Shown: piece by piece, positions 1-64,000 of the stretch
Layout of the letters: each line of letters starts with the position of its first letter
How positions within the stretch are numbered: the stretch's first letter is position 1
Assembly (NCBI GenBank): GCA_018262505.1
Contig: JAGSYV010000011.1
Coordinates: 62,001 to 126,000, forward strand
Length of the DNA: 64,000 bases
From: Pseudomonadota bacterium
GTDB lineage: Bacteria > Pseudomonadota > Alphaproteobacteria > Rhizobiales > Pleomorphomonadaceae
Direction of reading: 5' to 3'
Notes under the pieces: generated by a model
Told to the model about the DNA's origin: nothing
The model's database searches: none
The model's input: only the letters and a program-made list of their open reading frames with translations
Program-made: the position numbers and the translations under genes

Positions 1-271
1 GACGCTCGCCACCAACCGTGACGGCGCCGCCATCGACCCGCTCAAGGCCGGCCAGCACCATCAGGAGCGTCGACTTGCCCGACCCGGAAGGGCCGACGAT
101 GCCGACACTCATGCCCGCCTCGATGGAAAAAGAAAGGCTTTTCAGAATATGGACGCGAGCGGCGCCGCTGCCGAGGCTGAGATCGACTTGGGAGAGAGTA
201 ATGGCGGGGGAAAGAGCAACGGCGGGATCTGGCAAGGACGAGCTTTCAGGTTCTGATGGGTTCAGGCACAC
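1..271 (-). CDS. ABC transporter ATP-binding protein, YbbA/LolD-like (partial, 3' end outside window)
   Basis: The reverse strand encodes the N-terminal part of an ABC ATPase. The Walker A motif GPSGSGKST is intact, preceded by a typical membrane-export ATPase N-terminus and followed by LLMVLAGLERVDGG. The frame is closed upstream by a TGA, and the only good start is the GTG whose first base is 271. The gene is divergent from an SGNH esterase, the same arrangement as ybbA and tesA in Escherichia coli, so a YbbA-like ATPase working with an FtsX-like permease is expected. Everything after the Walker A region lies outside the window, so substrate and partner cannot be read. The family call is firm; the subfamily rests mainly on gene order. 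Confidence 0.8.
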   Translation of the reverse strand, partial: MCLNPSEPESSSLPDPAVALSPAITLSQVDLSLGSGAARVHILKSLSFSIEAGMSVGIVGPSGSGKSTLLMVLAGLERVDGGAVTVGGER

Positions 272-355
272 GTGAAGTCGGCAGGGCTTGCCGAGGAAAG
301 CCCGAGCCTGTCATATGGGCGGCTCGGAAACCATTGCAAGCCAGGTCAAAAGGCC

Positions 356-985
356 GTGAGACATCGGATATTTACGTTCGTTCTCGCCCTCGTCGCCGGC
401 ATTGTCAGCGCGGAGGCCAAGCCCATGCGTATCGTCGCGCTCGGCGACAGTCTCACCGCCGGTTATGGCGTCCTCAGCCAGGAAGCCTTTCCGGATCGGC
501 TGGAGGCGGCGCTGAAAAAGCACGGCCATGATGTGGACATCGTCAACGCCGGCGTCTCCGGCGACACCGTTGCCGACGGTCTCGCCCGCCTGGACTGGGC
601 GCTGGCCGACGGTGCCGATGGCGTCATCGTCGAACTCGGCGCCAATGACATGCTGCGTGGCCATGACCCGGCACTTGTCCGCGAAAGTCTCGACGAACTG
701 ATGTCGCGCCTCGGTGAGACGGGCGTGCCGGTCCTGCTCGCCGGCATGCGAGCAGCGCCAAACCTCGGTGCCGACTATGCCGCCCGCTTCGATCCGATCT
801 TCCCGGAGCTCGCCAAGAAACACGGCGCCCTGCTCTATCCCTTCTTTCTCGACGGCGTCGCCGGCGATGCTAGCCTCAACCAGGCCGATGGCATGCATCC
901 CAATGCCGCCGGTGTGGAAATCATCGTCGAGCGCATCCTGCCCTCGGTCGAAGCGTTGAACGAACGGATCAGGATCAAGGGCTAG
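356..985 (+). CDS. tesA: SGNH-hydrolase arylesterase / TesA-like lysophospholipase
   Basis: Secreted esterase/thioesterase of the GDSL (SGNH) family that hydrolyses acyl esters in the periplasm. Block I GDSLTAGYG carries the nucleophilic Ser, block III is GAND, and block V DGMHPN carries the catalytic Asp and His. The open frame reaches back to 272, but the GTG at 356 gives a compact signal peptide (VRHRIFTFVLALVAGIVSAEA) directly before the mature domain, so that start is preferred. The length of 209 residues is usual for TesA. The ybbA-like gene diverges from it with a short shared intergenic region. All catalytic blocks are intact. Confidence 0.88.
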   Translation: MRHRIFTFVLALVAGIVSAEAKPMRIVALGDSLTAGYGVLSQEAFPDRLEAALKKHGHDVDIVNAGVSGDTVADGLARLDWALADGADGVIVELGANDMLRGHDPALVRESLDELMSRLGETGVPVLLAGMRAAPNLGADYAARFDPIFPELAKKHGALLYPFFLDGVAGDASLNQADGMHPNAAGVEIIVERILPSVEALNERIRIKG

Positions 986-1024
986 GTTTCAGGACGATCC
1001 CGGCAATAACAATGGGGGAGATAC

Positions 1025-1558
1025 GTGAGCAGCCTCGATCACTTTCGCCTTATGGCGCCCTACAATGCCTGGATGAACGCCAAGGTCTACGACGCGGCGA
1101 AACGTCTGACCGCCCAAGAACTCGCCCGTGATCGCGGCGCTTTTTTCGGTTCGATCCTCGGCACGCTCAACCACCTCGCCGCCTGCGACCTCCTCTGGTT
1201 CGGCCGGCTCGCCGCCCATCCACCTTTCGCCGGCCGAATCGACCTGGCGGACCTACCGCGACCGACCAGCGTTCGCTTCGTGGTTTCCGACGACCTGTCC
1301 CAGCTCCGACTCGTCAGAGAGCGCATCGATCGGCTGATAATTGGCTTCATAGATGGTCTGAGCGAAGCCGATGTCAGCGGTATCTTCGCGTACCGCCGTG
1401 TCGATGGCACGCCGAATCGCAAGGTGCTGTCGTCGGTCCTGTCGCATATCTTCAACCACCAGACCCATCATCGCGGCCAGGTCACCACGCTGCTCACTCA
1501 GGCCGGCATCGACGTCGGCGTCACAGACTTGGTGGCGCTCGTCCCGGACATCGACTGA
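1025..1558 (+). CDS. DinB family protein
   Basis: A 177-residue protein of the DinB/YfiT four-helix-bundle superfamily. These proteins often bind a divalent metal through three histidines and include thiol-dependent transferases and stress proteins of unknown chemistry. Visible ligand candidates are the His in LGTLNHLAA and the two in the C-terminal HIFNHQTHHRGQ motif, which is the usual DinB signature. Translation starts at GTG 1025 after GGGGGAGATAC. It lies 39 bases after the esterase stop and 20 bases before the reductase gene, so co-transcription with either is possible. No substrate is implied by the neighbours. Confidence 0.85.
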   Translation: MSSLDHFRLMAPYNAWMNAKVYDAAKRLTAQELARDRGAFFGSILGTLNHLAACDLLWFGRLAAHPPFAGRIDLADLPRPTSVRFVVSDDLSQLRLVRERIDRLIIGFIDGLSEADVSGIFAYRRVDGTPNRKVLSSVLSHIFNHQTHHRGQVTTLLTQAGIDVGVTDLVALVPDID

Positions 1559-1578
1559 TTTTCTGAAAAGGCTGTTCC

Positions 1579-2631
1579 ATGCAGAAACGTCGCCTCGGTC
1601 GTTCCGAGCTTCTTGTCACACCCCTTTGCCTCGGCACCATGACCTACGGCGAGCAGACCGGCAGGGAAGAGGCGTTCGCCATTCTCGACCGTGCCGTCGG
1701 CTTCGGCATCGACTTCATCGACGTCGCCGAAATGTATCCGGTGCCGCCAAAGCGTGAGACGCAAGGCGCGACCGAGACGATTCTGGGCGACTGGTTCGCC
1801 GCACGCGGTGGGCGCGGTGATGTCGTCTTGGCGACGAAGGTCTGTGGCCGCAGCACCAATGATTGGTTCCGCGACGATGGCGCGCCGACCCGCCTCACCC
1901 GGTCGCAGATCTTCGAAGCCGTCGAGAAATCGCTTCGCCGCCTGAGAACCGACTACATCGATCTCTATCAGATCCATTGGCCCGACCGCGTCGTCTCCGA
2001 GTGGGGCACGGTGCCCTCCCGCTTCAAACCCTTCGTCCCCGCGAGCGACGAGACGGCGATTGAAGTGACGGCCGCCGCCTTTGCCGAATTGATCGCCGCC
2101 GGCAAGATCCGCCATTTTGGCCTTTCCAATGAAAGCCCCTATGGTCTGATGCGCTTCATCGCCGCTGCCGAGGCCGGCGTCGGGCCGCACCCCATCTCGG
2201 TGCAGAACGCCTATAGCCTCGTCAATCGCACCTGGGAGAGCGGCCTCGCCGAGATAGCGCTTCGGGAAGAGATTGGTCTCCTGCCCTACTCGCCACTGGC
2301 GCAGGGCTATCTCACCGGCAAGTACCGCAACGGCGCGCTGCCGGCGATGAGCCGCAAGGCGCTCTTCAACCGCTTGCAGCGTTATGAGAAGCCGCACGCC
2401 GACGCGGCGATCGCCGCCTATGTCGACCTTGCCCACCGCTTCGGCGCCGATCCGGTTACCTTCGCCATCGCCTTCGCCATGAACCAACCGACCGTTGCGT
2501 CGGTGATCATCGGGCCGAGTGCCGAGGGTCAGCTCGACGATAACCTCGCCGCTGCGCAGTTCCCGTGGACGGCGGACATGCAGACAGCGGTCGACGACCT
2601 GCATCAGCGTTTCGGCAACCCCTGTCCGTGA
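1579..2631 (+). CDS. aldo/keto reductase (Tas-like)
   Basis: Cytosolic NADPH-dependent oxidoreductase with an (alpha/beta)8 barrel, 350 residues. The catalytic tetrad is visible: Asp and Tyr in DFIDVAEMYP, Lys in VLATKVCG, and His in LYQIHWPDR. The C-terminal SVIIGPSAEGQLDDN is the conserved NADP-binding segment. The overall pattern (NAYSLVNRTWE, YSPLAQGYLTGKY) matches the Tas subgroup. The substrate is probably a small aldehyde or ketone but is not inferable. The gene follows the DinB gene by 20 bases and converges on the DUF2794 gene, with only six bases between stop codons. Confidence 0.9.
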   Translation: MQKRRLGRSELLVTPLCLGTMTYGEQTGREEAFAILDRAVGFGIDFIDVAEMYPVPPKRETQGATETILGDWFAARGGRGDVVLATKVCGRSTNDWFRDDGAPTRLTRSQIFEAVEKSLRRLRTDYIDLYQIHWPDRVVSEWGTVPSRFKPFVPASDETAIEVTAAAFAELIAAGKIRHFGLSNESPYGLMRFIAAAEAGVGPHPISVQNAYSLVNRTWESGLAEIALREEIGLLPYSPLAQGYLTGKYRNGALPAMSRKALFNRLQRYEKPHADAAIAAYVDLAHRFGADPVTFAIAFAMNQPTVASVIIGPSAEGQLDDNLAAAQFPWTADMQTAVDDLHQRFGNPCP

Positions 2632-2637
2632 ACCAGG

Positions 2638-3051
2638 TCACTCGGCGACGGAGAGCCACGACTTGTCGATGACGCGCAGCACGCGAGCCAGTTCGCCGCC
2701 GCGCTTCAAGATCATGCCGGTCTGAGCGATCACCGAATAGGCGCCCTGCTTGCGGGCAAGCTTGGGATTCTTTTCGACCCGATAGAGCGGTATCTCGGAC
2801 GACCGCCGAAAGATCGAGAACACGGCGCGGTCGGCAAGGTGATCGATGGCGTAATCGCGCCATTCGCCCGCCGCCACCATGCGGCCGTAGAGCTTCAGAA
2901 TTTCGGAAAGCTCGTGCCGGTCGAAGGCGACGTAAGGCCTCTCGCGCACCATGTGCCGGGACTCGGCGGGCGCTGGCACTTGCGGAACGCCGCGCGCCAG
3001 CGCAATCAGATTTGTGGGTTCGCCCGCTCCCTCGTCGATCTCGCCGCTCAA
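2638..3051 (-). CDS. DUF2794 domain-containing protein
   Basis: A 137-residue protein restricted to alphaproteobacteria and of unknown function. The family core is clear: ELSEILKLYGRMVAAGEWRDYAIDHL, then FRRSSEIPLYRVEK and KLARKQGAYSV. It is transcribed in the same direction as, and 89 bases downstream of, the NAD-glutamate dehydrogenase gene. The N-terminal 35 residues are low-complexity, so an internal start (MVRERPYVAF) is possible. No catalytic motif is recognisable. Confidence 0.85.
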   Translation of the reverse strand: MSGEIDEGAGEPTNLIALARGVPQVPAPAESRHMVRERPYVAFDRHELSEILKLYGRMVAAGEWRDYAIDHLADRAVFSIFRRSSEIPLYRVEKNPKLARKQGAYSVIAQTGMILKRGGELARVLRVIDKSWLSVAE

Positions 3052-3140
3052 GCGCGCCTCCGGGCCGTGATCGTCACGTCACCGTCATGATTGCGCCGGC
3101 CGCCGCCGAATGCAACGAGGAAACATGCCGGCGGCGATCG

Positions 3141-6100
3141 TCAGTCCGCGAGCTCGTCGACGAGACCGGCCGCCACCGTCAGCTTGGCCACCGTCGGCGC
3201 GCCGGCGAGCAGATCGCCAATGAGCTGTCTCAGGCGGCCGAGACGTGCCTCGCGCGCCGTCGTCCAGAGGTCAGCCCCTCCCTCGGCAATCGCTTGGGCA
3301 ACGATACGCCGACGCGCGGCGGCGAAGGTGCGGCGAGCGATTTCGGCCGCCTGTCCTTCATAGAGATCGGCCGGCCGCACCACCGCTGACAGACGAGCGA
3401 ACAGATCGGCGGCCAGCGCCTCATCGATCGCGATCATCACCGGCAGCACCTCGTCAACAGCGCGCCCAACCTCCTCGCCGATGACGATGAGGTCAAGGCT
3501 GCCGAGTTCGGCCGGCAGGCTGGCAAGACGGATCGCCAGCGGTTCCGGCACACCGGAAGCGACGAGTTCCGGATCGGCCACACCAGCTAGGGCGCTGTCG
3601 CGGAAGCGGCGCACACCGTCGGCAAGCCGCTCGATGGCGGCGGCAAGATCGCCTTGTGGCGCCCCATTCTGAGCTACCCATAGCGCGGCGTCGGTGAGGA
3701 AATCGGCGACGCGGCGACGGAGTTCCACCCATACGGCACCGGCAACTTTGCCTTCGAGGGCATCAATCTCAGCTGTCACCGCGTCGGTGCCGAAGGCCGC
3801 GGCGGCGATCACCATGGCACGGACCGCTTCCCCGGCGCCGACGCCGGCTTCATCGCCAAGCCGGCTGACGAAGGTCGGCCCGGCCGCGTCCACCGCCGCG
3901 CCGGCGATGCGAGTGGCAAGAATATCGCGAGCGAGGCGATGGGCGGCAATGTCCTCGGCAAAGCGCGCTCGCATGGCCTGCGGGAAGGCATGTGTCAGCC
4001 AATCGCCGAGCGCCGGGTCGGCGATCAGCCGGCCGGCCAGGAGTTCGTCGGCCAGCATCAGCTTGGCGTGCGCCATCAGGATAGCAATCTCCGGCCGCGA
4101 CAGGGTTTCCCCGGCAGCGGCGAGACGGCCGGCCGCCACCTCGTCGGGGAGGCCCTCGCGGTGCGGATCGAGCAGGCCCCGCTCGGCTAACACGGCCGAG
4201 AGCCGCATCAGGCGCGGCAGCTCGCCGGCGCCGCGCGCGCGCGTCACCGATAGCGCCACCACCTGTCGGCGACAGAGCCGCAACACGCTGGCGGCAACGT
4301 CATCGGTCATGCTGGCAAGCAGCATGTCGCGCTCGGCAAGCGTCAACCGGCCGGCGGCCATCGCGCGCCCGAGCGCGATCTTGATGTTGACCTCGGCGTC
4401 AGAGGTCGCGACGCCGCCGACGTTGTCGATGGCGTCGGAATTGACACGGCCACCATGGCGAGCGAAGTCGACGCGCGCCCGCGGCGTCATGCCGAGATTG
4501 GCGCCCTCGCCGACGACCCGCGCCCTGAGATCGCCTGCCGGGATGCGAACGCCGTCATTGGCGCGGTCACCGGCCTCGGCATTGCTCTCGCCGTCGCCTC
4601 GCACAAAGGTGCCGATCCCCCCGAAGAACAGGAGGTCGACCGGCGCCTTTAGGAGAACCGCGACGACTTCATCGGAGCTGAGGGCGTCGGCTTCGACGCC
4701 AAGCATAGCTCGTGCCTCGGCGGATAGCGCAATCGACTTCTGCGCCCGCGAGAAAATGCCACCGCCGGACGACAGTTTCGCCGGGTCATAGTCTGCCCAG
4801 CTCGAACGCGGCAGGGCGAACAGCCGCCGTCGCTCGGCGAACGCCGCTTCGACATCGGGCACCGGGTCGATGAAGATGTGGCGGTGATCGAAAGCCGCGA
4901 CGAGCTTCAGCGAGGGCGACAGCAGCATGAAGTTGCCGAACACATCGCCCGACATGTCGCCGACACCGACGGCAGTGAACGGATCGACCTCGGCGTTGAG
5001 ATCGAGTTCGCGGAAATGCCGCTTCACCGCTTCGAAGGCACCGCGCGCCGTAATCCCCATCTTCTTGTGGTCGTAGCCGGCCGAACCGCCGGAGGCGAAG
5101 GCGTCGGCAAGCCAGAAACGACGCGAAAGTGCGATACGATTGGCAATGTCGGAGAAGCTGGCGGTGCCCTTGTCGGCGGCCACCACCAGATAGGGGTCGT
5201 CGTCGTCGTAGCAAAGGGTGGCAGTCGGCGGCACCACGGCGTCGTCGACGATATTGTCGGTGAGATCGATCAGCGTGCCCACATAACGCTCGTAGGCGGC
5301 AACGCCCGCCGCTGCCCGATCGGCGCCGGCGGCGATGCGACGGGCGACGAAGCCGCCCTTGGCACCGACGGGCACGATCACCGCGTTCTTCACCTGCTGT
5401 GCCTTGACGAGACCGAGGATCTCGGTGCGGAAATCCTCCGGCCGGTCCGACCAGCGCAGGCCACCACGCGCCACCTTGCCAAAGCGGAGATGCACGCCCT
5501 CGACATCGGGAGCATGCAGCCAGATCTCGGCGAAGGGGCGCGGCGCCGGCAGACTGTCGATTCGTATGGCGTCGAACTTGAAGGCCATCACCGGATGCGG
5601 GTCGCCGTCGGCGCCGATCTGGAAGAACGTGGTGCGTGTCGCCGCCTCGATCAGGTTGGCGAGCCGGCGCAGAATACGGTCGTCATCGAGGATCGGCACA
5701 TCTCTGAACGCCGTTTCAAGCTCAACACGCAGTTGAGAAAGCCGGGCCGCGCGGTCGCCAGCGAACGCCGGATCGAAGCGGGCCGTGAACAAAGCGATGA
5801 GCAGGCCAGCGACATTTGCGTTGCGAACCAGTGCCTCGGCGACATAGGCGTGGCCATGGGCAAGGCCGATCTGGCCGAGATAGCGGGCGAGTGCCCTGAG
5901 CATGGCGATTTCGCGCCAGCCGAGGCCGGCGACGAGCGTCAGCGCATTGAGCCGGTCGCTGTCGGCCTTGCCGAGCCAGACCGCCATGAACAGCGCCTTC
6001 AACCGGTTGCCATCGCGGGCGAGGTCGACGTCGCCGCCATCGGCACGACGGAGCGCCATGTCGTGCAGCACGATGACTTCGTCCACACGCCTAATCTCAA

Positions 6101-7889
6101 AGGTTTTTTCTTCGAGCACAGTGAAGCCCATGGCTTCCAGCACCGGCACGCGCGCCGACAGCGGCACCGGTCCACCACGGCTCATCAGGCGCATGGAGAC
6201 GCGCGGCGACGGCAGGCTACCGCCGATCAGGTCGACCGCCGTCCGGCGATCGCCGACGAACAGTTCGAGCAACGCCACATCGGCCACCGCCATCTCGGCA
6301 TCATAGCTCGCCCGATAGGATTCAGGAAAAGCGCGACCATAGAGCTCGATCAACTTTCGGCCGCGCGCCGGGCCGAATTTCGCCCGGCAGGCGTCGGCAA
6401 AACCATCGCCCCAATTGCAGGTAATGCGGGCAACCGCCGCCTCCAGTTCGGTCTGGGCGACGGCCGGCGTCGGTCCCTCATCACGGCCGATGATATAGTG
6501 AACGCGGGCGAGTGGCCCTTCGGGGAAGGCCGGATAGACGGAGGAAACGCGCCCGGCAAAGGCCTCGGCGAGATAGCCGCCGATGGCGATCCGGGTGTCC
6601 GTGGTGTAGCGATCGCGCGGCACGTAGACCAGGAGGGAGACAAAGCGGTCGAACTTGTCGCGGCGGGCCAGCACTCGGATACGCGGCCGCTCACCGAGTT
6701 CCAGGATCGCCAGCGAGAACTCGAGGAGCGTGTCGAGATCAACCTGGAACAGTTCGTCGCGCGGATAGCTTTCGAGAATGTTGCGCAGCGCCCGGCCTGA
6801 ATGGCTTTCCGGATCGAAGCCGGCACGGGCCATGATCGTTCCTACCTTGCGGCGAAGATAGGGGATCGAATGGGTGGATCGCGTGTAGGCCGATGAGGTG
6901 AACAGACCGAGCAGTCGGATCTCGCTGATCAGGCGGCCGCTGGCGTCGTAGCGCTTGATGCCGATGTAGTCGAGATAGGCGTGGCGATGGACACGCGCCT
7001 TGACGTTGGCCTTGGCGACGATCAGCGGCTCGGGCTGGCGCAGAAACTCGGTGATCTCCGGCGTCACCTGAACCATCTCGCGACCGCGCCGCAGCACTTT
7101 TACCGCCGGATCGCGCAACAGGCCGTAACCACCGCCGGCGGTCAGAAGCGAGGACGCCTCGTTGCCACTCTCCTCGTTGCCGACGACATATTCCCTGAGG
7201 CCCAGGAAGGTAAAGTTGTCGGCATTGAGCCAGTTCAGGAACTCGACGGCCTCGGCCACCGCCTCGGGCGGCAGCGGCGGCGGCGTATGTCGGTAGACAT
7301 TGATCACCGATTTGACCAGTGCCTGCATGCGTGGCCAGTCGTCGACAGCGGCGCGCACCTCGGTGAGCAAACCGTCGAGCCGTGTTTCCAGCTGGGCGGC
7401 GGCGATGGCGTCAGGCAACCGGGCGATATGGATGTGGATAAAGCTCTCGCGGCTGGCGTCCAGGTCTTCGCCGATCGACAGCAGGCGGCCGCTCATGCCG
7501 CGCACCACGGACAGAATTGGATGCACCATCAGGCGCACTTCGATGCCGGCGTCGGTCAGCTCCTGCATGACGGAGTCAACCAGGAACGGCATGTTGTCAT
7601 TGAGGATATCGACGACGGTCACTTCCTTGCGGTGGCTGGCCTCGTCATCCCAGACTGGGTTGTAAATGCGGATGGAATGGATGCCCGGCACCCTGAGCGA
7701 CAGGCTCGACATCGCCCCTTCGGCGAAGGCGATCAGTTCGCTCGCCGTATAGGCGACGACATCCTCGGCAGCGCCTTTGCCGTAGAGCGTCTTCAAGAGA
7801 CCGACAAGTTCCGGCCTGTTGCCTTGGGCAACCAGGTCGGCCGCCTCGTCAAGGCGTGCCTCCTTCAGCACTTCCATCACGCGCTTCAT
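3141..7889 (-). CDS. gdhB: NAD-dependent glutamate dehydrogenase, large GDH-180 class
   Basis: Catabolic NAD-glutamate dehydrogenase that oxidatively deaminates glutamate to 2-oxoglutarate and ammonium. At about 1,582 residues it belongs to the giant class with long regulatory N- and C-terminal regions around a central catalytic domain. The catalytic block GGLRWSDRPEDFRTE...KAQQVKNAVIVPVGAKGGFV, at about residues 800-850, holds the conserved lysines. GVGDMSGDVFGN and the later GEGANLG segments are also present. The open frame starts at 7937, but ATG 7889 is preceded by GGGAG at good spacing and gives the usual MKRVMEVLKEA start. No internal gap is seen. DUF2794 lies downstream on the same strand. 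Confidence 0.93.
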   Translation of the reverse strand: MKRVMEVLKEARLDEAADLVAQGNRPELVGLLKTLYGKGAAEDVVAYTASELIAFAEGAMSSLSLRVPGIHSIRIYNPVWDDEASHRKEVTVVDILNDNMPFLVDSVMQELTDAGIEVRLMVHPILSVVRGMSGRLLSIGEDLDASRESFIHIHIARLPDAIAAAQLETRLDGLLTEVRAAVDDWPRMQALVKSVINVYRHTPPPLPPEAVAEAVEFLNWLNADNFTFLGLREYVVGNEESGNEASSLLTAGGGYGLLRDPAVKVLRRGREMVQVTPEITEFLRQPEPLIVAKANVKARVHRHAYLDYIGIKRYDASGRLISEIRLLGLFTSSAYTRSTHSIPYLRRKVGTIMARAGFDPESHSGRALRNILESYPRDELFQVDLDTLLEFSLAILELGERPRIRVLARRDKFDRFVSLLVYVPRDRYTTDTRIAIGGYLAEAFAGRVSSVYPAFPEGPLARVHYIIGRDEGPTPAVAQTELEAAVARITCNWGDGFADACRAKFGPARGRKLIELYGRAFPESYRASYDAEMAVADVALLELFVGDRRTAVDLIGGSLPSPRVSMRLMSRGGPVPLSARVPVLEAMGFTVLEEKTFEIRRVDEVIVLHDMALRRADGGDVDLARDGNRLKALFMAVWLGKADSDRLNALTLVAGLGWREIAMLRALARYLGQIGLAHGHAYVAEALVRNANVAGLLIALFTARFDPAFAGDRAARLSQLRVELETAFRDVPILDDDRILRRLANLIEAATRTTFFQIGADGDPHPVMAFKFDAIRIDSLPAPRPFAEIWLHAPDVEGVHLRFGKVARGGLRWSDRPEDFRTEILGLVKAQQVKNAVIVPVGAKGGFVARRIAAGADRAAAGVAAYERYVGTLIDLTDNIVDDAVVPPTATLCYDDDDPYLVVAADKGTASFSDIANRIALSRRFWLADAFASGGSAGYDHKKMGITARGAFEAVKRHFRELDLNAEVDPFTAVGVGDMSGDVFGNFMLLSPSLKLVAAFDHRHIFIDPVPDVEAAFAERRRLFALPRSSWADYDPAKLSSGGGIFSRAQKSIALSAEARAMLGVEADALSSDEVVAVLLKAPVDLLFFGGIGTFVRGDGESNAEAGDRANDGVRIPAGDLRARVVGEGANLGMTPRARVDFARHGGRVNSDAIDNVGGVATSDAEVNIKIALGRAMAAGRLTLAERDMLLASMTDDVAASVLRLCRRQVVALSVTRARGAGELPRLMRLSAVLAERGLLDPHREGLPDEVAAGRLAAAGETLSRPEIAILMAHAKLMLADELLAGRLIADPALGDWLTHAFPQAMRARFAEDIAAHRLARDILATRIAGAAVDAAGPTFVSRLGDEAGVGAGEAVRAMVIAAAAFGTDAVTAEIDALEGKVAGAVWVELRRRVADFLTDAALWVAQNGAPQGDLAAAIERLADGVRRFRDSALAGVADPELVASGVPEPLAIRLASLPAELGSLDLIVIGEEVGRAVDEVLPVMIAIDEALAADLFARLSAVVRPADLYEGQAAEIARRTFAAARRRIVAQAIAEGGADLWTTAREARLGRLRQLIGDLLAGAPTVAKLTVAAGLVDELAD

Positions 7890-8085
7890 CGACAACTCCC
7901 GCCGCTCCGGACGGGCCAGCGATGGCCGCTGCGCCATTCCGGCCGATCAGAAAAAGACGCAACCGGAAAGGCGGCGGGAAAACCGCCGCCCCAATGCCTG
8001 GGGTATCCAGTCAATCCGGTTTGCGCGCGAATTCCAATTCGCGCTGTTGCGGACGCGACGCAGGCCGCTTCCACAAAAACCGACC

Positions 8086-8397
8086 TCATTCCCCCTCGTC
8101 TTCGAACTGATCGATATCGACGAGGAACATGATGTTGGCGCCCTCTTCGTCGAACTCGTCCTCTTCCTCGCCCTCAACGTCGTCCTCGACGTCTTCAATC
8201 TCGGCGAAGGCCTCGATTTCCTCCTCGGTGGCGGAGCGGATGACGAAGGCAGAAACGCCGTCCCAAATCGGGGCGCCGGCGCTCGTGAAGCCGCGAATGT
8301 CGTCGAGAAAGTCCTCGCTCTCGAAGATCTCACGCGCTTCCGCCTCGTCGGCGTCGGTGGTGGCAATCGCGATGCCGGCGATTTCGAGCGTGTACAT
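8086..8397 (-). CDS. small highly acidic protein of unknown function
   Basis: A 103-residue protein not assigned to any named family. The first 55 residues look folded (MYTLEIAGIAIATTDADEAEAREIFES). The second half is dominated by Asp and Glu (EEEIEAFAEIEDVEDDVEGEEEDEFDEEG) and ends with a short hydrophobic strand. There is no signal peptide. An AGGAGACAGCC ribosome site precedes the ATG. It lies alone between the glutamate dehydrogenase and YihY genes. Acidic tails like this are common in chaperone-like or nucleic-acid-mimic proteins, but nothing here proves that. Confidence 0.7.
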   Translation of the reverse strand: MYTLEIAGIAIATTDADEAEAREIFESEDFLDDIRGFTSAGAPIWDGVSAFVIRSATEEEIEAFAEIEDVEDDVEGEEEDEFDEEGANIMFLVDIDQFEDEGE

Positions 8398-8518
8398 GGC
8401 TGTCTCCTATTGTCCGGACGAGACGACCGGATGAATGCTTCGAGGATTGGCGTCTCAGTGGCCACCGGCTAGGTCGGCGGCGACACAGCCTACGGCTTCC
8501 ATCATGACCATGGGGATG

Positions 8519-9382
8519 TCAATGGTTCCTCCGACGATCCGGCTCTGACGACGCGTTGCGTCTCTCCACAAGGGCGGCGTTGAGCATGGCGCCATAAAGA
8601 AGAATAAGCGCCATCATGTAGAGGAAGATGATCGCCGTCATCACACCGGCAAGACCTGCGTAAGTCGAGGCGTAATTGGAGAAATCCGCAAGATAGAGCG
8701 AAAAGCCGTAGGCACCGGCGATCCAGGCGGCGAGCGTCAGCCCAACGCCCGGAAGAATGTCCGTGATGTTGCGACGGCCGGCCGGCAGCCAGAGGTGAGC
8801 TGCCAGCAGCCCGGCGCTGGCGATCACCAGCGTCAACCCAAAACGCAGCAGCGTCAGCGTCCAGGTGAAGTTTTCTATTGCCGGCAGCAGGCGAACGAGC
8901 CCGTTCCATACCACGGGTGCCAAGACCACCAGGAAGGCGATGGTCAGGAAGGTGAGCGTGCCCAGCAGCACAAAGCCAATGCTCTCAAGCCTCAGCAGGA
9001 GGAAGTTGCGGTTTTCAACCATGCCATAGGCACGATTGAGACCGACCCGCATCGCTTCGACGCCGGACGAGGCGAACCAGAGCGCCAGCGCCACACCAAG
9101 GGTCAGGACGTCGCCACGCGGCACCAGCAAGACGTTCTTCACTTCGCCGGCAATAGGCGCGGCGATGCCAGCCGGCACGCTTTCGAAGATCAACGCCACC
9201 ACCGTGGCCGACAGCGCCCTGAGATCGAAAAAGGCGGCGATAGCGGTCAGGAAAATCAGGAATGGGAAGAGGGCCATCAGCGCCGATAACGCCACATGCG
9301 AGGCAATCGCCCAGCCGTCGGCGGCATTGAAGGTCAGAGCAGCCCGCCAGAACGGGCCGATGAAGCGTCCAAGAGCCCGCAC
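8519..9382 (-). CDS. YihY/BrkB family inner-membrane protein
   Basis: An integral membrane protein of the YihY/virulence factor BrkB family (formerly mis-called RNase BN), 287 residues with about six transmembrane helices, including SHVALSALMALFPFLIFLTAI near the N-terminus. Conserved elements include GVEAMRVGLNRAYG and a C-terminal IIFLYMMALILLYGAMLNAAL. The ORF track extends upstream, but the GTG at 9382 lies about 7 bases after AGGGAGA and gives the standard N-terminus (VRALGRFIGPFWRAAL). The molecular role of the family is unresolved. It is divergent from the inositol-phosphatase-family gene. Confidence 0.88.
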   Translation of the reverse strand: MRALGRFIGPFWRAALTFNAADGWAIASHVALSALMALFPFLIFLTAIAAFFDLRALSATVVALIFESVPAGIAAPIAGEVKNVLLVPRGDVLTLGVALALWFASSGVEAMRVGLNRAYGMVENRNFLLLRLESIGFVLLGTLTFLTIAFLVVLAPVVWNGLVRLLPAIENFTWTLTLLRFGLTLVIASAGLLAAHLWLPAGRRNITDILPGVGLTLAAWIAGAYGFSLYLADFSNYASTYAGLAGVMTAIIFLYMMALILLYGAMLNAALVERRNASSEPDRRRNH

Positions 9383-9512
9383 GGCATGTCTCCCTAATCC
9401 CTTGGAGAAGGTGGTCGAAACGACGCGAAATGCAAGAGCGTGGCCCGGGCTGCCGTCTTGCTCCCGTCGTCCTTTGGGTGCATTCCATCCTGCGGATAAT
9501 CCGGAGTTCGCA

Positions 9513-10340
9513 ATGACCGTCACCCGCCAGGACATCGACTTTCTCGTGGCCACCGCCAAGGAGGCGGCGGAAACCGAGATCATGCCGCGCTTCTCGAACC
9601 TGACCGCCGCCGACATCAAGACCAAGGCGCATGCCTCGGACTTTGTCACCATCGCCGACGTCGCGTCCGAAGAGCTGATCGAGAAGCGTATCCGTGCCGC
9701 CTGGGGCAGTGACTTCCTGTTCCTCGGCGAAGAAATCATGGAGCGGGAGCCAACGCTGATCGACCGGCTGATGGCAGCCCCGCGCGCCGTTGTCGTCGAC
9801 CCGATCGACGGCACCTTCAACTACGCCAACGGCGTTCCCGCCTTCGCGGTGATCATCTCGGTGATCGAACATGGCGAAATCAAAGGCGGCATCATCTATG
9901 ATCCGGTGCGCGGCGATGCCGCTTGCGCCATCGCCGGCGGCGGCGCCTTCCTCGCCGGCAATGACCGGCCGGACCGGCCGCTCCGGGTGGCGCCGCCGAC
10001 GCCGCTATCCAACATGCAGGGCTGTGCCAGCTGGTACTACGCCTCCCCCGAGGAGCGCGACCGGCTGCTGTCCGGCTTTGGCCGCACCTGGGGCATCATG
10101 AACTATCGCTGCGGCGGCCAGGAGATGCGACTGCTCGTCGACGGGCGCATCCATTTTTGCCACTACCACAAGCTATCGCCATGGGATCACGCCGCCGGCT
10201 GGCTGATCCACCGCGAGGCGGGTGGCTACTCGGCGTTGCTCGATGGCTCGCCCTACCGCCCGGATCTGCGGGCCGGTGGTCTGCTGATGGCCCCGGACGA
10301 GGCAAGCTGGAACGAGCTCGCCGCTGCGTTGCGCGGATAA
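9513..10340 (+). CDS. inositol monophosphatase family protein
   Basis: A Mg2+-dependent, Li+-sensitive-type phosphatase of 275 residues. The metal-binding motifs are present in order: the GEE in FLGEEIMERE, DPIDGTFNYANG, and WDHAAG near the C-terminus. Substrates in this family include inositol 1-phosphate, histidinol phosphate, fructose 1,6-bisphosphate and 3'-phosphoadenosine 5'-phosphate, and the sequence alone does not choose between them. The long ORF in the track is cut back to ATG 9513, which follows a CCGGAG site. It converges with the pyruvate carboxylase gene across a strong hairpin. Confidence 0.88.
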   Translation: MTVTRQDIDFLVATAKEAAETEIMPRFSNLTAADIKTKAHASDFVTIADVASEELIEKRIRAAWGSDFLFLGEEIMEREPTLIDRLMAAPRAVVVDPIDGTFNYANGVPAFAVIISVIEHGEIKGGIIYDPVRGDAACAIAGGGAFLAGNDRPDRPLRVAPPTPLSNMQGCASWYYASPEERDRLLSGFGRTWGIMNYRCGGQEMRLLVDGRIHFCHYHKLSPWDHAAGWLIHREAGGYSALLDGSPYRPDLRAGGLLMAPDEASWNELAAALRG

Positions 10341-10363
10341 GCAGTCGAGGCCTCTTTGGATAG

Positions 10364-10391
10364 GCAATGGCCGGCGTTCGCTGGCCATTGC
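10364..10391. terminator. bidirectional terminator between convergent genes
   Basis: Perfect 9-bp stem GCAATGGCC / GGCCATTGC with a 10-base loop, located between the stop codons of the inositol-phosphatase-family gene and pyruvate carboxylase. It has no long T tract, but its position between convergent stops supports termination for both strands. Confidence 0.6.
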
Positions 10392-10436
10392 ACCTTTACG
10401 TTCCGCGGCAGCGGAGAAATCGATGCGGGCAGGCCC

Positions 10437-13400
10437 TCAATCCTTGAGCACCACGAGCAGATCCTTGGCATCGATCTGAGCGCCGGCGGTGACCAGCACC
10501 TCGGCAATGGTGCCGTTACGCTCGGCATGAATGGATGTTTCCATCTTCATCGCCTCGATGGAGAGCAGCACGTCGCCGGCCTTCACGGTCTGGCCCGCCT
10601 TCACCGCCAATGTCGACACCACACCCGGCATCGGCGCCGCCACGTGGCTCGGATCACCGGCATCGGCCTTACGCCGCTGCGTCTGGGCCGAGGCAGCGCT
10701 CGAGCGGTCGGGCACGCGCACCATGCGTGGCTGACCATTGAGCTCGAAGAACACCCGCACCATGCCCTCGTTGTCGGGCTCGCCGACCGCCTGGCAGATC
10801 AGCACCAGCGACTTGCCGCGCTCGAGCTCGATGGTCAGTTCGTCGCCAGCCTGCATGCCATAGAAATAGACTGGCGTCGGTAGCACCGACGTCGGCCCAT
10901 AGGTCTCCTGCGACTTGGCAAAATCGAGGAACACCTTGGGATACATCAGGTAGCTGGCAAGATCCTGTTCGGTCGGCGCCCAGGGCAGCTTCTCCGCCAG
11001 TTCGGCGCGTATCGCCTCGAGGTCAACAGGCGGAATCAGCGAGCCCGGCGGCACGGTGATCGGCTCGGCACCCTTCAAGATCTTGGCCTGAAGGTCCCTG
11101 GGCCAGCCACCCGGCGGTTGCCCCAGATCGCCGTGGAACATTTCCACCACCGAATCGGGGAACGCCACGTCCTTGGCCGGATCGAGCACATCGGCTGGGG
11201 TAAGGGCCGAAGAGACCATCAACAACGCCATGTCGCCCACCACTTTGGACGACGGCGTCACCTTGACGATATCGCCGAACATGCGGTTGACGTCGGCATA
11301 CGTCTTGGCCACTTCGTGCCAGCGTGTCTCAAGGCCAAGGGAACGAGCCTGTTCCTTGAGATTGGTGAACTGGCCGCCGGGCATCTCGTGGAGATAGACC
11401 TCGGATGCCGGCCCCTTCAGGTCATTCTCGAAGGCGGCGTATTTGTTGCGCACCGCCTCCCAGTAGAAGGAAATGCGGCGGATGGCTTGCTGATCGAGGC
11501 CGGTCGGCCGCGACCCGCCTTCGAGTGCGGCGACGATCGAGCCGAGGCAGGGCTGCGAAGTGTTGCCGGAAAAGGCATCCATGGCGGCATCGACGATATC
11601 GATGCCCTCCTCCACCGCCGCCAGCACCGACGCAGCGGAAATGCCGGACGTATCATGGGTATGGAAATGGATCGGCAGGTCGGTCGCCTCGCGCATCGCC
11701 CGGAACAACACACGCGCCGCCGCCGGCTTCAGCAGGCCGGCCATATCCTTGATGGCGATGATGTGCGCGCCGGCATGCTCCAGTTCCCGCGTCATGCCGA
11801 CGTAATACTTGAGATCATACTTGGCGCGGTCGGGATCGAGGATGTCTCCGGTGTAGCAGATGGCGGCTTCCAGCACCTTGCCCTGATCGAGCACCGCGTC
11901 CATGGAGACGCGCATGTTGTCGATCCAGTTGAGGCAGTCGAACACGCGGAAGACGTCGACACCGCTGGCCGCGGCCTGCTGCACGAAATGGCGGACGACG
12001 TTGTCGGCGTAGTTCTTGTAGCCGACGCCGTTCGAGCCACGCAGCAGCATCTGCATCAGGATGTTGGGCGCCTTGTCACGGATCTTGGCAAGCCGCTCCC
12101 ATGGATCTTCGGTCAGGAAGCGCATGGCGACGTCAAAGGTGGCGCCGCCCCAGCATTCCACGCTGAACAAGCCCGGCAGGCCTCGCGCATAAGCCTCGGC
12201 AATGTTGGCCATGTCGTGGGTGCGCATGCGCGTCGCCAGCAGCGACTGGTGACCGTCACGCATGGTCGTGTCGGTGATCAGGACGTTGTTCTGTTCGCGA
12301 ATCCACTTCGCCAACGCCTCAGGCCCGCGCGAAGCGAGCAGATCGCGGGTTCCTGGCGTGATGCCGCCGGAAAACACCGGCACCACCGGCCTTGCCCCCT
12401 CGCCCGGCCTCGGGCGGCTGCGGGTTTCAGGATGGCCGTTGACGGTGACATCGGCGACGTAGGTCAGGAGCTTGGTCGCTCGGTCCCGGCGCTTGACCAG
12501 TTGGAACAGCTCCGGCGTCTCATCGATGAAACGGGTGGTATAGCGGTTCTGCTGGAATTTCGGGTGGGAGATGATGCTCTCAAGGAAGGTCAGGTTGGTG
12601 GCAACGCCGCGAATACGGAACTCGCGCAGCGCCCGCATCATGCGGTTGATCGCCTCGATGGGGGTCGGTGCCCAGGCGGTGACCTTCTCAAGCAGCGGAT
12701 CGTAGAAGCGAGTAATCACCGCGCCGGCATAGGCGGTGCCACCGTCGAGACGAATGCCGAAGCCGGTAGCGCCGCGATACGCGGTGATGCGGCCATAGTC
12801 GGGAATGAAGTTCTGCTCGGGATCCTCGGTGGTGACGCGACACTGCAGCGCGTGGCCATGCAGCCGAATGTCCTCCTGCAGCGGCACGCCCGACTCGGGC
12901 GAGCCAATCCTGGCGCCTTCGAGGATACGGATCTGAGCGCGCACCACATCGATACCGGTCACCTCCTCGGTGACGGTATGCTCCACCTGGATGCGTGGGT
13001 TGACCTCGATGAAGAAGAAGGCGCTACTGTCGGCATCCATCAGGAACTCGACGGTGCCGGCGCTGTAGTAGTTGGCCGCCTTGGCGATGGTCACGCCATA
13101 ACCGGTGATCTCGTCGCGCTGGGCGTCGGTGAGATAGGGGGCCGGCGCCCGCTCGACCACCTTCTGGTGGCGCCGCTGCACCGAGCAGTCGCGTTCGAAC
13201 AGGTGGACGATGTTGCCATGGGTGTCGCCGAGGATCTGTACCTCGACGTGACGAGCCCGCTCCACCAGCTTTTCGAGATAGATTTCGTCCTTGCCGAAGG
13301 CCGCCATCGCCTCGCGTTTGGCCGTCACCACCTCGCGCAGCAGCGTTGCCTCGTCACGAATGACCCGCATACCACGGCCGCCACCGCCCCAGGAGGCCTT

Positions 13401-13889
13401 CAGCATCACCGGATAGCCGATGCGCTTGGCCTCCGCCTTCACCACCTCCATGTCATCGGGCAGCGGGTCGGTGGCCGGCATCACCGGCACGCCCGCCTCG
13501 ATGGCGAGGTTGCGCGCCGCCACCTTGTTGCCGAGCTGGCGCATGGTTTCCGGCGACGGACCGATGAAGGTGATGCCGGCATCGCGGCAGGCCTCGGCGA
13601 ACTCCGGACTTTCCGACAGAAGACCATAGCCGGGATGGATGGCATCGGCCTTGGATTCCTTGGCGACGCGCAGGATCTCGGAAATGCTGAGATAGGCCTC
13701 GATTGGCCCAAGGCCGGCGCCGATCTGATAGGCTTCGTCGGCCTTGAAGCGGTGCAGCGCCAGCCGGTCCTCCTCAGCAAAGACGGCGACCGTCCTGAGG
13801 CCGAGCTCGTTGGCGGCGCGGAAGACGCGGATGGCGATCTCTGATCGGTTGGCGACAAGCACCTTGGTGATCGGCACGGCAAGCTCCAT
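10437..13889 (-). CDS. pyc: pyruvate carboxylase
   Basis: Anaplerotic biotin enzyme that carboxylates pyruvate to oxaloacetate. It is a single 1,150-residue chain with all parts. The biotin carboxylase domain starts at VLVANRSEIAIRVFRAANELG and has an intact ATP-grasp core (KASWGGGGRGMR). The carboxyltransferase domain begins near TDTTMRDGHQSLLATRMRT with the metal-binding HFHTHDTSG. A tetramerisation region follows, and the C-terminal biotinyl domain has EAMKMETS at about residue 1113. The ORF extends further upstream. ATG 13889 is chosen by length and the usual N-terminus, although ATG 13940 is an alternative. The domains are contiguous with no deletion. Confidence 0.95.
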   Translation of the reverse strand: MELAVPITKVLVANRSEIAIRVFRAANELGLRTVAVFAEEDRLALHRFKADEAYQIGAGLGPIEAYLSISEILRVAKESKADAIHPGYGLLSESPEFAEACRDAGITFIGPSPETMRQLGNKVAARNLAIEAGVPVMPATDPLPDDMEVVKAEAKRIGYPVMLKASWGGGGRGMRVIRDEATLLREVVTAKREAMAAFGKDEIYLEKLVERARHVEVQILGDTHGNIVHLFERDCSVQRRHQKVVERAPAPYLTDAQRDEITGYGVTIAKAANYYSAGTVEFLMDADSSAFFFIEVNPRIQVEHTVTEEVTGIDVVRAQIRILEGARIGSPESGVPLQEDIRLHGHALQCRVTTEDPEQNFIPDYGRITAYRGATGFGIRLDGGTAYAGAVITRFYDPLLEKVTAWAPTPIEAINRMMRALREFRIRGVATNLTFLESIISHPKFQQNRYTTRFIDETPELFQLVKRRDRATKLLTYVADVTVNGHPETRSRPRPGEGARPVVPVFSGGITPGTRDLLASRGPEALAKWIREQNNVLITDTTMRDGHQSLLATRMRTHDMANIAEAYARGLPGLFSVECWGGATFDVAMRFLTEDPWERLAKIRDKAPNILMQMLLRGSNGVGYKNYADNVVRHFVQQAAASGVDVFRVFDCLNWIDNMRVSMDAVLDQGKVLEAAICYTGDILDPDRAKYDLKYYVGMTRELEHAGAHIIAIKDMAGLLKPAAARVLFRAMREATDLPIHFHTHDTSGISAASVLAAVEEGIDIVDAAMDAFSGNTSQPCLGSIVAALEGGSRPTGLDQQAIRRISFYWEAVRNKYAAFENDLKGPASEVYLHEMPGGQFTNLKEQARSLGLETRWHEVAKTYADVNRMFGDIVKVTPSSKVVGDMALLMVSSALTPADVLDPAKDVAFPDSVVEMFHGDLGQPPGGWPRDLQAKILKGAEPITVPPGSLIPPVDLEAIRAELAEKLPWAPTEQDLASYLMYPKVFLDFAKSQETYGPTSVLPTPVYFYGMQAGDELTIELERGKSLVLICQAVGEPDNEGMVRVFFELNGQPRMVRVPDRSSAASAQTQRRKADAGDPSHVAAPMPGVVSTLAVKAGQTVKAGDVLLSIEAMKMETSIHAERNGTIAEVLVTAGAQIDAKDLLVVLKD

Positions 13890-14132
13890 AAGGGAAACTA
13901 CGTTGGTCGTTTCCCTAGCAGGCTTACTGGCTAATGTCATATCCCCACGGCACTTTTCGCCCTTGTCCTTTGGGAGAAAGCAAGAATCGGCAACAAGCGC
14001 CAAAACGATCAAACCGATTTAGATTTGTTAGGTTTCGCCGTTACTTACAGCGCCTCGCCCGAGAGCATTTCAGTCGAAAGCGGAATAGGTCATGCAAAAC
14101 ACGCATACCGGCCTTATCGGAGGCGCATGGCG

Positions 14133-14150
14133 ATGGCGGGGGACCGCCAT
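14133..14150 (-). terminator. possible terminator downstream of opgH
   Basis: A 7-bp inverted repeat ATGGCGG / CCGCCAT with a GGGA loop lies 10 bases past the opgH stop. No T run follows, so this is tentative. The rest of the 270-base gap to pyc (13890-14159) shows no gene; it presumably holds the pyc promoter. Confidence 0.3.
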
Positions 14151-14159
14151 TGGCTCCGT

Positions 14160-16346
14160 TCAGGCAGATTGCGCGGCCGCCGTCTCCGCCATGGCGTGAC
14201 GGTTGAGGGGCTTTTGCGCCAGCGCGTCAAGAATGCGCGGCGTGGCGATCAGCGTCGCACGCTCCTTGGCGTCAAGGAAGGAGACCCCTTCTTCGATGGT
14301 CTCAGCCTCGCCGACCTTGGCAAGGGCCAACGCTGAGACAGGATCGACCCGGCCGGGCGGCCGCGGCGCCATGCGATCGATCAGCGCCAGATGCTGCATC
14401 AGGAGATCGGTGTCGGCGACGATATCAACCAGGCTCGGCGCGGTGGCAACCGCCTCGATATAGGCCGGACGCGTCTCGTCCATACGTCCCTGGATGTTGG
14501 GACGATGATGCTCTTCCGGGGTCCTGAGGAGGCCCAGCCATTTGATGAACCGGCCCACCGCATTGGAGCCGGTAAGGCCGGAGATCGGCACGGCAAGCAC
14601 CATGCCGGCGATGGCCGGCGACAGCCAGGCGAACAGTTCCCAGCTATCGGCGATCGCTGCCCAGCCCAGGGCGAGGCCGGCAAGTACGTGCCAGCGGTGG
14701 CGGGCGATGAGATCGCCGAGCGGCAAGCCGCCATCGTCGCGCCGCTGCGGCTTCCAGCCGGCGTCGCGATGCAGCACGATCTCGGTGACCGCGCCGGTCT
14801 GGATCAGCATCATGATCGGCGCCACCAGCGCCGACACCACCATCTCGAAGACGAAAGACAGCAAGAGGCCGAGGAAGCCGCCCGAGGCCTTGCGGTCGCG
14901 CGAGTTGAAAGAGAAAGCCAGGAGACCGAGCACCTTTGGCAGGAACAACACGCCCATGGTGAGGGCAAACAGACTGAGCGCCCGCTCGGCGTCGATGCGC
15001 GGCCAAGATGGGAAGAGCTGGAACCCGTCCTTGAAATACTCCGGCCGGATATAGTGGGCCTGCAGCGTCAGCGCGAGACCGGAGAGGATCAGGAGCAACC
15101 ACAGCGGCGAGGCGAGATAGCTCATGATGCCGGTGAGGATGTGGGAGCGCGATACCCAGTGCAGGCCCCGCCCGCCGATCACCTTCAAATGCTGCAGGTT
15201 GCCCTGGCACCAACGACGGTCGCGGACGGCGAGATCAACCAGCGACGGCGGGCTTTCCTCGTAGGAACCGGAAAGATCGTCGGCGATGATGATGTTCCAG
15301 CCGGCGCGGCGGATCAATGCCGCCTCGACGAAGTCATGACTCATGATGTGGCCGCCGAACGGCGGCTTGCCAGACAATTCTGGCAGACCGGCCGAATTCA
15401 GAAAGGCCTCGGTACGAATGATGGCATTGTGACCCCAGAAATTGCCTTCCTTCTGGACCCACCAGCTGAGGCCGGTGCCGACAACCGGGCCATAGACCCG
15501 ACCGGCAAACTGCTGCAGCCGCGCCATCACCGTCGTACCGTTGACCAACATCGGAATGGTCTGGATGAGACCGGCATCGGGGTCGGCTTCCATCCGCCGC
15601 GCCAGTTCGACGATGGTTCGCCCTTCCATCAGGCTGTCGGCATCGAGCACCAGGAGATGGTCATAGGCGCTCGCCCAGCGCTTGCAGAAGTCGGCGACGT
15701 TGCCGGCTTTCTTGGCGGTGTTGTTGCGCCGTCGCCGATAGTAGATGCGGGTAAATCCGCCGATGCGCTCGCGGGCGGCCAGCAGCGCCGCCTCTTCCTG
15801 CAGCACCACTTCCGGATCAGTGGTGTCGGCCAGCACGAACCAGTCGAAGGCGTGGCTCTGGCCAAGCGCCTCGACATCGCGGGCCATCGCCTCAATGGCG
15901 GCGAAGATGCGCGAGGGGTCCTCGTTGTAGGTCGGCATCAGCATCGCCGTGCGCTTGCGCAGCGGCTCATCCGACCGAGCTGACGGCCGGGCGAACCGCC
16001 GGCTGACCAGTTTCAGAAAGCCGAAAACGGAAGCGACCGAGGACAGCGCGATCCAGGCAAACGTCACGGTGAACAGGACAAGCACGACGCGCTCGACCGG
16101 CGTAAGGTCGCCGAGCGCCAACACCGCGTACATCTCGCTGACGGCATAGGCGAGCAACGCCGCCGTGCCGCCGAGGACGGCGAAGCGTTTCAGGAACGAC
16201 GAGCGGCTATGGGAGTTGACCAAGCGTCGCCGGTCCTTGCGACGGAAGCGCTTGAGATCTTGCGCCGGCATGTCGGCCGGATGCTCCGGCGGCATGCCGG
16301 GAGCGTATCGCCCACTGACGGCGACATCACGAACTATGCTGTCCAT
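14160..16346 (-). CDS. opgH: glucans biosynthesis glucosyltransferase OpgH (MdoH)
   Basis: Inner-membrane family-2 glycosyltransferase that polymerises UDP-glucose into the beta-glucan backbone of osmoregulated periplasmic glucans. Two N-terminal transmembrane segments precede the GT-A domain. The nucleotide-binding Asp pair lies in LLVLDADSLMEG, and the processive-synthase QxxRW-type signature is RRWCQGNLQH at about residue 380. Further membrane helices follow (LASPLWLLLILSGLALTL and later). At 728 residues it is shorter than the enterobacterial protein but usual for alphaproteobacteria. The ATG at 16346 overlaps the opgG stop by 13 bases, indicating translational coupling. Confidence 0.92.
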   Translation of the reverse strand: MDSIVRDVAVSGRYAPGMPPEHPADMPAQDLKRFRRKDRRRLVNSHSRSSFLKRFAVLGGTAALLAYAVSEMYAVLALGDLTPVERVVLVLFTVTFAWIALSSVASVFGFLKLVSRRFARPSARSDEPLRKRTAMLMPTYNEDPSRIFAAIEAMARDVEALGQSHAFDWFVLADTTDPEVVLQEEAALLAARERIGGFTRIYYRRRRNNTAKKAGNVADFCKRWASAYDHLLVLDADSLMEGRTIVELARRMEADPDAGLIQTIPMLVNGTTVMARLQQFAGRVYGPVVGTGLSWWVQKEGNFWGHNAIIRTEAFLNSAGLPELSGKPPFGGHIMSHDFVEAALIRRAGWNIIIADDLSGSYEESPPSLVDLAVRDRRWCQGNLQHLKVIGGRGLHWVSRSHILTGIMSYLASPLWLLLILSGLALTLQAHYIRPEYFKDGFQLFPSWPRIDAERALSLFALTMGVLFLPKVLGLLAFSFNSRDRKASGGFLGLLLSFVFEMVVSALVAPIMMLIQTGAVTEIVLHRDAGWKPQRRDDGGLPLGDLIARHRWHVLAGLALGWAAIADSWELFAWLSPAIAGMVLAVPISGLTGSNAVGRFIKWLGLLRTPEEHHRPNIQGRMDETRPAYIEAVATAPSLVDIVADTDLLMQHLALIDRMAPRPPGRVDPVSALALAKVGEAETIEEGVSFLDAKERATLIATPRILDALAQKPLNRHAMAETAAAQSA

Positions 16347-17893
16347 CGGAAGGCCCAAGTCTCGGCCGTCTGCCCTGATCCGAAGGCGAGAGCCGCCGTC
16401 AGTTCAATCAGGGTCTCGTTTTGAGGATCCAGCTCGAAGCTGAGGCGTAGGCCGCCGGTCTCAGGATTGGCGGTGACGACGACATTCTTCACCGTGCCTT
16501 TGGAAGCCTGTACCGACGCCTTCGAGGCCCCGAGCTTGGCAGGGTCGACACTTTGGAAGTAGCCATAGTCGATCACGAACAGACGCACCGGCGTTGGCCC
16601 GCCGACGCCCGCCCGTCCCGATCGCGTTGCGGTGACATAGGCAGCGCCGGCCGCCAGCGCCGGATCGCCCCCCCAGAACAGACGATAAGCGAAGAAATAC
16701 TCGGTACCGGCCGGAATCTTGTCCTGCGGCGCCCAGTAGGCGACGATGTTGTCATGGATCTCGGAATTGGTGGGAATTTCCACCAGGGTCACGGCGCCGG
16801 CACCCCAGTCGCCCACCGGTTCGATCCAAAGCGACGGGCGGCGCTGATAGGAAGCTTCGAGATCCTGATAGGAGTCGAAGCTGCGATCGCGCTGGACGAG
16901 GCCAAAGCCGCGCGGACTGCGATCCTGGAACGCCGAAATCTGCAATTCCTTGGGATTGGCGAGCGGACGCCACCAGCGATCTCCCCGGCCGGTGACCATC
17001 AACATGCCGTCCGAATCGTGGACCTCGGGCCGGAAGTCGTCGATTTCAGTGCGGCCGTTGGCCGAAAAGAAGAACATCGACGTGCCCGGCGCGAGACCGA
17101 CCTTTTCGAGATCGGCGCGTGGAAACAGCTGCGCCTCCACGTCGATGGTCGTCGGCAGTCCAGGCCGGACGGTAAAGCGGTAGGCGCCCGACACAGAAGG
17201 GCTGTCGAGAAGCGCATTGACAACGCAGGTATCCGAGCCGGCAGTCGGCGTTTCCACCCAGAAGGCCCGGAACAGCGGAAATTCTTCACCCTCGGGGTCG
17301 GCGGTCTTGAGAGCAAGACCGCGCGCCGACAGACCATAGGTCTCACCCTTGCCCAGGGAGCGGAAATAACTTGCCCCTTGGAAAACCAGAACCTCGTCGA
17401 ACACGTCGGGCTTGTTGAGTGGCGCGTGCAAGCGGAAGCCAGAGAAACCGATATCCTCGGCCGGAATCGGCTGCGGCACCAACGGCCCATAGTTGAAGAG
17501 AGCGGGGTCGTAAGGAACGTGCGTTGCCTGACCATTCTCGACCAGCGCCATCTCCACCGGTTCCTTGAAATAGGAGCCGCGATGGAAGAGCTGCATCTGA
17601 TAGGGCAACCCCTTGTCGGCCCAGATGGCCGCCTCGGGACGGAAGCGAATGTCGCGATACTGATCGTAGGTCAGGTTTTCAAGAATGGGCGGTAGGCTGG
17701 TATCCGGCGCCTCGTAGGCCTTCTTGGCCAGAGCCCGCGCGATCTCAGCCACCGTCGAACGGGTGAACGGTCCGGTAACGGCAAACTGGTGCTGCTGAGT
17801 CGCTGCCCGCGCCAAGGCGGGCACGCCGGTCGCAACCACAACGGCGCCAACCGCCGTCAGCGCTCGCGTCATAAAATCACGGCGATCAATCAT
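16334..17893 (-). CDS. opgG: glucan biosynthesis protein OpgG/OpgD family, with twin-arginine signal
   Basis: Periplasmic protein needed for branching or maturation of osmoregulated periplasmic glucans, 519 residues, encoded just upstream of opgH. The body matches the MdoG family (YDQYRDIRFRPEAAIW, PYQMQLFHRG, FFSANGRTEIDDFRPEVHDSDG). The N-terminus MIDRRDFMTRALTAVGAVVV followed by ALARAA is a twin-arginine (Tat) signal, as in OpgD, rather than a plain Sec signal. The open frame reaches 17935, but ATG 17893 puts the RR pair at residues 4-5 and is preferred. Whether it acts as OpgG or OpgD cannot be settled by sequence reading; it is the only such gene here. Confidence 0.9.
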   Translation of the reverse strand: MIDRRDFMTRALTAVGAVVVATGVPALARAATQQHQFAVTGPFTRSTVAEIARALAKKAYEAPDTSLPPILENLTYDQYRDIRFRPEAAIWADKGLPYQMQLFHRGSYFKEPVEMALVENGQATHVPYDPALFNYGPLVPQPIPAEDIGFSGFRLHAPLNKPDVFDEVLVFQGASYFRSLGKGETYGLSARGLALKTADPEGEEFPLFRAFWVETPTAGSDTCVVNALLDSPSVSGAYRFTVRPGLPTTIDVEAQLFPRADLEKVGLAPGTSMFFFSANGRTEIDDFRPEVHDSDGMLMVTGRGDRWWRPLANPKELQISAFQDRSPRGFGLVQRDRSFDSYQDLEASYQRRPSLWIEPVGDWGAGAVTLVEIPTNSEIHDNIVAYWAPQDKIPAGTEYFFAYRLFWGGDPALAAGAAYVTATRSGRAGVGGPTPVRLFVIDYGYFQSVDPAKLGASKASVQASKGTVKNVVVTANPETGGLRLSFELDPQNETLIELTAALAFGSGQTAETWAFRWTA

Positions 17894-18111
17894 GGGATTC
17901 CCGACAGAAAGGTCCACAGCGGCTCCACTCGTCATTCACATGGGCGCGGGAACAGCGAGCGAGACGTAAAGTTCCCACTCCACTACCAAGGCGCGGCGCC
18001 GGCTCGTCCGGCTTCCCGAAAATGCCCTCTTACCCGTTGGATTCCAACATTTCACGTGGATACCAGACCGACACGATGGTGCATAGAACCATACGCGGCC
18101 AGCCATCGAAT

Positions 18112-18598
18112 TTATACCTCCGCGCCCGCATGTCCGCCATGACTGGAAGCGGTTTCAACGAGCTCCACCTCGGCCTCGGCACATAGGCGGCGTACGCTTT
18201 CGCGCGGACAACGATCGGTGACAAACACGTCCACTTGGGCAACCGAGCCGATCCTCACCGGCGCCGTCCGCTCGAATTTGGTCTCGTCGGCCACCAGGAT
18301 CACCCGGCGCGCATTGGCGATGATGGCCTGCGCCACCTTCACCTCACGGGTTGGCGACATTGATGTTGTTGGTGATCACCATCAGTCCCGAATGCTGCAG
18401 CAGCGCTTGCGCCACCGCCTCGGTGGTCGTGCCGATGTTGATGAACAAAGACGCGTCGTTGGGAATGAGCGAAGCGGCGGCTTCGCCGATCGCCCGCTTC
18501 TCGCCGGCAGCGATCTGGCGCCGCGCCTCATAGCCGACGTTCTTGACCGTCGAGGCCAACACCGCGCCGCCATGCACACGGGCCAGCAGTCACGGCGG
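18112..18598 (-). pseudogene. glpR: remnant of a DeoR/GlpR-family transcriptional repressor (N-terminal truncation plus internal deletion)
   Basis: Two adjacent frames on this strand are pieces of one GlpR-type regulator. The first (HGGAV...EKRAIGEAA...LFINIGTTTEAVAQALL...TNNINVAN) ends in a stop. The second resumes out of frame with REVKVAQAIIANARRVILVADETKFER...VDVFVTDRCP. In intact GlpR about 65 residues, including the LAGG...DGGIVGE effector-domain block, lie between NVAN and xREVK; here they are absent. The N-terminal helix-turn-helix (about 55 residues) is also missing: reading back from HGGA one meets LLARV and then a TGA, which is also the stop of the deformylase-like gene. The regulator cannot be functional. 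No glycerol catabolic genes are adjacent. Confidence 0.85.
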
Positions 18599-19114
18599 TA
18601 AGTTGGCGAACGAAGCGGAACGGCCACCGAGCTTCTGATATCTCTTGATCAATCGCTCTCTTTTGAGGCGTGACAGCCGCTCGATCCAGAACACACCGTC
18701 GAGTTGGTCGATCTCATGTTGCAGCACAGCGGCGTGAAAACCTTCCGCCTCCTCGCCCCCGCCGACACCATCGAGATCAGAATAGACCACGCGCACCGCC
18801 CGCGGCCGCTCGATTCCAGCGCTCACACCGGGCATGGAGACCGACCCTTCCTCATTGACCATGGTCTCAGTCGAAGCCCACGCGATCACCGGGTTGACGT
18901 AGATACGGAGCGCGCCTCCTTCCGGAGGTCGCACGGCGATCAGCCGTTGAAGGACGCCGATATGCGAAGCGGCAAGGCCGACAGCCGACGCCGCTTCGAC
19001 GGCGGCGCAGAGATCGGCGGCGAGCGCGGCAAGCCTATCGTCGAAAGCGGTGACCGGCCGAGCGACGGCCCGAAGTCGCGGATCGGGATAGGTCAGCAGG
19101 CTCGGCAGCTTCAT
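18590..19114 (-). CDS. peptide-deformylase-like protein lacking catalytic residues
   Basis: A 174-residue member of the polypeptide deformylase fold (MKLPSLLTYPDPRLRAVARPV...). In active enzymes motif 1 is GLAAxQxG, motif 2 EGCLS and motif 3 HExxH. Here they read GLAASHIG, EGSVSMPG and HEIDQ. The oxyanion Gln, the metal-binding Cys and the second metal-binding His are therefore all replaced, and only the HE pair remains. It is unlikely to deformylate nascent proteins; divergent deformylase-like paralogues of this sort exist in alphaproteobacteria with no settled role. Its stop coincides with the start of the glpR remnant, so the extreme C-terminus (SFANLPP) may have been altered by the same deletion. 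Confidence 0.8.
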   Translation of the reverse strand: MKLPSLLTYPDPRLRAVARPVTAFDDRLAALAADLCAAVEAASAVGLAASHIGVLQRLIAVRPPEGGALRIYVNPVIAWASTETMVNEEGSVSMPGVSAGIERPRAVRVVYSDLDGVGGGEEAEGFHAAVLQHEIDQLDGVFWIERLSRLKRERLIKRYQKLGGRSASFANLPP

Positions 19115-19427
19115 GGACGGAAATCTCGCGACAGCATCAACAAAGTCTTACCACCGCTCTCTCGGTGAACTTCATAAGGAATAACATTTAATGCGCGCAG
19201 ATTATTCACGATTCCTAACGGCCGTTCACCGCGAAAAGCCCGAAGAAGCGCCATTTCCCCCAAGCTACTGTAAACGCGACGCCGGTATGGTGAACAGCAG
19301 GTAAAGCAGGGGGCGCCGCCGGTTAATGAAAACCTGCCGAAAAGGAAAAAATTGCCGTTTACGTCGGAACGAGGCCTTCAATCGGCACTGATACAAGGCA
19401 GGCAATCGCGTTCCGGAGTTCTGCAAT
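19115..19427. other. intergenic region between divergent genes, no gene seen
   Basis: 313 bases between the deformylase-like gene and the secreted-protein gene. It is somewhat richer in A and T than its surroundings (for example around 19170-19215) and must contain promoters in both directions. No convincing RNA gene, palindrome or consensus promoter was identified by eye. Confidence 0.5.
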
Positions 19428-19748
19428 ATGAAACGCCTCTTCGTCGCCGCCGCAGCCGCTTTCCTCCTCATCGCCGCGTCCTCCAGCGGCGCCTTTGCCT
19501 TCAATATGAACGTTCCGAAATCGGTAATTGTTGCCGCCATGTCGGCGCCGACAGTCAGCTCCGCCGAGCGGACCTTCGTTTTCCCGCCGCTGACCTTCCT
19601 GTCGGTGGCTGGCGATTATGCCGCCCGCGTCCGCGCAGAGGTGATCGACGTATTCGCCCCCGGCATCTTCAGCGGCATCGGCGCCGCCTATCATCGCGCC
19701 CTTGGCGCGCCGGCCACTTCGGCTGTGCCAGACGTTGTCGCCATCTGA
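19428..19748 (+). CDS. small secreted protein of unknown function
   Basis: A 106-residue protein with a clear Sec signal peptide (MKRLFVAAAAAFLLIAASSSGAFA) followed by a mature part of about 80 residues without cysteines or recognisable domains. CGGAG precedes the ATG. A strong hairpin terminator lies about 75 bases downstream, so the gene is a single transcription unit. No family is recognised, and the neighbours give no functional clue. Confidence 0.65.
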   Translation: MKRLFVAAAAAFLLIAASSSGAFAFNMNVPKSVIVAAMSAPTVSSAERTFVFPPLTFLSVAGDYAARVRAEVIDVFAPGIFSGIGAAYHRALGAPATSAVPDVVAI

Positions 19749-19820
19749 TACCCGATCGGTCACAGGAACGCGAACGACCGAAACGGGTGATCCAGACCTG
19801 AGCAATGGACTATTCTGCCG

Positions 19821-19856
19821 AGACGGCCCCAACGGTCAACTCCGTTGGGGCCGTCT
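19821..19856 (+). terminator. strong hairpin terminator
   Basis: A perfect 15-bp stem AGACGGCCCCAACGG / CCGTTGGGGCCGTCT around a TCAACT loop, the strongest simple hairpin in the window. It lies after the small secreted protein gene and before the YciI gene. There is no long T tract after it. Confidence 0.75.
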
Positions 19857-19995
19857 GCGTTCTGTCGACCGCCCGCCCGATCCGCTGGCCCGTGGCCCCT
19901 AATCCGCAGCATCGCCTTTTCGATCAGAGTGTTCCATCCGGTCGGGAAATGCTCTAGGGTCCGCCTCGTTCCATCGTCGGCATTCGAGGCGAACC

Positions 19996-20280
19996 ATGCA
20001 TTATGTCGTCAGTTGCATCGACAAGGCGGGGCTCCTTCCCGTCCGACAGGCCAATCGCGCCGCCCATCTCGACTATGTCAGCGCCAACGCCGATACCATC
20101 CTGGTCGGCGGTCCCTATCTCGACGAGGCCGGCAACATGATCGGTTCGCTGCTGATCGCCGAGGCCATCGACCTCAAGACGCTGCAGACGGTGCTGGCCG
20201 AGGATCCTTATGCTCGGGCTGGCCTGTTTGAGAGCGTCGACATCAAGCCGTGGAAATGGGTCATCGGCGCGCCCGGTTGA
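19996..20280 (+). CDS. YciI family protein
   Basis: A 94-residue protein of the YciI-like ferredoxin-fold family. The typical core is MHYVVSCIDKAG, HLDYV, LVGGPYLDEAGNMIGSLLIAEA, with DP and GLFESVDIKPW near the end. The conserved Asp-His pair of the family is present in RAAHLDYV and EDPY. The molecular function of the family is poorly defined. GAGGCGA precedes the ATG. It is followed by the EVE-domain and methyltransferase genes on the same strand, likely as one operon. Confidence 0.88.
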   Translation: MHYVVSCIDKAGLLPVRQANRAAHLDYVSANADTILVGGPYLDEAGNMIGSLLIAEAIDLKTLQTVLAEDPYARAGLFESVDIKPWKWVIGAPG

Positions 20281-20308
20281 CGCCACCACGCCACGACGGG
20301 GAGCGCCC

Positions 20309-20722
20309 ATGGCCCATTGGCTGTTCAAGTCCGAACCTTCCAAATTCTCTTTCGCCAACCTCAAGGCAAAGGGCGCGGCCGGCACCGAATGGGACGGCGT
20401 GCGCAACTACCTCGCCCGCAACAACATGCGGGCGATGCAGGTGGGCGACCAGGGCTTTTTCTATCATTCCAACGAGGGGCTCTCCGTCGTCGGCATCTGC
20501 GAGGTGGTGGCCTTGTCCCATCCGGACAGCACCAGCGCCGACCCACGCTGGGACTGCGTCGACGTGCGGGCGGTGCGTGATCTCAAGCGCCCGGTCACGC
20601 TCGCCGAGATCAAGGCCGAACCTTCGCTTGCCAAGATGAGCCTGGTCACCTCGATGCGCCTCTCGGTTCAGCCGGTAACCGAGGAGGAATGGGCGATCGT
20701 TCTCGCCATGGCGGAGCGGTGA
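20309..20722 (+). CDS. EVE domain-containing protein
   Basis: A 137-residue single-domain EVE protein, a PUA-like fold thought to recognise modified nucleic-acid bases. Hallmarks are MAHWLFKSEPSKFSF, GVRNYLARNNMRAMQVGDQGFFYHS and VVGICEVV. The ORF track extends upstream, but ATG 20309 follows GGGGAGCG and gives the standard start. It is 28 bases after YciI, and its stop overlaps the methyltransferase start (GTGA), so the three are translationally linked. Its ligand is unknown. Confidence 0.92.
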   Translation: MAHWLFKSEPSKFSFANLKAKGAAGTEWDGVRNYLARNNMRAMQVGDQGFFYHSNEGLSVVGICEVVALSHPDSTSADPRWDCVDVRAVRDLKRPVTLAEIKAEPSLAKMSLVTSMRLSVQPVTEEEWAIVLAMAER

Positions 20723-21372
20723 GCGATCTTTCCCGCGAAAGCGCCTTCATCTTGCGCGAAACCCGATCCAAAGCGCCGCCCCTGGTTCCGGAGATTCGGC
20801 TGCGACTCGCCGACGAGGCGATGGACCTTTGGCAGGCGACCGAGGCGGATCTCGGCCAGATCGGACTGCCTCCGCCCTTCTGGGCCTTCGCCTGGGCCGG
20901 CGGGCAGGCGCTCGCCCGTCACATACTCGATCATCCCGAAATCGTTCTTGGCGCTCGTGTGCTCGATTTCGCCGCCGGCTCCGGCATTGTTGCCATCGCC
21001 GCCAAGCTCGCTGGCGCCCGCGATGTCGTTGCCGCCGACATCGATGCCTATGCGCGCGCCGCCATCCTGATCAATGCTGGCGACAACGGTGTGGAAATCA
21101 CCGCGCCGGACACCGATTTCCTCGATCGCGGCGCGGCCGGCTTCGACGTCGTTCTGGCTGGCGACGTGTTCTACGAGCGGCCGATGGCCGTCCGCGTCGA
21201 GCCCTTCCTGCGTGCGGCCCAGGCGGCGGGCGCCGCCGTGCTGTTCGGCGATCCCGGCCGCGCCTATCTGCCGCCTGCCGGCATCGCGCCGCTTGCCAAT
21301 TACGACGTGCCGGTGCCGCGCGCCATCGAGGATCGCGACATCAGGGTCACCCGCGTCTGGCGTTTTATTTGA
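20719..21372 (+). CDS. class I SAM-dependent methyltransferase (ETFB-lysine/PrmA-like)
   Basis: A 217-residue Rossmann methyltransferase. Motif I is VLDFAAGSGIVAIAA, an acidic residue for the ribose follows in VVAADIDAYA, and the later motif is FDVVLAGDVFYE. The N-terminal PPFWAFAWAGGQALARHI and C-terminal GDPGRAYLP segments are typical of the group that includes ETF-beta lysine methyltransferase and PrmA-like enzymes, so a protein lysine is a reasonable but unproven target. The GTG start at 20719 overlaps the EVE stop in the form GTGA. Confidence 0.85.
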   Translation: MSDLSRESAFILRETRSKAPPLVPEIRLRLADEAMDLWQATEADLGQIGLPPPFWAFAWAGGQALARHILDHPEIVLGARVLDFAAGSGIVAIAAKLAGARDVVAADIDAYARAAILINAGDNGVEITAPDTDFLDRGAAGFDVVLAGDVFYERPMAVRVEPFLRAAQAAGAAVLFGDPGRAYLPPAGIAPLANYDVPVPRAIEDRDIRVTRVWRFI

Positions 21373-21495
21373 CTGCGAGCCGACACCGGGCGATGCCAAT
21401 TAGCCGGGCGGCTAATGGACTTACGTGTTTTGACGGACCATACTGAAACGGATTGGCGTGTGGCCGAGGGGGGCCTGACGCAAGGAGGGTTTCAG

Positions 21496-23439
<1,944 letters not shown>

Positions 23440-23445
23440 CAAAAA

Positions 23446-23465
23446 GGGGCGGCTTATGCCGCCCC
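23446..23465. terminator. bidirectional terminator acs / mbfA
   Basis: An 8-bp GC stem GGGGCGGC / GCCGCCCC with a TTAT loop, flanked by AAAAA on the left and AAAAT on the right. It sits between the convergent acs and mbfA genes and fits rho-independent termination, best for the leftward transcript where the A run becomes T. Confidence 0.8.
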
Positions 23466-23505
23466 AAAATGCTTCAGAGGAGTCTGCAGGCTTCAAGCCG
23501 ATGCG

Positions 23506-24483
23506 TCAGCCGCCACCGATCAGGATGCCGGCGGCGAGCACCAATGCGCCGCCGATCACCACCTGGATCACCGCCCGGAAGAACGGCGTTTCCATGTAGC
23601 GATTCTGGATGCCGGCGATAGCCCAAAGCTCAATGAAGACGATGACCAGCGCGATCGCCGTGGCCATTTGAAAATTCGGCACCAGATAGGGCAGCGCGTG
23701 GCCCAGACCACCGAGCGCCGTCATGATGCCGGAAGCCAGGCCGCGCTTGATCGGCGAGCCACGGCCGGAGATGACGCCATCGTCGTGGGCGGCTTCGGTG
23801 AAGCCCATGGAAATACCGGCGCCGACCGAGGCGGCGAGGGCCACCTGGAAGGTGGTCCAGGAATTCTGCGTGGCGAAAGCGGTGGCGAAGATCGGCGCCA
23901 AGGTGGACACCGAGCCGTCCATCAGCCCGGCGAGACCCGGCTGCACGTAGGTAAGGATGAACTGGCGACGGGCGACCATCGCCTCCTCTTCCTCCGCCGA
24001 TGGCCCGACATTCTCCTCACGAGCGGCCTCGGCGCCTTCCATGTGGTGGCGCTCCTGCTCGGCGAGATCCCCGAGCAGGCGGCGGGCGCCGGCGTCCGAG
24101 ACGCGCTTGGCCGCCTCCAGATAGAATTTGTAGGCTTGCGCCTCCATGCGCGCCGCTTCCTCGCGGATGCGCTCGACGCCCAGGTTTTCGACCAACCACA
24201 CCGGCTGGCGGGCGTAGTAACCGGCCACATGTTCGCGCCGGATCAACGGGATCACTGGCCCGAACAGCCGCTGGTGCTCGGCGATCAGAAAGCGGCGATG
24301 GCCGTCTTCGTCCTTGACCATGTCGTCGAACATCGCCGCCGTCGCTGGAAAGTCCTTGCGCAGCTTTTCGGCATAACTCGCATAGATGCGGGCATCGTCC
24401 TCTTCGCTGGAGATGGCCAGCGCCAGGATCTCCTGCTCGCTGAGGTCGGAAAATCGGCGACGGTTGCCAAGTGAGTTGAACAT
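23506..24483 (-). CDS. mbfA: membrane-bound ferritin MbfA (ferritin-like plus VIT1 domain iron exporter)
   Basis: A 325-residue fusion of an N-terminal ferritin-like di-iron domain and a C-terminal VIT1/CCC1-type membrane transporter, the architecture of rhizobial MbfA that exports iron and protects against iron and peroxide stress. Di-iron ligand candidates are Glu and His residues in ISSEEDDARIYASYAEKL, KDEDGHRRFL, EEAARMEAQAYKFY and AEQERHHMEGAE. The membrane part begins near LAGLMDGSVSTLAP. ATG 24483 is chosen because GAGGAAA overlaps the upstream kinase stop (TGAGGAAACGATG), so the gene is the last of the PepSY/two-component operon. In relatives mbfA is controlled by Irr; no Irr site was recognised here. 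Confidence 0.92.
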   Translation of the reverse strand: MFNSLGNRRRFSDLSEQEILALAISSEEDDARIYASYAEKLRKDFPATAAMFDDMVKDEDGHRRFLIAEHQRLFGPVIPLIRREHVAGYYARQPVWLVENLGVERIREEAARMEAQAYKFYLEAAKRVSDAGARRLLGDLAEQERHHMEGAEAAREENVGPSAEEEEAMVARRQFILTYVQPGLAGLMDGSVSTLAPIFATAFATQNSWTTFQVALAASVGAGISMGFTEAAHDDGVISGRGSPIKRGLASGIMTALGGLGHALPYLVPNFQMATAIALVIVFIELWAIAGIQNRYMETPFFRAVIQVVIGGALVLAAGILIGGG

Positions 24484-24490
24484 CGTTTCC

Positions 24491-26584
24491 TCATAGATGG
24501 GCGAAAGCGAAGTGGACGCTGCATCCCTCACCCGGCGCTGAGCGGATGGAAAGTGCAGCCCCGTGCAGCTTGGCGATCCGCTCGACAATGGTAAGGCCGA
24601 GGCCGAGCGACCCCGACGCTTTCACGCGACCGAATTCGCCCTGCGCCTCGCAAGGCGCAAAACCTGAACCATTGTCAGAGACAGTCAAACTGCCATCCTC
24701 GCCAACCGCCACGACGATATCGACGCTGCGGTCAGTGTGCTTGAGACTGTTCTCTATCAGATTCCGCACCACATTCTGTATCAGCGAAGGTACCAATTTC
24801 ACGGTCACCGGACCATTGCCTTCGAAGGCGATGGTCGAGCCCCGATCGATGACCAGGGGCGCCATGTCGGACACCACATCGGCGGCGAGATCGGCGAGGT
24901 CCGTTTCAATGAAGGCGGCCTCTTCAACCACATCGAGACGAGCGAGGGCCGTCAGTTGCTCGAGGATATGCGAAAGGCGCTCGACATCTGCCTCGGCCCG
25001 ACGGGCACGGGGATCGGTGATCCGGTCGAGTTCAAGTCGCAGCATCGCCAGCGGCGTTCGGATCTCATGGGCGACAGCGGCCGAAAACACCTTCTGGGCC
25101 GTTACCATCTCGGCGGTGCGCGCGAACAGCCGGTTGATGGCCTCGACGAACCCTGCGATCTCCTCGGGCATGGCGTCGTCAATCGCCAGGGGAGCCGGGG
25201 AGCGCGGATCGATGGCGTCGGCCGCTCTGGCCGCGGCTGACACGGGGCGCAGCGCCGCGCTGATCGACAGGATGGAAGCACCGATCGTCAGAGCCAGCAT
25301 CAGCCCCATCGGCACCAGCATATGGTCGATCATCTCGCCCGTCAGAATCGAGGCGAGGAAATCATCAGGATCATGCAGAACGGCAACGTCGATCAGGACC
25401 CGCTCGCCATCGATCATGAAGGCACGGCCACCGGCGACACTGAGCGGTTTGCCCGGTTCGATCGTCCGTCGCCAAAAATCCGGTGTGTTATCCAATGACG
25501 GAAGGAAGTGCTCCTGGCACTCTTCGCCACAGTTGGAATAGACGGTCTGGCCGTCCTCGGTGGCGATACGCACGAAAGTGGCCGGCGGCAGGTGATCGGC
25601 GAGGTCGGCGTCGTCATGCACGAAGCCTACCTCATCGGCCTCGTCAACGATGCCACTGTAGCGATGGAGAACCGGCGCCGCCGGATCGATCTTGAGAGCA
25701 CCGGCGACGCGATGGATGGAGGCGGCGATCGCTGCGGTTTCCCGTTCGATGAGGATATAGCCGAGCTCTCCATCATCGAGCCAATAGCGGGCAAAGATCT
25801 GGGCCACTTGCAGCAGCATGGCCAGTAAGGCGAAAACCAGAATTCGGCGGGCCACGAGGCCGGCAAGCCGCTTGCGGCGACGTCCGCTCATCGCCTCGTC
25901 GGACTCGTCTCTGGGGCACTCCCGCATCAGATAGCCGAGACCGCGTACCGTGGCGATCTCTACCCCGCTTTCGAAGCCCTCAAGCCGCTTGCGCAGACGA
26001 GACACCGCAAGATCGAGAGCATTGGCGGTGAGTTCGCTATCATAGTCCGACAGCGTTGTTTCAAGCCGGCGGCGCGGCACCAGACGGCCAACATCGCGCA
26101 TCAGTGCCTCGCAGAGCGCCCGCTCGCGGGGCGGCAGCGCAATGGCTTCGTCGTTGGCAGTCAGCAAGGCGGTCGCCGGGTCATAGGCAAGCTGACCAGC
26201 GATCAGGACGGGCTGCAACGCCGTCGGTGACCGCCGTAGCATCGCCCGGCAACGCGCCAGGAACTCGCGGTGATGAAAAGGCTTGACCAAATAATCGTCG
26301 GCACCGGCGTCGAGGCCGGCAATACGCTCCTCGACCGTGCCACGGGCGGTGATGATCAACACCGGCGTTACGTCGGCGGCGCGACGCATATTTCTGAGAA
26401 GATCGAGCCCGTCACCGTCCGGCAGACCTAGGTCGAGCAAAATCAGGTCGAAGTCGGTCGCGGCAATCGCCGCTTCCGCCTCGGCCAAGCTGCCGACCGT
26501 ATCGAGGCACCAACCAGCCTCCCGCACGGCTTCTCCAAGCAGCGCGGCGAGGCGGGCACTATCCTCGACGAGAAGAAGACGCAT
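24491..26584 (-). CDS. response regulator fused in frame to its sensor histidine kinase
   Basis: One uninterrupted frame of 697 residues encodes two proteins that are normally separate. Residues 1-120 are a receiver domain (MRLLLVEDSARL, phosphoacceptor Asp in DLILLDLGLPDGDG, Lys in DYLVKPF). Residues 125-220 are an OmpR-type winged helix ending RGLGYLMREC. From the internal ATG at 25891 (MSGRRRKRLAGLV) follow a transmembrane helix, a periplasmic sensor of about 130 residues, a second helix, an H-box SAAVAHEIRTPLA, an N-box RNLIENSLKHT and ATP-lid motifs VSDNGSGF and SLGLGLTIVERI. No stop separates the halves. The kinase ATG could still be used on its own, but only a weak GAGG lies 2 bases before it. 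The frame also reads upstream into the decayed cytochrome gene. Confidence 0.85.
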   Translation of the reverse strand: MRLLLVEDSARLAALLGEAVREAGWCLDTVGSLAEAEAAIAATDFDLILLDLGLPDGDGLDLLRNMRRAADVTPVLIITARGTVEERIAGLDAGADDYLVKPFHHREFLARCRAMLRRSPTALQPVLIAGQLAYDPATALLTANDEAIALPPRERALCEALMRDVGRLVPRRRLETTLSDYDSELTANALDLAVSRLRKRLEGFESGVEIATVRGLGYLMRECPRDESDEAMSGRRRKRLAGLVARRILVFALLAMLLQVAQIFARYWLDDGELGYILIERETAAIAASIHRVAGALKIDPAAPVLHRYSGIVDEADEVGFVHDDADLADHLPPATFVRIATEDGQTVYSNCGEECQEHFLPSLDNTPDFWRRTIEPGKPLSVAGGRAFMIDGERVLIDVAVLHDPDDFLASILTGEMIDHMLVPMGLMLALTIGASILSISAALRPVSAAARAADAIDPRSPAPLAIDDAMPEEIAGFVEAINRLFARTAEMVTAQKVFSAAVAHEIRTPLAMLRLELDRITDPRARRAEADVERLSHILEQLTALARLDVVEEAAFIETDLADLAADVVSDMAPLVIDRGSTIAFEGNGPVTVKLVPSLIQNVVRNLIENSLKHTDRSVDIVVAVGEDGSLTVSDNGSGFAPCEAQGEFGRVKASGSLGLGLTIVERIAKLHGAALSIRSAPGEGCSVHFAFAHL

Positions 26585-27030
26585 TAGGCGCGCTTTCTGC
26601 CCGTCACCATCGACCACCAGCACCATGATGGCGTTGGCAAAGCCGCCATGCAACTCCTCGAGCCAGTCTTCTCCCCAGAAGGCATCGAGCGTTGTCATCC
26701 AGCCCGTAATGCCGGTGGCGAGCAGCAAGACCAAGAGAGCCAGCATCATCACCGCCGCGGCGGGATTATGGCCGATATGGCGCGGCTCCTCACCACGGAA
26801 GAGCGCCTTGAGATAGGGGATAAGGCGCCCTGGCGTCGGGAAGAAATCTGAAAAGCGAGCGTGGCGGGTGCCGACGAAGCCCCAGACGAGCCGAATCAAG
26901 ACGACGCCGATGACCACATAGCCGACGTAGCGGTGGTAAAGCCGGCCCGGCTTGAGAATGAAGAGATGACCGGATCCCAGACCCGGACCGTCCGCGGCGG
27001 CATACTGCCGCCAGCGGACGCATCAGTCAT
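26584..27030 (-). pseudogene. cytochrome b561 family gene with two internal deletions
   Basis: The start (ATG 27030, 4 bases after the PepSY stop; MTDASAGG...VRVWDPV) is typical of small Ni/Fe-hydrogenase-type b561 cytochromes. The frame then shifts, the first transmembrane helix is missing, and the protein resumes as LYHRYVGYVVIGVVLIRLVWGFVG...RHIGHNPAAAVMMLALLVLLLATGITGWMT...LEELHGGFANAIMVLVV. The normal fourth helix with its haem-ligand His is absent. The family's usual ending survives in another frame as MVTGRKRA plus TAA, the TAA overlapping the regulator ATG (TAATG). The second deletion places the remnant in frame with the response regulator, producing the 808-residue ORF in the track. 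It is not expected to bind haem. Confidence 0.8.
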
Positions 27031-27034
27031 GGTG

Positions 27035-27322
27035 TCAGTTCTGGCCCGCTTCGTCGCCGGCCTTCTCGCCAGTCGACGGATTGAACAGCACTTCGGCCTT
27101 CTTGCCGTCCTTGTCGAAGGCGTAGACCTCGTAGCAGGTCCCTTCCACCTTCACCTTTTTGATCTTGGTGTAGCCGGCGGCTTCGGCCTTGGCCTTGACG
27201 GCATCAATGCTGAGCCAGGTATCCTTGGCGGCATCGGTGCATTTGGCATTCTCGTCGTCGGCAAAGGCGGCGATAGGGGTCAGCACGACGGCAAAAGCGG
27301 CGGCGATCAGAGCGGTCTTCAT
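27035..27322 (-). CDS. PepSY domain-containing periplasmic protein
   Basis: A 95-residue secreted protein: signal peptide MKTALIAAAFAVVLTPIAAFA, then a single PepSY-type domain (SIDAVKAKAEAAGYTKIKKVKVEGTCYEVYAFDKDGKKAEVLFNPSTGE). Two cysteines could form a disulfide. PepSY proteins of this size are usually encoded with a b561 cytochrome and a two-component system, exactly as here, and are presumed to be periplasmic inhibitor or sensor proteins. ATG 27322 is preferred over the longer frame because of the adjacent GAGGAAT. It is the first gene of the operon that continues to mbfA. Confidence 0.85.
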   Translation of the reverse strand: MKTALIAAAFAVVLTPIAAFADDENAKCTDAAKDTWLSIDAVKAKAEAAGYTKIKKVKVEGTCYEVYAFDKDGKKAEVLFNPSTGEKAGDEAGQN

Positions 27323-27435
27323 GCGTGATTCCTCGAAAAACGAGGCCGGCACGTTGATCGCGCCGGCCCGCTCACCATGGTTCGAGAAACCTGTCGACTA
27401 CCTGTCGGAGGAGCGGATTGCCGCTGCCTCCGAAG

Positions 27436-27449
27436 CATTCCGCGGAATG
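27436..27449. promoter_or_regulatory. 14-bp palindrome upstream of the PepSY/two-component operon
   Basis: CATTCCGCGGAATG is a perfect palindrome about 115 bases upstream of the PepSY start, in the 203-base gap between purH and PepSY. Its position suits an operator for that operon. The binding protein is not known, and response regulators of this class more often bind direct repeats. Confidence 0.35.
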
Positions 27450-27525
27450 GTTGGCATTGGCTATCCGAAAAAACGTATCTATAACAACGTACTAGCTGGC
27501 CACACCCCTCGGGCTGCGTTTTGCT

Positions 27526-29115
27526 CTAGTGCCGGAAGTGGCGCATGCCGGTGAACACCATGGCGATGCCGGCCTTGTCGGCGGCGGCAATCACCTCGGC
27601 GTCGTGAATGGAGCCACCCGGCTGGATGGCAGCAGTGGCGCCGGCGGCGATCGCCGATTCGAGACCGTCGGCGAAGGGGAAGAAGGCGTCGGAAGCGACG
27701 ACCGATCCTTTGGCGAGCGACTCTTTCAGGCCGGCGGTCTCTGCCGCCTCGGCAGCGCGGATCGCAGCGATGCGCGAAGAGTCGACACGGTTCATCTGGC
27801 CGGCGCCGATGCCTGCAGTGGCACCATCCTTCACGTAGACAATGGCGTTGGATTTGACGTGTTTGCAAACCTTGAAGGCGAGCAGGAGATCAGCGAGTTC
27901 AGCATCCGTCGGCGCGCGCTTGGTCACCACCTTGAGGTCGGCTGCGGTGACAACGCCGTTGTCACGCGACTGAACCAGCAAGCCACCGGCCACCGTCTTC
28001 GCCATGATGCCCGGCGCCTTCGGGTCGGGCAGACCACCGGTGACCAACAGGCGCAGGTTCTTCTTGGCACCGACGATGGCAATTGCTTCGTCGGTGGCCG
28101 ACGGCGCGATGATCACCTCGGTGAAGATTTCGACGATCTTCTTGGCCGTATCGGCGTCCAGTGTGCCGTTCAGCGCGACGATGCCACCATAGGCCGACAC
28201 TGGGTCGCAGCGATGCGCCTTGATGTAGGCTTCGAGCAGCGTCGCCCCGGTCGCGACGCCACAGGGATTGGCGTGCTTGATGATGGCGACGGCCGGCACT
28301 GCCCGATCAAACTCGGCTACCAACTCAAAGGCAGCATCGGTGTCGTTGATATTGTTATAGCTGAGCACCTTGCCCTGCAGCTGCGTCGCCGTGGAAACGC
28401 CGGGGCGGATCTCCGTCGAGCGGTAGAAGCGGGCCCACTGATGCGGGTTTTCGCCGTAGCGCATGTCCTCGGCGAGCTTGCCGCCAATGGCGACGAAATC
28501 GCCGGTCTTGCCGCCGAGCACGCTGGCAAACCAGCCGGAGATCGCCGCGTCATAGGCGCCGGTGCGCGCATAAGCCTTGGCGGCAAGGCGGCGGCGGGTC
28601 TCGAAGGTAACGCCGCCCTGATCCATCTCGACGATCACCGCATCATAGTCAGTCGGCTCGACCAGCACCGTGACGTAGGCATGGTTCTTCGAGGCGGCAC
28701 GGATCATGGCGGGACCGCCGATGTCGATGTTCTCGATGGTCTCGTCATAGCCGGCGCCGCGGGCGATCGTTTCCTCGAACGGGTAGAGATTGACCACCAG
28801 GATGTCGATCGGCAGGATGCCGTGGTCGGCCATGGCCTTGACATGGCCGGCGTCGTCGCGGACAGCGAGAAGACCGCCGTGCACCTTGGGGTGCAGCGTC
28901 TTGACGCGACCGTCCATGATCTCCGGAAAGCCGGTGAAATCGGCCACTTCCGTGACGGGAATGCCGGCCTCGCTCAACAGCCTCTTGGAGCCGCCGGTGG
29001 TCAGGAGCTCGACACCGCGGTCCGCGAGGGCACGGGCGAACTCGATGAGGCCCGTCTTGTCGGAAACGGAAAGCAGCGCGCGCTTGGGAGCGACGCGATC
29101 GGGATGGCCAGCCAT
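27526..29115 (-). CDS. purH: bifunctional AICAR transformylase / IMP cyclohydrolase
   Basis: Catalyses the last two steps of de novo IMP synthesis. It has 529 residues, the standard length. The N-terminal IMP cyclohydrolase domain begins [20 protein letters not shown] and contains STGGSKRLL-like and [10 protein letters not shown] segments. The C-terminal transformylase domain contains the catalytic KHANPCGVA and ends with [15 protein letters not shown]...[26 protein letters not shown] precedes ATG 29115. The upstream heparinase-fold frame runs over the first 371 bases in another frame. Confidence 0.96.
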
Positions 29116-30871
29116 GGGGATTTCTCCGGAAGTGGGGATGGCCGCGCGATAGCACGAATGACCGCCGCGCGGAACCCGCGTCCAATCGATTTGCAGCCGT
29201 GCGGGTCATCGCCCAGGCGACTTCCGGCGTCACCCGAGCCCGCCCCGGCAGCACGATCTGCAGGCTTTTACGGCGGCCGAGCGTATCGGACAGGAACACG
29301 CTGTCCTCGAGCTCCGGCGCGATCAATCCGCAGGTGAAGGTCCAGGCCTCACCGTCGGGAGCAACGAGCAGCACATCGCCGCCAGCGGTGCGGCTCGCCC
29401 GGATCGCCGGATGCAGGTGGAAGCGGATGGCGAAGCGATCGTGGCGCGGTTTACGGCCGGTAAAGGTCAGCCGATCGGAACCGACGATCTCGCCGCCATC
29501 GATGCGCAGGACGAGTCGCCGCTCATGAATGGCGCCAAACCGGCCAGCATAGCCATCGTGGCTCGCCGCCAGCGCAATGACATCGTCGCGGTCCTCGCGT
29601 GCCACCGGCACATTGCGCGGGCCATCGATCATCACCGGCCCGAGCCGACGCACGAGCCGTGGCGTGTCGAGGAAGAGACCCGAGGAAACATCTTCCAGCG
29701 ACAGCGTCGAATGGGCCGGCGTCGAGCGGGCGGCCGAATGCCAACGCGGGTCATCGGCCGCGCCACAATTGACGATGAAGCGGTTGGGACCGCTCGACAT
29801 CTCGAAGGAAAGGCAACCGGCATGCGCCTTCTGGCTCACGCCAACCGGCGGAATAGGTCCAGCGTCCATCAGGATCACCGTGCCGCCCGCTTCCAGCCTC
29901 TGATAGCCGGAATGGCTGGCGTTCGCTACCGGTCGGCCTTGCGTGTCATCATAGGCATTGAGGGTTGCCAGTTGGCCGGCATGACTGACGCTCATCCCGT
30001 TGAAATGCGGCAGGCTGCCGTCCGAATGACGGAAGAAGCGCAACATCGGCATCATGCGATCGATGGCCACGATCAGCGCTTGCGGCGGGTTGACGCCGCG
30101 ATTGGAATAGGCCTGGCGCAGCGGCAGGAGATCGGTCAGGAGGTCGGCAATCACCGAAGGGTCGCGGCTGATATGGCCACCATCGGGCAGGATCTGGCGG
30201 CGGAGTTCCTGTTCAAGCCGTAGGCCGGCCTGCCGGGCGAGCCGGCCCTGATTATCGGCGGAAAGCGCGAAGACCCCGACGGCGACGGCGGCGAGCAGGC
30301 GCGGATAGCCGTCGACGGCATCGCTCTGGCGGCCGCGCAGGCGGCGCACCTGCCGGACCAGCGAGCGCAGGAAACGGCGGTAGAAGGCGCGATCGGCATC
30401 CTTCAGGATCAGCGGCGACTGGGTGATCCAGGCGATCACCCGGCGAGCCATGTTCTCGGTCTCATAGGCTTCCGGCGGCGCGTGCGCTTCCTGGGCGATC
30501 CAATCGGCAACCAAGGCTCGGGCGTTCTGGCGGGCGAGCGCATTCTCGGCTGCCCTGAGGTGTCTCAGCCAGGAAAAGCCATGCAGCGCCCGCGTCCATT
30601 CCGGTGACGGCGACGGCATGTCGAAGGGCGAGCGGCCGCCCGTTTCCACCATCTTGCCAGCAAAGGCGAAGAGGCCGGCGTAGATATCGGCGGCAATGGT
30701 CGGATCGGTCGTGCGGATGTCCTGCGGGGCGATGACCAGTCGCTCGGGTGTCGAGCCCGGCCAACGCCAACGCGAGAAAGGTCCGCGTTCGAGCGTCAGC
30801 ACGACGCGGCGCAGGGCCAGTTCACCGGCGAACAGCACCAGCCGGGCCGTGCCGGCGACTTGTGCGCGCAT
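28745..30871 (-). CDS. heparinase II/III family protein with run-on C-terminus into purH
   Basis: The conserved part (about residues 1-570) is a heparinase II/III-fold protein as commonly found upstream of purH in Rhizobiales: an alpha-helical toroid with [23 protein letters not shown] and FSWLRHL, then the beta-sandwich SHAGYQR-like and NRFIVNCGA segments. The family is related to polysaccharide lyases, but the substrate of this subgroup is unknown. The domain ends near VAWAMTRTA (about 29190). No stop follows, and the frame continues another 130 or so arginine- and proline-rich residues across the purH start to 28745. A normal stop appears to have been lost. ATG 30871 is used instead of the upstream TTG. 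Confidence 0.75.
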
Positions 30872-31021
30872 CGTCAGGCCCCCCTTTCGGTGCTGGAGCA
30901 AGAATCACTCGCCCTCCGGAAGGACCAGAGGCGCTCATCACGGCATGAGACGCCCGGCTTGGTTACCAACTGGTGTGCAGATCCAATCAATTTTGACGAC
31001 AAGCAGATCCGTGTTCCGCTT

Positions 31022-32461
31022 TCATTGGCGGCGCAGGCGCGCCGCGAAGAAGCCGTCGAGGCCAGAAAGCCTGGGGTCTTCCTGCTTGAGATGCGACGGC
31101 AGCGTGCGGATAAAGCCGTCGGGCGTCACAATCTCTTCCATACCGAACACCTCGTCCGCCGTCACCGGCACCACGTCGAGCGGTGCCTCGATCAGTCTGA
31201 GACGGCGGATCTGGTCCGGCCCCTCCTCCGGCTCCAGCGAGCAGGTGGAGAAGACGATCAGGCCGCCTGGCCGCAGCATGCGGATCGCCTGATCGATCAG
31301 GCGGCGCTGGATCGCGGCCAGAGTGGCTACGTCAGCCGGCTTCTTGCTCACCGCGCCGTCAGGGTGGCGACGCAACGTGCCCGTCGCCGTGCAGGGCGCG
31401 TCCAGCAGCACCATGTCGAAGGTACCGCCCAGCCATTCGGTGGCGTCGGCCTTGACGAGGTTCGCCTTGAGGCCAAGCCGGCGGAGATTGCGCTCGAGGC
31501 GCTGCAGGCGATGATAGGACACGTCGACGGCGGTGACGTCAGCGCCGAGCGCCGCCAATTGAGCGGTCTTGCCGCCGGGGGCGGCGCAGAGATCGACAAC
31601 CTTCTTGCCTTTGACATCACCCAGCAGTTGGACGGGCAACGTGGCGGCGGCGTCCTGCACCCACCAACCGCCCTCTTCGTAGCCGTCGATCTTTTCGACG
31701 GCGCCGGTGACGGGAAGACGCACCGAGCCGTTGGGCAGCTTGATGCCGCCAAGCCGGGTCGCCCAGCCCGCGGGGTCTGATTTCACTGTAAGGTCGAGCG
31801 TTGGCTCGAGGGCGTTCATGGCGGCGATATCGCGGGCGACCTCGGTGCCGTAGTTGGCGCTCCAGCGCTCCATCAGCCAGGCGGGCGTATTGAGGGAAAC
31901 CGCATCCTGCTCGGCGAGGATGGTCGCCTTGTTTTCGGAGACGCGGCGCAGCACGGCGTTGACGACACCCTTGAAGGGCGCGGCCGCCTTGTCGATACCG
32001 GCGAGTTCCACACCGAGTGCGACGGCGGCGTGATCGGCGACATCCATGAACATGATCTGGGCGGCCGAGACGGCGATGACCGCCTTCAGCGTGCCCGCAT
32101 CGTCGGGCAGCGGCCGCGTCAGGAAGCGACCCACCGCGTCGTCGATCTGGCCATGACGGCGCAGCGCATAACCAACGATGGCGCGGGCAAGACCTCGATC
32201 GCGCGGATCTAGACGCTGGTAGCGCTCGGCCGCGGCGCCCTGATCGAGCAGAGCATCGAGAAGCTTGCCCTTCTGAACGCCGGCCACCAGCTCCACGGCG
32301 ACGGCACGCGCCTCGATGCCTTGCGGCCGCGGCGGACGCCGACTGCCCTGAGGCGGACGCGCACCTTTGAAGGCGCCCTTCTGGCCATCCTGGGGACGTG
32401 CCGGCCTGAATGTATTGCCGGCTTTTCCGCCGCCCTTGCGGCCATTGTTGTCTGCGGTCAT
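31022..32461 (-). CDS. rsmB: RsmB-family 16S rRNA (cytosine-C5) methyltransferase
   Basis: SAM-dependent RNA m5C methyltransferase of 479 residues. An N-terminal NusB-like domain (about 60-190) precedes the catalytic domain. SAM motif I is [16 protein letters not shown]. The motif IV cysteine is in [17 protein letters not shown], and the motif VI nucleophile is in [12 protein letters not shown]. The first 45 residues are basic and Gly/Pro-rich. ATG 32461 overlaps the stop of the htpX frame (ATGA), so the two were translationally coupled. The catalytic residues are intact. Confidence 0.9.
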
Positions 32462-33322
32462 CCCCACGGTCCACGGTTCGAAGGCCGTCCGGCAGAACCA
32501 CTCCCACCCCACGGGCCACTCCAAGAACCGCGCGGCGCGGTCCAGGGACCATCCACCATGGGTTCAGAGACAGGTCGCCGGAAGCCGTCGCCATCCGCCA
32601 TCGCCATCAGGGCGTGGATGCGGTTGGCAGTATCCGGGTGGGTCGAAAACAGGTTGTCCATCCTGGCGCCAGACAGCGGATTGATGATGAACAGATGCGC
32701 CGTAGCAGGATTTTGCTCCGCTGTCATGTTCCATCTGCACCAGCATGGCGGCGAGCGGCGCAACGATGGCGGCAAGCAGTACGCCAATACCGCCGAGCGG
32801 GCTGCGGTTCTCGCTGTCGCGGTTCATCGAGCCGAAGAACAGGCCGAAATTGGCCAGCATCGAGATGGCGCCGGCAATCGTCGCCGTCACCGTCATGATC
32901 AATGTGTCGCGGTTCTGAACATGCGACAGCTCGTGGGCCATGACGCCGGCGATCTCTTCCCGGTCGAGCATCTGCAACAGGCCGGTGGTCGCGGCGACGG
33001 CGGCATGCTCAGGATCGCGGCCGGTGGCAAAAGCGTTGGGTTGCGGATTGTCGATGACGTAAACGGCCGGCATCGGCAGGCCGGCGTTGGCAGCAAGACG
33101 CTCGACGATGCCATAGTATTCTGGCGCGCTCGCCCGGTCGACGCGACGGGCGCGGTGCATGGCCAGCACCATCTTGTCAGCATTCCAGTAGGAGAAAAGA
33201 TTCATGCCGGCGGCGACGACAAAAGCGATCAACATGCCGCTTTGACCGCCAATCAAGTAGCCGGCGGCCATAAAGATCGCCGTCATCGCGGCGAGCAGGA
33301 GGGAGGTCTTGAAGAAATTCAT
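32458..33322 (-). pseudogene. htpX: HtpX zinc metalloprotease disrupted by an internal deletion
   Basis: Membrane-embedded quality-control protease. The N-terminal two thirds is normal: two hydrophobic segments, [29 protein letters not shown], and the zinc motif [14 protein letters not shown]. After LAAMLVQM the frame goes wrong ([11 protein letters not shown]...). The correct C-terminus [32 protein letters not shown]...NRGPWG continues in another frame and ends at 32458 in an ATGA overlap with rsmB. About 43 residues present in homologues are missing at the joint, including the TREYAAD segment with the third zinc ligand. The predicted 252-residue product would have a nonsense tail and no complete zinc site. 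Confidence 0.88.
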
Positions 33323-33411
33323 CTGTCCTTCCGGTCTCCGGCTGTTAACGTGAGCCGGATTTTCAGTAGAATAAGATGGTACGTTCTCCTTCTGCCATCA
33401 AGGACGCTGGC

Positions 33412-33609
33412 ATGACCGACACTCCCGATAAGCCCGGCCCGCTGCCTGAAAAAGTGCTGTCGCCCGCCGCTCGCCGTGCACTGGCCGAGGCGGAGGAGCG
33501 TCGCCGCGCCGCCGCCGAAGGCCGCCCGAAGGAGATCGGCGGCCGCGGCGGGCTCGAGCCCGCCCGTTATGGCGACTGGGAAGTGAAAGGCATCGCCGCC
33601 GACTTCTAG
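33412..33609 (+). CDS. DUF1674 / SDHAF4-like protein
   Basis: A 65-residue protein with the C-terminal signature EIGGRGGLEPARYGDWEVKGIAADF of the DUF1674/SDHAF4 family. The eukaryotic member assists flavinated SdhA during succinate dehydrogenase assembly; the bacterial role is inferred from that. The N-terminal half is basic, helical and low complexity. The frame starts at 33376, but ATG 33412 gives the usual short protein. It is encoded divergently from htpX. Confidence 0.88.
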   Translation: MTDTPDKPGPLPEKVLSPAARRALAEAEERRRAAAEGRPKEIGGRGGLEPARYGDWEVKGIAADF

Positions 33610-33966
33610 CGGCGCTTCCGAATTTTGGCTCAGAGCCCGATGTCCGGCGAGGTTCAAATGTCAAGCTCGCTCCATCAGCCTCGGCCTATCACGAAGCTCT
33701 GATCATCTTCACAGTTTGGCCCCATTCCCGCCTTGGCGGCGCCAAGGGAGGCCAGCAGGATGTCTTCGTCCCCCGGCAATGACGCTGCGGACGGGTTCCG
33801 GCTCAATCCAGCCCCCCAGCCCCCCGGAATTCGTTTTGCGCCCTTTAGGCGCGGCCGGGGGCGCTTCCTCCCGACAACGGTAGACACCGAGCAATCCACT
33901 CGTCAGTTGCGTGGCTCATCCCAAGCTGTTAGGCCGGACCTGCCGTATTCGACGATCAGGTGCTCC
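33610..33966. repeat. intergenic region resembling an interspersed palindromic repeat
   Basis: 357 bases without a convincing gene. It contains the palindrome CCTTGGC GGC GCCAAGG (33731-33747), a CCCCCGGCAATGACG segment, runs such as CCCCCCAGCCCCCC, and GCGCC-CTTTA-GGCGC near 33840. The short ORFs read through it on both strands have the composition of the repeated, apparently non-coding intergenic units common in alphaproteobacteria. I treat it as a candidate dispersed repeat plus the dsbB promoter region. No second copy is present in this window. Confidence 0.35.
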
Positions 33967-34467
33967 ATGTCCGCTCCCGCCGCACTTCGTGCTCCCGGCC
34001 TCGCTCTCTTGGCCGGCATTTTTGCCATCACCGCCGCCTGGGGCTTCCAAATCATCGGCGGTTACCTGCCATGCAAGCTCTGCCTTGAGGAGCGCCTCTT
34101 CTATTACGTGGGCTTGCCGATCCTGTTGGTCGGCATTCTCCTGTCCAAACGCATGCCACGCCTTGCGCGCCTTCTCTACTTTGTCGGGGGCGCCATTTTT
34201 CTGGGTGGTTCGGTGCTCGCCGGCTATCATACCGGTGCCGAGTGGAAGCTGTGGGAAGGCCCGTCCGACTGCGGTGGCGCGCCGACCGTGGTGAACAGCG
34301 CTGCCGACCTGATGGCGGCGGTGAAAGGCACCCGGCTTGTGTCCTGTTCGGAAGCGACGATCAGCCTGTTCGGCCTGTCGTTTGCCGGTTGGGACACGCT
34401 GTCGATGCTGTTCATCGGCCTCATGAGTTGGCGAGGCATCTTCGCCCGTCGCGACGCGCTGATCTGA
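33967..34467 (+). CDS. dsbB: disulfide bond formation protein B
   Basis: Inner-membrane quinone-linked oxidase that recharges the periplasmic thiol oxidase DsbA. It has 166 residues with four membrane helices (LALLAGIFAITAAWGFQII; YYVGLPILLVGILL; LARLLYFVGGAIFLGGSVLAGY; LSMLFIGLMSW). The first cysteine pair is in YLPCKLCLEE, and the second periplasmic pair comprises SDCGG and VSCSE. The ORF in the track begins at 33733; ATG 33967 begins immediately before the first helix. The next gene, an SCO protein, is also a periplasmic thiol/metal protein. Confidence 0.88.
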   Translation: MSAPAALRAPGLALLAGIFAITAAWGFQIIGGYLPCKLCLEERLFYYVGLPILLVGILLSKRMPRLARLLYFVGGAIFLGGSVLAGYHTGAEWKLWEGPSDCGGAPTVVNSAADLMAAVKGTRLVSCSEATISLFGLSFAGWDTLSMLFIGLMSWRGIFARRDALI

Positions 34468-34559
34468 TCGGCTTTCCGCCGGTATGCTCTCAACAGGAAA
34501 TGCCCTAGAATTGCACCGGTCTCGGCGCCTCTGGGCAGGCTGATGTTTTGGGGGAAGTC

Positions 34560-35159
34560 ATGAAGGCTGTGCGCATCATCGTCTGGCTACTGGTTGCCGT
34601 ATTGTTCGGCGCCACCGGCTGGCTGGTGTTCGGCGGCCGGCTGCCCTTCATGGAAAACGCCAGCCTCGCCGCGAGCGATGTCGGCGGTTCCTTCAGCCTG
34701 GTCGACATGAATGGTCAGGCCGTCACCGACAAGACCTTCGCCGGGCGGCCGCACGTTATCTTCTTTGGCTACACCCATTGCCCCGACGTCTGCCCCACCA
34801 CGCTCGGCGAATACGCAGCATTGAAAGAGCGGCTCGGGCCGGATGCCGGCAAAGTCGACCTGCTTTTCGTCACCGTCGATCCGGAGCGCGATACACCGGC
34901 GGTGCTGAAGGACTATCTTTCGTCCTTCGGCGATGTCGTGCTCGGCCTTTCCGGCAGTCGGGAGCAGATCGATGCCGCCATCAAGGCCTTCCGCGTCTAC
35001 GCCCGTAAGGTGCCCGGTACCGATGGCGACTATGGCATGGACCATACGGCCTCCAGCTTCATGTTCGGCGCCGACGGCCGTTTTCGTGGCACCATCGCCT
35101 ACATGGAAGATCAGGACAAAGCGCTTGAGAAGCTCAAGACCCTGATTGCCGGGAGCTAA
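34560..35159 (+). CDS. SCO family protein (copper/thiol chaperone for cytochrome oxidase)
   Basis: A membrane-anchored thioredoxin-fold protein of 199 residues. The N-terminal anchor VRIIVWLLVAVLFGATGWLVF is followed by the copper-binding CPDVCP motif in YTHCPDVCPTTLGE and by the third ligand His in GMDHTASSF. SCO proteins deliver copper to, or reduce, the CuA site of cytochrome c oxidase. ATG 34560 follows GGGGGAAGTC. It is 4 bases from the next small gene. All metal ligands are present. Confidence 0.9.
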   Translation: MKAVRIIVWLLVAVLFGATGWLVFGGRLPFMENASLAASDVGGSFSLVDMNGQAVTDKTFAGRPHVIFFGYTHCPDVCPTTLGEYAALKERLGPDAGKVDLLFVTVDPERDTPAVLKDYLSSFGDVVLGLSGSREQIDAAIKAFRVYARKVPGTDGDYGMDHTASSFMFGADGRFRGTIAYMEDQDKALEKLKTLIAGS

Positions 35160-35163
35160 GCCG

Positions 35164-35334
35164 ATGACCGATCAACACGATCGTCAGAAAGGCAAGACCA
35201 AGGGCGCACGGCTGTCCGATCATTTGGCCTCGCTCGCCCTGCCACTGGCCGTCATTGCCTTCGGCGTCGCCCTGTCGGCCGGATCGGACAATGTTCAGGC
35301 TTTCGTCGATCTCTGCCGCTCAGCCTTGCCCTGA
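35164..35334 (+). CDS. small single-pass membrane protein, unknown function
   Basis: A 56-residue protein: a charged N-terminus MTDQHDRQKGKTKGARLSDH followed by one hydrophobic segment LASLALPLAVIAFGVALSAG. It starts 4 bases after the SCO stop and ends 1 base before the TusA start, so it lies inside a tight operon and is probably real. It may act with the SCO protein or oxidase, but no family is recognised. Confidence 0.6.
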   Translation: MTDQHDRQKGKTKGARLSDHLASLALPLAVIAFGVALSAGSDNVQAFVDLCRSALP

Positions 35335-35335
35335 T

Positions 35336-35563
35336 ATGGCCGAAGCTCTGCGTCTCGATCTCAAGGGGCTCAACTGCCCCCTGCCCGTGCTGAAGACAGA
35401 CAAGGCGCTAGGCCGCCTTGCGCCGGGCGATCTGCTGATCGTCGAGGCCACCGATCCCATGTCGGCAATCGACATTCCCCATTTCTGCCGCGAACAGGGG
35501 CATCGGCTGATGGACCAGGAAAAGAACGGCCCCATCCTGCGCTTTACCATCGCCAGGAGATAG
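35336..35563 (+). CDS. tusA: TusA-family sulfurtransferase
   Basis: A 75-residue sulfur-carrier protein. The defining CPxP motif with the persulfide-forming cysteine is in LKGLNCPLPVLKTDKAL, and the family's second half (LLIVEATDPMSAIDIPHFC) is complete. It acts in cytosolic sulfur relay, for example tRNA 2-thiouridine synthesis or molybdenum-cofactor sulfur supply. It is the last gene of the dsbB-sco-small protein-tusA run. Confidence 0.9.
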   Translation: MAEALRLDLKGLNCPLPVLKTDKALGRLAPGDLLIVEATDPMSAIDIPHFCREQGHRLMDQEKNGPILRFTIARR

Positions 35564-35689
35564 TTCGCTTTACAGCCGAAGCCCTTCATTCATCCGGCCG
35601 ATTCCGCCGAGCGCTTTTACGGCCTGCCATTCCCGAGCCGGCGCGGGGCGAATACTTCTTCCCTTGACAGCTGGTTCAGTCCAGTCATA

Positions 35690-35707
35690 GTTATGTTATA
35701 ACATAAC
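35690..35707. promoter_or_regulatory. Zur-box-like 18-bp palindrome
   Basis: GTTATGTTATAACATAAC is a perfect palindrome 12 bases before the start codon of the zinc-binding protein gene. It matches the alphaproteobacterial Zur operator pattern (GTTATnnTATAAC type). A TTGACA hexamer at 35664-35669 is a good -35 element, which places the palindrome over the -10/start region, where a repressor would block transcription under zinc sufficiency. Confidence 0.8.
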
Positions 35708-35719
35708 ACAGAGGATTTT

Positions 35720-36652
35720 ATGAACCGCCTCTTTCTTGCCTCCCTTCTTGCCGTCCTGGCGGCGAGCTCCGCCCTTGCCACTGATCGTCTGCCGGTGGTC
35801 GCCTCATTCTCCATCCTTGGCGACATGGTAAGCCGCGTCGGCGGTGACCGCGTCGCGGTTGCCGCGTTGGTTGGCCCCGATGGTGACGCCCACGTTTACG
35901 AGCCGACACCCGACGACATCAAAGCCGTCGCAGGCGCGAAGCTCCTCGTCGTCAATGGTCTTGGCTTCGAAGGCTGGATGGACAGACTGGCCGAAGCCTC
36001 GGGCTACAAAGGGCCGGTGACGGTGGCTTCAAATGGCGTCATCCCCCGGAAAATGGCCGAAGAGGAAGGGGGCCATAACGACGCCGACGCGAGCAGCCAT
36101 GCCGACCAGGCCCACCAGGGCATCGACCCGCATGCTTGGCAGGACGTTGCCAACGCTGTGACCTACGTGAAGAACATCGCCGCCGGCCTCGACACGGCCG
36201 ACCCCCAGGGCAAGGCGATGTATGACGCCAATGCCGCCGCCTACATTGCCGAGCTCGAAGCGCTCGACGCCGAGGCGCGCAGCACCATGGCGGCCCTGCC
36301 GGCCGATCGGCGCAAGATCATCACCAGCCATGACGCCTTTGGCTATTTCGGCGCCGCCTATGGCCTCACCCTGCTTGCTCCAGAAGGTATGAGCACGGAG
36401 TCCGAAGCCTCGGCTGCCGACGTTGCTCGCATCATTCGGCAGATCCGAGACGACGCCATTCCCGCGATCTTCGTCGAAAATATCAAGGACCGCAGAATGA
36501 TCGACCAGATCGCTGCCGAGACCCACGCCGTGGTTGGCGGCGAGCTCTACACCGATGCGCTGTCTGCGAAGGATGGCCCGGCCCCGACCTATGTCGACAT
36601 GATCAGGCACAACATCGGTACGCTCACCGAAGCGCTGGCGCCGAAGCGATAA
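35720..36652 (+). CDS. znuA: zinc ABC transporter substrate-binding protein (ZnuA/AztC-like)
   Basis: Periplasmic cluster A-I metal-binding protein of 310 residues. Signal peptide MNRLFLASLLAVLAASSALA; metal-ligand candidates are His in DGDAHVYEPTP, His in GIDPHAWQD, His in ITSHDAFGYF and an Asp near the C-terminus (ELYTDALS). A His/Asp/Glu-rich loop (EEEGGHNDADASSHADQAHQ) is typical of zinc-specific members. The Zur-like box directly upstream supports zinc. No permease or ATPase gene lies next to it, so the rest of the transporter must be elsewhere or this is a stand-alone scavenging protein. Confidence 0.88.
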   Translation: MNRLFLASLLAVLAASSALATDRLPVVASFSILGDMVSRVGGDRVAVAALVGPDGDAHVYEPTPDDIKAVAGAKLLVVNGLGFEGWMDRLAEASGYKGPVTVASNGVIPRKMAEEEGGHNDADASSHADQAHQGIDPHAWQDVANAVTYVKNIAAGLDTADPQGKAMYDANAAAYIAELEALDAEARSTMAALPADRRKIITSHDAFGYFGAAYGLTLLAPEGMSTESEASAADVARIIRQIRDDAIPAIFVENIKDRRMIDQIAAETHAVVGGELYTDALSAKDGPAPTYVDMIRHNIGTLTEALAPKR

Positions 36653-36860
36653 CCCCACTGGGGATGCGGATTGCAACCCAACAAGTAACTTCATGCTGAC
36701 GACAGGGAATCTCGGCTCAAATTGCCGATTTCTCTTAAATGTCCCTGGAACGCCGGACTAAGGACGAACTATACCGGCAGAGTGACGACGAGAAAAACAG
36801 CGCGGGGAATCCTGTGCCGCTTTTCCGTCCTCCCCTGAACCAACGAACCGGGATCCGTCC

Positions 36861-38948
36861 ATGCCGTCCACCCTCAGCCTTTCCGCCGGTCCGCTCTCGC
36901 TTGTTCTCGGCCTTCCCGATCGCGGCATGCCGGAAATCCTCGCCTTCGGCCGCGGCGCGGCAGCACCCGATTTCTGGCCGGACGTGCCACGATCGAGCCG
37001 CATCAACGGCATGGACACAGACGTTCCCTCGGCAGTGTTGCTACCGGTGGCCGGCCTTGGAGCGTTCGGCTGGCCGGCCATTTCCGGCCACCGCGATGGC
37101 CGCGATTTCCTTCTCGATTTCTCGGGCTGGACCACTCGCCGCGACGGCAAGACCACGCGGCTCGCGGCAAGCGACGCTATCGCCGGTATTGATATCGAGA
37201 TTTCGATTCGGATGAACGAAGCCGGCGTGTTCGGTCTCTCTACCCGCCTCAGTTCTGTGAAAGACGGCGTCTACACGCTTGATCGCTGCATGGCTGGCAG
37301 CTTCCTGCTACCGGCAGGTGCCGCCACGGCCACTCGCTTCACCGGCATGTGGGGACGAGAATTTCAGATTCGCCGCCATCATCTCGCTCCTGGCATCACC
37401 TTGCAGGAAAGCCGGCGTGGCCGCACCAGCCATGACCGCCAGCCCTATCTTGGCGTCACCGTCGGTGCGGCCCGCTTCGCCTTCCACCTCGGCTGGAGCG
37501 GCAATCATCTCGTCGCCGTCGACACGCTCGATGACGGCCGCCGCCTCGTCCATCTCGGCGCACTGTTCGAACCGGGCGAGATCCGCTTGTCCCGCGGCGA
37601 CAGCTATCAGAGCCCCGTCGTCTATGCCGCCGAGGACGCGGCCGCACTGCAGGCCTTCGTGCGCTCGGACATCTTGTCCTGGCCGGGTGGCGCCATGAGC
37701 CCGCGCCCGGTCACGCTCAACACCTGGGAAGGCAATTACTTCGACCATCGCCTCGACTCGCTGAAGGCGCAGGCCGACGCCGCTGCCGCCTTGGGCATCG
37801 AGCGCTTCGTGCTCGACGACGGCTGGTTCGGCCGTCGTGACGACGACACCACCTCGCTCGGCGACTGGATCGTCGACCACCGCAAATACCCCGACGGACT
37901 GAAGCCGCTGGTCGACCACGTCACCTCGCTCGGCATGCAGTTCGGCATCTGGTTCGAGCCGGAAATGGTCAACGAAGACTCCGATCTCTACCGCGCTCAC
38001 CCCGACTGGGCGCTGAAGGTGGAGGGACGGCCGCTGCTGCGGTCGCGCCATCAGCAGGTACTCGACCTGACGCGGCCCGAGGTCACCGATTATCTGTTCG
38101 GCAAGATAGCGGCGGTGCTGTCCTCGCTCGCCGTCTCCTACATCAAATGGGATATGAACCGTGACCTGACGCATGTCGGCGGGGCCGATGGCCGGGCTGT
38201 CACCACCGCCCAGACCCGCGCTACCCATGCGCTGATGGCCCGCGTTCGCGCCGCCTTCCCGCATGTGGAAATCGAGAGCTGCTCCTCGGGTGGCGGGCGC
38301 ACCGATTACGGTGCGCTTGCCAACACCCAACGCGTCTGGACGTCAGACTGTACCGACGCGCTCGACCGACTGGAGATCCAGCGCGGCGCCAGCCTGTTCC
38401 TGCCGCCGGAGATCATGGGCGCCCACGTTTCGGCCAACCCCAGCCATCAGAGCGGCCGGACGCTGTCGCTGACCTTCCGCGCGCTGGTGGCGATGGCCTA
38501 CCATCTCGGCGTCGAACTGAATCCGCTCGTCATGAGCGCTGCCGAGCGCACCGAACTTGCCGGCTACATCGCACTCCACAAGCGCCTGAGGCCGCTGCTG
38601 CACGCGCCGAGCGCCAACTTCAACCTCGACCCGCGCGACGGCCGCTATGTCTGGGGCGCCATGACGGCCGAGCATGCGGCGATCTTCGTGGCGCAGGGGC
38701 CGACCATGATCGCCGAGCAGCCGGAACCGCTGGTCCTGCGTCTGCCGGGCGCACCGGAACGGATGTGGCGCATCGCCGCCACCCACGGCGACTGCCCCTC
38801 CGGCTTCATCCGGATGAGCGATGGCCAAACGAAGCTCTTGGCCGGCGAACTGACTTTCAGCGCGGCGGCGTTGGCGAGCGCCGGCCTGCCGTTGCCGATG
38901 CAGCGGCCGGAAACCGCCCTGCTCCTCGAACTGCGGCCGATCGCGTAA
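36861..38948 (+). CDS. alpha-galactosidase, glycoside hydrolase family 36
   Basis: A 695-residue GH36/clan GH-D enzyme that removes terminal alpha-galactose with retention. The N-terminal beta-sandwich (about 1-270) leads into the barrel at VTLNTWEGNYFDH. The nucleophile is the Asp of YIKWDMNRD and the acid/base is in VWTSDCTDALDR, with SCSSGGGRTDYG between them. There is no signal peptide, so it acts in the cytoplasm on imported galactosides or glycosides. It is followed after 110 bases by a YihS-like isomerase on the same strand. Activity on a related non-galactose glycoside is possible given that neighbour. Confidence 0.9.
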   Translation: MPSTLSLSAGPLSLVLGLPDRGMPEILAFGRGAAAPDFWPDVPRSSRINGMDTDVPSAVLLPVAGLGAFGWPAISGHRDGRDFLLDFSGWTTRRDGKTTRLAASDAIAGIDIEISIRMNEAGVFGLSTRLSSVKDGVYTLDRCMAGSFLLPAGAATATRFTGMWGREFQIRRHHLAPGITLQESRRGRTSHDRQPYLGVTVGAARFAFHLGWSGNHLVAVDTLDDGRRLVHLGALFEPGEIRLSRGDSYQSPVVYAAEDAAALQAFVRSDILSWPGGAMSPRPVTLNTWEGNYFDHRLDSLKAQADAAAALGIERFVLDDGWFGRRDDDTTSLGDWIVDHRKYPDGLKPLVDHVTSLGMQFGIWFEPEMVNEDSDLYRAHPDWALKVEGRPLLRSRHQQVLDLTRPEVTDYLFGKIAAVLSSLAVSYIKWDMNRDLTHVGGADGRAVTTAQTRATHALMARVRAAFPHVEIESCSSGGGRTDYGALANTQRVWTSDCTDALDRLEIQRGASLFLPPEIMGAHVSANPSHQSGRTLSLTFRALVAMAYHLGVELNPLVMSAAERTELAGYIALHKRLRPLLHAPSANFNLDPRDGRYVWGAMTAEHAAIFVAQGPTMIAEQPEPLVLRLPGAPERMWRIAATHGDCPSGFIRMSDGQTKLLAGELTFSAAALASAGLPLPMQRPETALLLELRPIA

Positions 38949-39058
38949 TCAACCATGCCAAACGAAAGGCTGGGCTCTGTGATCTCCTGAAGTTGTCCCG
39001 ACGACGGGTGGTGCTAAAACAGAACGAGCCGACGCACCGCCGTCCGGGAGGAGAGGAC

Positions 39059-40324
39059 ATGCTCAAGGAACTGAGATCCGCCGCGCACAGCCGCTGGGTT
39101 GAGCGCGCGCCCCATCGTTTGTGGCTGCTTGGCCGCGCCGACGCGCTGTTTTCCTTCTTCGAGGCCGGCTGCCGCAATCCGCTGGGCGGCTACTTTGAGC
39201 TCGACGAGGCTGGGCGATCGATGGCGCCGGGCGCCGACGGCGGCCTGCCGCCATCGCGCAACCTCCACATCACCACCCGTCTCGTGCACGCCTTCGGCAT
39301 CGCTTCGCTGATGGGACGGCCAGGCGCCGACGCCGTCGTCGACCAAGGCATGGACTTTCTCTGGAATGGCCACCGCGACGCGGCGAACGGTGGCTATCAC
39401 TGGGGTGTCGGCTACGGCACGCTGACCGACCCCACCAAGCAGGCCTATGGCCATGCCCACGTGCTTCTTGCCGGCGCCACCGCCAAGGCGGCCGGTCATC
39501 CCGACGCCGACAGGCTGATCGCCGACGTCACCGATATCCTGGTGTCTCGTTTCTGGGAGCCGAACCCAGGCGCCGTGGCGGAAGAGTTCACCGCCGACTG
39601 GCGGCCGATCGGCGACTATCGTGGCCAGAATTCCAACATGCACCTCACCGAGTCGCTGATGGCGGCCTTCGAGGTGACCAGCGATAGCGCGTATCTCCTG
39701 AAAGCCGAAAGCATCGCCGAGTTGATCGTCGACCGCTTCGCCGCGCACAACAACTGGCGGCTGCCCGAGCATTTCGACGGCAAATGGAATGTGACGCTCG
39801 ACTATGTCGGCAACCCGATGTTCAAGCCCTACGGGTCGACGCCGGGCCACTGGCTGGAGTGGGCGCGCCTTCTTCTACAGCTCTGGGAACTCGGCGGGCG
39901 CAAGCTCGGCTGGCTACAGGATGCGGCACGAAACCTTTTCCAGGTCGCCGTGAGCGAAGGTTGGGATCGTGAGCGCGGCGGCTTCTATTACACCGTCGGC
40001 TGGGACGGCAAGCCGTCAGTGCCCGACCGCTTCTGGTGGCCCTGTTGTGAAGGCATCGGTGCAGCCCATTTCCTGGCGTCGATTACCGGCGATGCCTTCT
40101 ATGAGGACTGGTACCGTCGCATCTGGGATTTCACCGCGGATCATCTGATCGACCGGGCGACAGGCGCCTTCATCCCGCAGCTCGACGCGGAAAATCGGCC
40201 CGCCACCAACCCATTCTACGGCCGGCCGGATATCTACCACTCCGTGCAGGCTTGTCTGATCCCGCTGCTGCCGACCTCCGGCAGTCTGGTCCGTGGCCTG
40301 ATGAGCGTGGGCATCCGGCTCTGA
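39059..40324 (+). CDS. AGE-superfamily sugar isomerase, YihS-like
   Basis: A 421-residue (alpha/alpha)6-barrel sugar isomerase. It resembles YihS (sulfoquinovose or mannose/fructose isomerase) along its whole length: MGRPGADAVVDQG, TDPTKQAYGHAHVLLAGA, DYRGQNSNMHLTESL, LPEHFDGKWN, GSTPGHWLEWARLLL, YYTVGWDGKPSVPDR and GRPDIYHSVQACLIP. The catalytic histidines of YihS fall in YGHAH and in the late DIYHS segment, both present. It would interconvert an aldose and its 2-ketose. ATG 39059 follows GGGAGGAGAGG; the longer ORF upstream is rejected. Its substrate may be mannose, sulfoquinovose or another hexose, and the neighbours do not decide. Confidence 0.85.
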   Translation: MLKELRSAAHSRWVERAPHRLWLLGRADALFSFFEAGCRNPLGGYFELDEAGRSMAPGADGGLPPSRNLHITTRLVHAFGIASLMGRPGADAVVDQGMDFLWNGHRDAANGGYHWGVGYGTLTDPTKQAYGHAHVLLAGATAKAAGHPDADRLIADVTDILVSRFWEPNPGAVAEEFTADWRPIGDYRGQNSNMHLTESLMAAFEVTSDSAYLLKAESIAELIVDRFAAHNNWRLPEHFDGKWNVTLDYVGNPMFKPYGSTPGHWLEWARLLLQLWELGGRKLGWLQDAARNLFQVAVSEGWDRERGGFYYTVGWDGKPSVPDRFWWPCCEGIGAAHFLASITGDAFYEDWYRRIWDFTADHLIDRATGAFIPQLDAENRPATNPFYGRPDIYHSVQACLIPLLPTSGSLVRGLMSVGIRL

Positions 40325-40383
40325 AGGGCCGAAAATCAAGAGGACATGAGGTGCCGTCGGCCTCGGCCGACGGCGTTCTCGTC

Positions 40384-41334
40384 TCAGCCCCTCGCCTTAC
40401 CGATCGACGACGCGGCCACGGCGAGCACGATGATCGAGCCGATCAGCACCTCCCGCACATAGCTGTCGATGCTCATCTGGGTAAGACCGTTGCCGAGCAC
40501 GCCGAGGATCAGCACGCCGACGAGCGTCGCCAGAACGTGTGGCTCGCCTTCATCGCTCATGGTCATGCCCAGGAAGACGGCGGCGATGGCATCGAGCATC
40601 AGGCCCGAGCCCTGCGTCGGGTTGGCCGAGGCCACCCGGCTCGCATACATCAGACCGGCCGTTGCCGCACCGAGGCCACTGAGACCGAAGGCGAAGAATC
40701 GCAGCCGTTTCACCCGGATGCCGGCAAGGCGCGCCGCTTCCTTGTTGCCGCCGATGGCATAGAGCCGACGGCCAAAGGTCGTCTGTTCCAGCACGAACCA
40801 GACGGCCAAGAGCACCAGCGCTGCGACGAGCGTCAAACTCGGCAGGCTCACCGTATCCGAGAGCGGAATACCGGAACGGGCAAAGCCCGAGAAGGCCGGG
40901 GGAATGTCGCGTCCGAAGATGGTCTTGCCGCCGGAGACCAGAAAGGCGAGGCCGCTATAGATGGTCAGCGTGCCGAGGGTCGCCACGAAAGGCAGGATGC
41001 CGACATAGGCAACGAGCACGCCATTGAGGAGGCCACCGGCGAGACCGATGATGAGCGCCAGCGCCACGCCGATTTCCACGCCATAGCCATCATGAAAGGC
41101 AAGCGCGGCGACGATGCCGGCCAGTGAGGCCATGGAGCCGACAGACAAATCAAAATCGCCCATCACCATGACGATGGTCATCGTGAAGGCAACCACCGCC
41201 AGCATCGACACCTGCTGGCTGATGTTCAGCCAGTTCTTTGCCGTCATGAAGGTGTCGGGAATTTCGATCCAGAAGAAGACGACGACGAGAATGAAGCCAA
41301 TCAGCGTGCCGTAGGTCTTGAGCGCGGAAGCCAC
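40384..41334 (-). CDS. sugar ABC transporter permease, RbsC-like
   Basis: A 316-residue permease of the ribose/galactoside/xylose importer family, with about eight to ten membrane helices. Conserved signatures are MGDFDLSVGSMASLAGI, GLLNGVLVAY, ILPFVATLGT and the cytoplasmic coupling loop YAIGGNKEAARLAGI. The GTG start at 41334 has AAGGA 8 bases upstream; the longer frame is rejected. It is third in a leftward operon of binding protein, ATPase and permease and converges with the isomerase gene. Confidence 0.9.
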   Translation of the reverse strand: MASALKTYGTLIGFILVVVFFWIEIPDTFMTAKNWLNISQQVSMLAVVAFTMTIVMVMGDFDLSVGSMASLAGIVAALAFHDGYGVEIGVALALIIGLAGGLLNGVLVAYVGILPFVATLGTLTIYSGLAFLVSGGKTIFGRDIPPAFSGFARSGIPLSDTVSLPSLTLVAALVLLAVWFVLEQTTFGRRLYAIGGNKEAARLAGIRVKRLRFFAFGLSGLGAATAGLMYASRVASANPTQGSGLMLDAIAAVFLGMTMSDEGEPHVLATLVGVLILGVLGNGLTQMSIDSYVREVLIGSIIVLAVAASSIGKARG

Positions 41335-41345
41335 GGAGAGTTCCT

Positions 41346-42875
41346 TCAAGCGGAGGGCGCAGTCGGCGTGCCGAAGCACAGGGCAGCGAGCGCGGCCTGG
41401 TCAAGCCCCTCGGTGGAAACGGTGGTCGCCACCTTGCCGTCCCGGAAGACGATGACGCGGTCGGCCATATAGACGAGTTCCGGCAGGTCGGAGGAGGCAA
41501 GCACCACCGTCTTGCCTTCGGCCGTCAGTTCGCGCAGCAAGGCATGAATGTCGTAACGGGCGCCGACATCGACGCCACGCGTCGGCTCGTCGAGCAGCAG
41601 CACCTCCGGCTTGCCGGCGATCACCCGGGCGAACACCACCTTCTGCTGATTGCCACCGGACAGTTCCCGCACCTTCTGCCGGGGTCCCTTGGCCTTGAGC
41701 TTCACCTGCCGGCCAAGCCCCACCGCCTGTTCGGTCTCCGCCGCGCGGTCTAGCACAAGACCGAAGCGAACGAGATCGTCGAGATGCGGCAGCGACACAT
41801 TGCCGGCGATCGAGGCCGACGCTACTAGCCCTTCTTGGCGCCGCTCACGTGGCAGAAAGGCGAGGCCTTTGGCCCAGGCCGATACCGGCTCATCGATCTT
41901 GACCGGCCGGCCGGCGAGGCTGATGGCGCCATCATGGCCGCCGTCGGCTCCGACGATCGCCCGGATGACCTCGCTCTGTCCGGCACCCTCGAGACCGGCG
42001 AGACCTAGGATCTCGCCCTTGTGCACTTCGAAGGATACATCCTGTAAATAACCTGTGGACAGGTGTTGGACACTGAGCGCCATCTCGTTTGCTACCGGCG
42101 CCAGACGAGGCGGGTATCCCTCGGCAAACCGGCGGCCTATCATCAGCTCGATCACCTCGAGCTTCTGGAGCCCGGCGATGTCGCGGGTCGCCACCGTGGC
42201 GCCATCGCGCAGCACGGTGAGACGGTCGGCCAGCTCCATTACCTCATCGAGACGGTGCGAAACATAGATGATACCGGCGCCGTGGGCGCGCAGGCGGCGG
42301 ATCACCGCGAACAGGCGTTGCGATTCCTCGGCCGATAGTGCCGCCGTCGGCTCGTCCATGACGTAGAGGCGGGCTGGCACGCCACCCCCGATGCTGGCGT
42401 CCTGAAAAGCGGCCGCGATCTTGACCAGCATCTGGTCACCGACCGTGAGGCGGGCCATCTTGCGGGCCGGATTGATATGGCTGACGCCAAGCCCGGCAAG
42501 GACAGCGGCCGCCGCCCGGTTCAGCCCCTCCCAATCGATCATGAAGCGCCAGCGGCGCGGATAGTCGCGGCCGAGGAAGATGTTTTCGGCGACCGACAAG
42601 TGCGGCACCACCGAGAGTTCCTGGTGAATGAAGCGCAGGCCGAGGCGAAGGGCATCAGCCGGCGAGGCGATGGAAATAGGGGCTCCGTCGATCTCGATCC
42701 CCCCGGCGTCCGGCTTCACCACACCGGCCAGCACCTTGATCAGCGTCGACTTGCCGGCGCCATTCTCGCCCATCAAGGCATGAACTTCGCCGGCCCGCAC
42801 CTCCAGCGACGCGCCACTGAGCGCTCGGGCGCCGGCGAAGCTCTTGTCGAGATCGCGAATCGAAAGCAGGGTCAT
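41346..42875 (-). CDS. sugar ABC transporter ATP-binding protein, RbsA-like (two NBDs)
   Basis: A 509-residue ATPase with duplicated nucleotide-binding domains. The first has Walker A GENGAGKST, a signature variant (MARLTVGDQ) and Walker B YVMDEPTAALS. The second has the degenerate Walker A typical of RbsA/MglA (GLEGAGQSEV), the signature LSGGNQQKV and Walker B LLLDEPTRGVDVG. It powers import together with the adjacent RbsC-like permease, 11 bases downstream, and the binding protein 58 bases upstream. Confidence 0.93.
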   Translation of the reverse strand: MTLLSIRDLDKSFAGARALSGASLEVRAGEVHALMGENGAGKSTLIKVLAGVVKPDAGGIEIDGAPISIASPADALRLGLRFIHQELSVVPHLSVAENIFLGRDYPRRWRFMIDWEGLNRAAAAVLAGLGVSHINPARKMARLTVGDQMLVKIAAAFQDASIGGGVPARLYVMDEPTAALSAEESQRLFAVIRRLRAHGAGIIYVSHRLDEVMELADRLTVLRDGATVATRDIAGLQKLEVIELMIGRRFAEGYPPRLAPVANEMALSVQHLSTGYLQDVSFEVHKGEILGLAGLEGAGQSEVIRAIVGADGGHDGAISLAGRPVKIDEPVSAWAKGLAFLPRERRQEGLVASASIAGNVSLPHLDDLVRFGLVLDRAAETEQAVGLGRQVKLKAKGPRQKVRELSGGNQQKVVFARVIAGKPEVLLLDEPTRGVDVGARYDIHALLRELTAEGKTVVLASSDLPELVYMADRVIVFRDGKVATTVSTEGLDQAALAALCFGTPTAPSA

Positions 42876-42933
42876 GAGAAAAGCCCGCGTCGGGAGGGCG
42901 GCAAGGCCGCCCGCCCATCCTGAGAGAACGACG

Positions 42934-43866
42934 TCAATCCTTGACGTTGTCAGCGGTGATCAGCTTGGTCGGCACATAGATGACCGACGATTTCGGCGGC
43001 TTGCCGGCCAGCGTCTGGGCCACAGCCTCGGCGGCAGCCCTGCCGATACCATGGAAATCCTGCGCCATAGATGCTTCGAAGTTGCCGCCGGCGGCGATCG
43101 CTTCGCGAGCCTGCGGGTTGGCGTCGATGCCGGTGATGACGATGCCCTCGTTCTGGCGGCCGGCCGCCTCGATGGCCTGCAGCGCGCCGAGCGCCGGCTG
43201 ATCCCAGGCGGCCCAGACGGCCGAGATCGAGCCCTTGTCGGGATGGGCGGCGAGCAGCGCCTCCATCTTGGCGCGACTGTCGGCGATGCCGCCATCCGAA
43301 ACGTCGGGCGTTACCCGGTCGAGCACCTTGATGTCGGGATTGTTGCCGAAGACGGCGTCGGCGATCACGCCGCGCACCTGCACCGGCGGAAAGGCATCGA
43401 ACACGAACATCACCACGTTGCCCTTGCCGCCAATGCGGTTGGCGACATAGGCGGCGGTGTCGGCGGCCATGGCATAGCCATTCGACGTGACGTTGGTGAC
43501 GAGATAGGGGCTGGCGCCGGCATCCATGCCGACCACCGGGATACCGGCGTCCTTGACGGCGGCAAGACCCGCCTCGACCTGCGCCGGATCGACGTTGATC
43601 ACCACCGCGTCGACTTTCTGCGTCGCCGCGTCCTCAAGGCGAGAGATGACGGCGGCCACATCGCCCTTGGTGTCGATGACGTTGACGTCCCACGCCTTGT
43701 CCTTGGCGGCCGCCTGGAAAGCTTCCACGTAAAACTGGGTGCCCGGCTGGGCGAGATAGGGCGTGATCACGGCGATCTTGCCAGCCGCCGTAGCGGCTCC
43801 AGCGGCGAACACGGCGGAAAGAAACAGCGCGGCGGCCGGAAGCCGCTTGCGGAGCGTAGCAGTCAT
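42934..43866 (-). CDS. sugar ABC transporter substrate-binding protein, RbsB-like
   Basis: Periplasmic binding protein of 310 residues, first gene of the importer operon. Signal peptide MTATLRKRLPAAALFLSAVFAAGAATA, then the peripla_BP_4 fold: IAVITPYLAQPGTQFYVEAFQAAAKDKAW, VDAVVINVDPAQVEAGLAAVKDAGIPVVGMDAG, and the hinge and second lobe ending at TAENVKD-like ITADNVKD. Start 43866 is chosen for the signal peptide and a GGGGAA site; 43881 is an in-frame alternative. The ligand is unknown but is presumably a mono- or small saccharide that feeds the neighbouring kinases and isomerase. Confidence 0.9.
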   Translation of the reverse strand: MTATLRKRLPAAALFLSAVFAAGAATAAGKIAVITPYLAQPGTQFYVEAFQAAAKDKAWDVNVIDTKGDVAAVISRLEDAATQKVDAVVINVDPAQVEAGLAAVKDAGIPVVGMDAGASPYLVTNVTSNGYAMAADTAAYVANRIGGKGNVVMFVFDAFPPVQVRGVIADAVFGNNPDIKVLDRVTPDVSDGGIADSRAKMEALLAAHPDKGSISAVWAAWDQPALGALQAIEAAGRQNEGIVITGIDANPQAREAIAAGGNFEASMAQDFHGIGRAAAEAVAQTLAGKPPKSSVIYVPTKLITADNVKD

Positions 43867-43901
43867 ATGTGCGTTCCCCATTTTCTCTTGGGCCGGTCGT
43901 C

Positions 43902-43919
43902 GGGGGACACACGTCCCCC
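43902..43919. promoter_or_regulatory. hairpin/palindrome in the divergent binding-protein/FGGY-kinase promoter region
   Basis: GGGGGAC-ACAC-GTCCCCC, a perfect 7-bp inverted repeat, lies 36 bases upstream of the binding protein start in the 259-base divergent gap (43867-44125). It could be an operator half-site pair or a leader hairpin. No regulator gene for the island is present in the window. Confidence 0.35.
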
Positions 43920-44125
43920 TTCTCCCCGCCAGCCTGAAATAGTTATCAGCCAGAGGCACGTCGTTCAACACGAAGCCGACCAATCGGTCTCGACTCCTCA
44001 CCGCCCCATGAGGCCAAGCGCCTCTTGCGGCAAATGTTTTTTGAACGAAGGATAGAGAGCCCGATAGACAGACAAGGATCACCGTGCTGATCTCTGCGAC
44101 GCATGTCTGCTAATCGGATCCTTCC

Positions 44126-45598
44126 ATGAAGACGCCCCTTCTCGTCGGCATCGACGTCGGTACCACATCGGTCAAGGCCACTTTGTTTGACGAAGGCGGC
44201 GCGGCGCTGCGGACCTTTGCCGCCCCCTACCCGACGGCGCGGCCGGCCGCCGGATTCGCCGAACAAAGCCCCGACGATTGGACGAGCCGCGTCATTGCAG
44301 CGCTCGCCCAGCTTTCCGATGGCCTGCCGGAGGGCGCCGTCGCCGCCGTCGGGTTAACCAGCCAGGTCAATACCCACGTTTTCCTGGACGGGAACGGCGC
44401 GCCATTGATGCCGGCGATCACCTGGCAGGATGGTCGCGCCGGCGCGGAAGCAGCCGAACTGGATGCGCAGATCTCTGCCGAAGAACGCATCGGCTGGTGG
44501 GGCGCCCCGCTTCCCATCGACGCCAGCCATCCCCTCGCCCGTGCGCTTTGGCTACAGCGCCACCGGCCCGACCTCTGGGCGCGAACACGCTGGCTGATGG
44601 CCCCCAAGGACTACTGCATCCTGAAACTGACCGGCGAGGCTACCGCCGATCCGATGACCGCCTTCGGCCTCATCGATCAGTCGCTTGGCTACGTTCCGCG
44701 TCTTCTTGCTCTCGTTCCGGGGATTGGCGACCGGCTGCCACCGCTCAGAGGCTTCACCCAGTCGGCCGGCCGTATCCGGCAAGGACTGCCGCTCGCCGGC
44801 ACGCCGATGGTCACCGGCGCCATGGATGCCTGGGCTGGGCTGATCGGCACCGGCGCCCTTGCCGACGGAGACTGCATGTATCTCTCCGGCACGTCTGAGA
44901 TCGTCGGTCTCGTATCGGGCGCGCGCCATCCCGCCGCTGGCGTCGTTGCCTTCCCGACCTGCGAGGGCATCACCCTGCATGCCGGACCGACGCAGGCCGG
45001 TGGCGCCTCGCTCGCCTGGCTGTCAAACCTCACGGGACGCACGCCGTCAGACCTGTCAGCCCTCGTCGCTGCTGGCGACCCTCACCGCCCCACACCCTTG
45101 TTCCTGCCGCATCTTCAAGGCGAACGCGCGCCGATCTGGGACATCGGCGCGCGCGGCGCCTTCATCGGCCTCGACGGCTCGATGGGACCGGCCGAACTGA
45201 CGCGCGCTGTCTTCGAAGGCGTGGCCTCGTCGGTACGCTGGCTTCTGGAAGCGCTGGAGGCGTCGGCCGGGCGGCCGGCGATGAGCTTTTCGATGGCCGG
45301 TGGCGGCGGCGCCTCAGATCCCTGGTGCCAGATTCGCGCCGACATGCTGGACCGGCCGATTCGCCGGCTCAAGACGCTCGACGCCGGCGTGCTGGGGGCG
45401 GCGATCCTCGCCGGCGTTGGCGCGGGCAGCTTTTCATCGATCGGCGAGGCGGCCGGCCGTCTGGTGGTCACCGACCGTGTGTTCGAGCCCGATCCGTCGC
45501 GGCGCCAGCGGATGGATTTTCTCTACGGCGAGTATCGTGCTCTCTATGCGGCGCTAAAGCCGTTCAACGCGGCCCGAGCCGCCTTTTCCGCTTGGTAG
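44126..45598 (+). CDS. FGGY-family carbohydrate kinase (xylulokinase-like)
   Basis: A 490-residue sugar kinase of the FGGY family. The N-terminal phosphate 1 motif is LVGIDVGTTSVKATLFDEGG. The substrate-side catalytic Asp is in GAMDAWAGLIGTG, and the C-terminal ATPase part includes SMAGGGGASDPWCQIRADML. It resembles xylulokinases, but the exact pentose, polyol or hexulose is not determinable. It is divergent from the importer operon and converges with the PfkB kinase across a terminator, consistent with induction by the imported sugar. Confidence 0.88.
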   Translation: MKTPLLVGIDVGTTSVKATLFDEGGAALRTFAAPYPTARPAAGFAEQSPDDWTSRVIAALAQLSDGLPEGAVAAVGLTSQVNTHVFLDGNGAPLMPAITWQDGRAGAEAAELDAQISAEERIGWWGAPLPIDASHPLARALWLQRHRPDLWARTRWLMAPKDYCILKLTGEATADPMTAFGLIDQSLGYVPRLLALVPGIGDRLPPLRGFTQSAGRIRQGLPLAGTPMVTGAMDAWAGLIGTGALADGDCMYLSGTSEIVGLVSGARHPAAGVVAFPTCEGITLHAGPTQAGGASLAWLSNLTGRTPSDLSALVAAGDPHRPTPLFLPHLQGERAPIWDIGARGAFIGLDGSMGPAELTRAVFEGVASSVRWLLEALEASAGRPAMSFSMAGGGGASDPWCQIRADMLDRPIRRLKTLDAGVLGAAILAGVGAGSFSSIGEAAGRLVVTDRVFEPDPSRRQRMDFLYGEYRALYAALKPFNAARAAFSAW

Positions 45599-45609
45599 CC
45601 GATGAAAGG

Positions 45610-45633
45610 CCCCGGCAGGTGAACCCGCCGGGG
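45610..45633. terminator. bidirectional terminator FGGY kinase / PfkB kinase
   Basis: Stem CCCCGGC / GCCGGGG with a short partly paired loop, located 12 bases after the kinase stop and 12 bases before the PfkB stop on the opposite strand. Convergent position and GC-rich stem support bidirectional termination. Confidence 0.65.
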
Positions 45634-45644
45634 GAAGTTACTTT

Positions 45645-46658
45645 TCAGGTCCGCCAACCCCATGTATCCGCCAGCTGCAGCGTCTCCTGCCAGCCGACAA
45701 CCGAGCCAGAGGTGGTGACCGAACGCAACGAGCAGGCCGCCGTGGCGTGTGCCAGAGCCAGCGATTTCTCGAGCGGCCAGCCTTCGTGGATGCCGTAGAT
45801 CACACCGGCAGCGAAAGCGTCGCCGGCCCCGTTGGCCCCAACCACCAGGTCCGGTGGAATGGCAACCGAAGCCTTCTTGGCAACGACGCTGTCTCGGGTG
45901 ACGGCAATGGCGAGCTTCGGCCAGTGCACGATCACCAACTCCATGGCACCATCTTCGAGTACCTTGCGCGCCGCCGCTTCGCAGAGCGAGGCGTCGGTTA
46001 CCCCATGGCAGACGGTGGGAAGATCGGCCAGCGCGCCAATCTCCGTATCGTTGACCACGACATAGTCGAGATGGCCGAGGCACGGCATCACGGCATCGGT
46101 CAACACCCGCGACTCGAGACTGGCCAGCTCGATATTGGTCTTGAGGCCGAGGGCGCGTGCCTTCTTCAGTAGCGTCACCCAGCCGTTGTCACCATTCGCC
46201 CAGACGCTGTCGAGCTGCTTGTGGAAGCCCGGCAGGCCCAGATGCAGGATGCGCCCGCTCGTCGCCGCCAGATCGAAGTGATCAGGGGTAAGCGCCGCCG
46301 CCACGCCCTTGGCGAACAGGTGGGTGCGGCGATGCGTCGCAGCCGACGCATAGGCATCGGTGAACTGCGTCGGCAGCGAACCGTCGACGTGCATTTGCCG
46401 ATGATCGATGCCCGCGTCCTCGGCAATACTCCTGAGAAAACGCCCGCTTTCGTCGTCGCCGACGATGGCGATGGTCTCGACCGGCATCGCCGGATCGAGA
46501 TGACGGATGTCGACCGCGAGGTTGCAGCCGGAGCCACCGCCGGCCAACTCCTGGGAGAGGATTTCGGCGATGCCGTCCTCCTCCGGCCAGAAGCTGATCA
46601 GGCGGTTGTTGTCGACGCACCAGGTTCCCCCGGTGACGATGCCGCGTCGTGCCTGCAT
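45645..46658 (-). CDS. PfkB-family carbohydrate kinase
   Basis: A 337-residue ribokinase-fold kinase. The anion-hole/catalytic signature GANGAGDAF, with the base Asp, is near the C-terminus, and the glycine-rich substrate-side motif LAGGGSGCNLAVDI is near the N-terminus. The 30 residues before it (GIVTGGTWCVDNNRLISFWP) are unlike standard fructokinases, pointing to an uncommon subgroup. Its ATG lies 2 bases after the stop of the aldolase-like gene (TGATCATG), so the two are translationally linked. A sugar-1-phosphate or ketose-phosphate product cleaved by that aldolase is the natural guess. Confidence 0.85.
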   Translation of the reverse strand: MQARRGIVTGGTWCVDNNRLISFWPEEDGIAEILSQELAGGGSGCNLAVDIRHLDPAMPVETIAIVGDDESGRFLRSIAEDAGIDHRQMHVDGSLPTQFTDAYASAATHRRTHLFAKGVAAALTPDHFDLAATSGRILHLGLPGFHKQLDSVWANGDNGWVTLLKKARALGLKTNIELASLESRVLTDAVMPCLGHLDYVVVNDTEIGALADLPTVCHGVTDASLCEAAARKVLEDGAMELVIVHWPKLAIAVTRDSVVAKKASVAIPPDLVVGANGAGDAFAAGVIYGIHEGWPLEKSLALAHATAACSLRSVTTSGSVVGWQETLQLADTWGWRT

Positions 46659-46660
46659 GA

Positions 46661-47689
46661 TCAGGCGAGCCCGGCCTTGAGCGGCTTCTCGGTCACCTCA
46701 AGGTCGGCGGTGAGTTCGCGGATCGGCTTGATGCCAGCCTTGGCAAGGCCCCCGTGGTACGACTTCACCGCCTCCGAGGGCGACAGATCGCCGCTGGCCA
46801 CCGCCCGCATGTGCTTGACCATGCTGAGCGGGTCCTCGGCGAGGTTGATCTTGCGACCGAACAGCGCGACGCGGGCACCGTATTTCTCGGACTGGAAAAT
46901 CAGCTCGTAGCAGTCGCGCGTCGTGCCGGCGCCACCGCCGAGCACGCCAACGATGACGGTCGGATCGTAGGACGCGAGTTCTTCCATCGCCTTCGGGCCG
47001 TTGTAGGCGATCTTCAGGAACTCCGGCCGATCGGCCTTGCTTACGCCGGCAAGACAGCGGGCGATGCAGTCGTTGATGTAGTGCGGCACCAGATCGGCCT
47101 CGATGCCGGTGTCAACATTGGGATTGAACACCTCGAGGAAATACTTGAAGCCGTTCAGCGCCGCCTCGTAGCGGAACTCGGCAAAGGCCTCGAGAGAGGC
47201 ATAATCGTGATCGAGATCGTTGTTGAAGGTCATCGAATAGAGGCCGAGATCGGTGCCGACCAGCGGCGCGCCGGGGGCCGGGTCAACGGTACCGGTTGTC
47301 ACCCTCGAAATCGACGCGCTGCGGAAGGGCCGCGACGGCTTCTTCGGATAGATGCCGCCACGCACGAACCAGATATCGGTGGTGTCGTTGGCGCGAATGG
47401 CCGGCTTCACCTTCGAATTCTTGTAGACGCCCTGCTCGTTGAGCAACTCGAAGCTGGAAGCTGACGTCAGCATGATGTCGACGACGTCCTGCTCGACGAT
47501 GGCACGAACATTATTGAGAAATTCCGGACGCGTCTGATAGCGGCCGAGCGTTCCGTCCTTGGCTCTGAGCGGGCCGGCGCCAGGGATCGACGGCCCCATG
47601 TCGGGGTCCTTGGCATCGGCGATGATGAAATCGGCACGCGTGTAGGCGCCCGCCCGAATGCGGGCAAGCTTTTCGTCAAGACGGAACAT
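46661..47689 (-). CDS. class I aldolase-like TIM-barrel protein
   Basis: A 342-residue beta/alpha-barrel protein. Visible barrel elements are ADFIIADAKDPDMG at the start, EFRYEAALNGFKYFLEVFNPN in the middle, a Lys in EFLKIAYNGPKAMEEL suited to Schiff-base formation, and phosphate-binding turns VIVGVLGGGAGTTRDC and GARVALFGRKIN. Proteins of this kind accompany sugar kinases in catabolic clusters. The exact reaction is unproven. ATG 47689 is preferred over the longer frame because GGAG lies 7 bases upstream. It forms an operon with the PfkB kinase. Confidence 0.75.
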   Translation of the reverse strand: MFRLDEKLARIRAGAYTRADFIIADAKDPDMGPSIPGAGPLRAKDGTLGRYQTRPEFLNNVRAIVEQDVVDIMLTSASSFELLNEQGVYKNSKVKPAIRANDTTDIWFVRGGIYPKKPSRPFRSASISRVTTGTVDPAPGAPLVGTDLGLYSMTFNNDLDHDYASLEAFAEFRYEAALNGFKYFLEVFNPNVDTGIEADLVPHYINDCIARCLAGVSKADRPEFLKIAYNGPKAMEELASYDPTVIVGVLGGGAGTTRDCYELIFQSEKYGARVALFGRKINLAEDPLSMVKHMRAVASGDLSPSEAVKSYHGGLAKAGIKPIRELTADLEVTEKPLKAGLA

Positions 47690-48036
47690 CAGGTCACTCC
47701 AATCCGCCGGTGCCAGGCCCTCCCGGCCGCGCGGCTCAACGTTTCCTCCGGCCATCCCACTTCACGACCGGGAGGACGGCTCATTTTCTTGTCTTCGGAC
47801 CGCGGCAACGATCGCAGACCACCGCGGAGCCACTCCGCATGTTGTGACGGTTCAAAGCGGGTGACAAGCCCCGATCTCGGTTGAGACCGGCTTTGAAGCG
47901 GTGCTTGGCGGTCGATGCGACCAAAGACGAAACGCCCGACGCGCACGGCTGGCGGCCACCGCTTCCGCGCGTCCTCCGATCCCGATATAGCTTGACCCCA
48001 AGCCAGCCCACGGGGCCGTCGAAGCGAGAGAAATCA
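47690..48036. other. divergent intergenic region, no gene seen
   Basis: 347 bases between the aldolase-like gene and the flavoprotein gene. The only structure noticed is an 8-bp inverted repeat TTCAAAGC (47851-47858) / GCTTTGAA (47890-47897) with a 31-base spacer. Promoters for both flanking genes must be here. Short ORFs through the region have no family resemblance. Confidence 0.45.
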
Positions 48037-49248
48037 ATGAGCGATTCTATTGTCATCATTGGCGCCGGCCAGGCAGCCGCCGCCTTCGCCGGCAAGCTCC
48101 GCGCGCTCGGGTCGGACCGGCCTCTGACCATCGTTGGCGACGAGCCGGTGCTGCCCTACCAACGCCCGCCGCTTTCCAAGAAATACCTCGTCGGCGAGGC
48201 GACCTTCGATCGGTTGCTCCTGAAACCACCGGCCTGGTACGAGGCCAACGCCGTTACCGTTCTGACCGGCCGCCGCGCCGTCACCATCGACCGGACGAGG
48301 CGGACTGTCGGTCTCGAAGGTGGTGAAGAGCTTTCCTACGCCACGCTGGTTCTGGCCACCGGCGCAACGCCGCGCCGCCTGCCGGCGGTAATCGGCGGCG
48401 ATCTCCGCGGCGTCTTCACGCTACGCGACAAAGCCGACGCCGACGCGCTGATGGCCGATTTCCAGCCCGGACGCCGTCTGGTGGTGATCGGCGGCGGCTA
48501 CGTCGGTCTCGAGACGGCGGCTGTCGCCAAAACGCGCGGCCTTGAGGTCACCGTTGTCGAACTGGCCGATCGCATTCTGAAGCGCGTCGCCGCCGCCGGA
48601 ACGGCCGACCTCGTCCGCGACCTCCACCGGAGCCACGGCGTCGATATTCTGGAAAGTACCGCCATCGTCCGGCTTGTCGGGGACGATGGTCGTCTCACAG
48701 GCGCCGAACTGATGGACGGCCGAACGATCGCCGCCGATCTCGCCGTCGTCGGCATCGGAGTCGCACCCAATACCGGCCTGGCCGAGGCGGCGGGTCTTGC
48801 CGTCAACGACGGGATCGTCGTCGACCAGTTTGCCCGCACCTCGGATCCCGACATCATCGCCCTCGGCGACTGTGCCCGCTTCCCCTATGACGGCCGTCTG
48901 GTTCGCTTGGAATCGGTGCAGAACGCCTTCGACCAAGGCGAAGCCGCGGCGGCGGCCCTCGTCGGCGAAGGTGGCGCTTACGTGCCACAGCCCTGGTTCT
49001 GGTCCGATCAATACGACGCCAAACTGCAGATCGCCGGCCTGCACCACGGTTACGGCGACACGCTGGCAACCGATGGCCCGCGGCCCGGCAGCCACGCCGT
49101 ATGGTATTTCGCGAGCGGCGCGATGATCGCCGTCGATGCCCTCAACTACCCAGCCGCCTTCGTGACCGCCAAGAAGCTCCTGGAGGCCGGCAAGAACGTT
49201 TCCCGCCTCGACATCGAGACGAAGCCGCTCAAGGAACTCTTGGCATAA
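48037..49248 (+). CDS. FAD-dependent oxidoreductase, ferredoxin-reductase type
   Basis: A 403-residue flavoprotein of the rhodocoxin/putidaredoxin-reductase group. The FAD Rossmann motif is IVIIGAGQAAAAFAGKLR, the second, NADH-binding dinucleotide motif is RLVVIGGGYVGLETAAVA, and the FAD-ribityl motif is PDIIALGDCARF. The C-terminal reductase domain PQPWFWSDQYDAKLQIAGL is complete. Such enzymes pass electrons from NADH to a 2Fe-2S ferredoxin for a P450 or dioxygenase, but none is adjacent. ATG 48037 removes a spurious 52-residue extension in the ORF track. Confidence 0.9.
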   Translation: MSDSIVIIGAGQAAAAFAGKLRALGSDRPLTIVGDEPVLPYQRPPLSKKYLVGEATFDRLLLKPPAWYEANAVTVLTGRRAVTIDRTRRTVGLEGGEELSYATLVLATGATPRRLPAVIGGDLRGVFTLRDKADADALMADFQPGRRLVVIGGGYVGLETAAVAKTRGLEVTVVELADRILKRVAAAGTADLVRDLHRSHGVDILESTAIVRLVGDDGRLTGAELMDGRTIAADLAVVGIGVAPNTGLAEAAGLAVNDGIVVDQFARTSDPDIIALGDCARFPYDGRLVRLESVQNAFDQGEAAAAALVGEGGAYVPQPWFWSDQYDAKLQIAGLHHGYGDTLATDGPRPGSHAVWYFASGAMIAVDALNYPAAFVTAKKLLEAGKNVSRLDIETKPLKELLA

Positions 49249-49406
49249 TCAAGGAGATGGGGCTCGGGCCGCCCTCGACGCAAGAACAATACGAGAGCGA
49301 ACCCGGTGTCCATTCGGACCGGCCGGCTACGCACGACCTGATGCCGACACCCAGGAGTTTCGTCGATCATGGTTGCGATTCGGTTTCCAGCCGCAATTTT
49401 GCCGGC

Positions 49407-49452
49407 TTCAATATATGGACGCCGTTACGACAGTGACCCACCATATATTGAA
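49407..49452. repeat. 12-bp perfect inverted repeat with 22-base spacer
   Basis: TTCAATATATGG and CCATATATTGAA flank a 22-base spacer in the gap between the flavoprotein gene and gpsA (convergent stops). The arms are A/T-rich in a G/C-rich region. It may be a cruciform or terminator-like element or a protein site; it is too long-looped for a standard terminator. Nothing else is seen in this 257-base gap. Confidence 0.5.
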
Positions 49453-49505
49453 TAGCTCGGCAGAGCGCCCCCGCCGTCGTTGCAAAATGCAACGGGCTGA
49501 CGGCT

Positions 49506-50489
49506 TCAGATGACATTTTCCCGCTTGAGCGGACGCGCCATCAGGCGGTCGACGGCGTCATCGACAGAAAGGTGGCCGGCCAACACCTCGGCCACCGCCG
49601 TCATGATCGGCACCTCGACCCAGAACTCCGATGCCTTCTGAACGGCAATGCCGACGGTGGCCGCCCCTTCGGCCAGCTTGCCGAAGCTCGCCGGCGACTC
49701 TCCCCGACCGACGCCCAAGCCGAGAGAATAGTTGCGCGACTGGACGGACGAGCAGGTCAGCACCAGGTCGCCAAAGCCCGAGAGGCCCATCAGCGTCTCC
49801 GCTTCGGCGCCAAAGGCAGCGGCGAGCCGCCGCATCTCGACAAAGCCACGCGTGATGACGGCCGCCTGCGCCGAAGCGCCGAGCGCCCGACCGGCGACGA
49901 TACCGGCAGCGATGGCCAAGACATTCTTCAACGCGCCGCCCAGTTCGACGCCGGCGACGTCGGTGGCGGCATAAGGCCGGAAAGTGGGACCGGCGAGACG
50001 GCGGGCGATGGCGTCGGCGAGCGTCGCATCCTCGGCGGCGATGGTCACCGCCGTTGGCAAGCCACGCGCCACATCGTCCGCAAACCCTGGTCCCGACAGC
50101 ACGGCGACCCGTCGGCCCGGCAGCGCCGCAGCGATCGCCACGGAGGGCGGGACGCCGGTCGACTGTTCGATACCCTTGGCACAGGAAACGATCACCGCCT
50201 CCGGTCCAATGACGCTGGAAAGCACGGTGGCCGCTGACCGGCAGGCCTGGGCAGGGACGGCAAGAAGCAGCAGATCGACACCGGCAAGTGCCTTGGGGTC
50301 GGCGTACGCGGTCACCATCGGCGGGAAAATGGCATTCTGAAGATGCGGGCTCCGCCGTGTGGCGTTCAGACTTTCCGCGTCCTCGGCGCTCCGGCCGCAG
50401 AGGATCACTTCGGCGCCAGCTCGCGCCGCCGTCAAGGCCAGCGCCGAGCCCCAGGCACCAGCGCCATAGATACCGATGGTGTTGCTCAT
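49506..50489 (-). CDS. gpsA: NAD(P)-dependent glycerol-3-phosphate dehydrogenase
   Basis: Reduces dihydroxyacetone phosphate to sn-glycerol 3-phosphate for phospholipid synthesis. It has 327 residues. The N-terminal Rossmann motif is [15 protein letters not shown], and the catalytic Lys is in [16 protein letters not shown], with the preceding [19 protein letters not shown] segment typical of GpsA. Its ATG overlaps the tsaD stop by 4 bases (ATGA), the usual alphaproteobacterial tsaD-gpsA pairing. Confidence 0.95.
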
Positions 50490-51583
50490 ACCTTCGCTCC
50501 CAACCGGCCGTGGCCGACGAGCGGCACCGCGACATCATCGAGTGGCCAACGAGGGCGCGCCGCCACATCGAAACCGTCAGTATGCCCCAGCGCCAATCGC
50601 TCGGCGCCAGCCCAGGCGATCATGGCACCGTTATCGGTGCAGAGGTTACCAGGCGGCACAACGAGTTGGCCATTAAGGTTGGCCATCACCGTAGCGAGCC
50701 GGTTGCGGATCGCCTTGTTGGCGGCAACGCCACCGGCCACCACCAGCACCGGCGGGCGACCGTTGGCGAGCGTGCCGGCAAAACGCCTTACGGCAAGGCC
50801 AACGCGATCAGCCACCACATCGGACACCGCCGCCTGGAAGGAGGCGCAAATATCGGCCACATCCTGCCGGGAAAGCGGCGCCAAGGCCTCCGCTGCGTGG
50901 CGCACCGCCGTTTTCAAACCAGAAAAGGAAAAGTTCGGCTCATCCCGGCCAAGAAGCGGCCGAGGTAGCGCGACGCGGCCGGCATTGCCTTCGGCCGCCA
51001 TTTTTTCCACCGCCGGTCCACCGGGATAGCCGAGCTGGAGCAGCTTGGCCGTCTTGTCGAAGGCCTCACCAAGCGCATCGTCGATGGTGGTACCGATGCG
51101 CTGGTAATGACCGACACCGTTGACCCTCAGGATCTGGCTATGTCCGCCAGAGACCAAGAGTAGCAGATAAGGAAACTCGACGCCGTGGGTGAGGCGGACG
51201 GTGAGCGCATGTCCCTCAAGATGGTTGACGGCCACAAGCGGCTTCTTCGCCGCGTAGGCCAGCGCCTTGGCGGTGGTAAGCCCAACCAGCACGCCGCCGA
51301 TGAGGCCGGGTCCAGCCGTCGCTGCCACCGCGTCGACATCGGCGAGCGAAAGCCCGGCTTCGCTGAGTGCCGCCGCCACGAGACCGTCCATCACTTCGAC
51401 ATGGGCGCGGGCGGCGATCTCCGGCACCACGCCGCCGAAAGCCGCGTGTTCCTCGATCTGCGAGAAGACGACGTTGGAGAGAATTTCGCCCGATCCGTCG
51501 GCACGCCGCCGTACCACGGCGGCGGCAGTCTCGTCGCAGGAACTTTCGAGGCCGAGAACGACGAGATCCCTGAGGTCGTCCAT
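50486..51583 (-). CDS. tsaD: tRNA threonylcarbamoyladenosine biosynthesis protein TsaD
   Basis: Transfers the threonylcarbamoyl group to A37 of ANN-decoding tRNAs. It has 365 residues of the ASKHA fold. Landmarks are [16 protein letters not shown] at the start, the metal-binding HxxxH in [26 protein letters not shown], and GVAANKAIR near the C-terminus with the final NGAMIAWAG metal motif. The start is moved from 51679 to ATG 51583, the standard N-terminus. It is divergent from hemC, a very common arrangement. Confidence 0.95.
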
Positions 51584-51775
51584 CCTGGTCAATCCATCTC
51601 TGCCGGTGTCGGCCCGCCTGGAAAGGCGAGACCCAAGAACACGTTGCCTCGCGGCGCTCCATGGTCCAAGTGTTGCCATGGCGAGGCGAGACGTTAGGGA
51701 CGATTCGCCGCCGTTTCCGATCGTCGGCCGGCCGACGCCTTCGTTTCACGGCTCTATCACACGGGGAGCGAACCG

Positions 51776-52597
51776 GTGCAACCAAAACCCATCCGTCTCG
51801 GCACGCGCGGCAGCCCGCTCGCCCTTGCCCAGGCCCACGAGGTACGCGACCGCTTGGTCGCCGCCTGGGGTGCGCGTGCGCCGGAGGTCGAGATCGTGCC
51901 GATCAGCACCGCCGGTGACCGTATCCAGGATCGAACGCTGGCCGAGGTGGGCGGCAAGGGCCTGTTTACCGAGGAAATCGAAGCTGGTCTGTTGAGCGGT
52001 ACGCTCGACATCGCCGTCCATTCCTCCAAGGACATGCCGACAGTGCTGCCCGAAGGCCTGGCAGCCTCGCTGCGGCGCGCGGCGATCGTCCGCCGCCTCC
52101 GGCCCGATGTCGTCGTCGTGCCCTACCGCGGCAATGTCCAGACGCGGTTGCGCAAGCTCGGCGAAGGCATCGCCGACGCAACACTGCTGGCCGTCGCTGG
52201 CCTGAAGCGCCTCGGCATGCTCGAGGTGGCTACTGAGATCCTCGATCTGGAATCCTTTCCCCCAGCGGTCGGTCAGGGGGCAATCTGCATCGAAAGTCGC
52301 GTGGATGACGCTCGGGTCGCCGAGCTTCTGGCCCCGATCCACCATAAACCGACTGCCGTCGCACTCGCCTGCGAACGGGCCTACCTTGCCCGCCTCGATG
52401 GTTCGTGCCGTACGCCAATTGCCGGCTATGCGGTGGCGACGGACGGCGGGGTGGATCTCCACGGCCTGATCCTGACGCCGGACGGCCGCGTTGCCCATGA
52501 GGGACGGGAAAGCGGCTCCGACCCGGAGGGCGTCGGCGATCGCCTCGGCGCCCGCCTCGCCGCGCTGGCCGGGCCGGGCTTCTTCGGCGGGAGCTGA
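51776..52597 (+). CDS. hemC: porphobilinogen deaminase (hydroxymethylbilane synthase) lacking about 35 core residues
   Basis: Third enzyme of tetrapyrrole synthesis; polymerises four porphobilinogens on a dipyrromethane cofactor. Identity is certain: [24 protein letters not shown], the catalytic Asp in [28 protein letters not shown]-like [12 protein letters not shown] and the cofactor-Cys motif [10 protein letters not shown]. Between VLPEGLA and SLRRA, however, homologues have about 35 more residues containing the EREDPRDAF block and GATVGTSS; here the two ends are fused in frame. The product is 273 residues against about 305-310 normally. It is unlikely to be active as read. GTG 51776 follows GGGGAG. 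hemD starts 3 bases after its stop. Confidence 0.9.
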
Positions 52598-52600
52598 GCC

Positions 52601-54712
52601 ATGGTTCTTCTCATTCTCCGTCCGGAACCGCAGGCGAGCGACATGGTGGCGGCACTCGCCGCCCGTGGCGTTCCGGCCCTCGCCGAACCGATGCTGACCA
52701 TCGAGCCGGCGGATAACCCCACTGGCCTGGTGCGTGCGGCCGATCCCAACGCCGAAGCCCTCATCCTCACCTCGCGCCAGACGGTCGCGATCCTGAAAGG
52801 TGCCGGCGGACTTCAAGCTCTCACCGGGCTGCCGGTGATCGCCGTCGGTGCCGGCACCGCTCACGACGCCCGAGCCGCCGGCTTCGTTGACGTCCGTTCG
52901 GCCGACGGCAACGCCGACGACCTCGTCGATCTCGTCGCCCGAACCGGTTTCCACCGCCTCGTCCATGCCGGGGGTAGGGACAAAGCCGGCGACATCGTCG
53001 GCCGGCTGGCCGGGCTCGGCGTCACGGTCACCGAAGCCGAACTCTATCGCGCCGAACCCCGGCAAGACCTTGCTCCGGAAGTCGTCACCGCCTTCACTGA
53101 GGAGCGTATCGATGGGCTGATCGTCGCCTCGAGGCGCTCCGCGCAAGCTTTCGCTGATCTCATGGACGCAAGGGGCTGGGCACCCCGTCTCGCGCACCTC
53201 GGCGCCGCGGCCCTTTCGGAGGCGGCGGCAGCGCCGCTCACCGGCCGCGTCGCCGAAATGATCGTGGCGCCGGAACCGACCGGTCCGGCACTCGTTGAAG
53301 CTAGCGTTGCGCTCGCCGCCCGGCTGCGCGAAACTGCCGATGGCGAGCATGAAGCGGAGGGACTTGAGACCATGATATCCGAAGACCACCGCAAGGACGC
53401 TGCAAGCCGGCGCAATCGCCCGAAAGCTCCCGTCATCGATCTTGAGGCAACCGAAGTGGCAAAGGCCGCCCAGCCACCAAAACCGCCCCAAGAACCGCCG
53501 CGCGAACCACCTGTTCCCGAGCCGCCAGGACCGGACGTGCCGCCGATCCAGCCGCCAGAAGAACAGCCTCCGTTCGGCGACCCGCCGGGACCGGACGTAC
53601 CGCCGAACACACCGCCGGACGAACAACCACCGTTTGGCGATCCACCGCTGGACAACCCCACACTGGCGTCGGGAAAAGCTGAAACCGCCAAGGCGGAAGC
53701 CGCAACGGCGCCACGCACCGATCGTCCCAGCCAGATAAAAGCCTTCCTGCCGCTTCTCGGGGCAGGTGTTGCTGGCGGCTGTGTTGCCGCCGTTATCATC
53801 TTGTCCTTGATGCCGCGCTCCAGCGAACGTCCCGAGGCCGGCAGCATCGACCCGGCAACCTTGGAAGCGCGCCTTGGGGAAGTCGCCGACCGCCTGGCTG
53901 CCGGGCAAACCGCAACCGAGACGCTTACCAGTCGGATTGCCTCGCTCGAAGGCAAAGAAGCGCCTGTCGTCGATCTCGCTCCGCTCGGCACCCGCATTGA
54001 CGACCTCGCCGCCCGCTTGGGCGCCGCCGAGAAAGCCGCCGCCGCCAAGCCGGTCGTCGATCCTGCCACGATAACCGCTCTCGAAGGCCGGGTCGCCGAA
54101 CTCGTCTCGGCAGCGGACGCACTGAAGGCGGGAAACGCCACCGCGGCGACCCGCCTCGCTGCCATCGAGGAGCGCCTTGCCAACGCACCCAAGGGTGGCG
54201 AGATCGCCGCTCTGTCGCTCGCCCTCACCTCAATGTCGGGTAAAATCGACGCCGGCCTGCCGTTTACGACCGATCTCGCCGTGATTGCCGCCGCAGCCCC
54301 CGACCTCGCCGGTCTCGACGACCTCCGGGCACTTGCCGACAAGGGGGTACCGACCCGAGACCGATTGCTGGCGACGCTGCCGGTGGACGCCATGCTGGCC
54401 CGACGGCCGGTTGAGGTCGGCAAGGGGTGGATGGACGGCCTGTTCGATAGCGCCAAGTCCCTGGTCAACTATCGCGAGACCGGTCCGGCCACCACGGACC
54501 CGGCATCGAGTGCCGTCGAGGCGATCCATGAAGCGCTGAAGCGCGGCGACACCGCCGCGGCCAAGACGGCTGCCGACACCCTGCCTGCTTGGGCGCGTCC
54601 ACCGGCCGAGAGCTGGCTTGCCGATCTCGACGCTCGTGTGCGTGTCGATGCCGGCGTGAAGGCCATTTCCGCTCGTATTGTCGATCGCTTGTCGGTGCCC
54701 GCCACCAACTGA
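52601..54712 (+). CDS. hemD: uroporphyrinogen-III synthase fused to a mitofilin-like membrane protein
   Basis: A single 703-residue frame. Residues 1-240 are uroporphyrinogen-III synthase (LILRPEPQASDMVAALAARGV, ALILTSRQTVAIL, ADGNADDLVDLV, GLIVASRRSAQAFADLM), which closes and inverts ring D of hydroxymethylbilane. After an internal Met (about residue 258, MISEDHRKDAASRR) comes a proline-rich linker with two 20-residue repeats, a transmembrane helix LLGAGVAGGCVAAVIILSL and a long alanine-rich coiled-coil region ending in a C-terminal helical domain, as in the COG4223/mitofilin proteins usually encoded separately just after hemD. GAGGGACTTGAGACC before the internal ATG could allow separate translation. 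No stop divides the two parts. Confidence 0.85.
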   Translation: MVLLILRPEPQASDMVAALAARGVPALAEPMLTIEPADNPTGLVRAADPNAEALILTSRQTVAILKGAGGLQALTGLPVIAVGAGTAHDARAAGFVDVRSADGNADDLVDLVARTGFHRLVHAGGRDKAGDIVGRLAGLGVTVTEAELYRAEPRQDLAPEVVTAFTEERIDGLIVASRRSAQAFADLMDARGWAPRLAHLGAAALSEAAAAPLTGRVAEMIVAPEPTGPALVEASVALAARLRETADGEHEAEGLETMISEDHRKDAASRRNRPKAPVIDLEATEVAKAAQPPKPPQEPPREPPVPEPPGPDVPPIQPPEEQPPFGDPPGPDVPPNTPPDEQPPFGDPPLDNPTLASGKAETAKAEAATAPRTDRPSQIKAFLPLLGAGVAGGCVAAVIILSLMPRSSERPEAGSIDPATLEARLGEVADRLAAGQTATETLTSRIASLEGKEAPVVDLAPLGTRIDDLAARLGAAEKAAAAKPVVDPATITALEGRVAELVSAADALKAGNATAATRLAAIEERLANAPKGGEIAALSLALTSMSGKIDAGLPFTTDLAVIAAAAPDLAGLDDLRALADKGVPTRDRLLATLPVDAMLARRPVEVGKGWMDGLFDSAKSLVNYRETGPATTDPASSAVEAIHEALKRGDTAAAKTAADTLPAWARPPAESWLADLDARVRVDAGVKAISARIVDRLSVPATN
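53525..53644 (+). repeat. two tandem 60-bp repeats coding for a proline-rich linker
   Basis: Two adjacent 60-base units in frame with hemD/mitofilin encode PGPDVPPIQPPEEQPPFGDP and PGPDVPPNTPPDEQPPFGDP. They form the flexible linker between the synthase domain and the membrane anchor. Slight divergence between copies indicates an older duplication. Confidence 0.9.
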
Positions 54713-54741
54713 CCCGCCGCCTGCTTCGGAAAGGCTCCGAG

Positions 54742-56412
54742 ATGATCCGCATTCTCCTGTCGGTCGCCGCGCTGTTCCTCGCCGTCCTCGCCTTCGATTG
54801 GCTGGGTGGCGTGCCGATCGCCGTCTCGGTCAGCTGGCCGGGTGGCGCGGCGGCGCCACCGCTACGCGTTGTCATCGTCGCGTTGCTGGTTTCCGCCGTC
54901 GTCCTGCTCGTCGTCTGGAAGCTCGTTTCCGGCCTTTGGCGGGCACCGCGCGGCCTGCGCACCTATTTTGCCGGTCGCCGCCGCGACCGGGGTTACCGCG
55001 CGCTGTCACGCGGCATGATCGCCGTCGGTTCGGGCGACTACCGCCTTGCCCAGCGCGAAGCCGCCGAGGCCAACCGTTTCCTCGAAAACGAACCGCTGGG
55101 GCTACTGCTTGCCGCCCAATCCGCCCAACTCGAAGGACGGAGCGACGCTGCTCGGCAGGCCTTCACGCGCATGCTGAAGGCGCCGGAAACGCGACTCCTC
55201 GGCCTCCGTGGCCTCTATATCGAGGCGACACGCGCCGGCGAGGCCGCCGCTGCCCGTCAGTTCGCTGTCGAGGCGCAGAAGGAGAATCCCGCCCTGCCCT
55301 GGGCCGGTGCCGCGATGATGGACTACCTCTCCGCCGACCGGAACTGGGGCGAGGCGCTGTCCGTACTCGACCAGAATGTCGCCGGCCGACTGGTCGGCAA
55401 GGGCGACGCCAATCGTCTCAGGGCCGTCCTGCTCACGGCCCGCGCCCTCGAGATCGAGGATGGCGAACCGGACAAGGCCCGGGCCTTCTCGCTGGAAGCG
55501 CACAAGATCGCACCCGACTTCGTGCCGGCCGCCACCGTCGCCGCCCGCACGCTGGCCCGTCAGCTCGATACGCGCCGAGCGGCAAAAGTGCTGGAAGCGA
55601 CCTGGAAGCTCACCCCGCATCCCGATCTCGCCACCGCCTACCTTCACCTCAGATCCGGCGATTCGGCACGCGACCGCCTGAAGCGCGCCCAGATGTTGGA
55701 GAACCTGAAGCCGGTCCATCCCGAAGGCCCCGTCACCGTCGCCCGCGCCGCCCTCGATGCCCGCGAATTCCCACTGGCCCGCGAGGCGCTGACCAAGGCG
55801 CTGCGACAGGCGCCGACCGAACGCGTCTGCCTGATGATGGCCGAACTTGAAGAGAGCGAGAGCAGTGACATTGGCCGTGTCCGCGAATGGCTGGGCCGCG
55901 CCGTGCGGGCGCCGCGCGACGCTGCCTGGACCGCCGATGGCCTGGTGCTCGATGCCTGGCAGCCGCTTTCCCCGCTGTCCGGCCGGCTCGATGCCGTGGA
56001 ATGGCGTGTGCCTGCCGAGCGCGAGGTCGGGGAAGCGATCGACGGTGACGACCTCGCCGTCATCGCGGCCAAGCCGACCCCGCCCGCCCCGAAAGAGGCA
56101 CTGCCGCTCGTGGAAGCGGAAGAGTCTCCGAGAACTCAGCCCCCCGTCATCGAACCGGAGACGATGCCCCCAGTGCCTGCCGCCGAGCCCAAACACGAGC
56201 CGGTGCTGGCGTCACCCAAGGTCGACACGATCGTCGCCCCCGCCAGCACCACCGCGCCCGCGAAGCCGTTGGTCGCGGCCGAGCCGCCGCGGGCGGAGAG
56301 TGGTCCCGGCATAGATCCGCTGGCGGTACTGCCTCCCCCACCCGACGATCCGGGGCCAGCCAACGGCAAGGGGCTTGCCCACAGCCTGGCGCCACAATCG
56401 CCCTTCTCGTGA
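54742..56412 (+). CDS. hemY: HemY-family inner-membrane TPR protein
   Basis: A 556-residue member of the proteobacterial HemY family (not protoporphyrinogen oxidase). Two N-terminal transmembrane helices (IRILLSVAALFLAVLAFDWL and VVIVALLVSAVVLLVVWKLV) are followed by tetratricopeptide-like helices from about residue 85 to 380. The C-terminal 150 residues are Pro/Ala/Glu-rich and low complexity. The function is unclear, but the gene is conserved after hemC and hemD. ATG 54742, 29 bases after the hemD stop, replaces the longer frame in the track. Confidence 0.88.
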   Translation: MIRILLSVAALFLAVLAFDWLGGVPIAVSVSWPGGAAAPPLRVVIVALLVSAVVLLVVWKLVSGLWRAPRGLRTYFAGRRRDRGYRALSRGMIAVGSGDYRLAQREAAEANRFLENEPLGLLLAAQSAQLEGRSDAARQAFTRMLKAPETRLLGLRGLYIEATRAGEAAAARQFAVEAQKENPALPWAGAAMMDYLSADRNWGEALSVLDQNVAGRLVGKGDANRLRAVLLTARALEIEDGEPDKARAFSLEAHKIAPDFVPAATVAARTLARQLDTRRAAKVLEATWKLTPHPDLATAYLHLRSGDSARDRLKRAQMLENLKPVHPEGPVTVARAALDAREFPLAREALTKALRQAPTERVCLMMAELEESESSDIGRVREWLGRAVRAPRDAAWTADGLVLDAWQPLSPLSGRLDAVEWRVPAEREVGEAIDGDDLAVIAAKPTPPAPKEALPLVEAEESPRTQPPVIEPETMPPVPAAEPKHEPVLASPKVDTIVAPASTTAPAKPLVAAEPPRAESGPGIDPLAVLPPPPDDPGPANGKGLAHSLAPQSPFS

Positions 56413-56513
56413 GGCGATCGGCGCCGGCTTCATTTTCTTCGGAGGCAACGCTTGAAATTAGCCAGCGATGCCGGTATCAACGCCCCGTCCCGTGGGGGTA
56501 ACTCCGCGCAGGC

Positions 56514-56547
56514 GCCGCACTAGCTCAGTTGGTAGAGCACGTCATTC
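56514..56547 (+). tRNA. 5' half of a tRNA gene, probably tRNA-Thr(CGT), truncated in the anticodon loop
   Basis: GCCGCAC-TA-GCTC-AGTTGGTA-GAGC-A-CGTCA-TTC reads as acceptor arm, D arm, and the anticodon stem plus the first bases of the loop. The D arm pairs (GCTC/GAGC). The CGTCATTC anticodon arm is that of bacterial tRNA-Thr(CGT), which continues GTAATGATG. Here it is followed by unrelated sequence, so the TpsiC arm and 3' acceptor strand are missing. The breakpoint in the anticodon loop is a classic phage integration crossover, but a plain deletion would look the same. Confidence 0.65.
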
Positions 56548-56679
56548 TATGTTAGGCCCACTCGGCCCTGTTGTTATCCCTCTTCTGCTCCACCTTTCTG
56601 TGACTGATCACGCTGCTTTGCGTCGCTCTGCCTTGAGCCACACATATCCAAGCCTTTGTTCGCATCTTTCGTAGCGTGA

Positions 56680-57036
56680 TCAAGGATCTTCCCGCTTTCC
56701 GCTAGCCACGATCGAAAGCGTCCCGTCTGGCAATGGGCGTTGAAGGGCTCGCGCCTCCCCCCAAGGGGCGTTTAGCCACACGTCGACCTCTTCCGGATTT
56801 GTGAGGATGACAGGCATCGCTTTTGGATGAATCGGAGCCACCTCCGCATTGGCATCCGTAGTCAAGAATCCATAGAGCAAGTGCTCTCCCTCGACCGGGT
56901 CTGATTTCGGCCCTCGTGTGCCATGCCATTTGGTCCAGACTCCCGCGAAGAAAAATAGCGGGCGGTCTTCGCCGAGCGCGAACCATGTGGGCGTCTTTTT
57001 CGGTTTCGTGTCGGCGTATTCGCAAAAGGACGACAC
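56680..57036 (-). pseudogene. C-terminal half of an SRAP (SOS response-associated peptidase) protein
   Basis: 118 residues corresponding to the second half of the SRAP/HMCES/YedK fold that crosslinks to abasic sites in single-stranded DNA: SSFCEYADTKPKKTPTWFALGEDRPLFFFAGVW, GFLTTDANAEVAPIHPKAMPVIL, and the end IVASGKREDP. The conserved active-site His falls in IHPKAMPV. The N-terminal half, about 100 residues including the catalytic Cys2, is absent; upstream lies unrelated A/T-rich DNA. It is a fragment and cannot crosslink DNA. Confidence 0.85.
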
Positions 57037-57177
57037 AGGCCTGGGGCGCCAAATTTTAAATATTATGTTGAAATATCAATTATTTATGTATTTTAGTTAC
57101 ACACTATCCGCCAGTTGCTCCACCTTTTGAACGTTGGTTAAGTGCCTTTGGGCAGGCGATCACTCAGGAGGCAACCC

Positions 57178-57459
57178 ATGGGTGACGTCTTCACGCCGGA
57201 GACACTGGCGGAGCGGTGGCGATGCTTGCCGCGCCATGTGCGCAACATGATCGCCAGCGGCGATCGAGCCGCCTTCCGCCTTGGCGACAAGCTGTTGCCT
57301 ATCCGTGGCGAAGTGGTTGAGGAATTCGAGCGCCGTGCTGACGCATCAGAGGATTCGCGCTCACCTTCGACAAAGAAGGAAGGCGAAGACGCTATTCGCT
57401 CAGAGCTGATAATACGGGCAAGACTCACAACTTTGCGTCAACGCTATTCGCAGAGATGA
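57178..57459 (+). CDS. excisionase-like helix-turn-helix protein
   Basis: A 93-residue small DNA-binding protein. TPETLAERWRCLPRHVRNMIASGDRAAFRLGDKLLPIRGEVVEEFE matches the MerR-like/AlpA excisionase helix-turn-helix seen in prophages and integrative elements. The C-terminal 40 residues are charged. A strong TCAGGAGGCAACCC site precedes ATG 57178, so the upstream extension in the track is rejected. It likely controls excision or phage gene expression. Confidence 0.8.
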   Translation: MGDVFTPETLAERWRCLPRHVRNMIASGDRAAFRLGDKLLPIRGEVVEEFERRADASEDSRSPSTKKEGEDAIRSELIIRARLTTLRQRYSQR

Positions 57460-57474
57460 CTAGGATGTTGAGGG

Positions 57475-57783
57475 TCAACAGAATTGACCGCCACCAGCGT
57501 AGCAATTGAAGCGATCGATCACGCGGTTGTACTCTTTCAATGTGGCGTCACTTTCCTCTCGAAGGCAATTTATGTACGTCTTCACCTTCCTTTGATAGTC
57601 TTCTGTTTCAAATTTGCATGAGTTGAACTCTATCTCGTCATTGAACGCCCCAAGATATGGGCATGTCGGTGCGGCTGGCCTCTTGCAGAATAGTAAAGAG
57701 GCAGCCGCCGGCTGTGGAATGGGAAGCATTGACAATGATAGAGCAACAAGCGTCGCACATGCCTTGACGGCCCGCATTGACAT
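57475..57783 (-). CDS. small secreted cysteine-containing protein, unknown
   Basis: A 102-residue protein with signal peptide MSMRAVKACATLVALSLSMLPIPQPAAA and a mature region with six cysteines (LLFCKRPAAPTCPY, FNSCKF, YINCLREE, FNCYAGGGQFC). These could form disulfides in the periplasm. GGGAG precedes ATG 57783. It lies on the strand opposite the HTH gene, 15 bases past its stop. No family is recognised; it may be a cargo gene of the element. Confidence 0.6.
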   Translation of the reverse strand: MSMRAVKACATLVALSLSMLPIPQPAAASLLFCKRPAAPTCPYLGAFNDEIEFNSCKFETEDYQRKVKTYINCLREESDATLKEYNRVIDRFNCYAGGGQFC

Positions 57784-58058
57784 AGCTCCCACCCCTAGGC
57801 GCTCCACTGGCCGATCGGCGCCAAACCCCGGCCCATCTTCGGATTATAGGCGCTCGTGCTGATCTTGGGATACCGCATCATTACGATGCAGGTGTGCGGG
57901 GCAGAGCGCGGGCCGGCCGGCTCGGGATATGGGCTGGGCGGTTCAAGGTGCCGTGCGCATTTCGCGGCAAGACGTGCTGAAAAAGAACCCCCGCAAAAGG
58001 CTGACTCGACAACCCCGGTTCGATTCGATTGGATGCCGCAACCATGGGAGGGGCGGCG

Positions 58059-58409
58059 ATGAATATCTCAACGATTGGCGACAGGCTTGCAATCGAGACG
58101 GAAGACGGCAGGATCACTCTCTCGGCAGAGGAAGTTGCGAAACTGATCGTAAACGCCCGCCAGATTCTGGGTCGATTAGCGTCAGCGTCGCCGGAAGAAG
58201 GTCAATATAGACCTGTTCCGTCGATACGGGCGACCGGGCTGAAAGCGAGCCTGGATGCTCACCATTCTTCGGTGGTTCTCGCAGTGCGGCGCGAAGACGA
58301 TCAGGATGACGCATATGTTCTCTCTGTAGAAGCTGCAAAAGGACTCGCAGAAGACATTCTTGACTTGGTCAAGCAGGTTGCTGCTGAGGGGCCTGCGAAA
58401 CTGCAGTGA
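58059..58409 (+). CDS. hypothetical protein
   Basis: A 116-residue soluble protein not recognised. It begins MNISTIGDRLAIETEDGRITLSAEEVAKLIVNARQIL and ends with a helical segment VEAAKGLAEDILDLVKQVAAEG; the middle holds SVVLAVRREDDQDDAYVLSVE, a likely beta hairpin. GGGAGG lies close before ATG 58059. It is first in a rightward run with the two small membrane proteins. Confidence 0.6.
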   Translation: MNISTIGDRLAIETEDGRITLSAEEVAKLIVNARQILGRLASASPEEGQYRPVPSIRATGLKASLDAHHSSVVLAVRREDDQDDAYVLSVEAAKGLAEDILDLVKQVAAEGPAKLQ

Positions 58410-58500
58410 ACTGCGGCCGAGTTTCCTTTCTCCCGCACCGTTCCGACGCGTGATCGTCCCAGCGCTTTCCGCTATGGTTGCGGTGAAGGGGGCGCAAAAG

Positions 58501-58863
58501 ATGGTGTGGAATAGCGAGAAGGCGAGATACGCCGTTGCTGCTGCGATTGGCGTAGTGGTCTTTGTTTTGGTAGGGTTTTTCGCCTACAGTATCGAGCGCG
58601 GACCAGAATGGAGCTATTCGCTTACTGAGTGGCTTGCGCAACCACTCAGATTTGGCGTTTTCTGGTGGGCTGTGCTGGGAGCCGTGGTTGGCGCTGCGTA
58701 CAATTTTCTACTCTCCAAACGGCTGGATGAAATGCCTCCGCATCGCGCTGAAGGGCCAAGCGAAGCAGAAAAAATGGACGGATACGGCGAGATGTCCGAC
58801 GAAGAACGGCAGAGCCGCCTTGCGGCTATTGTCGGTTCAAAGTCCTCAAGTAGTCGAACGTAA
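58501..58863 (+). CDS. small two-helix membrane protein in the prophage region
   Basis: A 120-residue protein with two transmembrane helices (AVAAAIGVVVFVLVGFFAYSI and FGVFWWAVLGAVVGAAYNFLL) and a hydrophilic C-terminal tail (MSDEERQSRLAAIVGSKSSSS). GGGGGCGCAAAG precedes ATG 58501. It overlaps nothing and is followed 19 bases later by a second membrane protein. The topology suits a holin, a superinfection-exclusion protein or a morphon protein; none is demonstrated. Confidence 0.6.
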   Translation: MVWNSEKARYAVAAAIGVVVFVLVGFFAYSIERGPEWSYSLTEWLAQPLRFGVFWWAVLGAVVGAAYNFLLSKRLDEMPPHRAEGPSEAEKMDGYGEMSDEERQSRLAAIVGSKSSSSRT

Positions 58864-58882
58864 CCTTCTGTTGGGGGAGAGC

Positions 58883-59254
58883 ATGGAAGACGAGGGGCTT
58901 AGCCCATATGCACGAGAACGTTATTCCGATCTGGCGAAGGAATGGGCGCGCCTGCGATCAGAGTACAGACAAACTGGAAAGCACGAAGGGGCGGCATGGT
59001 ATCTTGGACCGGTATTCGGTCTAGGTGGTCTCTCTATGGCGTTGTTTGGGCCATTCGATGGAGGAGATTATTTCCTTAATGCTTTCACATCTGGAGTGCT
59101 GATAACGATTTCTATCGCTAGCTTTCTGTATATTTGGACTGACCGGAGCAAATCAGGGAAATTGTTTCTGGCTATGTTTAAGATCGAGGAAGAGCTTGGC
59201 GACAAAGGGTACGAACCGCGCGACGACGGTACGTTCAGAAAAAAGTCCCACTGA
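58883..59254 (+). CDS. second small membrane protein in the prophage region
   Basis: A 123-residue protein: a charged helical N-terminus MEDEGLSPYARERYSDLAKEWARLRSEYRQ, two transmembrane helices (AAWYLGPVFGLGGLSMALFGPF and FTSGVLITISIASFLYIW), and a short charged C-terminus. GGGGGAGAGC precedes ATG 58883; the longer ORF in the track is rejected. Codon use is less G/C-biased than in the chromosomal part. It is convergent with the large phage gene, 49 bases away. Unknown function. Confidence 0.6.
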   Translation: MEDEGLSPYARERYSDLAKEWARLRSEYRQTGKHEGAAWYLGPVFGLGGLSMALFGPFDGGDYFLNAFTSGVLITISIASFLYIWTDRSKSGKLFLAMFKIEEELGDKGYEPRDDGTFRKKSH

Positions 59255-59303
59255 GCCGACACCCGCACCAATCGGGCTAGGGCGGATCGAAAGATAGACG
59301 TCC

Positions 59304-62300
59304 TCACCGCTTCTCCGGCTCTGGATCAAGCGCCGGGTCTATGACGTGCGCGAACAACGGCCGCACGAACCAGAGACCAATGAACGGCGCCAATCGCTTG
59401 GCGAGCACGTAATCTGAGTGCGTGGCCGGGTTCCCTTTCATGATGTTGGCGATCGTCGCCGGCACTGTGGCGATGTCCCGCGCTGTGCCAGCTGTTGGCC
59501 CGAGCAAACTGTCAACAACACTGCGCGAAGCAAACCGGCTCGCCGGGGCGCGCTGGCTACTGCCGGGGAAGGCCGCCGCCGCTCCGGTATAGATGCCCGG
59601 CAATCCCATTTTCTCGAATGTATTGTTCGCCTCGAACAGCACGGAAAAGACGCCGCTGCGGTCCAGCCCTTCAGCGATCCACGTTCCCGGATTGTCGGAA
59701 ACGTCCGTTCCGAAAGCGACGTGGCGAAGCCAATAGATGAACATGCCGATGGTTGCCATTCCGGTTACGCCGCCAATGAAACGTGTCTGCCCTTCCTGAA
59801 GGCCGCGAATGAGCACGCGCTGATTTGCGGCAATGGTGAAGCTCTTGAACTGGAGCAGCGACTTGCCGATCGGCGTGCTCGCCAGCAACGGCACATCGCC
59901 GACACCCTTGGTGACGATGATCGAGGAGACGTCCTTGGCGACGGCCGCGCGGAACGCCTGGCGCAATGCGTCGCCGGCCGGGGCAGCGGCCCATGCCTCG
60001 GTGTTGGCGACATGGACACCGTCGACCGTCTCGCCGTGCTTGATGAACAGCTCGCCGAGCCGTTCGGCTCGCTCCTGGCCGATGCCAAGATATCCCATGT
60101 AAGCCCGCTCGCGTTCGGGCAGCGACGCAAAGCCGTCCTTCGCCGCCTTCATGGCGTTGTCGAAAATGCGGTTCTGCGTCATGCGAGAGGCAAAGGCCCG
60201 GTTGAAATCGTCCCATAGATCGAGACCGGTCATTCTGGAAAACCGCGTCGATAGGTTCTCCATGAGCCGTTCAATGACCGTGCCCTGTCGGTACGGGTCG
60301 GTGATTTCCGACAGCGCCGCCATGCGGGAATGAAGAATGGTCTCGCCGACGGCGCCAGCTAGCTTGGCCTCCTTGGCGCTCATCCTGACGCCCTGAAGCC
60401 CATGGAGCAGCGGGCCTAGGCCGTCTTTCACATAGGAGCGAAGCCCGTGAACCATGGCGGGCCGGGCGGCATCGGCGAGCGAGCCGATGACAACCCCGCC
60501 CATCATGCGGGTGTAGTTGAAGACGCGGGCCGCTGCGAGCGTCCGCGCCCAGGGCTCGCCGGCCGACTGCATGCCATAGGTGCCGCGCAACATGTCGCGC
60601 ACCGCCTCGATGTCGCGAATATCGGCGCGCTCGCGGGCGCCAAGCTTCTTCCTGTCTGCACCTGGCAGCTCGCGCAGGCGCGCATACTCGGTGCGGATCT
60701 CCGCGATTTGGTCCTTGAGCGTTGGCGAGCCGTAGCGTTTGGCCAATTCGATATCGGCGGCCATGATGCGGGCATAGCGCCGGCCGACCAACTCGATATC
60801 GTTCTCCAGAAAGTCCTCGACGAGGTGGTCGGGAATGCCGAAAGTGCGGCCTTTCAGCGGACCACGCGCCGCCATGACGGGTTGGAAGTTGGTCGACACG
60901 CCGCCGCGCCCGGTAAGCTGGTTGAAAATGTCGTCGACAATTTCATTGATGTAGTCGGCCCGGTCGGCAGCGCTGACAAAATCGAGATCGCCACGGCGGC
61001 CAGTCCCTGGCGCCGTGGCATCGAGCGCCGCTCTCAGCTTTGCGACGGTCTGCCGGTCCTTGGCGTTGAGGCTTTCGGCAACGCGCTTTGCGAAGTTCTT
61101 CAGGTCGTCGGCGGTGGCGAACATCTGCTGTTTCACGCCAACGTCGACACCCATGCGGCCGAGATCGGCGACAACCTGGTCGAACACGTCGGCATCTGCG
61201 GCGGCGGCCCTATCGGCTTCTCTGACCACCCGGCGACGACCGCCGAAATCATCGGCCAAGTGGTCTAGGAGATCGTTCGCGGTCGGCCGATCTGCGGACT
61301 GGATGAAACCTTCGTCCCAAGCCAAGCGCGCGGCGGTATCGAGATCTAGCCCGCCATCCTTGTTCGTCAGCGTCTGCTTTTGCTTCCGGACAAAGCCGGG
61401 GCGGGTCTTGTTGGAAATGCCCAGCGCTTCCAGTTCGCCGCGTTCGTCGAACAATCCGCCTTTGCGGTGAAGGAACTGCGTCAGCTTTTCGGGTGCTGGC
61501 GCCTTTGTCTTGGCGCGGATGTGGTCGACTGCCCGCAATATCTGCCGTTCCGTCTCGGCATCGACAGCGATTTCGCCGCCGGCCTCGCGGCGCTTTGCAT
61601 CCTCTGCCCGGCGGAGCATGGTCATTTCGAGATCGTCGATTTCCGACTGAAGCAAATTGGCTTTCTTTGCAGCCTTCGCCGACTGGCTTTCCGCCTGGAC
61701 GGTGATTTGGTCATCGGCCCAGCGCCGCACGATGTCGCGAAACTCTCCTTCGCGCGCTTCCAGCACCGGCCGGCGCCACATGCGGCTGAAATAACTCTCG
61801 GCTGTTGTGACATCCACATCCGCAGGCAAAAGGCCGGCGTCGATTGCCTGTTGCTTCAGCGGATCGAACACCTTGGAGCGCCACGCCTCGGCCGCTTCGG
61901 TGGCGCCGGCAACGCTGCTCTTGTCGCCGCGCCGCATGGCCCGGCCGGCCTCAGTGTTGAAATCGTCGAGGCTCATGGCGAGCCCGGCCTTTCGAGCGTC
62001 GGCGTAGGCGGCGCGGTTCGCCTCGATGGCATCAGCAGCGGCGCCGATCGACCATTGCCGCATTGCGCTTTCCGCCGCCGCATCGCCCGCGCCTTCAAGG
62101 TTCTTGGTGAGATAAACGGGGTTCTCCATCAGGCCGGCAGCCACTTGGCGGACGGCGAGAGACGGACTCTGGAGCGTGCGCAGAAGCGGATTGAGTTGCG
62201 CCGTCGCCTTTGCCGTCGCGCGCGCCGCCTTACCGGCGATCTCGTAGTCGGCGAGCTTTTCAGGGGCGACGCCTTGGGCGCCAATTCCCTGCGGTAGAGG

Positions 62301-63047
62301 CTGGTTGCCCCCGAGCTCGTTGGCATAGGCTGTCATTTCCCGGTGAAGAGCATCGGTCGCCGCGTCGGCATCAGGCGCTTTCACCTTGTCGACGGCCGCC
62401 GATCCCTGGAAATGGTCGATCGCGGATAGCGCGCCGTGTGCGGCGCCTCCCAAAAGGCCACCGAGCAGCACCGAGCCGCCAACGTTGTACAAGCTGTCTT
62501 CGGCCGTCCGCGTCTCCTGGCTGGCCTGGAGCGCCATTTCTTGGGCCAACGTGGCGCCGCCGGCAGCGAGCCCCACATCAAGCCCGGCGCGGATCAAGCC
62601 AACGCCGGCCCGTGCACCACGCAAGCCGACCCCACCCGGAAGGAAAAGGGTCGGATCGGCGAGACTGGCGCCGATATCGAAAGCCGTCCCGACCCAGCCC
62701 GACTTTGCGCGTGTCGCCTTGTCGCGGCGCTCCATGTCGATTTGCGCTTTGACCTGGTCGCCGGCCTTGGCGTTGAACACCTCGAGGAAGCGCTCGGGTT
62801 GGTCGTCGTAGCCCTCGAGGTAGTTGCCGGCGTAGGGCGAGAAGGACGGATCGACCTTGTAAAAGTCGCCCGTTGCTTTGTCGTAAAGGGTTTTGTTCGT
62901 CAGGATGGACGTGATGGGGTTGTTCTGCCGGAACGACGCGACGGCGGTATCGGCAAGGCTCGGCTCGGTTTCAGGCACGGCGCCAAGCTTCTGGCTGACG
63001 AGGTAGTCGGCAACGGGGCCAACGGTGCTGGTTTCATCGAACGGCAT
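59304..63047 (-). CDS. large phage internal virion protein-like protein
   Basis: A 1,247-residue phage protein. Long alpha-helical, Ala- and Lys-rich regions alternate with Gly/Ala-rich amphipathic stretches (SLADPTLFLPGGVGLRGARAGVGLIRAGLDVGLAAGGATLAQEMAL; NVGGSVLLGGLLGGAAHGALSAI), and the C-terminus has a membrane-active appearance (FIGGVTGMATIGMFIYWLRHVAFG). This architecture is typical of internal-core/DNA-ejection proteins of short-tailed phages. The frame is intact. It is followed upstream (9 bases) by another virion-gene frame. Exact family membership needs a profile search. Confidence 0.65.
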   Translation of the reverse strand: MPFDETSTVGPVADYLVSQKLGAVPETEPSLADTAVASFRQNNPITSILTNKTLYDKATGDFYKVDPSFSPYAGNYLEGYDDQPERFLEVFNAKAGDQVKAQIDMERRDKATRAKSGWVGTAFDIGASLADPTLFLPGGVGLRGARAGVGLIRAGLDVGLAAGGATLAQEMALQASQETRTAEDSLYNVGGSVLLGGLLGGAAHGALSAIDHFQGSAAVDKVKAPDADAATDALHREMTAYANELGGNQPLPQGIGAQGVAPEKLADYEIAGKAARATAKATAQLNPLLRTLQSPSLAVRQVAAGLMENPVYLTKNLEGAGDAAAESAMRQWSIGAAADAIEANRAAYADARKAGLAMSLDDFNTEAGRAMRRGDKSSVAGATEAAEAWRSKVFDPLKQQAIDAGLLPADVDVTTAESYFSRMWRRPVLEAREGEFRDIVRRWADDQITVQAESQSAKAAKKANLLQSEIDDLEMTMLRRAEDAKRREAGGEIAVDAETERQILRAVDHIRAKTKAPAPEKLTQFLHRKGGLFDERGELEALGISNKTRPGFVRKQKQTLTNKDGGLDLDTAARLAWDEGFIQSADRPTANDLLDHLADDFGGRRRVVREADRAAAADADVFDQVVADLGRMGVDVGVKQQMFATADDLKNFAKRVAESLNAKDRQTVAKLRAALDATAPGTGRRGDLDFVSAADRADYINEIVDDIFNQLTGRGGVSTNFQPVMAARGPLKGRTFGIPDHLVEDFLENDIELVGRRYARIMAADIELAKRYGSPTLKDQIAEIRTEYARLRELPGADRKKLGARERADIRDIEAVRDMLRGTYGMQSAGEPWARTLAAARVFNYTRMMGGVVIGSLADAARPAMVHGLRSYVKDGLGPLLHGLQGVRMSAKEAKLAGAVGETILHSRMAALSEITDPYRQGTVIERLMENLSTRFSRMTGLDLWDDFNRAFASRMTQNRIFDNAMKAAKDGFASLPERERAYMGYLGIGQERAERLGELFIKHGETVDGVHVANTEAWAAAPAGDALRQAFRAAVAKDVSSIIVTKGVGDVPLLASTPIGKSLLQFKSFTIAANQRVLIRGLQEGQTRFIGGVTGMATIGMFIYWLRHVAFGTDVSDNPGTWIAEGLDRSGVFSVLFEANNTFEKMGLPGIYTGAAAAFPGSSQRAPASRFASRSVVDSLLGPTAGTARDIATVPATIANIMKGNPATHSDYVLAKRLAPFIGLWFVRPLFAHVIDPALDPEPEKR

Positions 63048-63056
63048 CTTTGGACC

Positions 63057-64000
63057 TCACTCGCTGGCTTTGGCTGGTTTGACGGCCGGGACGGTCATCG
63101 GCCCTGGCGGCATGTCTGACGGACTGATGTCCGATGTCGTCGCTTGGTCGGGCTCAGGGGTGCTCAACTCGATTTTCGGCGCCGGTCCCGTCACCAATTG
63201 ATCGGGCGCCATGTCGGCCGGGCTGATGTCCGCGTTCCATTGCATTTCGCCCTGGCGGATTGCCTCAAGCTCTGTGATCCGGTTCGGATCTGTCACCGGC
63301 TTGCCGCTGCCATCGGGCGGGGTGGCGAAGAAGCGGGCGGGAGCGAGCTGATATTTCCCGTCGCTGTCTATGTACCAAGCCTGATAGCGCGGCGCGCGGC
63401 CGGCTCGAACGTCGGCCTCCGTCGTCTCATCGGGGACAAGGAAGATGGCCTTCGGCTGGATGCCCTTTGAGGTGAGATCCGCAAGCGCCTGCTGGCGGAT
63501 GTAATCATGGCTTCCCTTGGGGTCGGCCGGATAGGCTTTCTCCGGCGGCAGGAACATCACGGCGTCAGGGCCATCCATTGATAGGGCGGACGTTCCGTAG
63601 CGCCGTTGAAACCGATCGTTGGCGAGCTTGGTCCCGGCGTCCAAGTCGCCGCCGGCATCGAACACGGCTTCGGTCAGCGTCTCCCGGTAGTCGCTGACGA
63701 TCGCAGCCGATTGCGCGGTGGTCTTGCCAAGCGTTGGCGGGCTGGAAAACCATCCGCCGCCGAACAGCGAGCGAACGTCGCTTTCGGTGGCCGCCGCGTC
63801 GATCGCCTTTCTCATCGGTTCGGCGTCCATCAGCGCGGCGCGCTGGCGGACCTTCTCCGGATCTTGGGCATCGAGTATGCGCCGCGTGGCTTCAGTCGGC
63901 GAAAGCCCGACCGACGACGTGTAGTGATCGAACAGCGCGACTTGATCCGCCAGCGCGCCACCCGATGGCGAGCGAGCCAGCGCCCCAGCGTTCACGGCGC
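63057..64000 (-). CDS. phage protein, probable virion component (5' end outside window)
   Basis: At least 314 residues, open at the right edge; the Met at 63995 is probably internal. Sequence features: LFDHYTSSVGLSPTEATRRILDAQDP, a Pro-rich region, and near the C-terminus two short repeats ISPADMAPDQ and ISPSDMPPGP. It has the helical, low-cysteine composition of internal virion or scaffold proteins. It is translated just upstream of the large internal protein and is presumably co-transcribed with it. Confidence 0.55.
   Translation of the reverse strand, partial: AVNAGALARSPSGGALADQVALFDHYTSSVGLSPTEATRRILDAQDPEKVRQRAALMDAEPMRKAIDAAATESDVRSLFGGGWFSSPPTLGKTTAQSAAIVSDYRETLTEAVFDAGGDLDAGTKLANDRFQRRYGTSALSMDGPDAVMFLPPEKAYPADPKGSHDYIRQQALADLTSKGIQPKAIFLVPDETTEADVRAGRAPRYQAWYIDSDGKYQLAPARFFATPPDGSGKPVTDPNRITELEAIRQGEMQWNADISPADMAPDQLVTGPAPKIELSTPEPDQATTSDISPSDMPPGPMTVPAVKPAKASE

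Follow-up and report, generated by a model that had tools for sequence, protein, structure and literature searches.

A 33-Residue Gap in the hemC Gene of a Draft Genome Related to Pleomorphomonas, Most Likely Lost in Assembly

The hemC Locus

The window examined here is a 64,000-nucleotide stretch (positions 62,001 to 126,000 of contig JAGSYV010000011.1, assembly GCA_018262505.1) of a draft genome whose nearest named relatives are Pleomorphomonas. It carries hemC, encoding the heme pathway enzyme hydroxymethylbilane synthase, as an ORF on the forward strand (51776..52597) with a GTG start and a product of 273 aa, assigned through TIGR00212, PF01379, and similarity to congeners. The product scores 266.1 bits against the hemC equivalog TIGR00212 (cut-off 164), which places it within the family. 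The gene adjoins tsaD on the opposite strand and is followed directly by hemD (tsaD and hemD were named from sequence and established neighborhoods), and this tsaD-hemC-hemD neighborhood is collinear with that of congeners. The hemD gene (window 52601-54712) appears to be fused to a long C-terminal part, proline-rich and coiled, giving 703 aa in total, with a proline-rich repeat whose length varies between congeners. Further along, a stretch of ~9.4 kb (window ~56550-64000, continuing into positions 126001-128195 of the window contig) did not align to the congeners G012 or G010 at this site; it carries minus-strand ORFs of 1247 and 312 aa that by eye resemble phage or mobile-element parts.

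HemC from the window aligns well with characterized and congeneric homologues on both sides of a single gap. Shared with Escherichia coli HemC (1PDA; TIGR00212, PF01379) are the SKD motif with the substrate/catalytic Asp, the substrate-binding Arg residues of SLRR and RGN, a 16-residue stretch (letters not shown), the cofactor Cys in DGSC, and the tsaD-hemC-hemD arrangement. The window protein differs in lacking 33 residues at E. coli positions ~95-127, a segment that includes the domain 1-2 hinge as well as the opening two strands of domain 2. Compared with HemC from Pleomorphomonas (e.g., P. oryzae DSM 16300), residue identity outside the gap is ~93%, but the Pleomorphomonas protein is 306 aa long with its EREDxRDAFVSLKY block intact. 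PF01379 gives a split match to the window protein, covering profile positions 1-87 and 121-206 and missing 88-120, and the hinge and domain 2 core that hold the EREDPRDAF block are left 33 residues short.

At the nucleotide level, precisely 99 bp, or 33 codons, are missing where codon 96 meets codon 97; the junction (52061..52064, forward strand) falls at window ~52063/52064 with a float of 0-2 bp. The block is present in all congeners read: HemC is 306 aa long in 12/12 members of the Pleomorphomonas group, and the alignment contains no gap other than the 99 bp. A first-pass annotation, made from the window alone, had reported an in-frame loss of core residues with the EREDPRDAF block missing and the substrate Asp and cofactor Cys motifs retained. 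The alignment bears this out, while correcting its length from "about 35" residues to 33 and moving the junction slightly, from 52068-52075. Recombination between two LPEG-coding repeats was considered as a cause, and the 90-bp spacing of the repeats does not fit a 99-bp loss.

E. coli numbering was inferred by anchoring SLRR to residues 129-132, and on this numbering the gap spans T127 and residues 100-104, which form the hinge between domains 1 and 2 of the E. coli enzyme (PMC3945110). Within the missing block lie residues that are near-invariant among 26 HemC sequences of the class (R103, E104, D105, R107, D108, and G128). In the AlphaFold model of P. oryzae HemC (pLDDT 92), the hinge and three strands (95-100, 108-111, and 126-129) all lie in this block; an alignment-free prediction for the shortened protein, at pLDDT 42, is uninformative. 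With the hinge and the two leading strands of domain 2 gone, the enzyme as written is predicted to be dead: on these comparisons and the P. oryzae model, a 273-aa HemC should neither fold nor work as HemC, in agreement with the first-pass expectation.

That annotation had further reasoned that a nonfunctional HemC would call for a second copy or some other explanation. The need is real, and the second copy did not materialize: family and protein searches of the draft (5.28 Mb, 257 contigs, 89.85% complete, 0.75% contamination) found no other hemC. A 47-aa query for the missing block on another contig gave no match, though this search, run without a positive control, says little. Elsewhere in the pathway, hemB, hemD, and hemE are present, and hemB and hemE are intact. 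Second copies of hemC occur in only two of 59 relatives searched (G023 and G054), neither of which belongs to this genus or family. Searches of 13 genus-mates recovered the gene in 12, each time as a pair of matches with the block between them. The remaining one, G009, a draft of ~300 contigs from the same genus, lacks a hemC match altogether, probably a draft gap as well.

Clean Deletions across the Draft

Approximately 210 kb of the draft, from five of its 257 contigs, was aligned with syntenic regions of the congeners G012 (a single 5.48 Mb contig), G010, and G006. Only deletions specific to the draft and leaving a near-zero remainder were counted; intergenic differences of ~100 bp, which are also found between congeners, were left out. 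These excluded intergenic blocks on the window contig (e.g., at window 31001 and 49252) are present or absent among the four genomes, leave 10-20 bp behind, and may belong to a small family of repeats in the genus.

Across four of the five contigs, the comparison revealed 15 clean deletions ranging from 31 to 193 bp, each leaving ~0-2 bp in place and nearly equal in size against every available congener. Nine lie on the window contig (42, 86-87, 176, 193, 43, 104-106, 116, 99, and 82 bp), three on contig C5 (55, 75, and 71 bp), two on C8 (31 and 49 bp), and one, of 92 bp and seen against a single congener, on C9; C7 has none, so the rate is uneven between the sampled contigs. Twelve of the 15 lie inside genes that congeners conserve or trim the ends of such genes. 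The genes concerned encode 3-hydroxyacyl-CoA dehydrogenase, a DeoR regulator (hit twice), cytochrome b561, a 604-aa conserved protein, HtpX, HemC, a Tim44-domain protein, and, by eye, proteins resembling fumarylacetoacetate hydrolase, GNAT, a sugar-binding protein, and a porin. Outside these twelve, the 86-bp deletion takes away the sequence upstream of a gene for a BI-1-like membrane protein, along with the first codons of that gene.

Several of the window genes, all on the minus strand, are visibly broken. In the DeoR-family regulator gene (region 18115-18589), 176 bp are missing at 18348..18349 with a resulting frameshift, and 193 bp at 18589..18590, taking the start and N-terminus. The cytochrome b561 gene (PF01292) is frameshifted by the loss of 43 bp at 26967..26968, and htpX (Peptidase_M48; region 32461-33322) by the loss of 116 bp at 32730..32731. 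The 604-aa conserved gene, heparinase-like by eye, has lost 104-106 bp at its 3′ end (29193..29194), together with its C-terminus and stop.

No long repeats were found flanking the junctions, and the draft stretches read contain no runs of N. Removal of N by the data store is unlikely, since other genomes held there (L168 and L107) retain theirs; the submitters of the draft may have stripped them.

A single gene-level test was applied to all four genomes; the proline-rich repeat that follows hemD, variable in a congener as well, was excluded. Conserved genes missing an internal block numbered 5/79 on the window contig of the draft versus 0/80, 0/80, and 1/85 in the three congeners (pooled Fisher p = 0.004). 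Deletion lengths divisible by three made up 3/12 (binomial p = 0.76 against 1/3), displaying no preference for frame, as an artefact would. The remaining codons of the broken genes are constrained like those of intact genes, under purifying selection: dN/dS is 0.061 for hemC, 0.067 for htpX, 0.038 for deoR, 0.032 for hbd, and 0.173 for cytochrome b561, all below the 90th percentile of the compared genes (0.18; median 0.079). No excess of single-base frameshifts or stops over the congeners was visible in the draft, a rough guide as the stop flags include opposite-strand ORFs.

Origin of the Gap

The 33-residue gap is very probably an artefact of the draft assembly, and comparison of the sequences places the origin of the gaps most likely in the assembly rather than in the cell. 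Similar clean losses are scattered through other conserved, unrelated genes of the draft and are absent from its relatives, which is why an assembly loss is preferred to an unusual enzyme. With so many comparable deletions in unrelated genes, neither hemC nor heme synthesis need have been singled out. Segments of ~30-190 bp would have been dropped at joins along the contigs without leaving N runs, through a mis-join, a collapsed low-coverage gap, or faulty gap closure as candidate failures. In this scheme hemC would be one gene hit by chance, its 99-bp loss keeping frame as one in three should, and the organism itself most likely has a HemC of the usual 306 aa. Such losses at joins would account for the sister gaps, the indifference to frame, the absence from congeners, and the constraint alike; the fragmented and incomplete state of the draft (257 contigs, 89.85% complete) also counts in favor. 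metaMIC (PMC9661791) deals with local misassemblies in draft genomes and in metagenome-assembled ones. The resemblance lies in scattered short losses regardless of gene or frame, and the difference in that the gaps of this draft are known from the assembled sequence, not from reads.

Clean joins without N, the intact hemC frame, and the failure to find a second hemC would also suit a real and recent burst of 30-190 bp deletions, with hemC dead and the strain dependent on outside heme or late precursors. Were the sampled rate to hold genome-wide, however, some hundreds of genes would be broken in a genome of genus-normal size (5.28 Mb), and the relaxed selection expected of decay is missing, dN/dS in the broken genes being as low as in intact ones. 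The burst would have to be very recent and heedless of frame, and hemB and hemE are intact. We regard such a burst as very unlikely, and slightly more so the full claim that an alphaproteobacterium of free-living genome size has just lost heme synthesis along with hundreds of other genes through small deletions. The ~90% completeness of the draft leaves some room for a full hemC elsewhere, with the window copy a spare pseudogene, but a single hemC was found, duplicates are confined to two relatives outside the genus and family, and the broken copy sits in the collinear tsaD-hemC-hemD neighborhood, making a spare copy very unlikely. Scarcely any weight attaches to a functional shortened HemC that still makes hydroxymethylbilane. 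The kept frame, the retained SKD, SLRR, and cofactor Cys motifs, and the strong purifying selection outside the gap speak for it; against it stand the loss of the hinge, strands, and near-invariant residues, the absence of the gap from every other HemC read, and the comparable out-of-frame losses nearby, which point to a process that ignores frame. Searching the literature for HMBS deletions that keep the frame yielded nothing beyond human porphyria and unrelated papers.

Implications

If the loss were true, the organism would depend on heme, within a genus otherwise composed of heme producers. With assembly as the most likely cause, the hemC finding becomes an ordinary one, and broken or shortened essential genes of this draft are not to be taken as biology. 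A pseudogene reading of the DeoR regulator, cytochrome b561, 604-aa heparinase-like, and HtpX genes is likewise doubtful, given their similar clean losses. The combination of similar-sized sister gaps in neighboring genes, frame preference, and selection on the remaining codons can also serve in other drafts to tell artefact from real gene loss.

What the first reader, a model, noticed from the sequence alone, without database searches (positions are those of the whole stretch)
56514..56547. tRNA-Thr gene cut in the anticodon loop at the prophage edge
Only the 5' half remains. Tyrosine-recombinase phages normally rebuild the tRNA from their own attachment site, so a half tRNA in direct contact with phage-side DNA means either this is the distal junction, the element has lost its integrase end, or a deletion destroyed the gene.
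Basis: partly seen in the sequence, partly recalled or inferred. Interest (0 to 1): 0.5.

Follow-up and report, generated by a model that had tools for sequence, protein, structure and literature searches.

The report
Deletion-damaged tRNA at mobile element end
A 15-kb mobile element sits in the only assembled copy of a threonine tRNA gene, as such elements ordinarily do, but here a small secondary deletion (or an assembly error) has removed the rebuilt 3' part of the tRNA together with the end the element needs to leave; this is a minor but clean example of a known kind of damage.

Summary
Window 56514-56547 is exactly nt 1-34 of a tRNA-Thr(CGT), 100% identical to the gene of 11 congeners (probably Pleomorphomonas), followed at once by mobile-element DNA. 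No other copy and no 3' half occurs in the assembled genome.

The break is not the integration crossover. The contig runs on past the window to a tyrosine integrase (70412-71638), then a 16-bp piece of the tRNA 3' end (nt 61-76, 71768-71783), then the flank expected at the empty site. Two congeners carry the same element at the same tRNA, with the tRNA whole. In 8 more distant integrase relatives the shared repeat starts at the same place and the tRNA is whole. Crossover at nt 61-76 cannot remove nt 35-60.

So integration was ordinary and attL was damaged afterwards: about 70 bp are missing (42 bp of tRNA, about 28 bp of element end). Expected consequences (inferred): no tRNA-Thr(CGT), ACG read only by tRNA-Thr(TGT), and an element that can no longer excise although its integrase gene is open. 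An assembly error in this 90%-complete draft cannot be excluded without reads. The element is small and satellite-like, not a full prophage. Low interest.

The parts
54727..56412 (+). Left chromosomal flank: hemY (heme-biosynthesis-associated TPR protein), upstream neighbour of the tRNA in all close congeners
   Evidence: Pfam HemY_N E 8.6e-26; synteny with tRNA-Thr(CGT) in congeners
56514..56547 (+). 5' 34 nt of tRNA-Thr(CGT), cut after C34 of the anticodon; non-functional remnant
   Evidence: 100% identical to nt 1-34 of the tRNA-Thr(CGT) of 11 congeners; no 3' half anywhere in the assembly
56547..56548 (.). Junction of the inferred deletion of about 70 bp (tRNA nt 35-76 plus about 28 bp of the element's left end, including the attL core)
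   Evidence: Alignment with attL of G006 (L084) and G013 (L085): TGCTCCACC lies 38 bp after the break here, 66-67 bp after the intact tRNA there
56586..56597 (+). Arm-type repeat TGCTCCACCTTT of the element's left end (further copies of TGCTCCACC at 57116, 71609 and 71621, the last two beside the integrase start)
   Evidence: Repeat scan; same repeat at the left end of L084 and L085
56680..57036 (-). C-terminal part of an SRAP (SOS-response-associated peptidase) gene, truncated
   Evidence: PF02586 positions 104-202 of 214, E 1.8e-13
59304..63047 (-). 1247-aa internal-virion-protein-like gene of the element
   Evidence: phrog_16310 E 2e-144; phrog_342 (internal virion protein with endolysin domain) E 4.5e-92
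63057..64000 (-). Part in the window of a 929-aa lysozyme-domain gene (whole gene 63057-65846). The element continues past the window: DUF3987 helicase-primase 67524-69698(-), integrase 70412-71638(-), attR (tRNA nt 61-76) 71768-71783, then rubrerythrin and secF
   Evidence: PF00959 E 1.6e-8, DUF3987 E 4.4e-89, PF13356/PF22022/PF00589; attR; rubrerythrin and SecF

Best explanation
A small tyrosine-integrase element integrated in the ordinary way into the 3' end (nt 61-76: 3' strand of the T stem, acceptor stem, ACCA) of the single tRNA-Thr(CGT) gene between hemY and rubrerythrin. Its attP would have rebuilt the gene at the left end (attL) and displaced a 16-bp tRNA 3' end to the right of the integrase (attR). 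Later, a short deletion across attL, about 70 bp from anticodon nt 35 to about 28 bp inside the element, removed the rebuilt 3' part of the tRNA and the left crossover core. Shown: the 5' half, attR with a colinear chromosome, whole tRNAs with the same element in two congeners, and the nt 61-76 crossover region. Inferred: that the deletion is real and followed integration, that tRNA-Thr(CGT) function is lost, that ACG codons are read by tRNA-Thr(TGT), and that Int can no longer excise the element.
For: The break is at nt 34 and only nt 1-34 remain. The empty site hemY - tRNA-Thr(CGT) - terminator-like repeat - rubrerythrin is intact in congeners, and the right flank of the element continues colinearly from tRNA nt 61 into that site. 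In G006 and G013 the same element (83-89% DNA identity over the shared segments) has a whole tRNA and the repeat CCGTCGTGCGGCACCA at both ends. In 8 of 8 distant integrase relatives with the target tRNA in view, the repeat shared by attR and tRNA starts 14-16 nt from the tRNA 3' end and the tRNA is whole. Crossover there leaves host nt 1-60 in place, so the loss of nt 35-60 needs a second event. The integrase is an open 408-aa frame, 94-96% identical to those of the intact relatives.
Against: No reads, so the deletion rests on one draft assembly (257 contigs, 89.85% complete). The exact ancestral left end of this element is unknown, so the 28-bp figure assumes the spacing of the two relatives. 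The remaining half is 34/34 identical to congeners while 150 bp of upstream flank is 85-94% identical, so the loss is either recent or an assembly artefact.
Confidence: 0.72

Rival explanations
1. Assembly or binning artefact: the true chromosome has a whole tRNA-Thr(CGT) at attL, and the assembler dropped about 70 bp or joined strain variants.
For: Draft of 257 contigs, 89.85% complete. All 13 sampled congeners have the tRNA whole. The 5' half shows no decay. Other tRNAs expected in a complete set (Trp, Ile-GAT, Ala-TGC) were not seen either, so the assembly has gaps.
Against: The break is inside a 134,888-bp contig, not at a contig end. No fragment with the 3' half was left elsewhere in the assembly. 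The join is not at an obvious repeat; the 16-bp attL/attR repeat lies outside the breakpoint.
Confidence: 0.22
2. Integration with crossover in the anticodon loop, as used by other tyrosine integrases, with the 3' half at the far end.
For: The break lies in the anticodon loop; Islander counts 2083 of 3919 islands with anticodon-centred sites (PMC4383910).
Against: attR holds only nt 61-76. Relatives of this integrase use nt 61-76. No 3' half (nt 35-76) is on the contig (best ungapped match 27 of 42, which is attR itself).
Confidence: 0.02
3. tRNA-dependent lysogeny: the element breaks the host tRNA on purpose and carries a replacement tRNA, as in mycobacteriophage Fionnbharth.
For: That system also leaves an unreconstructed tRNA gene at the attachment junction (PMC10865867).
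Against: The element encodes no tRNA (ARAGORN and Rfam). The same element in two congeners rebuilds the tRNA.
Confidence: 0.01
4. Split or intron-containing tRNA gene: the 3' exon is elsewhere and the tRNA is made by splicing or trans-splicing at the anticodon loop.
For: The break lies where bacterial group I introns in tRNAs usually sit (own knowledge).
Against: No group I intron. No 3' exon in the element or the assembled genome. Congeners have no intron.
Confidence: 0.01

Closest known systems
Genomic islands in tRNA genes with a T-stem/acceptor (J-type) attachment site, as catalogued in Islander (PMC4383910)
   Same: Tyrosine integrase, attB at the tRNA 3' end, displaced 3' tDNA fragment at the far end, tRNA rebuilt in the relatives
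   Different: In this genome the rebuilt tRNA is destroyed, so a tDNA-based finder such as Islander, which starts from whole tDNAs, would be expected to miss the island
Grounded (excision-incompetent) prophages (PMC6379469, seen as abstract only)
   Same: Integrated element expected to be unable to excise because an attachment site is lost
   Different: Here the integrase gene is open and only attL is lost; the element is small and satellite-like; non-excision is inferred, not measured
tRNA-dependent lysogeny (PMC10865867)
   Same: Host tRNA gene left unreconstructed at the attachment junction
   Different: No element-borne tRNA, and the same element normally rebuilds the tRNA

Membership tests
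tRNA-integrated tyrosine-recombinase island (J-type site) | Tyrosine integrase gene inside the element | tested here: met
   PF13356, PF22022 and PF00589 in a 408-aa open frame
tRNA-integrated tyrosine-recombinase island (J-type site) | Displaced tRNA end fragment at the distal junction in the right orientation | tested here: met
   CCGTCGTGCGGCACCA (nt 61-76) at 71768-71783, + strand
tRNA-integrated tyrosine-recombinase island (J-type site) | Target tRNA rebuilt at the proximal junction | tested here: not met
   Only nt 1-34 remain in this genome; met in congeners G006 and G013. Filed therefore as a damaged island, not an intact one
tRNA-integrated tyrosine-recombinase island (J-type site) | Flanks colinear with an empty site in relatives | tested here: met
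   hemY on the left; terminator-like repeat and rubrerythrin on the right
Grounded prophage / immobilised element | Loss of a function or site needed for excision | tested here: met
   The attL core nt 61-76 is absent from the left junction
Grounded prophage / immobilised element | No excision product detectable | not testable with these tools
   Needs reads or PCR
tRNA-dependent lysogeny | Element encodes a tRNA of the disrupted isotype | tested here: not met
   No tRNA in the element by ARAGORN or Rfam
Complete prophage | Capsid, portal and terminase genes | tested here: not met
   None recognised among the main frames; PHROGs hits only for internal virion protein, endolysin, primase-helicase, integrase and families of unknown function. 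Unrecognised small genes cannot be excluded

The most novel reading that the evidence does not exclude
A natural strain has truly lost its single tRNA-Thr(CGT) through an accident at a mobile element's attL: the element is locked in place, and a high-GC host (ACG is 41 of 121 Thr codons in six sampled genes) reads ACG only with a U34 tRNA.
Probability: 0.55. Interest if true: 0.35.

Novelty: new member of a known kind. Interest (0 to 1): 0.2.

Why it matters
If real, it is a small natural experiment: a mobile element that borrows the end of a host tRNA exposes that tRNA to loss by attL damage, the same damage immobilises the element, and the host must read a frequent codon by wobble alone. Loss looks tolerable: the pattern for tRNA-Thr(CGT) is also missing from several other genomes of the order (118 of 143 good genomes have it), and E. 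coli strains lacking thrW were built and grown (PMC6599085). It also shows that the place where a tRNA is cut need not be the place where an element recombined.

Tried and rejected
Anticodon-loop crossover (attR has only nt 61-76). Distal-junction reading (integrase and attR are at the other end). Lost integrase (open 408-aa frame). Split gene or intron. tRNA carried by the element. CmoB, a wobble-modification enzyme that might help U34 read ACG, was not found above its cut-off, so that compensation route is not supported; it is over the cut-off in only 1 of the 14 control genomes. A paper search on Pleomorphomonas prophages gave nothing useful.

Full report
Observation. Window 56514-56547 (contig C3 118514-118547) is identical to nt 1-34 of the tRNA-Thr(CGT) of 11 congeners, whose copies are 76 nt long and identical to each other. 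The sequence leaves the tRNA after C34 of the anticodon and continues as TATGTTAGGCCC... ARAGORN and Rfam find no tRNA in the window or the element.

The genome. The window is C3:62001-126000 of a 5.28-Mb draft (257 contigs, 89.85% complete). The contig ends at 134888, so the far end of the element could be read. Of the 42 tRNA-family matches in the genome, none with a recognised anticodon is Thr-CGT; Thr-GGT and Thr-TGT are present. BLAST with the complete gene finds only the 34-nt half plus weak matches to other tRNAs; a 42-nt 3' half would have scored higher and is not there. Trp, Ile-GAT and Ala-TGC were also not seen, so the assembly has gaps.

The far end. To the right come a 1247-aa internal-virion-like protein, a 929-aa lysozyme-domain protein, a DUF3987 helicase-primase and a 408-aa tyrosine integrase at 70412-71638(-). 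Past the integrase start, at 71768-71783, lies CCGTCGTGCGGCACCA, tRNA nt 61-76, followed by CTTTTCCCC, a terminator-like inverted repeat, rubrerythrin and secF. This matches the empty site of congeners, where hemY, the whole tRNA and rubrerythrin lie within a few hundred bases. It is a normal attR.

The relatives. G006 and G013 carry the same element at the same tRNA, 14.9 and 15.7 kb between the repeats, with a whole tRNA at the left and the 16-bp repeat at both ends. A third congener, G012, has a shorter relative (about 6 kb, with only 80 residues of the integrase matched) behind a whole tRNA. Among integrase relatives from other alphaproteobacteria, most have a GGCACCA-type tRNA 3' end about 120-230 bp upstream of the integrase start. 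In the 8 loci where the target tRNA is in view (Leu, Thr or Phe), the shared repeat starts 14-16 nt from the tRNA 3' end and the tRNA is whole. The crossover region of this integrase is therefore the 3' end, the J-type site of Islander (PMC4383910), not the anticodon loop.

What happened. Crossover inside nt 61-76 leaves host nt 1-60 untouched at attL, so the loss of nt 35-60 needs another event. The left arm repeat TGCTCCACCTTT lies 66-67 bp after the tRNA in the two relatives but 38 bp after the break here; adding the 42 missing tRNA nt gives a deletion of about 70 bp. It takes out the tRNA and the attL core together. The mechanism of the deletion itself cannot be read, because the ancestral left end is not known.

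Consequences (inferred). Without attL the element should not excise although its integrase frame is open. ACG, 41 of 121 Thr codons in six sampled genes, would be read by tRNA-Thr(TGT). This is probably tolerable: 118 of 143 good genomes of the order match a strict Thr-CGT pattern and 25 do not, with no match in any sampled member of some families (the pattern is strict, so some of the 25 may be false negatives). E. coli strains lacking thrW were built and grown, and grew worse when the wobble modification of U34 was also removed (PMC6599085).

Rivals. The main rival is an assembly error. The junction is internal to a long contig and no orphan 3' half was left in the assembly, but the 5' half shows no decay and no reads were available. 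Anticodon-loop integration, tRNA-dependent lysogeny (PMC10865867) and a split or intron-bearing tRNA were each tested and contradicted.

Verdict. It is an ordinary integration with a damaged attL.

Noticed in passing
window 56548 to about 71783 (L103); L084 and L085: The element is a conserved package of about 15 kb: integrase, DUF3987 helicase-primase, a 1247-aa internal-virion-like protein and a 929-aa lysozyme-domain protein, with no recognised capsid, portal or terminase, kept in three congeners. It may be a satellite that carries its own DNA-ejection-type proteins.
   Followed up: partly
L085:1273-1836, L084:9188-9841, window 56680-57036: The left 2-3 kb and an inner slot of the element vary between congeners (IrrE-like metalloprotease matching a CapP defence model in G013, possible methyltransferase in G006, truncated SRAP gene here), like cargo slots.
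   Followed up: partly
L109, L111, L116, L118, L122, L123, L130, L134: Related integrases drive small elements (roughly 4-10 kb from integrase start to tRNA) in tRNA-Leu, Thr and Phe genes of Bartonella, Rhodobacteraceae and other alphaproteobacteria, with the integrase at the end away from the whole tRNA in all eight.
   Followed up: partly
order-wide genomes G051, G068, G071, G090, G101, G103, G120, G130, G132, G147, G156, G158: Several families of the order give no match to a strict tRNA-Thr(CGT) pattern, suggesting repeated natural loss of this tRNA; not verified with a tRNA finder.
   Followed up: no
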